This document shows positions 1-64,000 of a stretch of 64,000 bases of DNA, one piece after another (position 1 is the first letter of the stretch; each line of letters begins with the position of its first letter). The stretch is taken from NCBI GenBank assembly GCA_024516035.1, contig CM044963.1, forward strand, positions 23,439,676 to 23,503,675, read 5' to 3'. Source of the stretch: Bactericera cockerelli. Lineage: Eukaryota; Arthropoda; Insecta; Hemiptera; Triozidae. The notes beneath the pieces were generated by a model. That model was not told where the DNA came from and did not search any database. It saw nothing but the letters and a program-made list of their open reading frames with translations. The position numbers and the translations under genes were made by a program.

Positions 1-65
1 GCTACCAACATTAACCTTACTCAGCCTTTGTTGAGCCGGACTGCCAGTATCACGAAGTCATCATC
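1..65 (-). mobile_element. SINE-B body fragment
   Basis: Read on the minus strand, this matches the body of the 5S-headed SINE-B (gatgctggc, then ggctgagtaaggttaatgttggtagc). The copy runs off the left edge of the window, and the 5S-like head is not present in what is visible. Confidence 0.5.
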
Positions 66-173
66 AGTATAATCATCTAGACGTCAATATTTGACCACCT
101 GATCTAAATCAACTGGCCCCAATGTGACCACTGGTTGTGGTTTCCATAGTAACCGAAAATCTCAGGTGTGGAG

Positions 174-480
174 TACAATAAACTCCTAGGTCCACACAGG
201 TGCGATACAGGTGTCTCCTGGAATCAACAAGATCTACACATTCCTGGAGTTTCTAGAAATGTACTGCCGATATTTTATTAATTTTACAGGATGTTACTAA
301 TTCGGGTGTCTCAAGGAATCAACGAGATCTACACATTCCTGGAATTTCTAGAAATGTACAGTGTGTTACTGCCGATATTTTATGAATTCTACAGGATGTT
401 ACTGATACAGGTGTCTCCAGGAATCAACGAGATCTACACATTCCTGGAGTTTCTAGAAATCCACAGGGTGTCCCTGCGTT
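174..480 (+). repeat. ~105 bp tandem module, about 3 copies
   Basis: The phrase caggtgtctccaggaatcaa followed by gatctacacattcctggag recurs at about 202, 297 and 404. The modules end in tactgccgatattttattaa or a close variant. The first 115 bases (ggtgtggag...actcctaggtccacac) recur almost unchanged after the N gap at 63874-64000, so this is a dispersed family with a tandem core. The open frame at 291-503 merely reads through the repeat. Confidence 0.75.
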
Positions 481-487
481 TATTACG

Positions 488-594
488 ATCTAATAACACT
501 TAAACAATCACTCAAACTCGCTTAACTAAATCTTTGCTAAAATTTAGACTTGAACCACCGACCTCCAGGTTATCAACCTACTGAGGTCGGTGTG
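488..594 (-). mobile_element. SINE-A, partial
   Basis: On the minus strand it shows accgacctcagtag and the B-box-like ggttcaagtc region, then cgagtttgagtgattg. The A-box part is shortened, so this is an old or truncated copy. Confidence 0.65.
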
Positions 595-1713
595 TAGTAG
601 GTGTACACAATTATATATATAATGTACTTAAACTATGTTATTTTGTTGCATTATATTATATTTATTTTACTTTATTGACCGTCATATTTTTTTTTTTTTT
701 TTTTTTTTTTTTGGCATTAATTTACTGTTATTTCGTTTAGAATCTTCCAATCTTCCATCATTACAGTTTTATATTTTAACAGCCGCAATTCATCGGAGTC
801 CATAGAAAGTCGTTAAACAAACACCATATGCGAAAAATAAATAAATAATAAAAAGTAAATAGTGGCATTTATAATCCAGGTGAAATTACAGTACTTTCGT
901 TTAGTACCTTCCAAAATTTCAGTGTCCAAGTAGATGTATGTAGGCAGTATATTTATATAATTATTATATATAATGAAATTATATTTTTAGTCGGCGCCAT
1001 GAAGGTGACTAAGCAAACACCGTCTGTGAAAGAGTACCATTTAGGGTCCAGGTGAACTTAAAGTTCGTTTAGTTACCTTCTAAACTTTCCGTATTCAAGC
1101 TAATAAAATTATAATAACTGTTTAAAAAAGAAACACAGGTATTAAAGAAAATTACTTATTTGATTTAGTAATTATTATTTTTAACTGGGCAGAGGAGTTG
1201 CCAACCAAACAGCTAAACACCAGGACGCTGCTGGCGCATGTAAGTACCCAAATTTTATATAACTTTAGTTGGTACCTTCAAATTTTCAGTACCAATGAAA
1301 AAAAAAAATCAATATTTTACGATCCATTTTATTTATTTTAGTGTCAGAGACTCAGAGTGCCAACAATATTGGACAGAAACGTTAGTGTGTGCCAAAACTG
1401 AAATTAATTGTTATATTCAGTTTCACGATTCACAGCCAAGAGTTCCTGTTACACCTGTATGATTTTGGCACAAGTAATGGTTGTTTTTGGTAGTCCATAG
1501 ATTTATGACGCTGTGTTCTTGGTTTTAATGGAGAATTTTACTGTCGAAAAAATAAAAGAGGTCAGTGGCTCTGTGGCAGAAAATTTAAATTAGATTTGGA
1601 GTTTGTTAATGGTGTTTTACGTCATTTTGAACTGCTGTGCATACTCTCAGGCCATATAGAGAATGATAAATCATTTAGATAATATTATGATGGGCTATGT
1701 ACTTGTACGAGTT
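595..1713. other. AT-rich stretch with no recognised gene
   Basis: About 1.1 kb of AT-rich sequence with a ~22-base T run near 690 and short A runs. No long open frame, splice-site pair or clear repeat match to the rest of the window was seen. Confidence 0.6.
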
Positions 1714-1770
1714 AAGACTCTGAGGGTTAGGTGGTAGAAAATGCTTTGAGCACTTACCTCGCCTGGTAGC
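1714..1770 (+). mobile_element. SINE-E 3' body fragment
   Basis: Contains agactctgagggttaggtgg, tagaaaatgctttgagca and cctcgcctggtag, the 3' part of SINE-E. It ends at a T run that begins the minus-strand LINE tail next to it. Confidence 0.65.
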
Positions 1771-1940
1771 ATTTTTTTTTTTTTTTTTTTTTTTTAATCT
1801 TTATTAGGAGGACAAAGTACAGGTAACAGTATAAAATTAAGAGAGAAAAAAAAACAAACAAATGACAAAATAAATAAGTAAAAAAAAAAGAAAATAACAA
1901 TAATGTCCTACCTAAAGGGCGGGGTTATTGCTATTAGTTA
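1771..1940 (-). mobile_element. 5'-truncated LINE tail, family 1
   Basis: Starts with a ~22-T run, which is the A-tail of a minus-strand insertion. It continues to tgtcctacctaaagggcggg, the 3'-UTR signature shared with 23456, 36507, 41702 and 48350. In the sense direction that signature follows a short conserved reading frame ending in ATGNNPAL and a stop, as expected for the end of a LINE ORF2. Confidence 0.6.
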
Positions 1941-2747
1941 TTGCTATTATTATTATTAGTGCACTAAACTCACTCGGCCACAGTGACTACCAAAGATTTC
2001 ATTAACCAAACAGGGTAAGTCTCATTTCAATATTTTCCAATTTCAGAGTTATGTGTAAGCTCGTGGTTGTATCCCCACAGGAGGTATAGTGTATCGCGGT
2101 ACCGACACAAAGCTAAGCTATATGTGCCAGATTGGTGATGAGTTCTTCTGTCAAAATCTCCATACGGTCCCATCTGCTTTAGTTACCTGTTAAAGTATTA
2201 AAATTAAAAAAATCTGATTTTAAATTTTTAAACATGGTGTAATCTGGTAGAATACCCTCCTACAATCTATACATATTCATAATATTATTTAATGTACAAA
2301 TTTTCTAACAATTTACTTGTTTTTAAATATTGCCAAATGGTCAGCAGATGTTGTTGGGTACTGACAACTTTGATCAAAGACAGTTTACCGCGCGGGGGAA
2401 AAAGGATAATAATAATAAAATTTATTTTTAACATACTACTTACTACATAGTTACAGTTATAGTGAGATATACTGAAATGTCTCCTCATTATTAACTTAGA
2501 AGCTGAAAAATAAATGAAATCTACCTCGAAATAATAATAAATATAATAATAATAATGAAATAAGGTAGAGAGTAATGGTCTGTGTAATAATTGCGGCAGA
2601 TCGGATGTCACAATGGCATTTACGTTTTCAATATGCTGATGTTTAAAATGTTAAAACAGATTTCAAAAGTTGTGTAGGAACTCAACCTGGACCATAATAA
2701 TAATAATAATAAATAATAAATGTTTTTATTTGTATTATTATATCACT
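1941..2747. other. no recognised gene
   Basis: AT-rich with ATT/TAA microsatellite runs near 2410, 2540 and 2700. The 108-codon minus-strand frame at 2285-2611 is made largely of ATT-repeat translation and resembles no family I know. Confidence 0.55.
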
Positions 2748-2935
2748 ATTTTTAGTGGGTAGCGCAGAATTATAGGACTTCTCCATTAAATCCTAATATC
2801 TAATTTTTGCCTATAATTCCGCCACTGTTCGCTGCTCGCATTAAAGTAACTACTCATTTTTCCTCACGAGGTATATGTGGACCCCGAACACCCAAGAACA
2901 GAGCAGAAAAAATCCTGCCACGCTGGGATTTTTTC
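2748..2935 (-). mobile_element. SINE-G body
   Basis: Minus-strand match to the body of the intact SINE-G at 38360: ctctgttcttgggtgttcgg, ccacatatacctcgtgagg, then aaaatgagtagttactttaa. The tRNA-like head is missing. Confidence 0.65.
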
Positions 2936-3639
2936 TAATTGGCTGTTTGACATTTTAGATTCGTTTTTTCTAATTCAGGATATTCTAATTCGTCCAGAAA
3001 TGTTATCAGCTCAATTTATAAAAATGACCGATTACAATACTTTCTATACCTTATAGGTATTAGAAAGTAAAAAAATATTTTGGGTGAGCTAAATGTAAGT
3101 AGCAGGTTTTTGCGAATAGAGGGTAGAACCCCCGTCGTTTTAAAGAAAGAATTATTAGAAATTCATCGGAAGTAATATTATTATCAATTTCAAAAAGAAG
3201 GAAATCAATTAACAACATCCAAATCTGCTCATCAAAGGGTTAACACAGAACACCTGATTTATTAATGAGCAAAAAAAAGTGGTAAGAAAAAATACGAACC
3301 AAATTTAGAACCGAACCCACAAACCCATCAAGCTTTGACGAGCAGGTGAAAAGTTTTGCACACACCTTTCCTAAATTTTTGGCCGGGGTTCATTGCACCT
3401 CCAAAAAATAAATGATGATGATGATCTTGTGGAAATGTCGATGATGATTCCAATAATAATGACGATGATGAAAGTCAATCTGATAATTGATATAACAGGG
3501 TGGACCATTTAAATGTAAGGTATTATTTTTGGTACCGTGCATTGGTAATTAAGTGTTTAAATGTGAATTATTATTGTATCACAATGGTACTTGTAATTAC
3601 GGGAAAACCATTATTATATTCACGTATAAAGAACATATT
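2936..3639. other. no recognised gene
   Basis: AT-rich sequence with a short GAT trinucleotide run near 3410-3475. No open frame or known repeat identified. Confidence 0.5.
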
Positions 3640-3870
3640 TCTTTAAAGATGAGTATTTCTCAGCCGTTTTAATGTCCTAGCCATAAAAGAGGAGCTACTC
3701 TAGACGCTTGTGGTCTGTGTTGTAGCCTGCTCATCCCGTAGTATACCTCCCCTCTGATGGGCGAGAAGTGACACAATACTGCCCAATTAGGTGCTTGGTC
3801 AACACGAGCGCACCGGAAGGTATCCCTTATCGAACCTTCCGCATGATAAACGAGTGCTAAACCACTGATA
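3640..3870 (-). mobile_element. SINE-F body with partial head
   Basis: On the minus strand it matches the SINE-F copy at 26640-26820 through ataccttccggtgcgctcg, cacttctcgcccatcagagg and gagtatactacgggatgagc, ending near agatgagtatttctcagccg. The tRNA-like part lies near 3835-3865 and is degraded. Confidence 0.65.
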
Positions 3871-4204
3871 ATGAAGCATAATTACAAATTGTTATTGGTA
3901 GTAGTAAAACGTGCACTGCGCATTCAAAGGTCATCTGCCAAGCTCGATCTCGTTTACTGTACGTTCACATGACCCACCCTGTATTGATGAAAATAATATT
4001 TTTTTAAGCTCTTAATTAACATCTTGTTGATGATATGGATGAAGATAAGATGGTTGATAATGATAATTAAGATGGTCGCCTGAATAAATTACCCAAAACG
4101 GTCGAGGAACAATCGGAGAGCATTTACATAAGTGCACCAGACACATTTCAGACGAACATTGACCTTGGAGAGACCAAAATGAAAAAAATTGATTAAAAAA
4201 ATAT
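3871..4204. other. no recognised gene
   Basis: AT-rich with short GAT-rich runs near 4020-4070. Nothing further recognised. Confidence 0.5.
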
Positions 4205-4321
4205 CTCGGGTAGTAATAATAATAACACTCTTCAGTTAAAGGTAACTACCAGGCGAGGTTAGTGCTCCAAGCAATTTCTACCACCTAATCCTCAGAGCCT
4301 TTTTGTTATGTGGTTAAAAAC

Positions 4322-4325
<4 letters not shown>
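4205..4325 (-). mobile_element. SINE-E body fragment
   Basis: Contains taactaccaggcgaggttag, the SINE-E 3' motif in reverse, and a TAA microsatellite at the tail side. It abuts the poly(T) that marks the 3' end of the LINE at 4326. Confidence 0.6.
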
Positions 4326-4353
<28 letters not shown>

Positions 4354-4657
4354 ATTTATTTATTTGTATTTACATAAAATGTTTTACAAAGGTTGGCAAT
4401 AATAAGCAATTAAGCATAGTACAATAATGCATGTTGGTAGAATAACAATTATTAAAAAAAGGTTCAGAACATTATTATTATTATTTGCTCTACTATTTAA
4501 TGTAGCTAATATATTGTACCTATGAAAACAGGTAGGTATAAAAAATTAAAAGCTAAACATAGTTTGTAGGTATATTCCTTAAGCATTAAGATATTAAAAC
4601 ATGTCTTATATCTGCTGTTAAATAATATAATTATAATTATGTACCACTTGTATACTT

Positions 4658-5286
4658 TTAGACATATTCATTCAAAATGTTATTTCGAAACTTTAATGAA
4701 ATTTGGACAAAGTTATATAAATCATTCAGTTTTTCTAGGGATGTAATACGTAGCAAATTTCTTAACGGTGTCGTATTATTAGTATTGTTAAGAGATAACA
4801 TGATGTACTTTTGTAAGTACCGTTCTCTGGTGGCCTGGTAAATTGGACATTCCAAGATAAAGTGTTCGAGGGACTCTTCCATTGATAAATTGCATAGGGA
4901 ACAGATTTGTTCAGTTTCAATCAAATGCACGTCTTTATGAATGGTGATTCTTGCTATTTTTGCGCAGAAGTTCTTAATTGACTGATCGTACGAATCTTAT
5001 ATAAAGGAGCGTCCATCAGGAGATATTTTTCCACGTCTTGATCATCTTGATCTGTTATAAATTTGTACAAGGTACTATAGCTGGACTGCTCTATCCTTCT
5101 TTTATCCTCGTATCTATTCGAACATTTAATCTTATCTATTATCAAATCAATTTGGCTCCTAATGTCTTTTGGTTCTGCAGAAAATAGATGCAAAAAATCT
5201 GATTCAGTGAATATTTTCCTCAGCTGCGCTACCCAATTATAAGTTGTATCTGTTGGATTAGCAATGGCTCTTTCTTCCAGTTTCAA
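4658..5286 (-). pseudogene. LINE ORF2 C-terminal region with Cys/His motif
   Basis: Two open segments in different frames (5286-4954 and 4930-4658) continue the ORF2 C-terminus. The last holds CSLCNLSMEESLEHFILECP, a C-x2-C-x11-H-x4-C pattern that resembles the small zinc-binding motif found at the end of many LINE ORF2 proteins. Frame changes near 5290 and 4940 show decay. Confidence 0.75.
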
Positions 5287-5399
5287 GAAGCATAATTTGG
5301 GTATCTACTATTATCCATTTGCTTTATTGTTATGAGCCAATTTATTGCCCTTTTTATGATTTCTAGTCCTATTTTATCTAGCCCGGTTTTCCTTTCTAA

Positions 5400-6029
5400 T
5401 TATGTAATTTGGGTGTTTCGGGGTAGGTACAATAACGACTTGATGTATTTTACTTGTGGTTTTTCCATTTCTTCCAAATAGCGTAACCCCCAAACTTCCG
5501 CCCCATACAGGAGTGTAGATTTAACTACAGCATTGTACACAACCATGTTTGCTTCCCAGTTGTAGCTTCTAGTCCTGGCCCATAGTGAGTTGACGGTACT
5601 GATTGCTCCCATGGTCTTACCGATAAAGTTTTTAGCGTTTTCCGCGAAGCACATGCCGGACGTAAAATTAATTCCTAGATATATGTAGCTCGAGACTATT
5701 TCCACCGGGCTCCCTTGGTAAGTGAAATTTAAGCCATTACGTAGTTTTCCCTTTCTTCGAAACACCACAATCTTGGTTTTCTGGACATTAACTTCTAGCT
5801 TGTTAACTGTACAATATTCATCCAAGGTATCTAACATTCTCTGCAGTTCCTCCTCCTGATTGGTCAGCAGTACCAAATCATCCGCATACAGTAACGCTTT
5901 TATATTATGAGTTTGATTGATAGGTAGTCCGTGGATATCTCTACTTCTCATAAAGTCTGCCAGATCGGATATAAATAGGATGAAAAGTAGGGTGAGAGGG
6001 AGTCACCAGTCAAAACGCCCTTAGTTATT
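5400..6029 (-). pseudogene. LINE ORF2 continuation: RT catalytic YADD and thumb
   Basis: After the break near 6050, a different frame encodes GVLTGDSLSP. A second one-base shift near 5985 then leads to the open segment 5951-5400. That segment has the catalytic LLYADDLVLL motif about 25 residues in, then KTKIVVFRRKGK and SYIYLGINFTSG, the usual LINE RT thumb blocks. It ends at a TAA at 5400-5402 that interrupts the ORF. Confidence 0.85.
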
Positions 6030-8009
6030 TTAACCTCGTCTGTTTCTCCCGTTTTCTGTCTTCACGCTGACCATTGATTTCTCATATAGCTGTTTTATGA
6101 CACGGATACATTTTCCTGACACTCCAAGTGAGAATAGTTTTCTCCAGAGTAATTGATGGTCAATGGAATCGAAACAACGTCTGTAGTCCACAAAGCAAGC
6201 ATATACTTTAGACTTGGGATCCCGTATGTTGATACTGATTGCTGCGTACAGGTTAAATATATTATCTCTACAGCCTCTTTGCTTCCTGAATCCCGCTTGT
6301 CCTTCATCTAATATTCCCGACTTTTCTGCCCATGTTGAAATTCGTTTTTCTAATACGCTAGTAAATATCTTTGTCACCGTATTTATGAGTGAAATTCCTC
6401 GAAAGTTTAACGGATCTTCGGGATCGCCTTTTTTGAAAATCATGAGGTTAATGACTTTTGTCCAATGGTTGGGGACCATTTCGTCTTCCATAATATTGTT
6501 AAACATACCATGTAGGTACTGATACCCCCCCTCAGGTAGATTCTTGTAGAACTCATAGGTTATTTTATCACTACCAGGAGATTTTTTTGGTTTTGAACTT
6601 TTTATGACTGTCATTATTTCTTCCAATTTTATTTCCGAGTCCAATGCAGGATGCCTTGCATCCGTCATGATTAATAATTCCGCGTTATTGTATACTACTG
6701 GATGTATGTCTTTTAAAAAACGTTCCCACATTTCTTTGCTTATCTTATTCATTTTCGGTTTCTTAATTTTAAATCGATTTATCGTCTCCCACAACTGTGT
6801 TCTATTCCTTACATTCTTAATTTTTTCCCTGATGCTTAAATTCGATTCTTGTTTTGCCTTTTTTATTTCTTCTTTGTAAGCTTTTCTGTCATAAACAAGT
6901 TGTCTAATTGTGGATTCTTCATACTTCTTGGTTTTACACAATCTCATACTTTTCCTCAGTTTTCTCTTCTTGATGGCACATTCTTTGTTAAACCAATGAT
7001 TTCTTTTTGTTTTATTTTTCTTTTTAAAAGACTTCATAATTTGAATTTTTTCCCCCACAGAATATATTATTCCCTTCAAGTTTTCATATTGCTCATTCAC
7101 TGCTGGTATTTCTTCGTTGTTAGCATAGAGAGTCGCAAGTTCGTTATTGATTTCTTCTCTGAAAATTTGTTTTTTATCTTCATTCCATCTAAGTACCTCA
7201 GTTTCAGTATTTTGTTCCTCGCTTATTTCTTCTGTACTGCCACCGTTCAGTCCGATTACTTTTGCTTCAACCGGGAAATGGTCAGAAGGAGAGCACCAAT
7301 CAGTAGTATGAACGGTAAAGTCTATAATATTAGGTAAGTTTATAACATTTGTCCATATTTGATCCACTGAACTTTTACCATTTGAGTTTACAAAGGTAAA
7401 GTTTGCTGGCTTGTCTCCAGTCATCCTCCCATTCAACACATACATTCCTTGACTTTCCATAATATCCATTAATAGTCTTCCCCTGGGGTTCAAAGATTGA
7501 TCCATTGATTTTCTTTCATTTGATACCAACGTTTGTTCAAATATTTCTTCATCATCTACCTGATAGGGCCCGAGTCTTGCATTCATATCTCCTCCTATAA
7601 ATATGTTACTACTCATGTAATTACATTTGACCAGGTCAAGAACATCTTCCAAAATTTCAGCACACTTTTCCGGTTTCAATGTTGGCTTGAAATAAAACAT
7701 AGCAATAACTGTCTCAGGTGAAGTATTTACGAGTCTAATTAAAATCCAATTATTATTTTTTCCCAATAATTCCACCTGAAAGCACTTCTTTATGAGCATT
7801 ACCAAGCCTCCACTTGCCCTTCCTCTGCTGCCTACAATCACTTTTTCTGCCTCGACCTGGTAGAAATGATACTTGTTTTCTTCCTCATAGGTTAGTTTAA
7901 TATCTCCCATCACCCATGTTTCCGTTATTGCAATGATATCTGCCTGTCCAAATGTTCGGTCGTCCATGTTTTTCCAGTTAGAAATTCCATTACAATTCCA
8001 GAATAACAT
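6030..8009 (-). pseudogene. LINE ORF2, endonuclease and N-terminal reverse transcriptase part
   Basis: 659 codons. APE-type endonuclease signatures: WNCNGIS at residues 4-10, ITETW at 28-32, GGDMNAR at 139-145, and SVDQIW followed by SDHFPV at about 210-245. These correspond to metal-binding and catalytic residues of the family that nicks target DNA. A Lys-rich linker follows. Reverse-transcriptase fingers and palm blocks then appear: FRGISLINTVTKIF, GQAGFRKQRGC and the first catalytic Asp in FVDYRRCFDSID. The frame ends soon after KTENG because of a frameshift near 6050. The palm motif that should follow continues in other frames. Confidence 0.88.
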
Positions 8010-8015
8010 TCTTTG

Positions 8016-8939
8016 CTACGTTTCTCCTGGCTCCGGCTGGGTCTGATTTGCTTGTGAGCCAGCAAGGGAAATAGTTTGAGAGCCCTGTTGTTGTGAAACG
8101 AGGGAACCAAAAGAGCTAGTGTGAGGATTATTGACAAAACCATCGAGTTTACTTTGGTTTAAAATAATACGACTTGCACTGTGTGATCTTTGATGAGTTA
8201 CTGTCTTCTTGAGCATTGTTTTGGATTTATTATCCAGCATTTGAAGTTCCATTTCAGCTTTTCTTTTACCCTTCTCATTTCCATTGCAACCATCTTCATC
8301 AGTTGTCTGAGTCTCCATTGCTTCGGGGAGCATTTCCTCCTGTCCATCGCTGTTTTCATTATTCTCGTTTCCCTCCACAATCAGTCTATCATATCTTATG
8401 TACGCTTTTCTTCCGTTTTTTCTGTGTTCCTTCATTTCGTCATAGAGATTCTTTCTGATCGTTTGAACTTCTGGCGGGAAATCTTCCCTAATAGAAATTC
8501 CCGTACCTTTAAGTTTCCTTCCATTAGAAATCACCTCCATCTTTCTTTTCCATGTTGTCAGCGCCATGATGATCGGTTTCTTGTTATCTTGGCTTTTACC
8601 AAATCTTTTGATCGAATCAACCTCGGTGCTAAGGATTGTTATGTCCATTTTCTCCCTAATCATATTTCTAATTTTTTCCTCCAAAGTTGCGTAGTTTTCT
8701 CCTTGATCCTGTTCTATTCCAAATATGATCAAATTTCTTTTTCTTTTCTCCTTTTCAAATATATCTAGCTTTTTAGTGTGGTTTTCCATTTTTTTCTCAA
8801 CTATGTCCATTCTTTGCATGAGAGGATCCAATTTGTTATCCACGTTATCTATTTTGGAATTTGTATTCGCGAATTCTAACATTATTAGTCGCCTATTTTC
8901 CGCCATTTCGGCAACTATTTTATCAATATCAATACTCAT
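8016..8939 (-). CDS. LINE ORF1 protein (RNA-binding, coiled coil)
   Basis: 307 codons, uninterrupted. The N-terminal ~75 residues are heptad-like and charged, consistent with a coiled coil. A central block starting RNLIIFGIEQ and running past IKRFGK to RKLKGTGISIREDFPPE and AYIRYDRLIVEG resembles the RRM-plus-C-terminal-domain region of L1-type ORF1 proteins, which bind the LINE RNA and act as a nucleic-acid chaperone. The tail is Gln/Ser rich. The stop codon lies 6 nt before the ORF2 ATG, so ORF2 translation would need reinitiation or a related mechanism. The frame being fully open suggests recent insertion despite the broken ORF2. Confidence 0.85.
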   Translation of the reverse strand: MSIDIDKIVAEMAENRRLIMLEFANTNSKIDNVDNKLDPLMQRMDIVEKKMENHTKKLDIFEKEKRKRNLIIFGIEQDQGENYATLEEKIRNMIREKMDITILSTEVDSIKRFGKSQDNKKPIIMALTTWKRKMEVISNGRKLKGTGISIREDFPPEVQTIRKNLYDEMKEHRKNGRKAYIRYDRLIVEGNENNENSDGQEEMLPEAMETQTTDEDGCNGNEKGKRKAEMELQMLDNKSKTMLKKTVTHQRSHSASRIILNQSKLDGFVNNPHTSSFGSLVSQQQGSQTISLAGSQANQTQPEPGET

Positions 8940-9000
8940 ATTGGTAGGGTTGAAATAGTATTTGGTGAAAGTGTAAGAATAACTAGTAGAAAAATATATA

Positions 9001-9018
9001 AATAATAATAGTACAAAG

Positions 9019-9051
<33 letters not shown>

Positions 9052-9399
9052 GAATGAAGAAATTAAAGTGCAAGCATGTACTATTATTTTATCCACCTAA
9101 ATTACGTCTAGCTGCAGCATCTAGACCATCAATGGTATTTACTAATGTAGTATGTACTCGTGAATATAATTACTTCCTCTTTTAGCTCTATTTTTAGGGC
9201 ATTTAAATAGTCAAATGGGGCAGGATTGATTTTAAATGTCTAGAATATTGACCACTAATTATATTATGTACAATAAGTAAATAATGTTTAGTACATTTAG
9301 GTGAAAAAGCTAGAATAAAATAATAATAATAAGAAATAATAATAAGCACAATCGAATAAATATCAGTACAATGAAAAATGCATGAGAGGAAGCTTTAGT
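9001..9399. other. A-run and unassigned AT-rich sequence
   Basis: Begins with the 31-A run at 9018-9048 next to the LINE 5' end. The rest has no recognised feature. Confidence 0.5.
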
Positions 9400-9600
9400 G
9401 TAGGTACGCCCGCGTCACGTGAGTAGGTTTGAATTTTGAATTTGATCTCGCGCCACGCAGTCTAGGGTGTCTCAGCTTCAGGTTGCTTTCAAACGTTGGT
9501 AGCAGCTTATCACTAATTCATCCGCACCAATATTTGAAATTGATTGACAGTTGATAGATAGAAGCGATTCCGATGACCAGATAGCTACGGTAAGTATTCT
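9400..9600 (+). promoter_or_regulatory. Possible promoter and first (non-coding) exon
   Basis: A GC-richer island in AT-rich surroundings. It holds a CACGTG E-box (cgtcacgtgagt), then a non-repetitive stretch ending cagatagctacg followed by the consensus donor GTAAGT at 9591. I see no match to a repeat in the window and no open frame. This could be a 5'-UTR exon of a gene whose coding part lies elsewhere, but a chance donor site is equally possible. Confidence 0.2.
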
Positions 9601-10029
9601 ACAGCTATATACGTAAAAGTACTGTATATTTACTAAATCAATGCAATAGTTCTTATCAGAGAGATCCCCTCTCTCCCTCCTCTCGTCTGCTCTCTTGGTT
9701 GCTGCGGTAGGTACGATAGGTAAGAACTATGTACTATGTAGGTATGTATGTACTATGCTGTGATAGGGAATCTCGTACACCAAACTTGGTTACTGTTTAC
9801 AATGTCCAGACAAAGGAATCTGAGCTTGACTTTTTTAATTAATTGATTTCTGAATAAATAAAGGTGAAATAACTTATCTGACAGCGTCCAACTCTTCAGC
9901 TCGTAACAGAAAACAATTTAAACACATTTAACTTCTGAAAATTTAACTGGAAACTATATTAAATTTAAAATAATTGAGGAGCACTGAATTCCATGACTTA
10001 TCAATCCAACAGCAGGTTGGCCAACCTAA
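9601..10029. other. no recognised feature
   Basis: Pyrimidine-rich patch at 9665-9700 and short TAGGTA repeats near 9740. No gene or repeat identified. Confidence 0.5.
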
Positions 10030-10125
10030 AATTAATTGAAAAAAAACTCAAATTAATGAGGAAAAATTCATGCATTGGGTGAGTTTTGAACCACGCTCCC
10101 TGGATTACCAGACTATCGCCTTAAC
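10030..10125 (-). mobile_element. SINE-E head fragment
   Basis: aattcatgcattgggtgagt followed by ctggattaccagactatcgc is the reverse of the SINE-E tRNA-like head and its start of body. Confidence 0.55.
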
Positions 10126-10724
10126 CATAATAAAGAAAACAAGGAAATACCAGACAGAGCTGGCGACTGAACCCGGAGCAACCACAAGACTTGAAAATCT
10201 TTCAAAACCCTCCTTCCTATTATGAGACCTCTAATTAGGTCCAAACATTTCCACGTGTTCAGAATATTACATTTTGGGCAGGTGCAAAATGTATCTCATT
10301 TTCGAGACCCTTTTTTGGGCTGCGAAATCCTGGACGGAATTTCTAGACTGGTTTTGGTTTATTAATTAAAAAATTTCGGGTTGCGTTTTTTATTGGTTTT
10401 CTTGGACCTGATTGTAATCTTGATGTTTGAAAATATACTTTTGTTGTTTTTTCTGTTTTGTGTTGTTGTTGTTGTTGCTTTTTTTCAAATATTTTTAATG
10501 GATATATATTTTACAACAATGATTTAATATATGTGATGTTTTTAGTTGCAGCTCTTACAGATATTAATTGCCCGATGACTGCTGAATTTTGAGTCATCTA
10601 TGTCAGTTGTACTTTGGTTTTCTATGGTTCGTGTGGTGTAACTTGATAATAACCTTAGCTGCTGCTAATACGTGTGATGGTCATATTGGTTGGAGTCCCT
10701 AGACCTTTCAGAGAACGCTGGCTA
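10126..10724. other. no recognised gene
   Basis: AT-rich. A GTT trinucleotide run lies at 10463-10480. Nothing else recognised. Confidence 0.5.
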
Positions 10725-10950
10725 AATAATAATAGTAATAATTATAATAACACTCTTTAGTGGAAGGTAACCACCAGGCGAGGTTAATACTCAAAGCATT
10801 TGCTACCACCTAACTCTCAGACTCTTATTTTTAAGTGATAACAAATTCAAATTAAGAAGCAAAAACTCATGTGGGTGGTATTCAAACCAACGGATCTCTA
10901 AGCTACCTGGATTACCAGACTATCGCGTTAACCACTTGACTACCAGTACA
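10725..10950 (-). mobile_element. SINE-E, near complete
   Basis: Reverse-oriented copy: TAA microsatellite tail, cactctttagtggaaggtaa, accaggcgaggttaatactc, then the tRNA-like head (aaccaacggatctctaagct, cctggattaccagactatcg, gttaaccacttgactacca). Head-to-tail length is about 220 bp. Confidence 0.75.
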
Positions 10951-11434
10951 TGATAGATACTAATTTGGACCATATTAAACAGCAGTCTTATTAATTTTTA
11001 ATTTCAAACTCTAATAAAAACTAAATAACTAACAAACTGCACTCATTGAAAAATCCCCCCGTCTTCAGAATGTTGCTTCAAGCAGAAATCCTTTCATTTT
11101 TTCTACAAATAATAATAATAGTAGGATGGATATAATTAAATATTGTAAAACAGTTGGAAGAAAAGAAACAGGAGGTTCAAAGAATGTGACTGAATAATCA
11201 GTTTTCTTGACGGAAACAGAAACATGAAGAAACACCTTGCTATGAAACAGCGGCTCCTAATTTGTGCGTCGGATGTGTACGCAATATTTTTTTTTTTTTT
11301 TTTTAATATACATAGTACGTTCACAATTAATGTTTCTTAAATCTTAACTAATTCCAATTAAAGTTTATGGAACTATGGATATTTTCTTTAAGGATTTATG
11401 GATAAAGTTTATGGATATTTTCAAATATTCTGAG
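10951..11434. other. no recognised gene
   Basis: AT-rich, with a 20-T run near 11287. The short minus frame at 11136-11324 starts within that run and is not credible. Confidence 0.5.
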
Positions 11435-11630
11435 AGATCAGTCGGATCTCCACCGAAGTTAAGCAACGTCCAGCGAGGTGAAGATTTCGTGATGCTGTCA
11501 CTCTGGCCCAACCCAGGCTGGGTGAGGTCAATGTGGAGAGCAGATTTGTGAGTTTTGTATGAATGGAGGGTAACATACCCGTTTCGAGATGACCTGGCTG
11601 TTTAAAGGCACGTGATACCCAAGAAAAAAA
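11435..11630 (+). mobile_element. SINE-B (5S-derived), 5'-truncated
   Basis: caccgaagttaagcaacgtc matches the internal promoter region of 5S rRNA. The shared body follows (cccaacccaggctgggtgag, then aatggagggtaacatacccg), ending in an A-rich tail. Confidence 0.75.
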
Positions 11631-12057
11631 TAAAATACTCCTACTAGTTCTTCACCAGCTGGCAAGTTGCCTCAGACACTGTGAAACATTCATCTGAAAA
11701 AGACAGTTAGTTATCTGCTGTCCTATACAATGAAATAATAAAGGCTGTAAATTGGAAAATTCATTTAAAAAATAAGTAAAAAAAAGGTACCTAGCTAATT
11801 AAATTACTTTAATATTGAATTTTGGCTACCGCTGACCGCTGCTATCTATCCAGACATAATCATTCACCGGTAGATAAGGTAACAGCTGGACCTCTGATTT
11901 TCCACCGGTCAGGCTATTTCCGATGCTGCAGGTGCCATCTGGTCTACCAGTGGCGGTGTTGTCCACTTTTTAAAATTGGACGAATTTTTTTTTTTACTTA
12001 TACTTGTAATGAGGAGGCGTGTTTTTACAGTGTGCGAAGGGTTTGCAGTTAAAACTC
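11631..12057. other. no recognised gene
   Basis: No repeat match. A GC-richer patch at 11825-11960 has short open frames on both strands but no recognised domain. Confidence 0.45.
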
Positions 12058-12290
12058 CCATTTTCAGTGGAGATGTACAAACTCCCATCTCTAGTGGAGA
12101 TGCCAAAACTCATATCTCTAGTGGAGATGTCAAAACTCTCATCTCTAGCGGATATGCCAAAACTCACATCTCTAGTGGAAATGACAAAACTCTCATCTCT
12201 AGTGGAGATGCCAAAACTCACATCTCTAGTGGAGATGCCAAAACTCACATCTCTAGTGGAGATGTCAAAACTCTCATCTCTTTCACCCAA
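12058..12290 (+). repeat. 27 bp satellite, about 8 copies
   Basis: Unit ctctagtggagatgccaaaa plus ctcacat, period about 27 bp with few differences. Because 27 is a multiple of three, several frames on both strands stay open; these are not genes. Confidence 0.9.
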
Positions 12291-13010
12291 CCCTTAATTC
12301 AGACTATCAGTTCAAGATGCATACTACTAAAGCGTACATTGCCATAACGTTCTATATGCCAGACTATTATTTTTTCAGGGGAGCAATAAAAAGTACAATT
12401 CCTTGAAATTTAGAAGCTGAAAAAAAACGACACACTAAATGTATTAGAGAAGATGTCTGTGAAAACAGAATATTAATTTTTATTATGAAGAAAAAGAAAA
12501 AAATCATCAAAGTTGACTTCAGTTCCATCAAGTTCTAAGTGCCATTGGTTTTGCAAGGCAGAACAAACAGAGATACAAATGACAACTCACTCAATCTATT
12601 TATATTGCACCCTGGTACTTAGAACGTTATGACTTGCACAACAAGTTTTAGTTCAATAACTCCACACCAGAGTGACACAATCTCCTGGAGATCAGTTCAA
12701 ATATAAAATACAGACATTTAGAACGCATTAAGTACAAAAAACCCATTTCGACGGGGGTGGCACTTAGAACGTTATGGAAATGCACGCTTCCTATATGCCA
12801 ACAGTATCAGTACTCTGAACTTACGTCCCCATCATGGAATCAAACCACAGCACTGCTCATAACATAGATTCTCTTATATTCGCTTGAAATTTAATCAGTA
12901 ACAAAGATATTCATTCATTGACTTGAAAATATACTTCCGCTGTATATTTTCAAGTCAATGAATGATCTAGGAATCACTCACTGCTTGCTCTGAACTTTGA
13001 ATGACGTAAA
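12291..13010. other. mostly unassigned; contains a perfect 24 bp hairpin
   Basis: Arms 12911-12934 and 12942-12965 are exact inverted copies around a 7-base loop ttccgct. No gene or known repeat was recognised in the rest. Confidence 0.6.
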
Positions 13011-13014
13011 AGAG

Positions 13015-13085
13015 ATAAAATTGGAAAATCTTGCCAATCAGGGAATCGAACTCAGAAACTCTGGACCATGAGCAGTAGTCAAAAG
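13015..13085 (-). mobile_element. SINE-C-type tRNA-like head, reversed
   Basis: On the minus strand it reads gactactgctcatggtccag and agtttctgagttcgattccc, matching the SINE-C head at 44673. It stands head-to-head with the plus-strand SINE-B beginning at 13086. Confidence 0.55.
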
Positions 13086-13325
13086 CTAGCCAACGCAACG
13101 TCGATGGCACCTTTACACTAGTTTTCGATCTGTGGCTGAAGTTAAGCAACAGCGAGGCTAGGACATGAATAATTTCGAACTCTCGTGATGCTGGCTATTC
13201 TCTGCCCCACTCAGGTTAGTGAGGTTAGTTTTAGTAGCTGCTTTGTGAGATTCTTGCGAATGAAAAGTATTACCTCGATCTTGATATGACCATGCTGTTG
13301 AAAACGACGTTGAACCAAAAAGTAG
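13086..13325 (+). mobile_element. SINE-B (5S-derived), diverged
   Basis: cgtcgatggcacc, gaagttaagcaa, cgtgatgctggc and the body ending gaaaacgacgttgaaccaaa. It is clearly older than the copy at 30427. Confidence 0.7.
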
Positions 13326-13398
13326 TCAAAATCAGGTAGGCAAAATGTACGTAATGGAAGTATCAATAACTCTCTTAAATATTAATAACTCTCAGTAA

Positions 13399-13559
13399 CT
13401 GACCTCAGTAGCTTGATCGATAAGGCGGCGGACTCGTAACCTGGAGGTTGGTGGTTCAAGTCCCGGTTTCAGCGTAGATTTAATAGAGTGAGTTTGAGTA
13501 GATGAGATATCACAAAAGTGATCAACACAAATATAATGACTTTTTTTCTTCTTTTTTTA
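13399..13559 (+). mobile_element. SINE-A
   Basis: tRNA-like head (gacctcagtagcttgatcga, A-box-like; ggttcaagtcccggtttcag, B-box-like), then gatatcacaaaagtgatcaa and a T-rich end. Confidence 0.85.
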
Positions 13560-14269
13560 TTAACTTTAAGTAAAAATTATCATCACTGTCTATTCTGAGT
13601 TTCACTTGAACACCTGTTCAGGAAAGGCGCTTGAGTGAATAAGAAGACACACTCAGGTGATTCCAGGAACTTCTCGTAACACCGGACGTCTTACTTAATA
13701 TTAGGAAAATTATTTTAAATAATAACCGTCAATTGTTTTCCCAAAGATATAGATGAGTAGATAGGTACTCTTTTTCTATTAAACTTTCCTGTCTTTGCTT
13801 ACAGACGTTTTAACAAGACGATAGGTTTTTTTTCCTTTAAAATTTAAATTGTTTATTTTTTTACATGTTTCTGTTTAACTGTACTAAATTTGAAAATAAA
13901 GGCGTCACGTAATAAAAGTAAGCTTGTGGTTCACGACGGACGTTAGGAGGTACTTTGATAAAGAAATATTGCATTATTCCCAACGTTCTTAAAAATTTGC
14001 TGCTGAGAAGAAAATGCCCGCCGATGAGATCCAATTATATAGAAACAGCTGTCAGGATTTCTTTATTCCGTTATCTGTTTTGAAAGACCGAATTACCAGC
14101 TGTTTTATATGTATATGTAGTAGGGTTAGTTGATAAGATACATTGAAGGCCATGCCTCAAGTTTATAGTAGTATAAGTGGGCCGTCAATGTTGGCCGAAA
14201 TGTCTCCATCTATTGCAAGAACCACAAACGCATGCGAAAGTTTTCATTCAAATTTTAACAGCATGTTTT
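13560..14269. other. no recognised gene
   Basis: Unassigned AT-rich sequence. Near 14120-14180 there is a single diverged relative of the 45 bp satellite unit that begins at 14497 (gaaggccatgcctcaagttt). Confidence 0.5.
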
Positions 14270-14945
14270 ACAGGCAATAGGTGAGTTCGGTGCGAAGATT
14301 ACCCGCACCTTTTTCGCATGTATGAATTCGGTGCCGCCTAAAAAAGGTGATGTATGAGTTCGGTGCGGTCTTAATGACTTATAAATTGATTGTTTGTTTA
14401 TAATGTACTAGTTGCTTGTTAACAGTCATCTTGCTGTTATTAAGTTAGTAGATTATTTTGTAGATAGTTACATTCAGCAAGACTGTCCATTTCCTCCTTG
14501 AAGGCCATGCCTTGGGTTTATAGTGGGGTTAGGTAAAATACAATGAAGACCATGCCTTGGGTTTATAGTACGGTTAGGTAAAATACAATGACGGCCATGC
14601 CTTGGGTTTATAGTAGGCTTAGGTAAAATACAATGAAGGCCATGCCTTGGGTTTATATTAGGGTTAGGTAAAATACAATGAAGGCCATGCCTTGGGTTTA
14701 TAAGTAGGGTTAGGTAAAATACAATGACGGCCATGCCTTGGGTTTATACTAGGGTTAGGTAAAATACAATGACTCGGTTTATTAATTGAAGCCCATGTCT
14801 ATAAAGGAAAAAATACATAATTACCTGATCATCAGGGCAAGTACCAGGGCACCGAATTCATACATGACCTTTTTTAGGCGGCACCGAACTCTTACATTTT
14901 TTTTATTTTCCGCACCGAACTCATACATAGCCGTTTTACAAGTCA
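14270..14945. mobile_element. Foldback element enclosing a 45 bp satellite
   Basis: The left arm at about 14281-14369 (ttcggtgccgcctaaaaaag, then atgtatgagttcggtgc) is the near-exact reverse complement of the right arm at about 14849-14930. Each arm carries repeats of the motif tatgaRttcggtgc. About 480 bp lie between the arms, filled mainly by the satellite. No reading frame for a transposase. Target-site duplication not resolved. Confidence 0.75.
14497..14773 (+). repeat. 45 bp satellite, 6 copies
   Basis: Unit ggccatgccttgggtttata plus gtagggttaggtaaaataca plus atgaa, repeating at about 14505, 14550, 14595, 14640, 14685 and 14731. The unit resembles repeat X (gggttaggaaaaataaata, ggccatgcctcggg). 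A unit length divisible by three explains the 86-codon open frame here. Confidence 0.92.
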
Positions 14946-15108
14946 CATCCAAACATTTACTAATTCCTGGGGCATCACGGGAAATTCCCTTAAACAAGTC
15001 AGACATGACCTCTTTGGTTCTCTTATCCTTTTTATCTTTTCGAAAGTAGGGTATGGAAAGGACCCTTTTTTACCCTTGGCCTTACCTAAATTCAGAATTC
15101 AGGTAAGG

Positions 15109-15323
15109 CCGATGGCGAATCGAATGAACCGGTTATCGTAGAAACACTGAAGTTAAGCAACGTCCAGCTTCGTGAAGACTTCGTGATGCTGGCATTCCGG
15201 GCATACGCAGGCTGGGTGAGGTTAATGAGGGTAGCAGGTTTGTGAGTTTGCTGCGAATGGAGGGTAACAACCCCGTCGAGATATGACCATGTAGCTGAAA
15301 GCGACGTTAAACCCAAATTTAAA
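15109..15323 (+). mobile_element. SINE-B (5S-derived)
   Basis: accggttatcgtag, gaagttaagcaacgtccagc, then acgcaggctgggtgaggtta and gcgacgttaaacccaaattt with an A-rich tail. Confidence 0.75.
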
Positions 15324-16007
15324 AAAAGGCCATGCCTTGGCTGAGAATTTCTTAATGATGCTCACATAAAGCAGGAGGAGGCGATGAATATAAAGATATC
15401 CTTTGTAAAAATGGTCAGAAGTGAGGGTCGTTCTGTGTTCTCTTCAATCAAAACAACACATTTTAGAAAGCCGGCAATTACAATGTCCTTCTGAAAATTT
15501 CCAACAAAGGCCTGAAGATTCTAAGGAGTTATTGTAAACATATCCGGTCTCTAATTGTTTACTTGGATGACTGTTCTCTTCAGACATTTCAAATCCGGTA
15601 GGAGTGAGCCTCCTAATAAAAATGTGGTCAAAAATTCATTCAAATTCAAGCTTTTCTTCAGAGTGAGTTCGAAAGGTATCTTTGTTGTTGTATTTTTAAC
15701 CTTTCCTTTTGGCAACATTTTGAGATAACAATATTTCTTCAAGATGTTTCCAAAGTCATTCATTCGTGTTGAGTTTCTAGGAAATTTCTCCATCAAGAAC
15801 ATCTGTTTCTTGGATATAGATGTTTTGTGGGAGCATTCATATTGTTAAGGTATCAAGAGACAAGGTGAAATGTCCTGACAATGAATATTTAGAGTCTTTT
15901 TAGCTTCTTACAATGATTTTCTCTAGAGTTTTTTGGCTTTTTGTTGAAGGTGCAGCTGTTTCCCTATGGATAAGTTCCTTGGGAGTTTTCGCAGGATTGG
16001 CTAGTGA
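15324..16007. other. no recognised gene
   Basis: A minus-strand frame at 15551-15802 (83 codons) is lysine- and leucine-rich and lacks any motif I recognise. It might be a relic of a mobile-element protein, but I cannot support that. Confidence 0.4.
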
Positions 16008-16330
16008 CCTTCGTGGTGTAACAGTTGTGACTCATGATCAAGAGATCGTGAGTTCAAATCCCATGTTCGACAGAGTTTTTCAGCCAGCGTCGTTGGCACA
16101 TTGAACACACCAGTTCTCATTTTGTCACTGAAGTTAAACAATGTTCAGTCACGTTAGGTTTTGAATGGGTGGACATTCAAATTCGAATCTTCGTGATGCT
16201 GGCTATTCTTGATCCCACTTAGGCTGGGTGAGGGTAATTTCAGTAGCTGCTTTGTGGGTTTCCAGTGGATGGAGGGTAAAGTTCCTGACGTGATACGACC
16301 ATGCAATTAAAGCTATTATGCTCTGTGATT
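16008..16330 (+). mobile_element. tRNA-like head joined directly to a SINE-B
   Basis: 16008-16080 (cttcgtggtgtaacagttgt, gagttcaaatcccatg) resembles the SINE-C head. A 5S-like head follows at once (cagcgtcgttggcacattga, gaagttaaacaatgttcagt), then the common body ending near 16330. It looks like a tRNA/5S dimer, or an insertion of SINE-B exactly behind a SINE-C head. Confidence 0.6.
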
Positions 16331-16889
16331 AGTTGAGGCTTAACTTAACTCTAATCTTGTATAATAATTTAACCCTTGGTTATTATAATTCTGAAGATAT
16401 TTTAAATTTTGAAAGGTTTTGAACAACTTATTTTCTTTTAGAGGAAATAAAAACATAACCCAAGTAATTCCTTTTCGTTTTCAGCTGAAAAACACCTGTT
16501 TCTTTTAAATAACAGATCAACATGACTTCCATAAATCATTATAATTTGGTGATTTCAATAGTTGTTAAAAAAAGGTAAAAATAGCTTCCTTCTGACAATT
16601 TCTCACAAGTGGTTAATCTGTTCTTCATAACAAGCATGTAGGTTGTCATACCCATGAGAATTGGTCATGACAGGTGAACATGATTTTATGATTGTTATGA
16701 CAACTTTGCATTGACAAAGGTTAGTTTTCAGAAGACATAACAGATTTCCAGTTCGCAAAGGTTTAAATAAACTAAATAAATTTCAGGGTAATTATTACAC
16801 TCTCTCCTTCTTCTTCCACTTTTCCTTTTACAAACATGTTGTTATAAGGTCATATTAGATATTCAATAATGTTATATCTAATATTTTAT
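16331..16889. other. no recognised gene
   Basis: Unassigned AT-rich sequence; nothing seen. Confidence 0.5.
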
Positions 16890-17200
16890 ATAGGATTCTT
16901 TATTTTCACTTACCGACTCGAGTTTCGCCTAGGCTCGTAGACTTGATCCGTTAGGCTCTTAGACTTGATCAGTTAGGCTCGTAGACTTGATCAGTTAGCT
17001 CGTAGCTTGATCAGTTAGGCTCGAAAGGCTTGATCAGTTAGGCTCGTAGGCTTGATCAGTTAGGCTCGTAGGCTTGATCATTAGGCTCGTAGGCTTGATC
17101 ATTTAGGCTCGTAGGCGTGATCATAATTAGTAATCGTGATCAAGCCAACGAGCCTAGTGAAACTCGAGTCGTGAGTGAAAACTTAAAGAGTCCTAGTTTT
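16890..17200. mobile_element. Foldback element enclosing a 22 bp satellite
   Basis: The left end (ggattctttattttcact, cgactcgagtttcgcctagg) and right end (gtgaaactcgagtcgtgagt, gaaaacttaaagagtcc) are imperfect reverse complements over about 50 bp. Between them the unit ggctcgtagacttgatcagt plus ta repeats about ten times from 16930 to 17125. The unit itself matches the inner end of the arms, so the array seems to be an amplification of the subterminal sequence. Confidence 0.75.
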
Positions 17201-17867
17201 ATATGTCACATTGTTCAACCCTTTCTCATGATTGAGTTTGGTTGGTTGTGGCACTCCTAATAATTGACAAGGATGCTAATAATTGACAAGGGCCCCCAGA
17301 ACCATGCCAGTGCTGGTTTACTCCTTGTTTATAGTCCCCAATCGAGATTTTTTTTTTAACATTTAACAAAAATCATTAAAATTGTTCAAAAACAGAAACT
17401 AATTCGAATATTCTAGACATACTTTGTTCTAAAACTAACTCTCTCACAAAACATACCCGTTCTGATAATCAACAGCGCACCTGCACAAGTGCACAAGCCA
17501 TTGTTTTTCACATTGAAAAGATAGTATGTGAAATAATTAAGTTATAAAAGGCTTGGAGAAACACCTGACCTGATTACAATAGGTAAAGGCTTCCCTGTTA
17601 CATCATGAAGACAAGAAACATCTTTGTATGATATTTTCCCAATTTGAATCCCTATTCGAAACCCCACTTGTGACATAATCAGTGACAGCCGTAGCCATGA
17701 CAGGTACATAAGTAGCCCTTTGCAAAGGATTAAGTGCACGTCAATCAAGCCTGTGAATAAAAATAACAATTACATACTGACGAGTCATATACCGGTGGGT
17801 TAAAAGAAATAATCTTGTTTCCTCTTACTTAGAGGCGAAATAAAAAATATGATTACAACAAAAAATA
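17201..17867. other. unassigned; contains a repeat Y fragment
   Basis: 17278-17345 on the minus strand matches repeat Y (compare 31595-31900 and 60314-60474). The rest is unrecognised. Confidence 0.5.
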
Positions 17868-17983
17868 TACCAGAATGTCCCTCAAGTAGGTCAATAGTAC
17901 GCTGTGATTGGTTGAAACTCCGACTTGTGGGTCTGGCTTATCCTTGGTACAATCCTATTTTTATAATTTGGCCTTAATGGCAA
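17868..17983 (+). mobile_element. MITE-like repeat (gtccctcaagt ... ataatttggcc)
   Basis: gtccctcaagtaggtcaata, ctgtgattggttgaaactcc and tataatttggcctta align with copies at 35362, 37320 and (reverse) 23796. Short, non-coding and dispersed, with ends related to the longer MITE at 36919. Confidence 0.55.
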
Positions 17984-18707
17984 TTTTAATAAAGTTTGAA
18001 TTGAAAAACATTAATATTTTATATCTCTCTGCGGATGAATTTTTTTTTTTTTTTTATGTTGATTTTTTTTTTTTTTTTTTGCCATCTCTTATTTTTTACC
18101 GTCTTCTTGAGGTCATTTGAAACGAAGGTAATCCATTATTCGCACATACTTTTCAAACTGTTACTCACATTAACTTTACCTGTAAAAATACCGAAAAAAA
18201 CCAGTATCACAAATTTCTAAAAGTTAGAACTTTGCTTTAAACGAATCTAACTGAAAGTTGCTTTAAAAAACCCGCATCGCAATAAGATAAGAGACTTTCA
18301 AGAAGAAAAAGAGTCCGATTTTTCCATGCCACCCGGTATACAAAAATGTAATAAAACCAAACATTACCTATTCTTTCAAATAAATACCCTTTAACAATTG
18401 GATTATTATTAGAGTATGCTAATTTTCTGAATCAAGTGTTTTGATATTTCCTTTGAGGGTTGTTATTAAGACCTTTCTTCTTAAGACCTGTTCTGAAGCG
18501 GGAATTGACCCCAGGAGAATGACTTTTGAAGTAGCCCATTGTAATAAGGTATTACACAATAAATAAAAATCTGATCGAAAAATAATTAAACCTAGGACCC
18601 CGAGATTGAGACTTTTCAATTGGCAGGCATGGTCTTGCTGCCTACCAAAAAACCTGATTCGTAGATTTCAAATACCTATGTATTTCGTCGCTAAATTGTT
18701 TCTTAGA
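17984..18707. other. no recognised gene
   Basis: T runs at 18039-18080 generate spurious open frames. Nothing else recognised. Confidence 0.5.
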
Positions 18708-18859
18708 CCGATCTCAGTAGCTTGATCAATAAGGCGGCGGGACTTGTAACGTGGAGGTCGGTGGTTCAAGTCCCGGTTTCAGCGTAGATTTAGTAAAGCG
18801 AGTTTGAGTAGTTGTGATATCCCGAAAGTGATTAACACAAATATGATAACTTTTTTTTT
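18708..18859 (+). mobile_element. SINE-A
   Basis: Full head (gatctcagtagcttgatcaa, ggttcaagtcccggtttcag) and body ending aacacaaatatgataac followed by a T run. Confidence 0.85.
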
Positions 18860-19247
18860 AATGTTGATAATTATGGTGTTTTCAATATAAATTTGGCTTG
18901 GGTTATTATAAAAATAGGCCTGTTGGCGAGTGCTACTTGACGAGCGCTCGCTCTCGTCTTGATAATACAATATGTGCCTATCTCATATAACAAGAAAAAA
19001 AATTGAAGGATAAATCGGATGGCAAAAAAAAGGGCACACGTGTTTTTAATTGAAAGCTTACATAATATTTTTCCAATTAAATACCTATGTTCAAAAGTTC
19101 CATCCATCCTTTGTGATCAAATTACACTTTTAATTAAGGAGGAAAAGCACTACCTACCCTACACTCTTATTATTTATTATACATATTTATATTTAACAAT
19201 TTCACAACATTGCAAGTTTCAACTTTCATGATTTTAATCCCGTAGAG
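18860..19247. other. no recognised gene
   Basis: AT-rich. Overlapping short frames on both strands show no domain. Confidence 0.5.
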
Positions 19248-19790
19248 TTCTCCTCCTCCTCCTCTCTCCTCTCTCCTCTCTCTCCTCCTCTCTCCTCTCT
19301 CTCTTCCTCTCTCCTCTCCTCTCTCTCTCTCTCTCTCTCCTCTCTCCTCCCTCTCTCTCTCCTCCTCTCTCCTCTCTCCTCTCTCCTCTCTCCTCTCTCC
19401 TCCTCCTCCCTCTCCTCCTCCTCTCTCCTCTCTCCTCTCTCCTCTCTCCTCTCTCCTCTCTCCTCTCTCCTCTCTCCTCTCTCCTCTCTCCTCTCTCCTC
19501 TCTCTCCTCTCTCCTCTCTCCTCTCTCCTCTCTCTCCTCTCCTCTCCCCTCTCCTCCTCTTCCTCTCTCCTCTCTCCTCTCTCCTCTCTCCTCTCTCCTC
19601 TCCTTCCTCTCTCCTCTCTCCTCTCTCCTCTCTCTCTCCCCTTTCTCTCCTCTCTCCTCTCTCCTCTCTCCTCTCTCTCTCCCTCTCCTCCTCTCCTCCT
19701 CTCTGTGAGAGGTAGATGGGGAGAAAGTGAAAGAAAGAAAGAGATGGATGGGGAGAGAGTGAAAGAGAGAAAGAAAGAGAGAGAGAGATG
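19248..19790. repeat. ~0.45 kb polypyrimidine tract followed by a purine tract
   Basis: 19248-19704 is almost purely C and T on the plus strand (mostly ctctctcc-type units). From 19706 to 19790 the strand switches to G and A (gagagagtgaaagagagaaa). Such sequence can form intramolecular triplex or long hairpin structures and is also prone to assembly error. Confidence 0.95.
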
Positions 19791-20128
19791 TACCTACCTG
19801 GAAAAATTATATATAATAAAATTATTACGTCCTACCTATAATATGGCAATATAATAGGTAGGTATGTAGTTATGTACGTATAACTCTATTTTTAATCTCA
19901 TTGAAATTCAAGGCATCACTGTTTACCTACATCACAGATGAATGAATGGGCTTCAATATCCTGTCAATCTGTAAGTCAATGTCTATGCTTCCGGTGAATT
20001 TACATACCTCGTACAGTCCTGGGTTCGATCTCCGGTGGAAATAAATAAAAACACGTTTTGACTAAGCTATCATTCATACCGTTTGTCTAAATAACCAATT
20101 TCAGTAGTTTGATTTCCAGGTCCATTTA
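19791..20128. other. no recognised gene
   Basis: tacctac-type short repeats near 19790-19870. A B-box-like tgggttcgatctccgg at 20010 hints at a degraded SINE head, but too little remains to classify. Confidence 0.4.
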
Positions 20129-20230
20129 CCTCTTATGGGGAATATAACCTCTTTATAAGAGAAAACTTTACATAAGAGAAGAAAAATGTGGTCCATAATG
20201 TTCTTTTTTATCCAGATTCAACTGGATTAT
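20129..20230 (+). mobile_element. Fragment of the pogo-like MITE at 38205
   Basis: tttacctcttatggggaata and cctctttataagagaaaact match the interior of the element at 38205-38342. Ends are degraded. Confidence 0.45.
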
Positions 20231-20473
20231 TAATTATTGCTTACATAACATGAAGTATCTATAATGTAAATGTATTGTTTTATCGTTTCTGAATCAAAAA
20301 TAGCTTTTCCTTCGGTTATAAATATTTATGATAATCAACCAACCTTCGGATTCTGGGCTCGTGCTGACCTTGAAAGAAGTTATTCACTGCAGGACATTAA
20401 ATTTAAATCAGGATTTTCTTCAACTTTACCGGCATTAACCCGTTTCAAGTCTCGTTTGAAGTGTGAGGTGACT

Positions 20474-20627
20474 AAAAAAAAAAGTTATCATATTTGTGCT
20501 AATGACTTTCGTGATATCACAACAAATGAAACTCGCTTCACTTAATCCACGCTGAAAGAGGGACTTGAACCACCGACCTCTAGGTTACAGGTCCGCCGCC
20601 TTATCGATCAAGCTACTGAGGTCGGTC
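20474..20627 (-). mobile_element. SINE-A
   Basis: The A run at 20474-20483 (T-rich end in sense) is followed by gttatcatatttgtgctaat, and the copy runs to the head end gctactgaggtcggt at 20627. Confidence 0.85.
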
Positions 20628-20715
20628 TAAGAAATTAAATTCAGAACATGAAGCCATCAAGTCTAGCACTCATATGGCAAACGTTTCGCTGTTTAATAAT
20701 AAAAAAATTAAGTTT

Positions 20716-20915
20716 TGCCAGCGTCGATGGCGTGTTGAATGCATCGGTTCTCGTAGGATCACCAAAGTTAAGCAACGCACAGCGAGGTGAAGACAACCCA
20801 GGCTGGGTGAGGTTCATGTGGGTAGCAGGTTAGTAAGTTTTCTGCGTATGGAGGGTAACACCCGTTGTGATATGACCAATCAACCATGGAGTTGAAAGCG
20901 ACGTTAATGCAAAAA
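20716..20915 (+). mobile_element. SINE-B, internally deleted
   Basis: gccagcgtcgatggcgtgtt and aaagttaagcaacgcacagc, then a direct jump to acaacccaggctgggtgagg. It lacks about 45 bp that the copy at 30427 has. Confidence 0.75.
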
Positions 20916-21000
20916 ATAATAATATATTATTTACTTGGAATAGTCACGGATATATTTTTGTATTTACTTGTATTGGAATAAATCTCAATAAAACGTAATA

Positions 21001-21036
21001 ATATTTTATTTTATTTTATTTTATTTTATTTTTTTT
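21001..21036. repeat. (ATTTT)n microsatellite
   Basis: Seven near-perfect pentanucleotide units. Confidence 0.9.
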
Positions 21037-21244
21037 CATCGGAAATTTTCAGACTTTTAAACAAGACTCGAACGGACTAACTCCGGACTGATTAATTTCC
21101 ATGCTCAGACCAAACCACAGAGAACACCTTGCACTGGAAAACATCTGCCGCTCTGATTATGTGTTTTGCCTGGATTTTATACATAGGTAATCATCAGGCT
21201 ATTATTATTATTCTCTTTGCCTGAATTCCTCGACTTGGTAAATC

Positions 21245-21452
21245 TTAGTTCACTGGTAGTTAAATGGTAAAGGCGCTAGTCTGGTAATCCAGGTAGCGCA
21301 GTTATCTGTTGGTTCAAATCCCACCCAATGCTTTTCCTCATTAACTTGAGTTTGTGACCACATAATAATAAGACTCTGGGGATAGGTGGTTTGAGCATTA
21401 ACTTCGCCTGGTGGTTACCTTCCACTAAAGAGTGTTATTATTATACTTACTA
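21245..21452 (+). mobile_element. SINE-E, complete
   Basis: Plus-strand copy with tRNA-like head (ggtagttaaatggtaaaggc, A-box-like; ggttcaaatccca, B-box-like), body (aataataagactctggggat) and the caccaggcgaa motif in reverse, ending in gtgttattattatac. It abuts a Helitron-like terminus at 21453, a junction repeated at 43840. Confidence 0.8.
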
Positions 21453-21540
21453 GCTAAAACCCGCACTTCGTCACCGTTGAAGTTTATCCCCGAGGTTGGT
21501 GTCCTATTTGGAATTATCATTTCTCAGTACGCACATAAAT
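21453..21540 (-). mobile_element. Helitron-like 3' end fragment (family 2)
   Basis: In the minus direction this reads gacgaagtgcgggttttagc and ends CTAGT, a Helitron-type CTAG/T terminus. Related ends lie at 43836 and 55232. The hairpin is weaker than in the 27979/48672 family. Confidence 0.5.
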
Positions 21541-21779
21541 ATACCAAAATTCAAATTCTGTGCCCCCCCCCCCCCCCCCCCAAAAAATATCTCAAATTAT
21601 TTCTCCCTTGTAGGTCATTTTAGTATGTATCCTTGCAAAAATAAGGTAATCCATCCTTGTTGGCCAAATGTTTTGTCAATTTGTACAAAGATGGCCATTC
21701 AGTACCTTCTGTTGTTCAGATGGCAATACTTTTCTATTGTGTCAACTGTGTGTCTTCTTAGCCACTGTGGCTTTCTCTT

Positions 21780-22125
21780 TTGTGTCCTCAATAAACTCTC
21801 AGATACTTTTTGACGATGCCAACAATGTCAATAGAGTGTTCGCAGAATACCTTCGACTTCTTAAGAAGTTGATGGTGTCATTTGTTTGGATTAGATCTAT
21901 TTCTTTAGGTATTTTAGGTAGTGTAACAATAGTATACACAGTTTCTATCCTAATTTTTGGATCTTAAGTAGCTTTGTTGAGTATTTTTTCAAGTTGAACG
22001 TAGATTTGTAGATTTTTATCAAGATTTTTTTTTCTCGTAATTATGCTTTTTTAGAAATGCTTCTTTGAGATCTTTATTTGTTTGGAGACACATCAATTAG
22101 GCTTTCAAGGTGGTAAAAATAGCTG
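21780..22125 (-). pseudogene. Decayed coding stretch of unknown origin
   Basis: Reading minus, a frame starts near 22125 (LMCLQTNKDLKEAFLKKHNY). It needs one base shift at the A run near 22030, then continues through LDKNLQIYVQLEKILNKAT, a stop, IETVYTIVTLPKIPKEIDL, TNDTINFLRS and LLTLLASSKSI, another stop. Composition is helical and protein-like rather than random, but I do not recognise the family. Probably a dead mobile-element or host-derived gene fragment. Confidence 0.3.
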
Positions 22126-22339
22126 CTTTGTTACCTGGGTGGTAAGGACTGTGGGTTTCCGAGATATTGCCTCCAATGACTTTATTCCTATTGTGACTTT
22201 TGTTTCTCATCTATGAGGATTTCCAGGATTCTTATCTATGAGGATTTCGATTTGTGGCGTCACCATGGGTTTTGTTTTGTTTGATTCAGAAGATTTCGTC
22301 TTGTGAGATACCTGCCGGAAAATACAGGAAACGACCGTC

Positions 22340-22445
22340 GAATTCAGGCCGGAAACCTTGTGCGGTAATGACTCAGTGTGTAGACTAGGGTTAGGAAAAA
22401 TAAATTATACGGCCATGCCATGGGTCGTAGAACGGGTGAAACCGA
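22340..22445 (+). repeat. Repeat X copy
   Basis: gtgtagactagggttaggaa, then ggccatgccatgggtcg. Parallel copies are at 25446, 45073 and (reverse) 54015. Confidence 0.6.
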
Positions 22446-22552
22446 AAGCCACATATTTAGCATCTTTTAAAGTACGCGCCTGCAAAGATTAACATATTTG
22501 TGTGATGTCAGTATGTAAGTAGATTAAGTATTAAATGTTCTGATTTATTTAA

Positions 22553-22703
22553 TAACAAAACATATGTGTTAATCATTTTCGTGATGTCACAACTACTCAA
22601 TCTCGCTAAACTAAATCTAGGCTGAAACAGTGATAACGTGATTTGAACCACCGACCTCCAGGCCACAAGTCCGCCGCCTTATCGATCAAGCTACTGAGGT
22701 CGC
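22553..22703 (-). mobile_element. SINE-A
   Basis: catatgtgttaatcattttc through ttgaaccaccgacctccagg to gctactgaggtcg. Head is nearly intact. Confidence 0.85.
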
Positions 22704-23455
22704 TTGCACCTATAATAGGAGGTTACTATTATTAGGTTTAGAATTATTGTCCCTTTCAACTGCTATAATCATAATCGAAATTGTTTTACTTCCATTCGCT
22801 AGAAACTTACCTATGAGCAACCCACATTAAACCCACCTTTTTTAAAGTCATCCAAGTATTTTTTTTATTACATGGAGGGCCATGCTTAATTGTGAGACAC
22901 TTTTACCTACTTTTCTAATAAAAAAGAAACTACTCTAAAAGTGGAACTTGGACTGGGGCTCCACCCTCCCTGCGCTACTTCGCTATGTATAATTATGTAT
23001 AGGTAGTGATAGGTACTATAAAATTACATATTTACCTACTTAAAAAAAAAACAAGACAAAACGGTCATCAAGTGCTTCCATCCTGTCAAAAACACCATTT
23101 GGTGTAAGCGATCACCATTATGATCGCTATTTAGTAGATTCACTTTTTAACTGGCTGAATTTACAAACATGTTTCAGGATAACTACTTCACTGAACCTGA
23201 AATCCTGTGACATGGTGGATAGATAATTATGCACATTGAAAAAATGTCGATTCCATTTTTTGTTGTTGAGATTTTTGAATTGCGCCATATGGCAGGATTT
23301 TGATTTGTGTCGCACCTCAAGGATATTCAGGACATGCATGAAAAGCAGGATATATGGGGTGGGGTGATTTCTCAGGATGTCATTGTATCCTTTGAGCGTT
23401 TAGTACAAAACAGGTGCGCGACCCTTTAGATCTTGCGAAGTTGACGGAAAAACAA
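22704..23455. other. no recognised gene
   Basis: Unassigned. The 70-codon minus frame at 23127-23339 shows no motif. Confidence 0.5.
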
Positions 23456-23640
23456 GGGTTGGTGGAAGAGATTACCACAGGCAAAAACCCCGCCCTTGAA
23501 GTAGGTCATTAGTATTATTTTCTTCTTAATTTTTTATTTATTTTTCATAGTATTTTATATTTTTTGTTTTTTTCAATTTTATACTGTAAATATTATACTT
23601 CGTTCTCCTAATAAAGATTAAAATAATAAAGATATTCTGG
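23456..23640 (+). mobile_element. 5'-truncated LINE tail, family 1
   Basis: agggttggtggaagagatta, ccacaggcaaaaaccccgcc and a T-rich 3' UTR ending ctcctaataaagattaaaat. Matches 36507 and 41702. Confidence 0.65.
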
Positions 23641-23795
23641 CAATCACTTGACAGTCTGAACACAAGTAAAACACACTTGACAGTCTCAGAGCTGTAAATA
23701 ATGACTCCGCCGGGATTCAAACTCATGTCAGCTGCATGTTAGACAATTATTTTCTAGCGTAGATTTTCAAGCGTATATTAATTGTAATCATTTTG

Positions 23796-23872
23796 GAAAA
23801 TCCCTCAAGTAAGAGTAAACTTTCAACGTATCACAGCGCACTCTAGTCCAACTTGAGGGACATTTACACTAA
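23796..23872 (-). mobile_element. MITE-like fragment
   Basis: Reverse copy of the gtccctcaagt repeat (compare 17868), bounded by ccctcaagt and acttgaggga, which gives it inverted ends. Confidence 0.5.
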
Positions 23873-23879
23873 TTCTTAT

Positions 23880-24026
23880 AAAAAAATTGTCATATTTGTG
23901 TTAATCACTTTCATGATATCACAACTCAAACTCACTTTACGAAAACCTACACTGAAACCGGGACTTGAACCAGCGACCTTCAGGTTTCAAGTCGGCCGCC
24001 TTATCGATCAAGCTACTGAGGACGAC
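23880..24026 (-). mobile_element. SINE-A
   Basis: attgtcatatttgtgttaat, gggacttgaaccagcgacct, then gatcaagctactgaggacg. Nearly full length. Confidence 0.85.
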
Positions 24027-24389
24027 CTTATTCTTTTTTAGATTGAGGGATGCAAAGACGGTCTACTCTCCTAATTCTATATTTCGGTCCTGGAAATTGT
24101 TAGGGTTAGAAATTTAGAATGTTAAAAATGAACCAAGGGTAGTTCAAGTGTTCCTAGATGCACCTGTTATTCCTGTTAATTTTTTCAGAAGACTGAAAGC
24201 GCATCCCGAAAGTAATTCACTTTCATATTTTAACTCGGGATGTCCTCTTGATAGACTATACATAGAGTATACTGATTTTTCATGCGATTGATTTCAGGGA
24301 CATTTTGCTTAACTTCGATGATCTACCATCTCTTAGAATGGTATAAGTACTTGGATACATTATTTTATTCAACTGTACAACAGATTAGA
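24027..24389. other. no recognised gene
   Basis: Nothing recognised. Confidence 0.5.
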
Positions 24390-24457
<68 letters not shown>

Positions 24458-24545
24458 AAGAGGGAGAGGGAGATAGAGAGAAAGATAAAAAGGGAGAAAG
24501 ATGAGAGATGAGAGAGAGAAAGAGATAGAAGGAGAGAGAAAGAGT
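24390..24545. repeat. (GA)n microsatellite and purine-rich flank
   Basis: About 62 bp of pure GA, then GA/GAA/GGA mixture. The open frames across it are repeat translations. Confidence 0.95.
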
Positions 24546-24747
24546 ATCTTCTTGGCCAGATTTGGTCTGGAATTTGTACAGGATCAAAAAAGGTATATTC
24601 AGGTCACTCAGCTACAATGGTCATCATACGAAACAGGGGTTTTAACTTTGTTTGCTCAAAGCTCACAAATCACCCACAAAAGTTGTGAAGAGGTCACCAC
24701 AAAGAAATCATATTTTAACTTTAACATAAATTTCACAAAAGAATTCA

Positions 24748-24927
24748 TGAGAGAAATGTACATATAGTTATCATATTTGTGTTAATCACATTCGTGATAT
24801 CACAACTACTCAAACTAGCATTACTAAATCTACGCTGAAACCGGACTTGAACCACCGACCTCCAGGTTACAAGTTTACAGCTTTATCGATCAAGCTACTG
24901 AAGTCGGTGATGAGAGAAATGTATATA
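24748..24927 (-). mobile_element. SINE-A with long target-site duplication
   Basis: The element (24768-24908) is flanked by atgagagaaatgtacata at about 24748-24765 and atgagagaaatgtatata at about 24910-24927, an 18 bp duplication with one mismatch. This fixes both element ends and indicates LINE-style insertion. Confidence 0.9.
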
Positions 24928-25129
24928 AAACAATAAACTAAGCAAACAAAATATACAATTAAAAGTAGACTTATAAGTTGTAATATCTATAATTTATTGA
25001 CCATGATCAAATTTCTGTCCACAGCTGGGTTGCGAACACGAAACCTCCAAGTCGCTAGACCACGACGACGCGTCGCCGCGCCCCGTAAAATCGATTCTTC
25101 TGAGGTCACCTTATTGACCATACCAATTT

Positions 25130-25350
25130 GGCACGGATCTTGGGACTGCGTTGGTTTTTAAGGATCGTTTGAAGATCTTGAGTTTGATCCTTGGGTTGGT
25201 AACAATATTCTAATAAAAAAAATCTGTTCCCTTCAAAGTAAAGAAAACGTGAGGCATTTGTGCCTAATCCAGTCTGGGTGAGGTTATTGTGCGAAGCTAG
25301 CACAATTCCCAGCAAATGGAGGGTAAAACCACCGTTCAGAATATCTCATA
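25130..25350 (+). mobile_element. SINE-C (tRNA-like head, SINE-B-related body)
   Basis: A degraded head with gatcttgagtttgatccttg is followed by the body: cgtgaggcatttgtgcctaa, ccagtctgggtgaggttatt, attcccagcaaatggagggt. Aligns with 44673-44912. Confidence 0.6.
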
Positions 25351-25445
25351 AGGACTTTATAACCAGTTAGAACATACATTGAGGACATGCTAGGAGCCAA
25401 TAAATTTGGACTCTGGGCGACCATAAAATCCTTCCGCTCAATGGC

Positions 25446-25560
25446 ACCGAATTCAGGCCTAAAACGATGTACGGCAATGCCTCATCGTGTAGAGTAGGGT
25501 TAGGAAAAATAAATATAAGGCCATGCCTCGGGCCGCAACACGAGTGCAACCCCTCTCACA
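25446..25560 (+). repeat. Repeat X copy
   Basis: gtgtagagtagggttaggaa, aaataaatataaggccatgc, ctcgggccgcaac. The ggccatgcctcgg(g/c)ccgc part resembles the 3' ends of the small Helitrons at 32437 and 55507. Confidence 0.65.
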
Positions 25561-25785
25561 ACGTGATATGGGTAGATACACTTGGTAGTTCCAAGGTATA
25601 TTTATTTCACGGACACGGATTTATTATGATTATTATTCACGGACTCTCGGTTTTAACAGGAACCTACCTATTAACATTTAGCAGGACCCTATAGCAGAAA
25701 TCTCAGTCCAATCCGAAAGGATTCCTCTTTAGAATAATATTCCTGCCCCTTCTGTCCTGCCATGCAGATAAAGTCAAACAGCCCG

Positions 25786-26165
25786 AGTAGATCTTGCAAC
25801 GTTATCGTTCTATCAATGAAGTTAAGCAACACCCAGGATGGGTGACCATTCAAATTCGTTAATAACACGTTGAATACACCAGTTCTTGTTCCATCAATGA
25901 AGGCAAGAAACGTCCAGCAAGGTTAGGAATTCGACGGGTGACCATTCAAATTCGAAACCTCGTGATGCTGTCTGTCTATTCCCGATCCCACTCAGGCTGG
26001 GTGAAGTTGATGTGAGTTGAGTATCAGGCTATTCCTGGCCCAACTCAGGCTAGGTGAAGTTGATTTCAGTATCTGTTTTGTAAGTTTTCAGTGAACTGAG
26101 CGTAAAAATCAGTCGTGATTGTGATGCATGGTTGCAGTGGAAGGCGACGCAACATTCAAACCAAA
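25786..26165 (+). mobile_element. Two SINE-B units in tandem
   Basis: A partial 5S-like head at 25786-25861 (gaagttaagcaacacccagg) is followed by a second, longer unit from 25862 (cacgttgaatacaccagttc). That unit's body has its ctcaggctgggtgaagttga segment duplicated near 25990 and 26045. Confidence 0.65.
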
Positions 26166-26427
26166 AAAACACAGATCGAGTGTTGTACAAGTGAATAACT
26201 GGACCAAGGATGGATAAGGTTAATGTGCCTAGCTAGTTCGTCACTTTCAACAGTTTCCAACAGAATGTGGAGGATAAAACTCCCATCTCTTTCTAACATC
26301 GGCACTTTGGCAATGGACAGAAACAGATATGTTGGGCAAAAACAGAAATGTTGGCAAAAAGAGTCTTTTAAGTAAGTCATTATCATTTTAAGGTCAAAAT
26401 ATCAGTCTATAACTATAATACGCTCGT
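26166..26427. other. SINE body scrap and unassigned sequence
   Basis: ggataaggttaatgtgccta at 26212 recalls the SINE-B/C body; the rest is unrecognised. Confidence 0.4.
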
Positions 26428-26830
26428 TTTGACCCAGCAGCACCTAAATGGGAAATACTGTGTTACTTCTCGCCCATCAGAGGGGAGGCATAATAGAGAA
26501 GCTGCTGTTTCATAGCTACAAAATAAAAAATACTGTGAAAATACAAATGCAATAGGGAAGCAGTTTAACGGAAAAGTTCCGGGTTCGAACCCCCGTGCCG
26601 ACAAAAATTTGTATATTCAAAATTTCGTTACAGTTGTTTATAAGGGATACCTTCCGGTGCACTCATGTTGACCCAGCACCTAAATGGGAAGTTTTGTGTC
26701 ACTTCTCGCCCATCAGAGAGGAGGCATACTACGGGATGGGCAGGCTACAACACAGACCACAAGCGTCCACAGTAGCTCCTGTTTCATGGCTACGAAAATA
26801 AAAATGCTGTGAAATACTCATCTTTAAAAA
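26428..26830 (+). mobile_element. SINE-F, with a second partial unit
   Basis: Head end ggttcgaacccccgtgccga plus caaaaa at 26581-26606. The body runs ataccttccggtgcactcat, tcacttctcgcccatcagag, gaggcatactacgggatggg and ends in an A run at 26825. A second body fragment (26428-26530) precedes the head, so this is a partial tandem pair. Confidence 0.75.
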
Positions 26831-26919
26831 AAAAAAAAATAGCAGCAGTTTAGCTCTCCTCTCCTGGGAGAGTCCTTTCTGACTCCTTGGTGCCCACTCT
26901 CATCTTCTGGAAAGTACCA

Positions 26920-26925
<6 letters not shown>

Positions 26926-26966
<41 letters not shown>

Positions 26967-27250
26967 CAGCCACCTGCATCTGCAGTGCAGGTGTGCTTCA
27001 GACTCCGTGGCGCCTGCATCACATACCTGAGACCCAACAATATATGCAGGCCCATGTACGAAAGGCACTCGAGCTATGTATTTCTACCGTATCCTTAACC
27101 TATGTACTATCAAAGCGAACGGAGGTTTCGCCGCCAACTCGAAAAGGGAAAGAAAGAGAGAGAGAGAGAGAGAGAGAAATGGGAGGGGGGCAGAATCGCC
27201 TTGGACTTGTAGAGATTTGTTTGCCCCCCCCCCCCCCCCCGCCTCTCTCT
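26926..27250. repeat. (TC)n, (GA)n and poly(C) tracts
   Basis: (TC)n at 26926-26964, (GA)n at 27151-27177 and a 17-C run at 27224-27240 within about 320 bp. The C run is a likely length-error site. Confidence 0.9.
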
Positions 27251-27745
27251 CTGAGATGAGATTTGTGGTCCGGACGAACACTGGACGGCAGGCCAAATAT
27301 TAGCCTGAGTATTTTATTATTTACACTTTACTTGATTTACAAAACAGTCAACAACAACAAATTAATATCGATAATTATTTAAATAAAATAAAATAAAAAA
27401 CTAAAAAACTTAGAGATATGTACAAAAAATAAAGAGTACCGTACGGGCCGGCCAATAATACAAGCCCGCGAAATGAACTTAATTCGGGAGTAATGTTAAG
27501 GATTCTTGGGACTCGAACCACCGAGCTCCAGCTTACCGAGTCCACGGCTCGTGACCATTGTTGATCTCGGTTCGGCAGTCGGGATGCGCATTGCGACGTG
27601 CCCTGGCATGCATGATGTGGTGGTTAGGAGTTTCGTAATGATGATGCTACCTAGTAATTTTGTGACATAATAACACAAAGAAACCGCAGATACTACATAC
27701 ATACATAATACTGTTTTAGTCATTTGGGAATTTAGTCATTTGCTG
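27251..27745. other. no recognised gene; degraded SINE head
   Basis: 27505-27560 on the minus strand has a tRNA-like B-box (ggttcgagtcccaag). Otherwise unassigned. Confidence 0.45.
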
Positions 27746-27958
27746 TCCCGGTAGCTCAGTGGTAAAGGTGACGGTCTGGTAATCCACAGGTCGCGGGTTC
27801 GAAACCCAGCCGGGACATGACATGTTATCCTCCCATTTGGGATATTTTTACCACATAATAATACGTCTTGGGCTTACTGCTGGTATAATGGGACTTAATA
27901 GTCATAATCGGGCAGTATAAGGCGTATAATAAGGCGATATTAATATTATTATTATTTA
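27746..27958 (+). mobile_element. SINE-D, complete
   Basis: Head gtcccggtagctcagtggta ... ggttcgaaacccagccgggac has a perfect 7 bp acceptor-like stem and good A and B boxes. Its D-arm does not pair as a tRNA and the anticodon arm is irregular. The body (catgttatcctccca, cgtcttgggcttactgctgg) and ATT microsatellite tail recur at 61621, so it is a SINE and not a tRNA gene. Confidence 0.85.
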
Positions 27959-28009
27959 CTAATATTATTATTATACCACTAGCGGGCTGCACCCGCTTCG
28001 CCAAGCCAT

Positions 28010-28351
28010 CACACACACCACACCCACACACCACATACACACACTTACACACACACACACACACCCATCCACACACACACATCCAACCACACATCCACAT
28101 CCACCACACACCCACCCAACACATCCACACACAACAAAACCACCCATACACACACACACACATACACACACCCATCACACACCACACACACACCCACACC
28201 CACACACACACCCACCACACACACACACACACCACACACACACAACACAACACAACACACACAAACCACACACACACACACACATCACCACACACATACA
28301 CATCACCACACACACACACACACATCACCACACACACACACACACACATCA

Positions 28352-28398
<47 letters not shown>
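28010..28398. repeat. (CA)n-rich microsatellite
   Basis: About 390 bp of CA, CACC and CACAT units. The 217-codon VCVC-type frame across it is repeat translation. It sits just inside the 3' hairpin of the Helitron. Confidence 0.95.
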
Positions 28399-28400
<2 letters not shown>

Positions 28401-28469
28401 GTCATCATCGCTGTAAATTTCAAAATCCCGAGCCAAATCTATCATAGCGGATATTGATAATGTAGCAAA

Positions 28470-28960
28470 CTGGCCCATATTTCGAGAACGGTTTGTCAGA
28501 ATATGGCAACAAAGGGCTCAAATAAAATCATGTGATGTTCTCAGATAGTTTTTACAATAAAAATATAGGTCCTCGCGATAACTTTTAAGTTCCGTGCTGA
28601 AATCTGTAAAAAAACGGGAAAAGTCTGAAAAAATGGTCGAAATTTCGAACATTCTGGCTTCTATCTCGAGAACGGTACGTCAGAATGTGGCCTAATATGA
28701 TTAAAATGAAAGCTAGTTTTGTTTAATGTGTTATTAAATAATAAAAAATATAGGTCCTCGCGACAAATTTTAAGTTCCGCGCTGGAATCTGCTAAAAAAC
28801 GTGAAAAGTCTGAAAAAAAGGTCGAAATTTCGAACATTCTGGCTTATATCTCCAGAACGGTACGTCAGAATGTGGTCTAAATTGAATTAAATGAAAGCTA
28901 ATTTTGTCTAATGTGTTATTAAATAATAAAAAATATAGGTCCTCGCGATAGATTTCAAGT
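28470..28960. repeat. ~185 bp tandem repeat inside the Helitron
   Basis: Units contain aaatttcgaacattctggct, ctcgagaacggtacgtcaga and ataggtcctcgcga, repeating at 185-186 bp spacing. Confidence 0.85.
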
Positions 28961-29429
28961 TCCAGGGCAAAGACTGTCTTAAAATCGGTCCCTTCCTCAA
29001 GGAAATACTTGAGGAAGGTCATAACTCAAGGATGGTTTGGAATTTCGGACTTTTGATAATTTTCCTGGTATTTTCCGGCAATTTTACTTGGGGTCATCTC
29101 TCATCAATTTTTCGCTATCTCTTACCGTTTCGCCTAAACAATTCCGGACACACAAAGATACAAAGATACAAAGCCCGTCCATATTTCTCATTTATATATA
29201 GAGATTAGGGATTTACTATTTTTGAGGAACGCCTTGAATTTATAATTCAAGACGTCCCTAATCAGAACGGGAACTTCATCCTTCACGCTTTTGGAAACAC
29301 ACCAGCCACCCATGGTAACCTCACCCAGCCTAGTTTAGATGAGGTTACGGAAAATAAATTGCGTGATTTCATTACTAAAATAAGCGCTTCTCAGTCCAGT
29401 GTGCGCAAGCTCAAATCCAGCTCAGTGAT

Positions 29430-30426
<997 letters not shown>

Positions 30427-30690
30427 AGCCAGCGTCGATGGCATGTTGAATACACCGGTTCCCTTCAGAACACCGAAGTTAAGCGACATCCAGCGAGGTT
30501 AAGACTTGGATGGGTGACCATTCAAATTCTAAATCTCGTGACGCTGGCTTTTCCCGGCCCCACTCAGGCTGGGTGAGGTCAATGTGAGTAGCAGGTTTGT
30601 GAGTTTCCTGCGAATGGAGGGTAAAACCCCCGTCGTGATATGACCATGGCAGTTGAAAGCGACGTTAAACCCCACTTAAAAAAAAAAAAT
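30427..30690 (+). mobile_element. SINE-B (5S rRNA-derived), best copy
   Basis: The head aligns well with eukaryotic 5S rRNA: gttgaatacaccggttc, caccgaagttaagcgacatc, gaggttaagacttggatggg and tgacc. The body follows (cgtgacgctggcttttcccg, cactcaggctgggtgaggtc, tgcgaatggagggtaaaacc, gcgacgttaaaccccactt) with a ~12 A tail. 5S-headed SINEs are the SINE3 class, transcribed by Pol III from the internal 5S promoter. Confidence 0.88.
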
Positions 30691-31029
30691 TATCATATTG
30701 AGTTCATTAACCTCCCCTCAACCTCACCGTAAATTTGGCGAAAGTTGGCGCCCCTATTTTATCTCTATCTGCTGTTGTTGTTATATTTTTTTATGATAAT
30801 GGCTGTGATGTTGGTGTTGTAAAGTTGACTAGATATTTTAATATGAAAGTTCAAGTGACTCCTTCTTGCAGATTTGGCGGAAGCATCCCATAATAATTAT
30901 TTTGTCATATATGTAGTTGTTAGAACTCTGAAACGGACTTTCATCTCAAGCTTGAAAATACCTAACAATAATATCCCCTTATTTGTACTGCCCTTCTACT
31001 ATTAATTTGCCAGCAATACGCCCAAAACA
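30691..31029. other. no recognised gene
   Basis: Unassigned AT-rich sequence. Confidence 0.5.
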
Positions 31030-31365
31030 AATTTTTATGTGGTCAATATCCCAAATGGGAAGAATAAATTTTCTTGTGTTATTATTTGGTCAAAAACCCA
31101 AATAGCATGATAAATTGTCATGTACCGTCTGGATTTCGAATCAACGACCTTTTGATTACTAGACTGTGATCAAGGGTGGTGTGGAAGAGAATGCCGAAGG
31201 CATTATCACCACCCTTGATCAGGCTTTGTTTATATTTATTTCTAACTTGTTACCATATTCATTGTATATAAAAGATGTAAATAAAGCTTGATCCAAATGT
31301 TTATATAAAAAAAAATAAATAGACTGAAGACTTACGCCTTCACCACCGAGCTACCGGGACTAACT
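31030..31365 (-). mobile_element. SINE-D split by a LINE tail
   Basis: Minus-strand SINE-D body and B-box lie at about 31035-31162; its head start (gtcccggtagctcggtggtg, reversed) is at 31322-31365. The insert 31163-31321 is a plus-strand LINE tail of family 2 (gaagagaatgccgaaggcat, caccacccttgatcaggctt, ending aaagatgtaaataaagcttg). agactg occurs on both sides and may be part of the target-site duplication. Confidence 0.7.
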
Positions 31366-31594
31366 TTCATCAAATTCACATACATCACCTACCATATCAA
31401 ATCTATCTGCTCTTAGTATTTTCTGCAAGTTTTCATTATTATCATTGTTCTTCGTGTGGGCGAGCATGATGAATGAAGAGTCTAATCCATCGCTAATGAC
31501 CAGAACCGAACGAAATTTTAAAGTTCAAATTTGTGATGGTCTCTGAGTTCATCCTGGGGGCCCATCAATGGGGGGATAGGATTTTTTTTATATA

Positions 31595-31900
31595 GGAAAC
31601 AGGGAGTAGATCAGCAGTCTGGCTGGAGGACTATAAACAGTGAGTAGACCAGCAGTCTGGCTGGGGGACTATAACAGGGAGTAGACCAGCAGTCTGGCTG
31701 GGGGACTATAACAGGGAGTAGACCAGCAGTCTGACTGGAGGACTATAAACAGTGAGTAGACCAGCATTGGCTTGGTTCTGGGGGCCCTTGTCAATTATTA
31801 GCCTCCTTGTTAAGACAGTGGTAGAAGTGCTGAGTTATTCCCCCACTGTCTGGCTACTATCGTTCACGATGACGCCACCCTATGATGATGATGATGATGA
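31595..31900 (+). repeat. Repeat Y with ~38 bp tandem units
   Basis: Four copies of gagtagaccagcagtctggc plus tgggggactataacag (31595-31755) precede ttctgggggcccttgtcaat, tattagcctccttgttaaga and ccactgtctggctac, ending at a GAT microsatellite. A single-unit version lies in RpL13A intron 2 at 60314-60474. Confidence 0.8.
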
Positions 31901-32436
31901 TTTTACGACGTCTTGGGATAGGCTTGGTAAGTGTGGTAAATCAGAATTTCTCTAAGTAAGTTTTTCACGTCGCTTTTATTATTACTAAATCCGATAAATT
32001 TCTAATATTAGAAATCGGAAGTGTTGAACGCGCCATCGACACCATGTAAGGTGATTTATTTTTAAAATTTTGCAAAATGAATTCGAAAAGTAGTGCTCAA
32101 GTGGTTCTGAAAATGATGGATTTATAGCTATTTTTCAAGATACCATTCAATTACGTTAATAATAGCCTCCATTTTGAATGAATCGAATCCCCATAACATT
32201 GCAACATGTAGGTGAAATCATAGGTAATAAGTACTTAAACACAAAATGCCACATATTAATTTCCTGTCCATTCAGCATTGAGAACTTCGTTAAAAGGAAG
32301 TACAAAAAACCAATTTAGTAGTTTAATTTAATATTAGGGTTCTAATACTATTCTTTCAAAATGAAAAATTCCTAAAATTAAAATTCTTCCGGCATATAAT
32401 CAAAATAGGTTTACTAAATAGATCTGATGAACTACA
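31901..32436. other. no recognised gene
   Basis: Unassigned AT-rich sequence. Confidence 0.5.
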
Positions 32437-32694
32437 TCTCTATATATAAATGTCAAAGACACTCACTGACCACTGATGACCACTGACCACTGACCACTGA
32501 CTGATCATCGCTCTACAGCCCAAACCGTAAGTCCTAGGAAGCTGAAATTTGGTAGGTAGCTTTGTCTTATAGTCTAGATGTGCAATAAGACGGGATTTTT
32601 CGAAACTCCCACTACAACACCTGCCATTGACGAAAAAGGATTTTTTGCTTTCACGGCCATGCCTCGGCCCGCAAAGCGGGCGACAGTCCGCTAG
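32437..32694 (+). mobile_element. Small non-autonomous Helitron, complete (258 bp)
   Basis: Starts A/TCTCTATATATAAATGTC and ends with hairpin gcccgcaaagcgggc then gacagtccgCTAG/T. A gaccact minisatellite lies near the 5' end. A closely similar minus-strand element is at 55507-55740. Confidence 0.88.
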
Positions 32695-34339
32695 TTTAAA
32701 ATAATGGTAATAATTTAACGCCAAAGGCTCTAATACCTATGACTGCACCTTGAACCTTAAATCGATATGAACCCAAAAAAATTTATCAGGGTAAAATCTT
32801 GGGGTGCCCACTAACCTAATATCAAACCAGAACACAAATTGAAAGAACCAAGAAGGATTTTTTTAATACAAGATAAGGATAATGTTGGAGATACATTAAG
32901 TTGGTGATGTTTTGATTAGATACCCGAGTAAATGAGGTCTAAATGGAATAGGTATTTTGGTAAATTTTGGGATAGGTATTTTGCCAGGTGAATTTTGTTA
33001 CGAAACTGATGCTTCCTCTTTGAGGAATTTTATTGGAAGTTTCAAAAAGGTGCTACCGACAATTTTTCTTCAGTCTTAAAATTATTTTACTAAAAATGTA
33101 AAAAAATTGGATTCACATATTAATGAGAACAGAAAATTGAAAACGTAGGTACTTGTTGTTATGCATGGCTTTTTTTTTCACCTGACAGTAATTACCGATA
33201 ACACTCAAATAAACACAAAAGTAACACCAATAAATGATACTTTGGTTAGACTGTGTTAGTAATGGGTCTCCTTTGTCTCATTCTTAAAGGATAACCAAAG
33301 AATTGTATTGTATTGTAGTTGATAAATATCTCACTTCAAAGTTTGCGTGAGGGAGGAACTCTACCTATCATATCTTGTAACGCGTGACCCTTGATATAGG
33401 CCAAAAAGAACGCAGCAAATTCGCAGAGTGTAAGGAATAATAATATACATAACCTATGAAAAGCAGCCTAGTATGACAAGAAATTTTATTGTGTTAAATG
33501 TAGACTGAGATAGGGACAAATGTCGATTGAATTGTATCAGACTCATTTTGTTTGCAAACATGTCATCAAGTTTAAATACACCAATATAAAAAAATGAGCA
33601 AAAAGAATAGCATTGTGCAGTCAAACAAATGCCCCTCCACTTTTCGGTACCTACCTGTTTCTGAAAGGAAGCATTTTATTGGGTTCCTTTGAGTTCTCAA
33701 CTTTACCTCGATTATCTGTGGGGATAAGAACTATGTTTAACTGTAAACAAAGGTTTTGGTGTTATCTGGCGGCTGAGAATGGGGTGAGAGAGAAATAGAA
33801 ATAGAGAGAGAAAAAGAGATAGAGAGAGAAAAAGAGATAGACAGGTGAGACAGGTGAATTTTTTGCAAAGGTTGATGGAAATGCTTTTGGCGACACAGAT
33901 CTTCTTTTTCGCCAAAAGAAACAAAACGATTTCTTGGAAACGGATCTTTCTAGAAATTATTGGGCGTTTTGAATTGTTTCACAAGTTGATGTTTCATTAT
34001 TTCCTTTGTATTTTTATTTTATTTTAATACAGGGATGTGTGATGGGCTGACAAACATTTTTGTGATTTTTGACAGGTGTTTCACGAGTGAATGCGCATTT
34101 GAGTGAAATCTTGGTCAAGGCTAGATTGGGTTTTCCTGATCAGCTCCTTCTAAATCGGTTTTTTTTTTTTTTTTAAATTAAATTTACGGAACAATGTTCC
34201 ATTTTATTCCATTGTTTAAATATAAAATTACAAATTTATTGTAAATATTTCTATAAAATTACGATTTTGTTGTTAAAACATTAGTTTTATTGCTGAGAAA
34301 CCAGGCTTCCATTGAAAATTTTACCGAATAGATTATGGT
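32695..34339. other. no recognised gene
   Basis: About 1.6 kb with a purine-rich tract at 33782-33845. No repeat match or plausible coding frame found. Confidence 0.5.
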
Positions 34340-34566
34340 GGACAGACAGCGTTGACGATGTACCAGTTACCGTAAGATTGCGTTAGTCAAGCAACATCCG
34401 GCGAGGTTGGAACTTGATTGGTGACCTCTGGATTTCCAAACTTAGTAATTCTAGTTATTTGAAACCACATTCAGTAAATTTAATGTGGGTAGCTGAGGAA
34501 ATTTTCAGAGAATAGGGGGTAAACCAGCCTAAAACGAGCTTTGATATTTTAAAGAGACGTTTATCA
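34340..34566 (+). mobile_element. SINE-B, heavily diverged
   Basis: agcgttgacgatgtaccagt, gtcaagcaacatccggcgag, tttaatgtgggtagctgagg. Oldest-looking copy of the family here. Confidence 0.55.
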
Positions 34567-35361
34567 TATAAAGAATAGTTAAAAATAATTATGTTTATAT
34601 ATATTTTTCTATTCTTTTTCCTTTTTATTGTATATATTGTTTCCAATTTTGAATTGTTATAATAATTATTTGTACTGTACTTATGTCTTTTTATATCTAA
34701 TAAAGTATTTAATAATAACAATACAAAGGAAAGGTCATAGGATCAATTTCAGACGTGGGCGATTTTTTGACCTCATTCTGTCATGATGAACGGGGCATTA
34801 AAATTCAATTTGAATATCAAAAATGTCATTATGTTAATAAATAAAGTGACTAACACAATGGTTCACAATTATCTCTAAGCGCCTCTTGAGTGCGAACTTT
34901 ACGAGTTTCAAGTCCGAGGGTGAACAATCATAAGTTAGTCTTAAGTTGCACTCAACGACAGACAAAGCACAATCAGATCGTCCTGAATACAAGAACGATT
35001 TTGCCCAGATCGGGGACAATAGAAACAAAAATATCGTCATTTTATAGGAAAAATATCTTTTTGGTGGGTCTTTTTTCTGGTAGAAATGTAATTCTTACAC
35101 AAATGTTAACTAATTGAAGACCATAGTAAGTTGGCAATTTCTGAAAGTTGAAAAAGAAACATTGTTGATGTTTTGATCCAATCATCGGGCACATCTAACA
35201 TTGATTGGACAGTCAAAATCTCAAGTACTTCTATTTTTTTACGCCATTAATTAATTAGTAAAATATTACGAGGATCAGGGAAGCCGCTTCCTAAGCTAAG
35301 ATTTTCTATGTTTGAGAAAGAGACTTCCCTTAGCTTTGTTCTACTCTTGCTTTTCTTGCCC
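34567..35361. other. AT-rich; possible LINE tail
   Basis: 34589-34725 ends atctaataaagtatttaata ataa, resembling LINE 3' ends elsewhere, but lacks the diagnostic 5' part. Nothing else seen. Confidence 0.4.
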
Positions 35362-35484
35362 TTAGGAGGCGAATGTCCCTCGAGTTGGGCTATAGTGCCC
35401 TGTGATTGATTAAACTCCGAGTTGAGAGAGGTTCTGGCTTATCTTTATCTTAAATTTATTCCTGTTTTATAATTTGGCCCTAAG
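35362..35484 (+). mobile_element. MITE-like repeat
   Basis: taggaggcgaatgtccctcg ... cctgttttataatttggccc plus taag. Ends are partly inverted and it matches 17868-17983. Confidence 0.6.
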
Positions 35485-35956
35485 TCCTCCTCATGGACGA
35501 TATACCCCACGCTAAATCCAACTCTCATACATAAGAGATTTTGCCCGGCCCCGCTCTTTGACGTTGGTATAGCCTTCGACTTTGTTCACTCTGTTTGAAG
35601 GTGGGTGTAAAGTCTGCAAGGAACACCATTACTGAGAATGATAATGGTGGTAGTAATAACATTGTGATGTGATTTAGAATAATAATCCGGGTGGCCGGTA
35701 GAGCGTGAGGCCAAGAACCTGCCTTAGCAGTGTGCAATATTACAGGGAATGTGATTACCCCCATTGAAACCAAGACCAAATACTAGATGGGAAGAATACC
35801 ACTTACGAAAAATATAGAAAACGCCCAAGACAGAGACAGATGGAAGCTTAGCGACCTGCAGCATTGGAGAGCCCTTGCTGAAATCTCGGCTCCATCAAAT
35901 TAATTTTGTAGGTAAACACAATTTCTTTACTACGTAAATTTTTTTAAAATTATTAC
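35485..35956. other. unassigned flank with a LINE-like reading-frame scrap
   Basis: Apart from the reading-frame relic at 35815-35900, nothing recognised. Confidence 0.4.
35815..35900 (+). pseudogene. C-terminal scrap of a LINE ORF2
   Basis: A frame reading ENAQDRDRWKLSDLQHWRAL and then AEISAPSN and a stop resembles the A-x-DR-x2-W ending of some LINE ORF2 proteins. Short and isolated; the call is tentative. Confidence 0.35.
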
Positions 35957-36190
35957 ATTTTGATGGCGCGTTGAATGCCACATTGCGACGGTTCTCGTAG
36001 CTTCACAGAAGTTGAGCAACGTCCATCGAGGTGAAGACATCGTTATGGTGGCATTCCGGCCCAACCCAGGTTGGGTGAGGTTAATGTGGGTAGTAGGTTT
36101 GTGAGTTTCCTGCAAATGGAGGATAACATCCTCGTCGTACTATGACCATGCAGTTGAAAGCGACATAAAACCCAAGAAAAAAAAAAAAAG
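35957..36190 (+). mobile_element. SINE-B
   Basis: gatggcgcgttgaatgcc, gaagttgagcaacgtccatc, cccaacccaggttgggtgag, ending gcgacataaaacccaag plus an A tail. Confidence 0.75.
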
Positions 36191-36506
36191 ATACGAATAG
36201 TAGCCGAAATTTCTCATCGGTAACTTGGCTCTCTTTTTGTCGTTCGTGTTTTCAGCGGGATATCAACACACCAACAATTATCATAATAAAAGAAAAGGAA
36301 AATGCTAAGGTGGCGCCCGAGAGTTAGATCTTAAGACGGAATGCTCAGGTGTTCTGCCCGGGGCAATATCTAGCTGAGGATGTTCTGTGTACGGCGCTGT
36401 GATTCACTGCCAATTCTTCATGGAGACTTTTTTATGAGTTTGGCGGCTGTTGAATTTTTCCATCTGATGATATCAGTACACTCTCACCGAAGCATTGGGT
36501 GGAAAA
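36191..36506. other. no recognised gene
   Basis: Nothing recognised. Confidence 0.45.
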
Positions 36507-36675
36507 AAAGGGTTGGTTGGAAGAGATTGCCACAGGCAACAACCCCGCTCTTTAGGTAGGACATTTCTCTCTTTTTTTTCCTTCTAGTATATTTGTTTTA
36601 TCTTTCTGTTTTTCTTTATATTTCATTGTGTTCTACTGTATATATTTTTCGTTCTACCTAATAAAGCTTTAAAAA
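36507..36675 (+). mobile_element. 5'-truncated LINE tail, family 1
   Basis: aaaagggttggttggaagag encodes the ORF2 end K-G-W-L-E-E-I-A-T-G-N-N-P-A-L-stop. The 3' UTR follows, ending ctacctaataaagctttaaa. Confidence 0.7.
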
Positions 36676-36823
36676 AAGCAAGACGAGGGCAGCCGAGCGC
36701 GAGAGTGAACTTGTGCACTGCGCCTACGCTCGCCTAGGCAAGTCTCGGGTACGTCTCGCGGTCCATCGGATCCGGTGGTCTCGATGCCGAGCACATCCGC
36801 GAGACTGTACTGCTAGCATGAGG

Positions 36824-36903
36824 GTTAGGTGGTAGAAAATGATTTGAGCATTAACCTCACCTACAGGCTACCTTCCACTAAAGAGTACTACTATTATTAT
36901 CTT
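36824..36903 (+). mobile_element. SINE-E 3' fragment
   Basis: gagggttaggtggtagaaaa, tttgagcattaacctcacct, then ttccactaaagagtactact. Confidence 0.65.
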
Positions 36904-36918
36904 TCTAAATTTAGATAC

Positions 36919-37321
36919 TAGGGACCGATTATGAAACAGGCATAGATTTAGGGCGAAATGAATAGATGTTATTGTAATAACTCTGTGGCACTAAGTCTCG
37001 AATTGCGTTTTGTCTTAAATGGGGAAAACCGATGCTTAGCAATGACTTAAGTAATATTTTGTCTTATTTTAACCATTAATTTTAGTGGCCAATATCCCTT
37101 AACACGCCCTCTGGTGGGAATTTCAATTTATCACAGAACATTTATATTAGCTGTTAAGGTCTGAATTATGAAAAAAGATTAAATATCTAGGATTTGTTAA
37201 ACATAGCCACTTAACAGCTGATATAAATGCGTTGTGCTTGGGTGAAATTCCTACCAGAGGCCGTGTTAAAGGATAGTGTAGGATTAGTTAATCTAATCCT
37301 GTTTCATAATTTGGGCCCAAG
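36919..37321. mobile_element. MITE with gattatgaaacagg / cctgtttcataat ends
   Basis: Terminal inverted repeats gaccgattatgaaacagg and cctgtttcataatttgggcc. Internally ccctctggtgggaatttc and gaaattcctaccagaggc form a second inverted pair. About 400 bp, non-coding. A shorter relative lies at 52157-52316. Confidence 0.65.
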
Positions 37322-37470
37322 AGACGAATCTTAAAACAAGATTCATTTTAATGCAAGCTAGACTGTCTCTCAAATCACGCTATTGTGCGCTTGTGTGTGG
37401 TTGAAACTTCGAATTATGTGATGGTCTGAATTATCTTAAAGTTAATCCTTCTTAGTAATTCGCCCCTAAC
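37322..37470 (+). mobile_element. MITE-like repeat
   Basis: gagacgaatcttaaaacaag ... gttgaaacttcgaattatg ... taattcgcccctaac. Related to 35362 and directly abuts the MITE at 36919. Confidence 0.5.
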
Positions 37471-37628
37471 TGTTCATCTCTTTTGGGGTCAAAAATTCCT
37501 GAATTTTTGTTATTTTCTTAATTTTGTTTTCTTGTTATTTTTCGACGCTTGCAGGTTAACTTTTATTTGGTCCTTGGACAAAAAAAATACCGAGCCACCT
37601 TTAAGAATGTACAATACATTTTAATAAG

Positions 37629-37667
<39 letters not shown>

Positions 37668-38044
37668 TCTATCTCTCTCTAACAAATTCCTTCTCTTCTC
37701 AAAGTTAGTTTACAAGAAAGTTCATATTGTGATTCAAGTGACTCTAGGTACTCAGTGAAGTCAGTTCTTCAAGGCACCTAGCTATTCGTGCGGTGCCCTG
37801 GCATAGATTCAAGAACGACGGGATGTTATTATTTATTACTGTTATTTAGATATTTATTAGATTTTTTTTATAATCATACAAAAATTAATTACTAAGATAT
37901 AAGCACTAACTTGGTAAAAAGAGAGAGAGAGAGAGAGAGATGAAAAATAATAGAAAGGAAAAATATGTTTTTTATGTTAAAAATACATGCAACTGTCCCA
38001 ACACTCCTGACTAAAGGGCAGGTGTATGATATATATGCAAATGT
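37471..38044. other. (CT)n and (GA)n tracts, otherwise unassigned
   Basis: (CT)n at 37631-37660 and (GA)n at 37920-37940. No gene recognised. Confidence 0.6.
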
Positions 38045-38185
38045 CTTCCACCCAACATTTACAATCAACTGTAACCAAATTTTGAATACAATTTTTTTGT
38101 CGGCTCATCTGAGGATCGAAGCCGGGACCTTCCGCACGGTAAGCGGGTATCTTACCACTGAACTAATCGTGCGCTCAATTATTTT
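38045..38185 (-). mobile_element. SINE-F tRNA-like head
   Basis: Minus strand: agttcagtggtaagatac (A-box region), cgtgcggaaggtcccggctt, cgatcctcag, ccgacaaaaaaattgtattc. It abuts the MITE at 38205. Confidence 0.65.
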
Positions 38186-38204
38186 AGAAGTTCTGTTCAT
38201 TGTA

Positions 38205-38342
38205 CAGTCCAACCGGGGTAAAAGAGAACCATTTTCAGTTGAATTTTGCCTCTCTATAAGGGGTATTAACCTCTTTATAAAAGAAACCTGAATATAAGAG
38301 AAAAAATCGATTCCTTGAGTTCTCTTATATCCGGTTTGACGG
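38205..38342. mobile_element. pogo-like MITE
   Basis: Ends cagtccaaccggggtaaaag and ctcttatatccggtttgacg form terminal inverted repeats of the CAGTNNAACC type known from pogo/Tigger-like elements. Flanked by TA on the left. About 138 bp with no transposase. Confidence 0.65.
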
Positions 38343-38359
38343 CATAATAGTTATTTTAG

Positions 38360-38640
38360 TAGACACCGTGGCTAAGTGAGTTAGCGCGCTAGGCATTGCA
38401 GTGACCTGGGTTCGATCCCAAGCTGGGCAGCATTTTTTCTGCTCTGTACTTAGATGTTCGATGTTCGGGGTCCACTCATACCTCGTAAGGAAAATGAGTA
38501 GCTGCTTTATTGTGAGCAGCGACCAGTGGCGAAATCATAGGCAAAAAACTAGATAATTTAAATTGAAGTGGTAAAGTCCTATGATTCTGAGCTACTCACT
38601 AAAAATTGTGACATAATAACACAAAAATATTATTATTATA
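38360..38640 (+). mobile_element. SINE-G, complete
   Basis: tRNA-like head caccgtggctaagtgagtta ... gggttcgatcccaagctggg; body tctgctctgtacttagatgt, tcatacctcgtaaggaaaat; tail in ATT repeats. The minus-strand copies at 2748 and 61082 share the body. Confidence 0.8.
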
Positions 38641-38999
38641 GGGAGTGTTTCTCATTTATTTTATTTAAATGGTACAAAGTATTTTATCCATGGGCTTAAC
38701 AGCAAACATAGATAAATTTCAGGTTGTATTATTATTGTTATTATTTATTATTATTAGTTATTATCACTGTTACAATCTTAGTGATTCTAGTTAAGTCATG
38801 AGTCTGGCGGCGCCGACAAGTCTACGGAACACCTGCAAGCTTTGAATCAGGACGGGTCGTGAGAACCAAGGATGTGTTGAGATTCGGTGAGTCGACTCAG
38901 AGCTAGTCACAAGATAGTGGACGATCCGGGGGACTTGAACAACGCAGTGCCGATCGGTGGACATCAGACTGGACATTCACGAAAAAAAAAAATATTTTG
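38641..38999. other. no recognised gene
   Basis: AT-rich with an ATT microsatellite near 38730-38760. Confidence 0.5.
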
Positions 39000-39710
39000 A
39001 AAGGTGCATTTCACATCTCCACTGAAAAAATAATATTGAAAAGTGCATTTCATATTTATATCCACTGAAAAAATAATATTGAAAAGTGCATTTCACATCT
39101 CCACAGAAAAAAATAATATTGAAAGGTGCATTTCACATCTCCACTGAAAAAATAATATTGAAAGGTGCATTTCACTTCTCCACTGAAAAAATAATATTGA
39201 AAAGTGCATTTCACATCTCCACTGAAAAAATAATATTGAAAGGTGCATTTCACTTCTCCACTGAAAAAATAATATTGAAAGGTGCATTTCACATCTCCAC
39301 TGAAAAAATAATATTGAAAGGTGCATTTTACATCTCCACTGAAAAAATAATATTGAAAGGTGCATTTCACATCTCCACTGAAAAGTTAATTATGAATGGT
39401 GTAGCAGTGGTCAAAGCGTCTGTTCCGGTAATCCAGAGGTCGCGGGTTCGAAATCCAGTTGGGACATGAAAAGTTATGCTCCCCATTTAAATTTAAACGT
39501 CTTGGGCTTTAAAAATGGGACTCTTCGGGCAGTATATTAAGGTGATATTATTATTTGATATCTCCGCACTAAAAAAATAATATTGAAGCAGACATTTCAC
39601 ATCTCTACTACATATTAATGTAGAAATTTGCTTTTGATATCTCCACTAAAAAAATAATATTGAAAGGTGCATTTAACATCTCCACTCAAAAAATACTATT
39701 GATTTTTTTT
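39000..39710 (+). repeat. 39 bp satellite, about 10 regular units plus diverged ones
   Basis: Unit ggtgcatttcacatctccac plus tgaaaaaataatattgaaa. Regular from about 39000 to 39385, diverged at 39555-39710 after a SINE-D insertion. The 39 bp period keeps frames open on both strands. Confidence 0.92.
39395..39553 (+). mobile_element. SINE-D inserted in the 39 bp satellite
   Basis: gtagcagtggtcaaagcgtc ... gcgggttcgaaatccagttg, then cgtcttgggctttaaa and ggtgatattattatttga. The first bases of the head are missing. Confidence 0.75.
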
Positions 39711-39828
39711 GAAATCCCCGTGCTAAAAAAACGAGGATTTTACCCTCCATTGCTTGTACCTAAATTAGACAGACTCACATCTTTCTAATTTAGAGAACGC
39801 ACGTTCTCTTTCGTACATCAAGTGACTA

Positions 39829-39972
39829 AGGGCGGAATAAATATAGACTTTTTTGTAATATACCTCTCTGGCGCCAAGTCGCGGATTGCGTACTTTGTTA
39901 AATAGGGAAAACCGACGACGCTTAGCAATGATTTGAGTTACAGAATTTGTCTAATAATTTCGCCTTTAATGA
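39829..39972. mobile_element. MITE-like repeat (family of 36919)
   Basis: aagggcggaataaatataga ... tctaataatttcgcctttaa. Interior shares aaatagggaaaaccgacg with the 36919 element. Confidence 0.55.
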
Positions 39973-40170
39973 TTCTCATACTCAAGAGTGCAGGATATTT
40001 TTTTTTGTGTTAAAAAAAAAAGTTACAAACATAACAATAGCCCACACGGGTGTCGCCGTATCTATAAGATACACTGTTCGAAAGTCCCGTCAAAAGCTGC
40101 AGCATATTTAGCTTGTCAAAACAAAAGTTAAGTTGTACGCCTAGCCGTGTGGCGGTTTAGGGTGTGAAGG

Positions 40171-40636
40171 AGAGAGGGAGGGGGGGGGGGGGGGTGAAAT
40201 ATATACAGGGTGTATATTTATGTTGTATCTTAGTCTTTTTTTATCTTCTCCTAGAAGTTTGCATATGCTTAGAATACATATTTATAATAAGAGGAGATAT
40301 TATTTTTATTGTACAAATAATATGAATAATATCATTTAATTCAATTATCTCCCTTTCCTACCTCTCTCTCTCCAACTCCATCTCTCTCTCTCTCGACCTT
40401 CTCTCTTTCTCTATTGATTCATTTCCTCTCTCCCTCCCTCTCTCTCTCTCTCTCTCCCTCCCTCCCTCCCTCCCTCTATCGGCCTTCTCTTTTTCTCTAC
40501 TGATTCATTTCCTATCTCTCCCTTTTACTCTCTCCCTTGAGAGGGTCAGGAACAGAGGCACCCCCCTCCACCCCCTCCTCCTATCTCTCTCTTTCGGATT
40601 ATCACTATATCACTCGTACATATAATTCTAATAATG

Positions 40637-40677
<41 letters not shown>

Positions 40678-40690
40678 CCTCCCTCTAATA
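40171..40690. repeat. G run and CT-rich microsatellites
   Basis: 14-G run near 40180, CT/CCT/CCCT tracts at 40355-40600 and pure (CT)n at 40640-40675. Confidence 0.9.
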
Positions 40691-41095
40691 TGTATGTCTA
40701 GATGTTTATCCACCCATGAATGGATAGTAAGTGAGAAGAAAGGGGGGGGGGGGCGAGGTTAAGTTAGTATCCCACGGATTAAAAGTCCTGAATGGATGTA
40801 ATGCCGGAAAAGCTGAAAGCATTCGATGGAAGTTCATCGATGAACAGCTGAATGATTTTGACCTTGGGGTGGTGCGGTTTCGCCAAAACCTGAGAATCGG
40901 ATGCCATGAACGGTCATTTTTTTTAAATTATTTTCAAACGCATCATTTATGATGGATGCAATTACATGAAAATTTACAAAGGGGAAAAATAATATAAATA
41001 TAATTATATCTATGTTTAAAAAATAATATAAAAATAATAAAAATCAATAACATTAATTGCACGCCTCCTTTCAAGACTGATACAAAAGGTACTCG
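40691..41095. other. no recognised gene
   Basis: The 73-codon frame at 40731-40952 begins in a G run and shows no motif. Confidence 0.45.
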
Positions 41096-41535
41096 TATCC
41101 TGCGTCGATGGCACGTTGAAAACACTAGTTCTCGTCCAGTCCCTTGAGTTTAGCAACGTTTAGCGAGGCTAGGACTTGGATAAGTGACCATTCATTCTTG
41201 ATTCTTGGGCTATTCCCCATCCAGGATGGGAAGTTTATTTTGACTAGCTCCGTGGCTCAGTGGTTAAGAGCATTCGCTGCTGACCCGGAGGTTGCGGGTT
41301 CGAATCCCGGCCGGAGCGGAAAATTCTAACCGAATTTTTCCGTTTCCGGAATGGCATGGATGTAAAGCTAAAGTGTCCTGAAGTAATGCAAAAGCGGTTC
41401 CGGGACACAACTAAAAAAAAAAAAAAAAAAAAAAGCTCATAATTTGTGAGTTGAGTTTCCAGCGAATTCAGTGTAAGGCCTCTGTCGTGAAATGATCATG
41501 CAGTTCCAAGCGAAGTATAAACCCAAAAATAAAAG
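41096..41535 (+). mobile_element. SINE-B interrupted by SINE-H
   Basis: 5S-like head 41096-41200 (gcgtcgatggcacgttgaaa, gaggctaggacttggataag) and body to about 41236. The body resumes at about 41427 (ataatttgtgagttgagttt) and ends ccaagcgaagtataaaccca. Confidence 0.75.
41237..41426 (+). mobile_element. SINE-H: tRNA-like head with poly(A) tail
   Basis: gctccgtggctcagtggtta plus agagc ... gcgggttcgaatcccggcc plus ggagc gives a 6 bp acceptor-like stem, a perfect GCTC/GAGC D-stem and a good T arm, but the anticodon arm is poor. A ~95 bp body and a 23-A tail follow. This is the most tRNA-like sequence in the window, but the A-tail and its nesting mark it as a retroposon. Confidence 0.75.
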
Positions 41536-41554
41536 AAAAAGACAAAAAAGATTA

Positions 41555-41945
41555 AAGAGTACCTCGTAAAAGAGAGAGATATGCTGAATGCCATCCTCCT
41601 GCCCAGCAGCAGGCTGCCCGAAGACACAGAAAAACAAAAGACAGTACAGAAGATGAGACAATTATAAAGATGAAATTAGGAAATCTAACCGAGGAAGAAT
41701 CAAGGGTTGGGTGAAAGAGACTGCCACAGGCAATATCCCCGCCCTTTAGTAAGGACATCTTTATAAGTAGAGGGTACATTTTGTTTTATCTTTTTTTTCT
41801 TGTTTATAATGTTCATTATTTTTATCATTACCTGTTTGTATATATGTATTATGTCTAATATTAAGTAGTACCTATATTTTTATTTGTAATAAAATTTTGT
41901 TACAAAGGCTATGTCTGATATTAATAAAATATTAAATAATAATAA
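41555..41945 (+). mobile_element. LINE tail, family 1, with some ORF2 C-terminus
   Basis: gggttgggtgaaagagactg and ccacaggcaatatccccgcc are preceded by about 140 bp that may hold decayed ORF2 sequence. 3' UTR ends in taataaaatattaaataata. Confidence 0.6.
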
Positions 41946-42615
41946 TCAAAACAGTCATTTTTGTACCTGGCCACTTTTTCACACACAAGGTTTTCACGGG
42001 GCTCTTGTAATAACTATGTAATGGATCCTCGGGTAGGCGTGCACTACGCCAAGTTGATTACTCTAGCACGTGACCAAGGACAGTAAGTTTCGGTCACGTG
42101 CCTTGCACAGTAATACGCACGTGTCACAACAGACCTCCTCCATCTATTTTCTATCCTGGCCGGACGTAGCTTCATTAGACGAAGCCTTTTAATGGGGTTC
42201 TTTGGGTGAGAAAAAAAGTGAAAAATCAGGAAATTTGATCCAGGAAACCTTTTTTTTCCTCTGATCTTTTTTTTCCCAGAGTCTTTTTCAGCTTTTTGTG
42301 TTGAAAATTGGAAATTGGATTCCTTCCTTTGTGTTTTTTTTTTCTCCTTTTTTAATTAAGATAGGATTATTGGGACACGCTTTTGTTATTTGCAAAATGT
42401 AACATTATGACATGTAATAATTGGACGGGGTCGCGGAAAATGCATTGGCGAAATCCAGTGTTGTGACAAAAAGATATCTCTATGGAACTGACTGACAAGA
42501 CAAAGAAAATATGGGACTGACAGACTTGCAAAAAAAAAGTTTGCTTTAAATAAGTGATTTATGTCCTGACATTAGTCCAGACATCCCATTAGTGAGGGCC
42601 AAAACCTTTTTCATT
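41946..42615. other. largely unassigned; E-box inverted repeat
   Basis: Apart from the CACGTG cluster described separately, no gene or repeat seen. Confidence 0.45.
42066..42125. promoter_or_regulatory. Three CACGTG E-boxes, two as an inverted repeat
   Basis: gcacgtgacc at 42066-42075 and ggtcacgtgc at 42092-42101 are exact reverse complements. A third gcacgtgtc is at 42117-42125. CACGTG is the core site of bHLH factors. No adjacent gene is visible, so function is conjecture. Confidence 0.3.
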
Positions 42616-42768
42616 GACCGACCTCAGTAGCTTGATCAGTAAGGCGGCAGACTTGTAACCTGGAGGTCGGTGGTTCATGTCCCGGTTTCAGCGTAGATTT
42701 AGTAACGTGTGTTTGAGTAGTTGTGATATCACGAAAGTGACTAACACAATTATACTTTTAAAAAAATA
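42616..42768 (+). mobile_element. SINE-A
   Basis: gaccgacctcagtagcttga, tggttcatgtcccggtttca and a tail aacacaattatacttttaaa. Confidence 0.85.
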
Positions 42769-42850
42769 TTTTGTTATATTTTCACAAAACTTCAAAATGG
42801 CTGTACCAATCGACTCCCAGTTTTGGCACAGAATTTAATTTTGGTATAAT

Positions 42851-43745
42851 TATACAGGATGAGCATAAAGTCTCACCCCACCCCCCGTATCTCAAGAATG
42901 GCTGAAAATACAAGAAAACGCAAAAACCCGTATTCCTTAATTTTTAGGGGGATTAATTTTCAGCCAAAAATTTTTTGCCTACACGACCCCAGTCAGGCTG
43001 GGCATGGACCAACTTTAAAATCTTAAATAGAATGCTATGTCTTGTGGCATATTGTTTTAAAGGTCTCATAGAAAGAAGTTTATTACAACAAATTTCAGTG
43101 AGCTATGACTTACCGTTCTTGAGATACAGGGTCGAACGTCCTGCGTAATATCCAAATATTATGACCTATAACTCGTTAATCGTAAATTATAGAAAAATGA
43201 AATTTGTTGATAATAACTCCTTATGACAAGCCCTGTCGAAAAAGATATAACTCGACATACTCTGTTGATATTAGTTCCTGGTCGGTTTCGTCAGCCAGCC
43301 GGACGAACAGTCCGAAAAAAATTAACGAAAAAACAAATCAAGTTTTAACTTTTTCGAAAGTTCTTGCCATAAGGAGTTATTATCAACAAATTTAATTTTT
43401 CTGAAATTTACGGTCAACGAGTTATAGGTCAAAATATATGGATATTACGCAGGACATCCGACCCTGTATCTCAAGAACGGTAAGTTGTAGCTCACTGAAA
43501 TTTTTTGTATTGAACTTCTCTCTATGAGACCTTTAAAACAATATGCCACAAGACATAGCATTCTATTTAAGATTTTAAAGTTGGTCCATGCCCAGCCTGA
43601 CTGGGGCCCTGTAGGCAATTTTTTTTTTAGCTGAATATTAATCCCCTCAAAAATTAAGGAATACGGGTTTTTGCGTTTTCTTGTATTTTCAGCCATTCTC
43701 GAGATACGGGGGGTGGGGTGAGACTTTATGCTCATTCTGTATACA
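42851..43745. mobile_element. Long foldback element (~380 bp arms, ~130 bp loop)
   Basis: Left arm 42851-43230 (tatacaggatgagcataaag ... aactccttatgacaag) and right arm 43363-43745 (cttgccataaggagtt ... ctttatgctcattctgtata) are reverse complements with scattered differences over nearly 380 bp. The loop holds a further short inverted pair (gtcgaaaaag / ctttttcga). No coding capacity. It interrupts a family 2 Helitron-like end (43746-43840). Confidence 0.88.
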
Positions 43746-43840
43746 TAATGTCCGTACTGAGTAATGATTGAATTCCAAATAGGACACCAACTTCGGGGAT
43801 AAACTTCAACGGTGACAAAGTGCCAGGTTTTAGCTAGTAA
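43746..43840 (+). mobile_element. Helitron-like 3' end (family 2)
   Basis: ggacaccaacttcggggata, cttcaacggtgacaaagtgc, caggttttagCTAGT. Matches 21453-21540 in reverse. Confidence 0.5.
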
Positions 43841-44070
43841 GTATAATAATAACACTCTTTAGGCCTAGGGGAAGGTAAACACCAGGCGAAGTTAATGCTC
43901 AAACCATTTTTTTTACCAACTAACTCTCCGAGTCTTATTATTATGTGGTGACAAACTCAAAATATTGAGGAAAAACTCATGCACTGGGTGGGATTCGAAC
44001 CAACGGATCTCTACGCTACCTGGATTACCAGACTGGTGAGATAACCACTGACTACCAGGTACCAGGTAGT
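43841..44070 (-). mobile_element. SINE-E
   Basis: gtataataataacactcttt, ggtaaacaccaggcgaagtt, then ttcgaaccaacggatctcta and cctggattaccagactggtg. Shares the diagnostic cgaagtt variant with the copy at 21245. Confidence 0.75.
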
Positions 44071-44309
44071 GTGTAACAACCTCCCACCTATGCCACCTAT
44101 TCCATAGTATAGTCTCCCATGCAACAATTAGATAGCTATAATAACAGAACTGTAAGTTTACTAGTTTAATAGAGCGCAGGTGTCAAATCAATAAGCAGTT
44201 AGGTATCCTGATGAGAAGTATCGTTTCTCTAAACTCTAAAGGGTTCAGAATTATAAGGAGGAAATTTGAGTCCCAATTTTGAGTGACGCACAACTTTCTC
44301 GTGTATTAT
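44071..44309. other. no recognised feature
   Basis: Nothing recognised. Confidence 0.45.
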
Positions 44310-44669
44310 TTATAATAATAAATAACACTCTTATGTGGAAGAGGTTAATGCTCAAAGCATTTTCTACCACTTAACACTCAGTCTTTTTATTATGTGGTCA
44401 CAAACACAAAAAAAAACAGGAGACAGTCGAATAAAGAATTTCCTAATACAAAAAAAAAATCTCTAGCCATACAGAGAGGAAATAGTGTGTGTGTCTTGGG
44501 TACCATTCCAAGTAGTGGTGTGAAGTTGGAGGAAATATTTTATTTGTAAAAAAAATTATATACGAGTATTAATACTTTCCCCTATAAAATGTTCTAAAAA
44601 AAATTCATGTACTAATGAGGAAAAATTCATGTACTAGATGGGATTCGAACCAACGGATTTCTACACCAT
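44310..44669 (-). mobile_element. SINE-E, interrupted
   Basis: Body at 44318-44405 (gttaatgctcaaagcatttt); head part at 44598-44669 (gatgggattcgaaccaacgg). About 190 bp of unrecognised A-rich sequence lies between. Confidence 0.5.
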
Positions 44670-44672
44670 GAG

Positions 44673-44912
44673 CCAGCCTCCGTGGCGTAATGGTTGTGAC
44701 TACTGCCCGTGGTCCAGAGTTCCCGAGTTCAACTCGCGGTTGGAGCAGACTTTTCGAAGAAAATTCTGTTCCATCCAAACACGTGAGGCTGGCATTTCCG
44801 GCCCAACCCAGGCTGGGTGAGGTTAATGTGGGTAGCTGGTACGATTCCCAGCGAATGGAGGGTAAAACCCCCGTCCTGACTATCTATCTCAGTCAGGACG
44901 TTAAAACCAAAT
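44673..44912 (+). mobile_element. SINE-C: tRNA-like head on a SINE-B-type body
   Basis: Head cctccgtggcgtaatggttg ... gagttcaactcgcggttgga. From cgtgaggctggcatttccgg on, through cccaacccaggctgggtgag and gttaatgtgggtagc, it matches SINE-B. The last third differs (ggtacgattcccagcgaatg, gtcctgactatctatctcag) and ends gacgttaaaaccaa. Confidence 0.75.
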
Positions 44913-45072
44913 AGAATCAACTGGTCACAATAGATCTAATTAGGTCGCAGTGTTAATTGTAAGGGTTTCTCTGAAAACCCTGCAACCAGGTCAGATAATA
45001 ATAAATACCTGGATTAAAGTGAAATAGGAAGAAGACAACAGTGATGTTAAAAAATTTCAAACCCCATTAAAA

Positions 45073-45185
45073 TCCCTGTGGCGCCGAGTTTGGTCATGAA
45101 ACAATGGACGGTAATGCGGGTGTAGAGTAGGGTTAGGAAAAATAAATATAGGGCCATGCCTCGGACCAAAACTCGGGTGCCGATG
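45073..45185 (+). repeat. Repeat X copy
   Basis: gtgtagagtagggttaggaa, aaataaatatagggccatgc, ctcggacc. Confidence 0.65.
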
Positions 45186-46412
45186 GCGCATAGTGTTTAA
45201 GTGATTCTGGCGCTAGTATTTTCTCTTGCTTTTTTTTGGGGGGTGGGGGTTAACTCTGCTTTAAACTACATTTCTACACTACCTGGATTAAAATCATATT
45301 GTAATAATTTAATAAACATGAATGTATAAAATAAAGAATCAATCTAAATTCAGATGAAAAAAAAAACCCCCATCCATTGCTTGTACCTAAATTAAAAAGA
45401 CGTGTTAAAAAGACTAAATAAAAAATCCATGAAGTAACTAAACTTAACGACTCGTTCACAACTCGGGTGCATTGAAATCCACACCGAGGCTAGGACTTGC
45501 ACCAGCGAAGATATTCAAACTCGGAAGCATAGGAAAAAGAGAGGACTATAGACAAGGATAATATTAATAACACGTATAATAAGGTCTCTCAGGACCAGGG
45601 ACTAGGGTCCTGATAGAAACGTGAAGGTACTTTGAAAATCTGTAATGATGATGACTTAATTCTGGCCCAGGTATTTGGACCACCCAAATATTGGTGCACA
45701 CCTAGTCGTGAGAGAAAAAACTAAAGATCTATTCTTTAGAGATTTTTTTTTTTCTATTTAATGGTTGTGTAAGATTTTGCTCCCTCTCTTTTAAAAGTCA
45801 AAATGGAAGCCTCAAATGTTTTTCAATACTTATCTTCTTTTTTTTCTTCTTCTTCTTTTTTTCTTTTTCTTTCAACTAGGTCTTATACCCCTGACGTCCG
45901 TACTTATAACACTTATTTTTAAATAAGTAATATGTCATTAAGCTATACATTTAGCATCAGCCTTGTTTAAAACAAAGTCACAACAAACATATTTCTTTAC
46001 CACTCGAAAGAAGTCAGCAGTCAAATTCCAATGATTAATCGTAAGAGTTAACGAAAAATTAATATAAAATTCTTAATAAGCACCCCCAAAATCATTGGAT
46101 TTCATATAGGATGATAAATTAATAATGAAAAAGTTAGTACAAGCGTGACCTGTTTTGGCTTTGGCAACTGACTGTCGAAAATTTGAGGTGGTCTCATTAC
46201 TTTCCATATTGTAGGAAAGTTATGGTCAGATTACAATACCAGAAAGAGAGATAGAGAGAAAATAACACAGCAATAATTACGGCTGGAAGTTAAGATCTGT
46301 CTAATTTAATTTAATTTTATTTTTTAATGCATACACACGCAATAATACTATTGAATTTACGTGTATGATAGTCCGATAGGGTATACCTACAATATTTTGA
46401 GAAAATATACAT
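45186..46412. other. no recognised gene
   Basis: About 1.2 kb without a supported feature; T-rich near 45835-45870. Confidence 0.5.
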
Positions 46413-46591
46413 ACTATTGATGATGGAACCGACCTCAGTAGCTTGATCGATAAGGCAGCGGACTTGTAACCGTGGAGGTCGGTGGTTCAAGTCCCGGTTT
46501 CAGCGTAGATTCAGTAAAGCGAGTTTGAGTAGTTGTGATATCACGATAGTGATTAACACAAATATGATAACTTTTTACTATTGATGATGGA
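46413..46591 (+). mobile_element. SINE-A with perfect 15 bp target-site duplication
   Basis: actattgatgatgga occurs at 46413-46427 and again at 46577-46591, directly bounding the element. The SINE therefore starts at acc-gacctcagtagc and ends gataac plus five T. This defines its 3' end as a short T run, not poly(A). Confidence 0.95.
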
Positions 46592-46993
46592 TGAAAATTA
46601 AACCTAGAAGTTGGGAGAGCAAGCTATGCGATATTCCCGCACCAAAATCACCCGACCATCCTTAAATCTGGGGAGGAAGGCTTACAAAAACTTTGAGGAT
46701 AGGTGTTCTTCATGAATTTAAGGACCTAGAAACAACTTTATAGAATTTTAATCTTCCAAACTTTTTCTGACAGTCAAACACTCCAATCAGGACAGAAATT
46801 TACTGCACTCGTAAACACAAGAGATCGAAGAAACATAAAAATCAATTAGAAATTCAATGTTATTATGAACCGATAAAATACATCCTTAATCCTTTTTCCT
46901 GTTTGAATCAATTAAATTTGATTTGAGACTTTACAGGCCGGTTTTAGTACTCGAGAAATCTGTTATTTACCTATTATTATGTGTATAACTTGT
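46592..46993. other. no recognised feature
   Basis: Nothing recognised. Confidence 0.45.
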
Positions 46994-47078
46994 GTCACAC
47001 CCAGAAATGCGATCCTTGAACCACCGACCTCCAGGTTACAAGTCCGCCGCCTTATCGATCAAGCTACTGAGATCGTTG
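46994..47078 (-). mobile_element. SINE-A head fragment
   Basis: ccttgaaccaccgacctcca, agtccgccgccttatcgatc, aagctactgagatcg. Only the tRNA-like part is left. Confidence 0.75.
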
Positions 47079-47399
47079 ATAAATTGTAAATTATATTATA
47101 AAATGATTCGTTTATGTGTTTCTGAATGTTTACTATATATAATTATATTGTACATGAAATATAAACAATAATTTCGGGTAGGTAGGTCCTTTATATTGCC
47201 TCGGAAGATGTGTGGGCGGAATGAGTATTCTGAAAGTCCGTCAGTACAATGAGCCTACATCGTTCAACCCTGAAGCCTGAACCTATCTCTCAGTATCTGG
47301 CCAAGACAGGATGTGAAGCCGTGACCTCTGCTTCCCGGAGCACCCACACCTCCGATCCAAAAATAATCTTCGGTTGAACAAAATCGTGGACAAAAGATT
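47079..47399. other. no recognised gene
   Basis: GC-richer patch at 47200-47360 without an open frame or match. Confidence 0.45.
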
Positions 47400-47526
47400 G
47401 AATAAAATGGAAGAGAATGCCGAAGGCATTATCACCACCCTTGGTCAGGCACTATTTAACTTGTGATTTTAATTTATTTCTTGTATAGGTATATAATATG
47501 TTTGTATCTATATATAAAAAATGTAA
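47400..47526 (+). mobile_element. 5'-truncated LINE tail, family 2
   Basis: gaagagaatgccgaaggcat, caccacccttggtcaggcac, ending aaaaaatgtaaataa. Same family as 31163-31321. Confidence 0.65.
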
Positions 47527-47680
47527 ATAATCCCACTCAGTGCATGAATTTCTCTTCAATAATTTGAGTTTGTAACCACTTAATAATAAGACTCTGAGGC
47601 TGAGGTGGTAGAAAATGCTTTTAAGCATTAACCTCGCCTGATGGTTGGTGGTTACCTTCCCCTAAAGAGTATCATTATTA
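47527..47680 (+). mobile_element. SINE-E body
   Basis: cactcagtgcatgaatttct, aataataagactctgaggct, cattaacctcgcctgatggt, ttcccctaaagagtatc. Confidence 0.7.
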
Positions 47681-48235
47681 AGAAAAGGTCAACGAGAGAG
47701 AATCCGTTACCTCCCATGGAATTACCCAAAATTTTCGATAGTCAGTTTTCAGTGCCAAAATACGTTTTGTTTTAATGTAGTTGTGCCACGGATCCGCCTG
47801 ATAGTTACATTCCACTATAAGGAGGAGTGTTATTATTATTATTTGCTGTAGATCAGAAACGTCAACCTCGAATGGCATAGAACCCACGGACCACCGCTCA
47901 GAATGCCGCGGACATGTCTGGCGCCATCAGATACCCACACATCGTCTTTGTTCTCGAGATATACGAGTGCATTCGTCTCTCCATGCAAGCTCGGAGATCC
48001 TAGAAGATGCTGAAGATAAGGCGCTTTATAATGAACGCTGAGGAATGCGGCTATTACATGTAGTTGTAGGTGGTACATAGTGCTATTAGATGTTGTTATA
48101 GGTGGTACACTGGTACATAGTGCTGGGGAACAGGCGTGGACGGTGAGAAAATGATTTGGCGGTGCTGCCACATAAACCGGACTAAAAAGCGAGTATTTTT
48201 CTCACACAAAGATTATTATTATATTATTATTATAG
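47681..48235. other. no recognised gene
   Basis: 47790-47845 is a SINE-E tail scrap. A 110-codon minus frame at 47839-48171 has no motif I recognise, and the sequence contains a local duplication (ggtggtacatagtgct / ggtggtacactggtacatag). Confidence 0.4.
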
Positions 48236-48415
48236 TAAGCTAATATTAGGTAGAACAAAATATATATACAGTAAAATACAATGAAATTATAAAGAAAAAC
48301 AAAAAGATTAAGCAAAGATACAAGAACAAAAAAAAGAGAATGAGGTGAATGTCCTACCTAAAGGGCGGGGTTATTGCCTGTGGCGATCTCTTCCACCCAA
48401 CCCTTTTGAAAGCCT
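48236..48415 (-). mobile_element. 5'-truncated LINE tail, family 1
   Basis: Reverse copy with tgtcctacctaaagggcggg, gttattgcctgtggcgatct and cttccacccaaccctttt. Confidence 0.65.
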
Positions 48416-48671
48416 AACTAAAAATAATGTAAGATTGTCTCTAGTTACCCAGGGAGGTAATGCAGCAAGTGTTCTCTCTGGATTGCCAAAGTCAAAAACT
48501 TTGTGTGACATCACCTGGATAGAGTGTGAACAAAATAAAAATATAGCCTATCTTTATTCATATTTCAGTATCCAAATAGTTTGAGTTTGTTTACAATGCC
48601 AATCATAATAATTATGCATATAAATTAATCTAAAATGGTAGAAGAAATGTTTTATTTATTTTTATTAAATA
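48416..48671. other. no recognised feature
   Basis: Nothing recognised. Confidence 0.45.
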
Positions 48672-48757
48672 CTAGCGGGCTACGCCCGCTTCGCGTGGCC
48701 AAGGCATGGCCACATTTTAGTTAAGGCATGGCCACCGCCACTGCATAAGTTTTATGG

Positions 48758-48997
48758 TTATTGAAGCACTTCTTTATACACCAGGTTCTTTGTTATACCA
48801 TCTGGCTGTAACACAATGAGGGACTTGGCAGACTTGAAAAAGCTGACCGTGGGAGAAGCAATCGTTCTAAGGTCAATTCCAGCTAGCTCGAGAGTTTGCC
48901 CCTGTGCCTTATTTATCGTCACGGCAAAACACAGTTTTCTGGGGAATTGAACTCTTTTGAAATTAAAGTGGTAGTCGGAAATCACATTAGAACCCAA
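48758..48997 (-). pseudogene. Helitron helicase C-terminus
   Basis: The 79-codon frame contains RVQFPRKLCFAVTINKAQGQ followed by TL. This is the late SF1 helicase motif that directly follows the GETV..RI block in intact Helitrons. It is separated from that block by about 320 bp of inserted sequence (48998-49316). Confidence 0.82.
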
Positions 48998-49316
48998 GAG
49001 AGAGATGGGAGGGCACTACAACAAAATCAGTAGGTGCCCTACAGCGCCGCACTTGAAGTAATGATATTTTTCGGTTCCAAGTGTGGTTAGCTTTTAGAGA
49101 AGGTGGGTTTTTAGTGGGTGGAAATCCCACACCCCAGGCAGGATCTGGGTGTCTTTGAAAGATTTTTTCCTGCCTTCCATTAAAAAAAGGAACCCAAGTG
49201 CATAGTTGCTAATGAACAGATTAAATGAGCACACAAATAGCTCAGTGGTTAAGCACTCGCTTACGATGCGGAACGTCCCGGGTTCGAACCCCCGCGCCGA
49301 CAAAAAAATCCTGTGT
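48998..49316 (+). mobile_element. Insertion in the helicase, including a SINE-F-type head
   Basis: 49222-49299 has a tRNA-like head (aaatagctcagtggttaagc, cccgggttcgaacccccgcg, ccgac) followed by an A-rich end. 48998-49215 is extra sequence of unknown origin. gaacccaag occurs at both 48990 and 49191, suggesting a second insertion with its own target-site duplication. Confidence 0.6.
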
Positions 49317-49319
49317 ACA

Positions 49320-50855
49320 TATACCGTTTCACCTGCACCAGCCCCTGTGAATATAACTGTCTCGATGTTATTTTTTTTTTTTTTTTTTTTTTTTTTTAAG
49401 GATGTAATTTGAAGCTGCGTGCCGTTACACAATTTCGGGGGTCTCAGATTTCTTAGTAATATTATTGGTGCTCCAACCTTAAAGCATAGCCGATGGGGTG
49501 GCAAGCCAGGAGGATTTAGTGTATTAAGAAATTCGGTTGGGTAATGGATGGCTTCTTCCTCTTCCACAATAGTGTCTACGGATTCGTAAGTTGATAGTTC
49601 AGAAGGCATTCTTTTTAATAAGTCATTATTAATTTCCAGAGCATTATCATTCTTTGGTGTTAGTATGACCCTTATCTTTAGCCAAACGGGGACAACAACA
49701 CTTGGGTCATCTAGATTGGGGTAGATAGTGTCTAGGAAGGTGTTGTAATCGACTAATAACTGACAGTGTTCGGTAGGAATTACAATTTTTTCATTTTGTT
49801 CAGGTAACTGTCCATCACCTATCCGAAGCAAAAGAGTCGAAAAAACTTCTGCATTTTGATCAGCGTGAAGGTGTACACGCATGTTCAACTTTAAAGAAAG
49901 AACAGTTATCTGTGGCCACAAAATGGAAGATTTTAAACATGCCTTCACTTCGTCAGCTCTTGTTCCACGTGGAACAACGGGTAAAGTTTGTCTAAAATCT
50001 CCAGACAGTAGCACAGTTTTACCACCCATAAGATTTTTAACACCACGAATGTCTTGTAAAGTACGGTCCAGTGTCTCTAAGCCAGTTTTATGAGTCATTG
50101 TACATTCATCATATACGATCAACTTGAAATCCCTGAGGACTTTGGCCATATCACTTTGCTTTCCAATAGTACAGCTTGGTGTATCTAAAGAATTTAAATT
50201 GAGCGGCAATTTCAAAGCAGTGCGGCCTCCTTCTATCAGTGTGGCGGCAATACCGGACGATGCAACAGCAATGGCAATATTTCCATCTTTGCGTATTGTA
50301 GCTAACAAAAGGTTTATTAAGAATGTTTTTCCAGTTCCACCTGGAGCATCTAGGAAGAACAAATTATTACCTACAGAATCAGGAGATGAAGTGACGCTCT
50401 GAAGTACAGTTTCATACACGTATCTCTGTTCACTATTGAGTAACGGCACTTTTTCAGAGAAATCAACGTGTTGTATGAAATTTCTGCCAAATAAGTTCTG
50501 TTGGTAATAATGTTCACATTGCTTGTGCATCATCAAGTAACAAACCCATGGCTAGGCATGCAGCATGGAACGTAGGGTATTCAATGCCGCCTACCATTTT
50601 GAGGCTTCTGAATGAAGTAGGTCCTCGCACTTTATGTAGAAGTAATCGTAGGTAGAAACATTCTGAGTCATTCGGATGTACGGTATAAATTTTACCAAGA
50701 ACCTGGTCTTTTTTTACACCCGGATGTCCTGGAACAATTGATCTTTTTTTCCTTCTTTGGAACATGTTGTTTTTCCACACATAAAATGCTGGTACTTCAT
50801 TATAAAAAAGAGTCTTTGCACATTCATCCTGGTTGCATAGTTGGAAAAACGCCAT
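49320..50855 (-). pseudogene. Helitron Pif1-type helicase, N-terminal and core part
   Basis: The first segment (50855-50514) carries the linker typical of Helitron RepHel proteins: GKIYTVHPNDSECFYLRLLL, then VRGPTSFRSLK. A frame break at about 50530 leads into the main frame from 50536. In that frame: Walker A APGGTGKT at residues 64-71, VASSGIAATL at 91-100, Walker B VYDECTM at 141-147, and GDFRQTLPV at 179-187, as in SF1B Pif1-family helicases. The frame runs into a long A run (Lys tract) and then FTGAGAGETV before SINE sequence. The Rep domain is absent. Confidence 0.88.
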
Positions 50856-50964
50856 TAATGTTGTTTTAGGAAGGTTGTCAATTCTCTATTGGACATTTTC
50901 GGTTGTAAAAACTACCCTTTGTCCATTTTCAAAGTGGACGGCCAAATGTATGACAGGAGAGTAT

Positions 50965-51690
50965 CAGACCATAAGTTGAGAACCCCTATTTTCTTTTAAA
51001 ATTTGTTTCTTATTATTCCCCTACATCACAAAAAAAGCTGTCTGCCAAATTTCAAGTCATTCGGCTCAACCGTTTTGAGAATCTTGCAAGACGCTGAAAT
51101 GTCTACTTTTGTCCATAAGTTGAGGACCCCTGTTATCTTTGAAAAATCCTTTCATAGTAAGCTTCTTCATCACTGAAAGAAGTTTTCTGCCTAATTTCAA
51201 GTCATTCAGCTCAACCCTTTTGAGAATCTGACAACACTCTAAAAATAACTAATTTTTACCATAAGTTGAGAACCCCTGTTTCCTTAAAAAAAATCCGTTT
51301 TAAGTACGCCTCTACATCATAAGGGAAAGCTTCCTGCAAAATTTCAAGTCAATCGGCCCAGCCGTTTAGGCTCTGCGTTGATTATCAATAAATGTTAATT
51401 TTTGGCCATAAGTTGAGAACCCCTGTTTCCTTTTAAAAAATCCGTTCTTAGTACGCCCCTACATCATAAGGGGAAGCTTCCTGCAAAATTTCAAGTCAAT
51501 CGGCCCAACCGTTTAGGCTCTGCGTTGATTATCAATAAATGTTAATTTTTGGCCATAAGTTGAGAACCCCTGTTTTCTTCAAAAAATCCGTTCTTAGTAC
51601 GCCCCTACATCATAAGGGGAAGCTTCCTGCAAAATTTCAAGTCAATCGGCCCAGCCGTTTAGGCTCTGCGTTGATTATGAATGAATGTAA
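50965..51690. repeat. ~147 bp tandem repeat in the Helitron 5' region
   Basis: ccataagttgagaacccctg occurs at 50969, 51113, 51259, 51406 and 51553 (spacing 144-147). Each unit also contains aaatttcaagtcaatcggcc and agccgtttaggctctgcg. Left-hand units are more diverged than right-hand ones, as if new units arise next to the 5' TC end. Confidence 0.9.
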
Positions 51691-51710
51691 ATGGATTTTA
51701 TATATATAGA

Positions 51711-52054
51711 TAAAAAAAAATTGTCCCAGGGACCGTACTTCCAGAAATGAACCGAGGATGCAAGAAGCATTTTCTCTTTGAATGGCTAGACCAATTTTTT
51801 GGTAAAGAAAATGATTGGAACGAGGAACACCCGAAATTCCAATCAATTTCTTTCCCAAATGGTCTATAACCTTTCAAAATAGTTTGATAGTTTTCATTAT
51901 GAACGAGCTAGGACTTGAGGAATTTGTCTCTTTTTCTTTTGTGTCTGGAAGTGTTGCAGTTCCACAGCTCCTTAGCACCGGCCATGCCTGCATGAGAACC
52001 CATTTCAGCAGCTGTAGCTAATCTAGCTGTGGTGTGTCTTGAAAGTTCTGGATA
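51711..52054. other. no recognised gene
   Basis: Nothing recognised; short frames on both strands without motifs. Confidence 0.45.
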
Positions 52055-52156
52055 GCCAGCGTCCAGCAAGGTTGAGACTAGAATGGGTCACTTGAATAGA
52101 ATTCAAATTCGATACCTCATGATGCTGGCTATTACCGGCTCAACCCAGGCTGGGTT
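52055..52156 (+). mobile_element. SINE-B fragment
   Basis: gccagcgtccagcaaggttg, attcaaattcgatacctcat, gatgctggctattaccggct, caacccaggctggg. Confidence 0.65.
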
Positions 52157-52316
52157 TGAGGAACGAATTATGAAACAGAATTAGATTTGTCTTAGCAGAC
52201 ACTATCAGCACTTTACTCACGCTTTTGTGGGCTGTGATTGGTTGCCCACTAAAGGGCGTGTTAAGGGATAGTGTCCTTTTAGGTTAATCTAATCCTGTTT
52301 CATAATTTGGCCCTTA
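52157..52316. mobile_element. MITE (family of 36919), short form
   Basis: Ends gaacgaattatgaaacagaa and taatcctgtttcataatttg plus gccc form terminal inverted repeats. About 160 bp, inserted at the end of the SINE-B fragment. Confidence 0.7.
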
Positions 52317-52858
52317 GCCTCATTGGTATGTACAATGAGACAATGTAGTTTATGTCTCTTAAACTTTGGCCATACTTTGTAATCGCCTTGTGCTTTTATG
52401 TATTCATACATACATTACAAAACAAGAAGTAACTACACTAACATACATAATGCTCGTATATCTTTTTATACAATCTATTTATTACACTCGTTCGTAATTA
52501 TATTTATGTACCTACATGTTTACAAAAAAGGTATACAGTTATATACCTATGTATGACGAATACCTTCACCCGCGAAGTTTAAACAAGATTCTCTAGGCGG
52601 GCATGATTGTCAAGCTAAGAGCTTTCAACAGGCTTAAGTCGAACTTTTCTCTCCTAATGGCCTACCGTGATCAAAAGTAATTCCATACATATCCTGTATC
52701 ATTAAAGATGAAATGAAAGAAACAGAAAAACCTCCAACATTGAGAGAGTTAATATCTTCTGGATTGATGTATTCTTGCTGTGTATTAGCAATCTACCAAA
52801 GGTAGACAGACACTAGGATTGGGAAAAGGCAAAGTGAAAGAAGAAGAAGATTGAATAA
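52317..52858. other. no recognised gene
   Basis: A GA-rich run is near 52835. Nothing recognised. Confidence 0.45.
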
Positions 52859-52999
52859 AAAAAGTTATCATAAATTGTGTTCTTTATAATCGTAATATCA
52901 GAATTACTCAAACTCACGTAATTAAATTTTTTGCCATACTTGAACCATTGACCTCCAGGTTACTACTCTAACGTCTTAGCGATCAAACTACTGAGGTCT
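52859..52999 (-). mobile_element. SINE-A, diverged
   Basis: aaaaagttatcataaattgt, cttgaaccattgacctccag, gatcaaactactgaggtc. Confidence 0.75.
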
Positions 53000-53854
53000 T
53001 CCTATTATGAAGAGTACTTATAATTTATTATTTATATCAGAAGACAAAAGAGGCATTATTGCTTAAAATATCAAAAATACCTACACCTAAAAGTGGTACC
53101 AAAATTTAGTAATCTGAAATTAAAAGCAAATAACGAATAATACCATTTTTTTAATTGATACATTTATAATCTACAAAATAAAAGTATAATAAAATACATT
53201 TGTATTAAGTAAATCTGATGAGAATATAAATGACATGAAAGAGAAGATGCGTCATCCAATGACAGCACTCCTATGTCTGACAGCACATCTATAATTTCTA
53301 TGTAATAGGAATTAAGAAAAAATTACAGATAAAAATCCTCTGACAGCGCCGTTATTCTGATTTTCGGTCAAAAAAATGAAGTAATTCGTAATTCCTCAAA
53401 GGCGCATACTCTCACGCCAGACAAGATTCTAGAAACCCGTAAGGTCCAGGCTCCACCGAGACTTTTCGGTCTCTCAAATTAAAGGTATTTGGGTTCGAGT
53501 TCCCAAGAAGTCTTTTCATTCGGGATGCTATAGGCTCGTCCAAAATACTCAGGTGTGTAACCTTGGAGTGCACCTGAAATACACCTGTGTAGATCCTCTC
53601 TATGAGTGTGTTTGGTAATAAATTGAATCCTAGAATCTTTGGGTGCATCGTTGTGATTTAATACCTGTTGGAATTTATGTGTCGGTGAGAGAGGGAGAGA
53701 GAGAAAAAAAGAGAGAGTAAGAGAGGAGGAGGTGAAGATGATTAAGGTATTTAGACCGGTCTGTAATTTGAAGCATCAGGGATGGACGCATTTTTTATCG
53801 TTTAGGTACATAGCATAATAATTAAAATAAGTCAAAATCGCGCCTTACTAAATA
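53000..53854. other. no recognised gene; GA-rich tract
   Basis: 53685-53730 is GA-rich. The 78-codon minus frame at 53412-53648 shows no motif. Confidence 0.45.
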
Positions 53855-53935
53855 TTTGAGATACAAGGGAATCGAACCAGCGAATTCCCGAGAATGAGCC
53901 CACTGCTTTATCGATGAAGCTACTGGGACGAAGTA
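53855..53935 (-). mobile_element. tRNA-like SINE head, unassigned family
   Basis: Minus strand: gtcccagtagcttcatcgat plus aaagc (A-box-like) and tggttcgattcccttgtatc (B-box-like). Related to the SINE-A head but distinct. No body visible. Confidence 0.5.
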
Positions 53936-54014
53936 TAAAGAGAAAAGTTAACTAAAAATTATTACCACACTGAAAATATTATAGTTCATACTATAAAACT
54001 GTGATAATAAAAAT

Positions 54015-54160
54015 GGCTGCACGCGAGTTACGGCCCGAGGCATGGCCCCATATTTATTTTTCCTAACCCTACTCTACACAATGAGGCATTACCGTACATC
54101 TATTTTCATAACCCTACTCTACACAACGAGGCATTGCCGTACATCGTTTCGGGCAGGAAA
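54015..54160 (-). repeat. Repeat X, with its core duplicated
   Basis: gcccgaggcatggccccata, then taaccctactctacacaatg and gaggcattaccgtacatc, and the latter segment again (taaccctactctacacaacg, gaggcattgccgtacatcg). A two-unit version that hints how the 45 bp satellite at 14497 arose. Confidence 0.65.
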
Positions 54161-54175
54161 TAGGCACCTCAGAAT

Positions 54176-54345
54176 AATAACACCTACTGTTTAGTGGAAG
54201 GTAACCACCAGGTGAGATTGATTCTCATAGCATTTTCTACCACCTTGCGAGTCTTATTATTAAGTGGTCACATGCTCAATTTTATGAAATGACGAAAAAT
54301 CCAAGCATTGACTTGGATCCGATCCACAGGCTACATAGTTAACAT
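54176..54345 (-). mobile_element. SINE-E
   Basis: tagtggaaggtaaccaccag, gtgagattgattctcatagc, ttctaccaccttgcgagtct, then a diverged head. Confidence 0.65.
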
Positions 54346-55228
54346 TACAAGTCTAGCTTTTACACCTTTTGTATGCTACAGTGAACTATTTGAATATTCT
54401 TTCCTAGCTGGCTGGCAGTTTGCCGAAAGTTTGAAGAGGCTCTTAACAAACAAATTTTGAAATAGGTGGGTTATGCCACTCTGTATAGTTGTCATTGAGT
54501 ACCTTTTTTAGAATAAAAAAAGGCAATCATCTCTACAGATCAGTTTAGATATATTTATGATTTATGATACCTCCATTGGTTGATGAAATTTCGTTGGTTT
54601 AGAAGTCCAACCCTGGAACGTAATTTGGGACCCCAAAATTCAGGGCTTGGTGATGTTTAGAGTGGTTATTGATTAATAATTTATTTACAGGGGTCTTTTC
54701 ATTTTTTACGATGGGAAAATGATCACTCAGTGGGGCCGTTAAACCGAATAAAATTAGGTACCCACCTAAATAGACTTCTAAATGGTTCAGATCTGATATG
54801 ATTTATGTTCATTTCAATATACTTCTCTTTTTTCAGATGGCTAGCCCCAAACACATAGAATTCGGCGTTTTTAAGTGATACTAAGAGACAGAGTAATTTA
54901 TTATTATAATAATTATGATTCAGTTTTCATAGAGTTTGAATAAAAAAGTATGTTACTCTGAAGAGTGTGATGTTTTTCAGTTATGAAAATAATATACTAA
55001 GGTACCAACATACACCCACCTAATAGTGTTCAATTTGCTAGACGTTTCTTAATTTCAGTGATATGGGAAGGATTTAACACCTTCATGTCGTTCATATCAA
55101 GCCCAAATTTCCTTAATTTTCTTCATGTTTCAGTCACTCTTTTTTAGGATGACACCGCAAATACCTCTATGTCATCCTAAGAAACATATGGAACACGGAA
55201 GAATCAGGCACTGTCACTCTTAAAACTT
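54346..55228. other. no recognised gene
   Basis: Unassigned AT-rich sequence with one short self-complementary segment near 55147-55185 (aggatgacaccg / gtcatcct). Confidence 0.5.
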
Positions 55229-55300
55229 ACTAGCTAAATCCCGGCACTTGTCGCCGTTGAGGTTACTGCCCGTGGCTGGCTTCCCATTTGAATCATTATT
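55229..55300 (-). mobile_element. Helitron-like 3' end (family 2), diverged
   Basis: ttactagctaaatcccggca plus cttgtcgccgttgaggtt matches the ends at 21453 and 43836 but without the adjacent SINE-E. Confidence 0.45.
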
Positions 55301-55506
55301 GGACCAGAAAATCCCGATATCTTGGAAATGATAATCGATATTTTAATTTTGACAATTTTCTAGGTATGTTTGACAGTAGTTTAGGGGGGGGGGGGGGGTC
55401 AACTTTAATGAAATTTTCAATATCTATTTGGGCTGTGGTATTGTAAACAGACAATCCATGAGGACATAGTCCGTCAGACAAGCACAGATTTGAGTTTTAT
55501 AATATA

Positions 55507-55740
55507 CTAGCAAGCTGTCGTCCGCTTTGCGGGCCGAGGCATGGCTGTGAAAGCAAAAAATCCTTTTTCGCCAAAGGCAGGTGTTGTAGTGGGAATTTCA
55601 AAAAATCCTGTCTTATTGCACATCTAGACTATAAGACAAAGCTACCTACCAAATTTCAGCTTCCTAGGACTTACGGTTTGGGCTGTAGAGCGATGATCAG
55701 TGAGTGGTCAGTCAGTGACTTTGACATTTATATATTAAGA
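55507..55740 (-). mobile_element. Small non-autonomous Helitron, complete (234 bp)
   Basis: Minus strand: starts A/TCTTAATATATAAATGTC and ends with hairpin gcccgcaaagcgg then acgacagcttgCTAG/T. Sequence is close to the plus-strand element at 32437 along its whole length. Confidence 0.88.
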
Positions 55741-56599
55741 TAGACGAGGGTGACACGGCGACGTGGATACGAACGTATTAATCAATGTGCCATGAACTTG
55801 GAATTAATTTAAACTGTATAATATTATTTATTTAAAAGTACATGAAACAAATTATAGACTTCTACAAACTCAGCTGAGGGAAGACCCAAAAGCATAATGG
55901 CTTTGCCGAAAGCATGACTAATTAATTATAGTTTACATTTGGGATATCATGCCAGTTCGCCCTCTATTGATACACCTGTATAGTGTTTACCGCTAAATGA
56001 ACTGAAACAACGGGTGCGGTGGACAGATATAAGTACCTATTATGGGATCTCCCAACTCCTTTTTTAATCCTTGAAACAATTTTTTCACGACCGTCGCGTC
56101 GCGTCAAACACTGTGGTCATTATGGCTTGTACAATTTTAGCTATTTACATCAACCTCACCCAGCCTCATACTAACTTATCTCCAGGCTCCGGGCTTCAAA
56201 CGAAAACATTTTTGAAAGCGAATGGATTTGAACTGAATTTAAAATATGTAATATTGAAAGAAGTGAATTTGGAATGTTCAACGCGATCTATGAGATAACG
56301 TTAGAATTAATTTTTGAATTCGCGCTTCTGCGAGCATTCATTTTGAGCCAGCTCTCGAAAGAGTCGACCTACCAGTAGTACCAATCTATTTTTCACAAAT
56401 TTAAATAACTACCAATTTTTAATTACTTTATGTAATCCATAAATAATATACAATATTATTAAATCCATTAAGATTTTTTGAGTACGCTACTATATTAAGA
56501 TACAATGCTTTTTCTTTACCAAAGCAAACAGTAATGTGTAAATATCAGACTATGATAAAAATATTCTACAATTGGCAACTCTGACTCAAAGAAAAGTAC
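55741..56599. other. upstream region of RpL13A; no gene seen
   Basis: AT-rich with a minus-strand SINE-B body scrap at about 56085-56200 (caacctcacccagcctcata). The 75-codon frame at 56071-56298 overlaps that scrap and is not credible. Confidence 0.5.
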
Positions 56600-56711
56600 A
56601 ACGCGCTCAAAGATTTATGAGTCGACTCGGCCATTTTGACAACAGACGTAAACAAGAGGCACGAGTCTAGAATCCGTGCCGTGGAAAAATCGGAATCATT
56701 TTCCTTTGAAA
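56600..56711 (+). promoter_or_regulatory. RpL13A promoter and 5' UTR region
   Basis: Just upstream of the ATG: a perfect 10 bp palindrome gagtcgactc (56619-56628), then ggccattttgac, whose CCAT core resembles YY1-type sites known near many ribosomal-protein promoters. The pyrimidine run attttcctttg follows, a possible TCT/TOP-type start as expected for ribosomal-protein mRNAs. No TATA box at the usual distance. The exact start site cannot be read from sequence alone. Confidence 0.4.
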
Positions 56712-56732
56712 ATGCCTGGAATCAACCGTAAA
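56712..56732 (+). CDS. RpL13A: RpL13A exon 1 coding part (7 codons)
   Basis: ATG CCT GGA ATC AAC CGT AAA encodes MPGINRK, followed directly by GTAAGT. Fusing it to exon 2 (PILIDGRGH) gives an N-terminus of the length usual for animal uL13, in phase 0. Start chosen because it is the only ATG upstream of exon 2 with a correctly phased consensus donor. Confidence 0.8.
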
Positions 56733-59700
56733 GTAAGTCATTAAACGTTTTTCCTAAGCAAATCCTTGTGGTGAATTATCTGCAGCATATAAAGTCTCCC
56801 TAGAATATTGCACAATCCTTTCTGTAAATAATGTACCCACTGTTCTCTGTTTCTCTGCTGCCAAAAACACATCACATAATATCACGTTGGTCCTCTGTAC
56901 ATCTGTACTTTGTTTTATTTTTATCTAAAAGGAACCTTAATTCTTTCAATATGTTCATTCCTGATAATCCATGTACTATCCAGTATGTGTCCATTACCAC
57001 TGAAAGTAGGATCTAAATTTCCTCAGTCTACAACATCTTCCTTAACTTTTGAATTCTCACATCTCAAGTCCTAACCTCAAAAAACAACAGATAGTATGAA
57101 TACTACCATAGTCACCTAGATATTCTGAAGCTAGATGATTGAAACTTAATAACAGCTTGGATTTTTTTTTATATAGAAAAGTTAGATTGTTCATGATTAG
57201 CTAAATAGCGATTCGATGCAACTACCAATTTTCACAAAAGTGTTATGGTATGCAGTCATTCTAGTGATTCAGTGATCTGTACCAGAAACACTTTCCACTC
57301 TCCTAATCTCCATCACACAATGCAATATGATTGGTTATTGAGTTCAAATTAATTAATCAGAGTGCATTATGATACAGTTGAAAGGGAAATTTGGAAAGTG
57401 TTTTTGGAATAGGCTACAGGTATTGTTGTAGCACTCTATTACAGTAGAACCCCAATATTATGAACTTGAGATAAAATGAACTTTTTTTCCCACAATTTTT
57501 TTCTCTAATTTCTCAAGAATTACTGACTTTTAGATCCTCACAATAGGTATATGTATAATGTACATACATATTTTGTATTTATGTACCTAATCTGTACTTA
57601 AACAAACACTCAAATACATGTATGCCTGTTCATATTATGTCTAAAATTTGCATTATTTCCCTTACTTTTACCTATGATTATTTGGAACCCCAATCTTATG
57701 AACATTTACATTGAACCCCAATCTTATGAACATTACATTGAACCCCACTATTATGAACTACCCCTGGTCCCAATTAGTTTATAATAATGGGGTTCTACGG
57801 TAATTCAAATCCCACCCAACGCAATAGTGTTTCTCATTGGTGTGAGGCTGATTTTTTGAGGTATTTTATCATGACACCAGACAACTGGGACTTATTAATA
57901 TTTGTATAGTATTGCTGACAAATTAATGGTGAAAAAATAATTAGGCTTTAACACTTTCTGTGCCGAAGACTCAATTATTGCCCAGTGCCGTAGCAATATT
58001 CGGCCGGTGTTACCAAATGGTAACACTGGCACAGGCTTGAAATTTTTTGAAGTTTTTCTTGTTCTGTGCTGGTGTTACCATTTGGTAACACTATTCCATG
58101 TAAGGTGTTACCCAAAGGTAACACCGGGGTCAAGAAGTAGATGTCTTTGGTGTTACCAAAAGGTAACACCATTTTTCTGAACAGGTGTCACCCAAACAGT
58201 AACACCGGCACGGAAAGTGTTAATTTTGCTATTCCATAAGTTAATTTTTGCAGCTATAAAGCTAAGATACTGGTGTGTTTGTATTAACACGTTCGTTACC
58301 AAGCCAATTTTTTCAAGTTTTACGTAGGGACCAGGCGGTAAAGTTGCTGTTGCATACTGGGGACCAAATTTTGGTCCCCAGGTTTTTTTTTGCATATTTG
58401 GCATCGTATTTGTACAAGAATCGATCCTATATTTGTTCTAATACTAACAACCTACCTCCAAAAGGCCATATATGGATGTCCGGTCCCTCGTTAAAATTTT
58501 GATAACAGCCACATATGGCCGTTCGGTCCCAGACAAAAACACAAAAACATCCACATATGGCCGTTCGGTAACGAACGTGTTAATTATGGTATCAAAAAAA
58601 AAAAAAAAAAAAAAAAATGAAGAGTGCAATAATTGTACCAAATTTTATATTTTCAGCCCATCTTGATTGATGGCAGAGGCCATCTGCTGGGACGTTTGGC
58701 ATCCATTGTTGCCAAGACCATCCTAAACGGAAACAGGGTAGTTGTAGTACGAGCAGAATTACTCAACATTTCCGGTAACTTCTTCAGGAACAAGCTCAAG
58801 TACTTGGCCTTCCTCAACAAAAGATGTAACGTAAACCCTGCCCGAGGTCCATTCCACTACCGGGCCCCTGCTAGGATATTCTGGAAAACAGTGAGAGGTG
58901 GGTGAAAACTTACTCTATTCAAAGATATATGTTGGTAAATTCTAATTCTTTCCTGTTCTCATGCATAACTGAACATTGTGAAGGAGTGATGTAATAACAT
59001 CAAAGGTAAATTATTTGAGGGCTCATGTTTTCATTAGAATAGTCATCCATGATGATTTTCAACCTTTTATCATAATAACTCATTTACAAGCAGAACACTG
59101 ACAAAGGGTGTGATTATTGTTGGAGACAATCTCTGCCATCAAACTCATAATATTCTGGCTAGGTACACATTTGCTTTGATACCAGTGACTGATGTATTAA
59201 TTAAAATAAATATTCCTCACTGTCTCTAATTGACTTGTATTGTGCCACTGATTATAAAAAAACCACATTACCTTACCTACATTATTTGACCTAATATGAA
59301 ACCAAGTGAGGCTCTTTATGAGGCACTATCAATTCAGTTAATCTTAGTATGTATACAATATTAGAGAACCTAAAATAAAGAAGGAAATTATCAAATTTTC
59401 ATAGATCTAAGCATCTTTTGTTTTGGAAATCTTAAAATATTTCCTGATGCAAGTCTTAATCTGTAGAATAGTTTTTATCTGCTGTCATAATTAAGCTCAT
59501 AAAAAGCATGAATCTCATTTAAATGGTACCAATGATTACAAAAAACCACCTTACCTTACCTACATTATTTGAATTTAGTTTGAAACTAACAGGCTCTTTA
59601 TGAGGTACCATAATGTCACAAAATGCCAGCTTGTTTTCTAGGATCTATGTCTTTATATCTCTTGAATTTCAATGTATTTTGAAAATCTAGGTCATTTTAG

Positions 59701-62429
59701 ACTTATATAGGTTTGTGTTGAATCTTGTATGTTTAGCTCCTAATATTTTAGTTAACTGCTAAATTTGCCCCTTGATGAGTACCTATGATTACAAAAAACC
59801 ACCTTACCTTACCTACATTATTTGAACAAAATATGAAACCACAAGGCTCTTTATGAGGTACTATCAAGTGACATGAAATCTTACTCGAAAATTATTTTTT
59901 AAATATTTTTCATGAATATATTGATGAACTCTTGTGATTGTTTTTTTTTTTCTATCTGTTTTGCACCTTGAAGAAATCAATTTTTGTTGCACCAATGATT
60001 ACAATAATCAACTTACCCTTACCTACATTGATTGAAATGTGAAACCAAGTGATTGTATGAGGTCAATAAATTATTGAAATACAGATTCAACCATCAAATT
60101 TTATATATCTTCATTTACATTTTGAATAAATTAACACTTTGAAAAATAACAATGATAGGTCTGGTGTACCAATGATTACAAAAAACCACCTTACCTTACC
60201 TACATTATTTGAATAAAATATGAAACCATAAGGCTCTTTATGAGGTACACCAGAAGATGATCTATTTAATTGAAATTATATGAATTGCAATTTAATTTAA
60301 ATTATATGAATAGTCTGGCTGGGGGACTATAAACAGGGAGTAGGCCAGCATTGGCTTGGTTCTGGGGGCCCTTGTCAATTATTAGCTTCCTTGTAAAGAC
60401 AGTGGTAGAAGTGCCGAGTTATTCCTCCACTGTCTGGCTACCATTGTTCTCGATGACGCCACCCTATGATGATGAATTGCAATTGAAAACAAAAAATGAT
60501 AAAAAGTTTTATTTTTTCTTCTCAAAACAAATTGTGAAGGAATTGGTATTTTTGGCCCGCTAATCCTCAATCAACTCTCTTGTCTCCCTTGTAGGAATGA
60601 CCCCACACAAGTTGGACCGAGGAGCTAAGGCACTCAAAAGGCTGAAGGTCTACGATGGAATTCCACCCAAGTATGCCCGCCGCCAGCGACTCTGTGTACC
60701 CACAGGTAAGTATTGGGGGGCATTAATCTAATGTCACAATAATCAACTAATTTTAACCAAACAATGTTTAATTTTGGTCAATAGTTAACTTTCTATAGTA
60801 TGTTTATGTATTTGTATCACCATTGACAACATAGTTGATCAACACCAACATTTATCACCTTGTTAAAACATGGCCTTACAAATTTATAGTTGAGAATTTT
60901 TTTAGGAGTGAATATGGTGCTAAAAAACTGGTGGTTTCTTTAAAATATTATTAAATTTAAGTATGATTCCAAGTGGTGAAGCACAAGGCCTCTTCTCAAT
61001 TTTTGTGGGAAGTGCAGCATTACCAAGAGCTTTCTTACTTTTGATTTTTTTTTACATTATTTTCTGTATACTCTACAAATTCCACCACTGATTTGTTACT
61101 CATAGGAGTTACTATTCATTTTTCCTCATGAGGAATAAATGGACCTCAGATAAACAATTAAGGCCTAGATAATTTTCAAAACCATCTGGGATTGTAATCC
61201 AGGTCACAAGACATGCAAGGCTAGTGGCCTAGACTCTAGACCACATTCCATTGTGACTCCTGAGTATTTTAAAATATTTTACAGTTTTATAATCATGACT
61301 GAAAAATATTGGCGGTTATGATGATTATTGGGATCACTTGAGGAGGTCTTGAGTCCTGTAAATGTATTTGTCTCTTAATTTAATGTGCAAACTTGAACAG
61401 TACACCCACCAATAATATTCAAGAACTGTTGTACCAATGATTACAAAAAACCACCTTACCTTACCTACATTATTTGAATACAAATATGAAACCATAAGGC
61501 TCTTTATGAGGTACAATCATGATTTTGTATGGACAATTTGTACATAATTAAACTTACAAACTTACAGATATTCTTAAAGAATAATAATTTAAGACTGTAA
61601 ATATTGTAAGTTTGCAATTAGTCTGTCCCGGTAGCTCAGTAGGTAAAGGTGGCACTCTGTGAATCCAAAGACTCCAGAAGTCGTGGGTTCAAAACCCAGC
61701 TGGGACATGACAAGTTATCCTCCCAATTCAGATTTTTACCACATAATAATTTGTCTTGGGCTTACTGCTGGAATAATGGGACTTTTATAGTCCTAATCGG
61801 GCAGTAAATAAGGCGATATTATTATCATTATTTATACTGTCCAGCTAGGATTAATGTGTCCAATTCCAGCAGTATTGTGTGGTCGTAAATCCCAAAAAGG
61901 GATTAAATCTCCAAGTTTAGAACCCACAAACTATGGATTACTACACCAACACCTTGACCACCGAGCTATCAATAATATGTGCAATATTATATTGTATTTT
62001 ATATTAATCATTTTTCTTAACACTTGGACGGGAAACCCCGGTGGTACACGCGTGTCTGTACGGAATGGACCGGTGTACCACCGGTGGTACACGCATGTAC
62101 TACGCCTGTGAATAGCCTAAACATCGCCGGTCCCACGGGAAAAACTTACTAAAACATGCTGGTCGTCTATGTGTTAAAATGCAGGTTTCTTTTCTTCATA
62201 AAGCTCGTGGCTTGCTTTATTTTAACAATATTATATTTACCCACCCAACAACATTCAACGTCTCCCTTGCAGCTCTGCGCACAGTGTGTCTGAAGCCGGC
62301 CGCAAGTACTGTTCAGTCGGACGTCTGAGTCACGAAGTCGGATGGAAGTACAAGACCGTTGTCAGGCATCTGGAGCGCAAGAGACGTGAGAAGGCATCCG
62401 AGAAGATCAAGCTCCACACTGTGTACAAT
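56712..62429 (+). CDS. RpL13A: Ribosomal protein L13A (uL13), 3'-incomplete, exons 1-4
   Basis: uL13 is a component of the large cytosolic ribosomal subunit. Coding pieces: 56712-56732, 58657-58897, 60595-60705 and 62273-62429. All introns are GT-AG and phases agree across every junction. Hallmarks of uL13: [77 protein letters not shown] and [12 protein letters not shown]. About 177 codons are visible of an expected ~205. The last ~28 residues must lie in an exon beyond 62429, which I could not find before the gap. Exon 4 contains a one-base frame break near 62297 (see findings). The introns carry nine snoRNA-like copies and three TTAA MITEs. Confidence 0.95.
57439..57803. mobile_element. pogo-like MITE with internal copies of its end motif
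   Basis: Ends ttacagtagaaccccaatat and aataatggggttctacggta plus a are inverted repeats. Inside, gaaccccaatcttatgaaca (57686 and 57713) and gaaccccactattatgaact (57740) repeat the terminal motif about every 27 bp. No transposase coding. Confidence 0.75.
57948..58223. mobile_element. TTAA MITE 1 with five internal hairpins
   Basis: Terminal repeats TTAACACTTTCTGTGCCG (57948) and CGGCACGGAAAGTGTTAA (ends 58223), TTAA at both ends as in piggyBac-type targets. Inside are five palindromes of the form ggtgttacc-n-ggtaacacc at about 58006, 58070, 58104, 58149 and 58184, with loops that differ (aaat, attt, caaa, aaaa, and a longer one). Confidence 0.85.
58284..58583. mobile_element. TTAA MITE 2 with internal palindromes
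   Basis: Perfect terminal repeats TTAACACGTTCGTTACC (58284) and GGTAACGAACGTGTTAA (ends 58583). Inside: a palindrome ctggggaccaaa/ttttggtccccag near 58357-58382 and three related ccatatatgg / ccacatatggccgttcggt motifs. It lies 61 bp after MITE 1 and 73 bp before exon 2. Confidence 0.85.
58657..58897 (+). CDS. RpL13A: RpL13A exon 2
   Basis: Begins after tattttcag with [20 protein letters not shown] and ends ARIFWKTVR plus one base of the next codon, before GTGGGT. Holds the N-terminal half of the uL13 fold. Confidence 0.95.
59242..59326 (+). ncRNA. C/D box snoRNA-like element, copy 1
   Basis: Terminal stem gtgcc/ggcac (other copies have gtacc/ggtac, so the middle pair is A-T elsewhere and G-C here, a compensatory change). 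C box CTGATTA, D' box TTGA, C' region TATGAAAC, D box ATGA. Guide-like segments cttacctacattat before D' and gtgaggctcttt before D. Most diverged at the 5' half. C/D snoRNAs guide 2'-O-methylation with fibrillarin in the nucleolus and are typically processed from introns. The target here is unknown. Confidence 0.72.
59523..59611 (+). ncRNA. C/D box snoRNA-like element, copy 2
   Basis: Eight-pair terminal stem atggtacc/ggtaccat. C box ATGATTA, D box ATGA. The D'-C' linker differs (atttagt) and the D guide begins ctaacaggctcttt, while the D' guide is identical to the consensus. Confidence 0.78.
59778..59862 (+). ncRNA. C/D box snoRNA-like element, copy 3
   Basis: Six-pair stem agtacc/ggtact. 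C box TATGATTAC, D box ATGA at 59853-59856. Linker acaaaat; D guide ccacaaggctcttt. Confidence 0.78.
59987..60066 (+). ncRNA. C/D box snoRNA-like element, copy 4 (diverged)
   Basis: C box ATGATTA and D box ATGA are kept, but the interior is shorter and changed (aataatcaacttaccctt; D guide aagtgattgt). The stem is ttg-c-acc/ggt-caa with a bulged C. It could be a decaying copy or one with a new target. Confidence 0.6.
60162..60252 (+). ncRNA. C/D box snoRNA-like element, copy 5
   Basis: Nine-pair terminal stem tggtgtacc/ggtacacca, the longest together with copy 9. C box ATGATTA at 60172-60178, D' TTGA, C' TATGAAAC, D ATGA at 60240-60243. Consensus guides. Confidence 0.82.
60314..60474 (+). repeat. 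Repeat Y fragment in intron 2
   Basis: tagtctggctgggggactat, ttctgggggcccttgtcaat, ccactgtctggctaccattg, tgatgatga. One tandem unit only; compare 31595-31900. Confidence 0.75.
60595..60705 (+). CDS. RpL13A: RpL13A exon 3
   Basis: Two bases complete the Gly codon from exon 2, then [36 protein letters not shown] and one base, before GTAAGT. Central uL13 region. Confidence 0.95.
61082..61255 (-). mobile_element. SINE-G
   Basis: Reverse copy: ttcatttttcctcatgagga, ggacctcagataaacaatta, then the head part tgggattgtaatccaggtca. Confidence 0.6.
61429..61516 (+). ncRNA. C/D box snoRNA-like element, copy 6
   Basis: Seven-pair stem ttgtacc/ggtacaa, extendable by a G-T pair. Consensus boxes and guides; D'-C' linker atacaaa. 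The only copy in intron 3. Confidence 0.82.
61621..61840 (+). mobile_element. SINE-D
   Basis: ctgtcccggtagctcagtag ... gtgggttcaaaacccagctg plus ggac; body caagttatcctcccaattca, ttgtcttgggcttactgctg; ATT-rich tail. Companion of 27746. Confidence 0.8.
61855..61975 (-). mobile_element. Degraded tRNA-like SINE head
   Basis: Minus strand: gatagctcggtggtcaaggt ... tagtttgtgggttctaaact. SINE-D-like but diverged. Confidence 0.45.
62017..62177. mobile_element. TTAA MITE 3 with internal palindromes
   Basis: Ends TTAACACTTGGACG (62017) and CGTCTATGTGTTAA (ends 62177). Inside, ggtgtaccaccggtggtaca plus cg is a strong palindrome, and ccggtggtacacgcgtgt repeats part of it. 161 bp. Confidence 0.75.
62273..62429 (+). 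CDS. RpL13A: RpL13A exon 4, with one-base frame break
   Basis: The first frame gives ALRTVCLKP. From 62298 the next frame gives [20 protein letters not shown] and continues to HTVYN at 62429, before GTGAGT. A single base appears to be missing around 62296-62298. Sequence either side is fully conserved, so an assembly error is more likely than a dead gene. Confidence 0.88.
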
Positions 62430-62885
62430 GTGAGTGTTATGAAACTGCTTTCTTTTCTACAGTGTTTTCCCATTCATTCATGTGGTGTTGTCGTTTTGTG
62501 CTCAACTCCTTCCCGGAGGTTGATTTTGTTCATAAAAAATAAACACATTACTTTTTTTTGAAAATAATCAAACTCATAATAAAAAAAAGTAAATAACATT
62601 ATACATTCTTTTTTATGAACATAATCAAACTCCTAATCAAAAAAAGTAAACACACATTACTTTTTTTATGAACATGATCAAACTCCCAATCAAAAAAAGT
62701 AAATACATTACTTTTTTTATAAACATAATACAATAAGAAGTATAATTATCCAAGCCTGATCAAGGTGGATAATGCATCTGGCATTCTACTCCAATTTTTT
62801 ATATTTATTTTTTGACATTGATGTTGTTTGTTTTGGTCCTTTACAATCTGCTGGAAGCACCAATCAATTTCCAAGATGAAAATGA

Positions 62886-62970
62886 TGTACCAATGATTAC
62901 AAAAAACCACCTTACCTTACCTACATTATTTGAATAAAATATGAAACCATAAGGCTCTTTATGAGGTACA
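62886..62970 (+). ncRNA. C/D box snoRNA-like element, copy 7
   Basis: Stem tgtacc/ggtaca (6 pairs). Consensus C, D', C' and D boxes and both guides, identical to copy 5 inside the stem. Confidence 0.8.
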
Positions 62971-63175
62971 ACCATCTGTGAAAAAGGATTATTCATTTTT
63001 TTTATTCCTTCAATTTTTTTTACTAGACTTCTTCTATCCAGTATGTTCTGGAGAGCTTATTAAAATGATCGAGAGTCAAACCATAGGGAAAAACATATTT
63101 ATTTAAAGGCATTATAAAAGTAAACCATCTGAAGGACAATTTTTTAAGCTTCACCAATATTTTTTGTTTTGCCAA

Positions 63176-63259
63176 GTACCTATGATTACAAAAAACCACC
63201 TTACCTTACCTACATTATTTGAATACAAATATGAAACCATAAGGCTCTTTATGAGGTAC
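63176..63259 (+). ncRNA. C/D box snoRNA-like element, copy 8
   Basis: Core stem gtacc/ggtac. After a small internal loop, ttttgc (63167-63172) pairs with gcaaaa just downstream. Linker atacaaa as in copy 6. Confidence 0.8.
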
Positions 63260-63547
63260 AGCAAAATTATCATATCTTTAAGTATCTTGTCAATTTTTCT
63301 TCTTTTTATTTTTTCCTTTTTCTTAAAATATATTTTATTTATTAAATAACATTAATTAATAAAATAAAAATATTAGGATTGTATGGGTCCAGATTCAATC
63401 ATTTAGTTTTCTTAAATTAAAAATTTCCTATGATATTAAATAATTAAATTCCAAGATATTTCTAATATTAGAATTATTTGTTTTTGTAAAAAAAAAAAAT
63501 GCTAAGATTTCAATTCTTTCATTTAATGTTCCATATAAATTATTGAT

Positions 63548-63637
63548 CTTTGTACCTATGATTACAAAAACCACCTTACCTTACCTACATTATTTGAATA
63601 AAATATGAAACCATAAGGCTCTTTATGAGGTACAAAG
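63548..63637 (+). ncRNA. C/D box snoRNA-like element, copy 9
   Basis: Nine-pair stem ctttgtacc/ggtacaaag. One A shorter in the A run after the C box. Consensus guides. Confidence 0.82.
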
Positions 63638-63773
63638 ACATTTTATTTTATCTCCAAGTCTAATCCTTATGTAGAGTAGTTGTCTTCACAAATTTCTAAG
63701 ATACTCGAATATTTTTTCACAAGGGGGAAATATAAGTTCTGACTCAAACTTTTGATCCCTTAGTGTTTTATTT

Positions 63774-63873
63774 NNNNNNNNNNNNNNNNNNNNNNNNNNN
63801 NNNNNNNNNNNNNNNNNNNNNNNNNNNNNNNNNNNNNNNNNNNNNNNNNNNNNNNNNNNNNNNNNNNNNNNNN
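63774..63873. other. Assembly gap (100 N)
   Basis: Exactly 100 N, the usual placeholder for unknown length. RpL13A exon 5 may lie in or beyond it. Confidence 0.99.
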
Positions 63874-64000
63874 GGTGTGGAGGACAATAAACTCCTAGGT
63901 CCACACAGGTGCGATACAGGTGTCTCCAGGAATCATCGAGATCTACACATTCCTGGAGTTTCTAGTAATGTACAGGGTGTTACTGCCGATATTTTATTAA
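63874..64000 (+). repeat. Second copy of the ~105 bp module family
   Basis: ggtgtggaggacaataaact, cctaggtccacacaggtgcg, caggtgtctccaggaatcat and following bases match 174-290 with few changes. Confidence 0.85.

Follow-up and report, generated by a model that had tools for sequence, protein, structure and literature searches.

A probable ninefold amplification of the U34 (SNORD34) box C/D snoRNA within RpL13A of Bactericera cockerelli

Introduction

The closest described relative of the array reported here is U34, or SNORD34 (Rfam RF00147; snR62 in yeast; clan CL00055), for which a site table in PMC3511168 gives Um2824 in human, Um1886 in yeast and, for AtU34, Um1882 in Arabidopsis. In rhesus and mouse, SNORD34 lies within RPL13A, and a passage of the same account states that SNORD33 and SNORD34 usually occupy separate introns of that gene (PMC4234469). 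One snoRNA per intron is described as the predominant rule in animals in a section of PMC11028025. Several snoRNAs in host introns are known from intronic snoRNA clusters, SNORD115/116-type arrays and the fly Uhg loci, as parts of PMC11028025 and PMC13228274 recount. The locus described below shares this last arrangement. To our knowledge, none of these clusters, arrays or Uhg loci consists of a U34 amplified within its ribosomal-protein host, and word searches of titles and abstract openings in the open-access literature returned no description of a multi-copy U34 array in RpL13A.

We analysed a window of 64,000 nucleotides of the Bactericera cockerelli genome (565 Mb), in which introns of RpL13A carry nine copies of one element. 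The reading that we prefer, at a probability of roughly 0.87, is that these are box C/D copies of U34 amplified within RpL13A; the figure covers jointly the U34 identity, the target of the D′ guide, a probable second guide, the role of the outer stems and a benefit through dosage. With SNORD34 and its yeast counterpart, the array has in common the D′ guide core UUACCUACAUU..UUUGA, a predicted uridine target in the LSU and the C/D architecture, while the host gene is shared with mouse and rhesus when compared as a gene and not by intron position. It differs from SNORD34 in comprising nine copies, several per intron, with individually extended outer stems. It also departs from the Rfam consensus in its boxes (C AUGAUUA and D AUGA here, AUGAUGA and CUGA there) and in having a second guide that the consensus lacks. 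What is possibly new is a ninefold amplification in the ancestral host, with several copies per intron and perhaps a gained second target.

The host gene

The host was identified as RpL13A through exon 2 (58657..58897, forward strand), which matches Pfam Ribosomal_L13 at 49.9 bits as well as L13a/uL13 chains; a tblastn match covers 58657-58899, and the splice ends were set by eye. Its number follows from the start codon, which is found upstream of this exon. Intron 2 (58898..60594, forward), for which the GT...AG ends and the coding phase were also judged by eye, is followed by exon 3 (60595..60705, forward), placed by tblastn, and then by exon 4 (62273..62429, forward), with ends set by eye. 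Searched singly against Pfam, exons 3 and 4 gave no match. The window locus carries exons 2-4 and then an N gap, beyond which lies a weak match to the exon 5 query that contains stop codons (E = 0.010). Relative to a second locus described below, exon 4 of the window is one base short, and its frame is therefore broken.

Nine copies of one element

Reading of the sequence together with a repeat search of 58500-64000 found five copies in intron 2, one in intron 3 and three in intron 4, all on the forward strand between 59242 and 63633. The sequences used to build a covariance model were the window copies other than copy 4, eight in all, and three copies from the second locus. The model recovered all nine window copies at 49.8-119.2 bits, including copy 4 at 49.8 bits (E = 2.3e-8). 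No tenth convincing copy was found with it in the 64-kb window, where the next matches reached at most 14.6 bits (E at least 2.1). On loci L032-L034 it found nothing further convincing, since the 92.8-bit match in L032 belongs to the second locus, as its first copy.

These searches bear out the initial annotation, which had described nine sense copies split 5/1/3 over introns 2, 3 and 4, several to an intron (five in intron 2, three in intron 4), with none elsewhere in the 64 kb. Its view of the elements as box C/D-like intronic snoRNAs likewise stands; C, D′, C′ and D boxes are present in all nine. The elements are the same ones, but the size of about 85-90 nt given for them has to be lowered, since the conserved RNA spans 76-85 nt between the stem ends. 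Conservation of the box motifs extends to every copy, and that of the two guide segments is narrower than claimed, the second guide being found in eight of nine and missing from copy 4.

Boxes are given here in the order C, D′, C′ and D. Within intron 2, copy 1 (59242..59326; 92.8 bits) has its boxes at 59248-59254, 59286-59289, 59296-59302 and 59318-59321 and is closed by the stem GTGCC/GGCAC. Copy 2 (59526..59608; 109.2 bits), with boxes at 59532-59538, 59569-59572, 59580-59586 and 59600-59603, has the 8-bp stem ATGGTACC/GGTACCAT. The stem of copy 3 (59779..59861; 116.2 bits; boxes at 59785-59791, 59822-59825, 59833-59839 and 59853-59856) is CTTGAT-G-AGTACC/GGTACTATCAAG and continues beyond a one-base bulge. 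Copy 4 (59989..60064; 49.8 bits) is divergent; it keeps the four boxes (59995-60001, 60032-60035, 60039-60045 and 60057-60060) and the D′ guide, and is without the D guide. An 11-bp stem closes copy 5 (60166..60248; 119.2 bits), whose boxes lie at 60172-60178, 60209-60212, 60220-60226 and 60240-60243.

The single copy of intron 3, copy 6 (61431..61514; 115.1 bits), has boxes at 61437-61443, 61474-61477, 61486-61492 and 61506-61509. Intron 4 contains copy 7 (62887..62969; 119.2 bits; boxes at 62893-62899, 62930-62933, 62941-62947 and 62961-62964) and copy 8 (63176..63259; 114.5 bits; boxes at 63182-63188, 63219-63222, 63231-63237 and 63251-63254), in which an outer TTTTGC/GCAAAA pairs past an internal loop. 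The last, copy 9 (63552..63633; 112.7 bits), has a 10-bp stem, boxes at 63558-63564, 63594-63597, 63605-63611 and 63625-63628, and a SNORD34 score of 36.9 bits. Copies 6-9 are 97-100% identical to copy 5.

Resemblance to U34

In an Rfam search of 56500-64000 at E of 2 or less, SNORD34 (RF00147) was the best family for eight of the nine copies, with scores of 22.9-36.9 bits. At Rfam's own cut-offs no snoRNA was found in the window, and the RF00147 gathering score of 38 was reached by none of the nine; the elements are therefore called a U34 homologue by guide, target and host and not an Rfam-defined member. In copy 4, the SNORD34 score of 17.2 bits (from a smaller search) was below that of an antisense miRNA-family match (26.2 bits), itself far below its own cut-off. 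RF00147 gave no match genome-wide, in a search that also gave none on these nine copies nor in 14 controls. Aligned to the SNORD34 model, the core corresponds to UUACCUACAUU-UUUGA, that is, to the D′ guide with the D′ box. Palindromic repeats near 58 kb account for the miRNA-family matches that Rfam returned there, which score far under their cut-offs.

The assignment to U34 was made because guide, target and host all agree. The initial annotation had proposed a new, lineage-specific family; given the best Rfam family of eight copies and this threefold agreement, the elements instead resemble a known one. They resemble, in fact, a snoRNA named in the parallel that it drew with vertebrate RpL13A. 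The covariance search that it suggested gave a divided answer, our own model finding all nine copies and RF00147 being best for eight yet staying below 38. The amplification, and perhaps the second guide too, may be lineage-specific.

Boxes and the K-turn

Throughout the two loci, in 18 copies, box C reads AUGAUUA, or CUGAUUA for copy 1, and box D reads AUGA. Compared with RUGAUGA/CUGA, position 6 of box C and position 1 of box D are both altered, which puts a Watson-Crick U-A pair in place of G-C. Boxes C and D are thus off the common consensus, a deviation that was counted against U34 identity, yet the two changes are compensatory and the K-turn pair is preserved. All 18 copies show GA/GA, U-U and a Watson-Crick C6-D1 pair, the last of which is included in a published snoRNA filter (PMC7994747). 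The inner boxes take the form (A/U/G)UGAAAC with UUGA; C′6-D′1 is A-U in 18 of 18, and the next position is also A-U, where C/D carries U-U.

Guides and predicted targets

As LSU references, five eukaryotic stretches (L015-L019) were used, contaminants in bacterial MAGs recognized by Rfam LSU matches. The D′ guide is retained in all nine copies; in copy 5, taken as the example, its 15 nt (60194..60208, forward) pair with LSU AUAAUGUAGGUAAGG. Against ATAATGTAGGTAAGG, it forms 15 consecutive Watson-Crick pairs in L015, L016 and L018 and 14 in L019, and in L017 the match begins one base later, as it does in L019. In every one of the five stretches, the U of AAUGUAGG forms the fifth pair. A guide at box D′, with 14-15 bp and the target at the fifth nucleotide, is therefore found on the LSU of other eukaryotes, that of the host being a damaged contig. 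We take the paired stretch to be that of human Um2824, from the Rfam match and from the human 28S sequence, and the D′ guide would direct 2′-O-methylation of the equivalent U.

A second segment, AGGCTCTTT, precedes box D in eight of the nine copies (60231..60239, forward, in copy 5). Its in-register partner on L016 is GAAGAGCCU, with 8 Watson-Crick pairs and one G-U (9 Watson-Crick pairs in copy 1). The fifth base falls on an A that precedes the U site by 21 nt; this A, which corresponds to human Am2802, is the predicted target. In the table of PMC3511168, human Am2802 and Arabidopsis Am1861 stand 22 and 21 nt before the respective U34 sites, and by this spacing the register meets a known methylation site. 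The Am2802/Am1861 guides (RF00189, snoR33), which are likened to the present RNA by the site alone, are listed there apart from the U34 family (PMC3511168), whereas here one RNA would serve both targets. When 20,000 shuffled guides were compared, 14.2% had an 8-base match somewhere in L016, and for 0.38% it lay no more than 30 nt from the U site. The D guide itself has no 8-pair match in L015, L018, L019 or the host-genome rDNA contig C948, and if one G-U is allowed it also fits L016 at position 240, with 8 Watson-Crick pairs.

A fly preprint reports human-specific Nm signals in the 28S region 2401-2804 (PMC13228274), and an Am2802-type site may for that reason be unmethylated in insects. The D guide looks gained, since the Rfam SNORD34 consensus differs before box D; copy 4 keeps ACATTG there, like that consensus, and may be the older form. 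The second guide would probably direct methylation at the A equivalent to human Am2802, a prediction that is less certain than the one for the D′ guide.

A DNA query and a pattern for the host 28S gave no match, and C948, which has many single-base losses, was found later. It is probably the host's own rDNA. Three of five chromosomal 28S fragments are nearer to C948 than to L016 (L026, at 90.5% versus 81.5%, L029 and L030); of the other two, L031 is equal to both and L027 matches only L016. Unbroken pairing on C948 is limited to 8 pairs for the D′ guide and stays below 8 for the D guide. At the second-guide site the contig reads TAAGA.CCTCTA, which is compatible with GAAGAGCCUCUA minus G's without being proof.

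Outer stems

Contiguous stem pairs, with G-U allowed, number 5, 8, 6, 3, 11, 8, 6, 5 and 10 in copies 1-9. The stems extend beyond the common GTACC/GGTAC, and in copies 3, 4 and 8 they go on past a bulge or loop. A terminal stem of at least 5 bp is present in eight of the nine window copies, while copy 4 has 3 bp and a bulged extension. The pairing energy of each copy's own left and right flanks, summed over the nine, was compared with 20,000 re-pairings, and the own flanks paired better. At flank lengths of 15 and 20 nt, 0 of 20,000 permutations were as good; the fraction was 0.00005 at 12 nt, 0.00045 at 10 nt and, for the duplex only at 12 nt, 0.0005. Taken singly with 10-nt flanks, copies 1, 4, 6 and 7 rank 7, 6, 4 and 7 of 9, and with 15 nt copy 7 ranks 5.

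Within the core stem of 5 bp, a single pair varies among the sequences of the covariance model, copy 1 having G-C in place of A-U, and this covariation is not significant, 61 of 500 shuffles being as high. The claim that the outer stems differ and yet remain complementary consequently holds for the set, by the permutations, and not for every copy singly, with a core that varies at one pair. Three stretches were folded and compared with shuffles; those of copies 5 and 9, which include the outer stems, did better (z -2.59 and -3.70, respectively), whereas copy 3, folded as a bare core, did not (z -0.48). A passage in PMC12309372 names terminal stems with flanking bases as an important determinant of C/D expression.

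The second locus and the rest of the genome

About 77 kb away lies a second cluster with the same nine copies. It has exons 3 and 4 and, less than 300 nt after the third intron-4 copy, a candidate exon 5, matched by the exon 5 query (E = 1.2e-4); no exon 2 was found in about 9 kb before it. The two loci are probably two haplotypes of one gene split by mis-assembly. A genuine gene duplication is disfavoured, because the exons are split between the loci and two haplotypes are the simpler reading, and the copies are for the same reason counted as nine and not eighteen. Comparison between the loci used the intron blocks 59127-60295 and 61379-63773, with exons skipped and with the block 60481-60824 and the rest unused. 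Differences occur at 4 of 743 snoRNA sites, 5 of 270 sites in the 15-nt flanks and 71 of 2366 other intron sites, or 5.5-fold less often in the snoRNAs than at other intron sites (Fisher p 2.6e-5). Gene conversion among the copies could account for part of this lower divergence.

Outside RpL13A, BLAST found two kinds of fragment, the 5′ half as far as D′, twice on C4, and a piece of 31 nt, twice on C8; the covariance model scores these at 44 and 33 bits, respectively. The guide pattern, with at most one mismatch, occurs at 43 places in the whole genome: the 18 cluster copies, the 2 half-copies on C4 and 23 others. The 23 comprise 1 exact and 22 one-mismatch places, and a reversed control pattern gave 12. 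The best model score of the 22 is 22.4 bits, and the exact place, on C5, scores 15.2. By the same script, paired C/D boxes were found at 0 of these 23 places and in all nine window copies. A further U34 elsewhere in the genome, as judged by the guide with at most one mismatch, was accordingly rejected. The amplification is local, as the initial annotation had it, with nine copies within RpL13A and no dispersed full-length copies found.

Discussion

The array is real and identifiable, and it looks functional; the surprise would be that U34 has been amplified to nine copies in its own host, several to an intron, and has perhaps gained a second target. By analogy with known C/D biology, each copy would, after splicing of the RpL13A pre-mRNA, close its terminal stem and two K-turn-like box pairs, bind C/D proteins and be trimmed from the intron. 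Since there are several copies per intron, those lying inside would stay joined if trimming proceeded from the ends only; according to a passage in PMC11028025, remnants capped by snoRNAs can result when an intron with two C/D units is trimmed in this way. For the five copies of intron 2 to mature separately, cuts within the intron would therefore be needed, and the outer stems are candidates for this role; these individually built stems probably serve the protection or cutting of each copy. The likeliest benefit would be the dosage of a single abundant guide.

Other readings can be set against this one. A MITE-like transposable or inserted element with GTACC/GGTAC terminal inverted repeats, having entered palindromic GTAC sites, would account for core ends that are inverted repeats and for several flanks that lengthen the palindrome. 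It is hardly credible here, given a single orientation in one gene, the short C4 and C8 fragments that are all BLAST found outside, the lack of paired boxes at the 23 guide-like places, the sequence match to SNORD34 and its rRNA target, and flanks without direct repeats (38 observed against 36.8 on average in permutations, p 0.39). Many copies outside RpL13A and target-site duplications, which the initial annotation had named as marks of a transposon, were both looked for; no dispersed full-length copies and no duplication signal were found, and the array is thus not read as one. A more serious reading is that functional U34 is limited to one or a few copies, the rest being recent pseudogenes kept alike by gene conversion, as the near identity of copies 6-9 to copy 5 (fitting recent copying or conversion), the D guide that copy 4 lost or never had, and the C4 half-copies might suggest. 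We regard it as rather unlikely, because all nine keep the D′ guide and four boxes with the paired K-turn changes, and because the outer stems, as a set, are matched in flanks not common to the copies, which conversion of the core is unable to produce.

That the multi-copy introns mainly give sno-lncRNAs, which are pieces of intron with a snoRNP cap at either end, with a function beyond guiding methylation, has precedent: two snoRNAs per intron can yield them (passages in PMC4234469 and PMC11028025), an alternatively spliced example being SNORD33-SNORD34 of mouse RPL13A (PMC4234469), and introns 2 and 4 hold five and three copies. It is nonetheless improbable, as the individual outer stems suggest separate maturation of each copy and as other intron sites, differing about 5.5 times as often, give no sign of spacer conservation. 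Quite conceivable is a narrower view, in which the D segment is structural or has another target, so that the RNA has one rRNA target. It draws on a pairing of only 8 Watson-Crick pairs and one G-U, on the 14% of shuffled guides that find an 8-pair match somewhere in L016, on the second L016 place, on the lack of a fit in L015, L018 and L019 and on the region reported as human-specific relative to fly (PMC13228274). Against it stand the exact register on an A that matches Am2802/Am1861 and lies 21 nt away from the target of the D′ guide, the 9 pairs of copy 1 and the AAGA.CCTCT that the damaged host contig has there. A fuller form of the amplified-U34 reading, with nine genes and two targets inside the ancestral host, a gained guide that takes over the nearby Am2802-type site, a K-turn pair changed from G-C to U-A and a layout of one snoRNA per intron abandoned through an extended processing stem for each copy, while sno-lncRNAs may persist, is for now a doubtful proposal.

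If the amplified-U34 reading is true, the locus would be a clear natural case of increased snoRNA dosage through amplification inside the ancestral host gene, and an animal other than a mammal would be added to those with a U34 homologue in the introns of RpL13A. Its nine separately built stems would be comparative data on how a C/D snoRNA is excised from a shared intron, and two predicted targets 21 nt apart would form a double-guide hypothesis for one RNA.

The box change itself has a described parallel. The AUGAUU/AUGA compensation is also found in three snoRNAs of the Guillardia nucleomorph, GtNM-R12-14, and the relevant passage cites double-mutant binding experiments and a rescue of L7 binding for it (PMC6461891). 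The organism is distant and the likeness is one of boxes alone; the resemblance is presumably convergent.

RpL13A gene structure and assembly

Intron 4 of RpL13A is interrupted by a scaffold gap (63774-63873). Because a candidate exon 5 was detected only at the second locus (77 kb off; stretch L009, cited with the gap), and exon 2 was detected only in the window, the arrangement suggests one split, mis-assembled gene. Exon 4 (62273-62429) is one base short relative to the second locus, which breaks the frame; the missing base probably reflects a base-calling error or an allele.

U34 fragments and other repeats

Partial U34 sequences also occur outside RpL13A. Two 5′ half-copies extending from the C box to D′ were found on contig C4 (L010:501-566 and L011:482-544), where each is followed by a T run and sits in a repeated block of ~1 kb (93% identical), the two lying in opposite orientations. 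Contig C8 carries two 1-kb blocks (L012 and L013), 99% identical and 7 Mb apart, each with an exact 31-nt match to part of the U34 guide region; the two lie on opposite strands.

Within the window, a tRNA-like stretch at 61625-61707 (Rfam, 24.8 bits, under the cut-off) lies near mutually matching stretches, matched via the C4 block L010; together with 27772-27956 and 39412-39488, it looks like a tRNA-derived SINE. A 5S rRNA match (30428-30549) and two tRNA matches (27745-27817 and 41247-41317) exceeded the Rfam cut-offs. Hairpin-forming palindromic units (ggtgttacc/ggtaacacc) are repeated at 58007-58200, and the repeat search (D4-D6) found imperfect tandem units of ~51-57 nt with many A/T runs at 62530-62729.

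Ribosomal RNA sequences

In the rDNA unit on contig C948 (genome G000; L022 and L024), which is probably the host's, 18S and 28S are missing numerous individual bases, most of them G or C as judged by eye, and C948 looks like an unpolished contig. Eukaryotic rRNA was also present in the genome collection on five bacterial-MAG contigs (L015-L019), where it is contamination.
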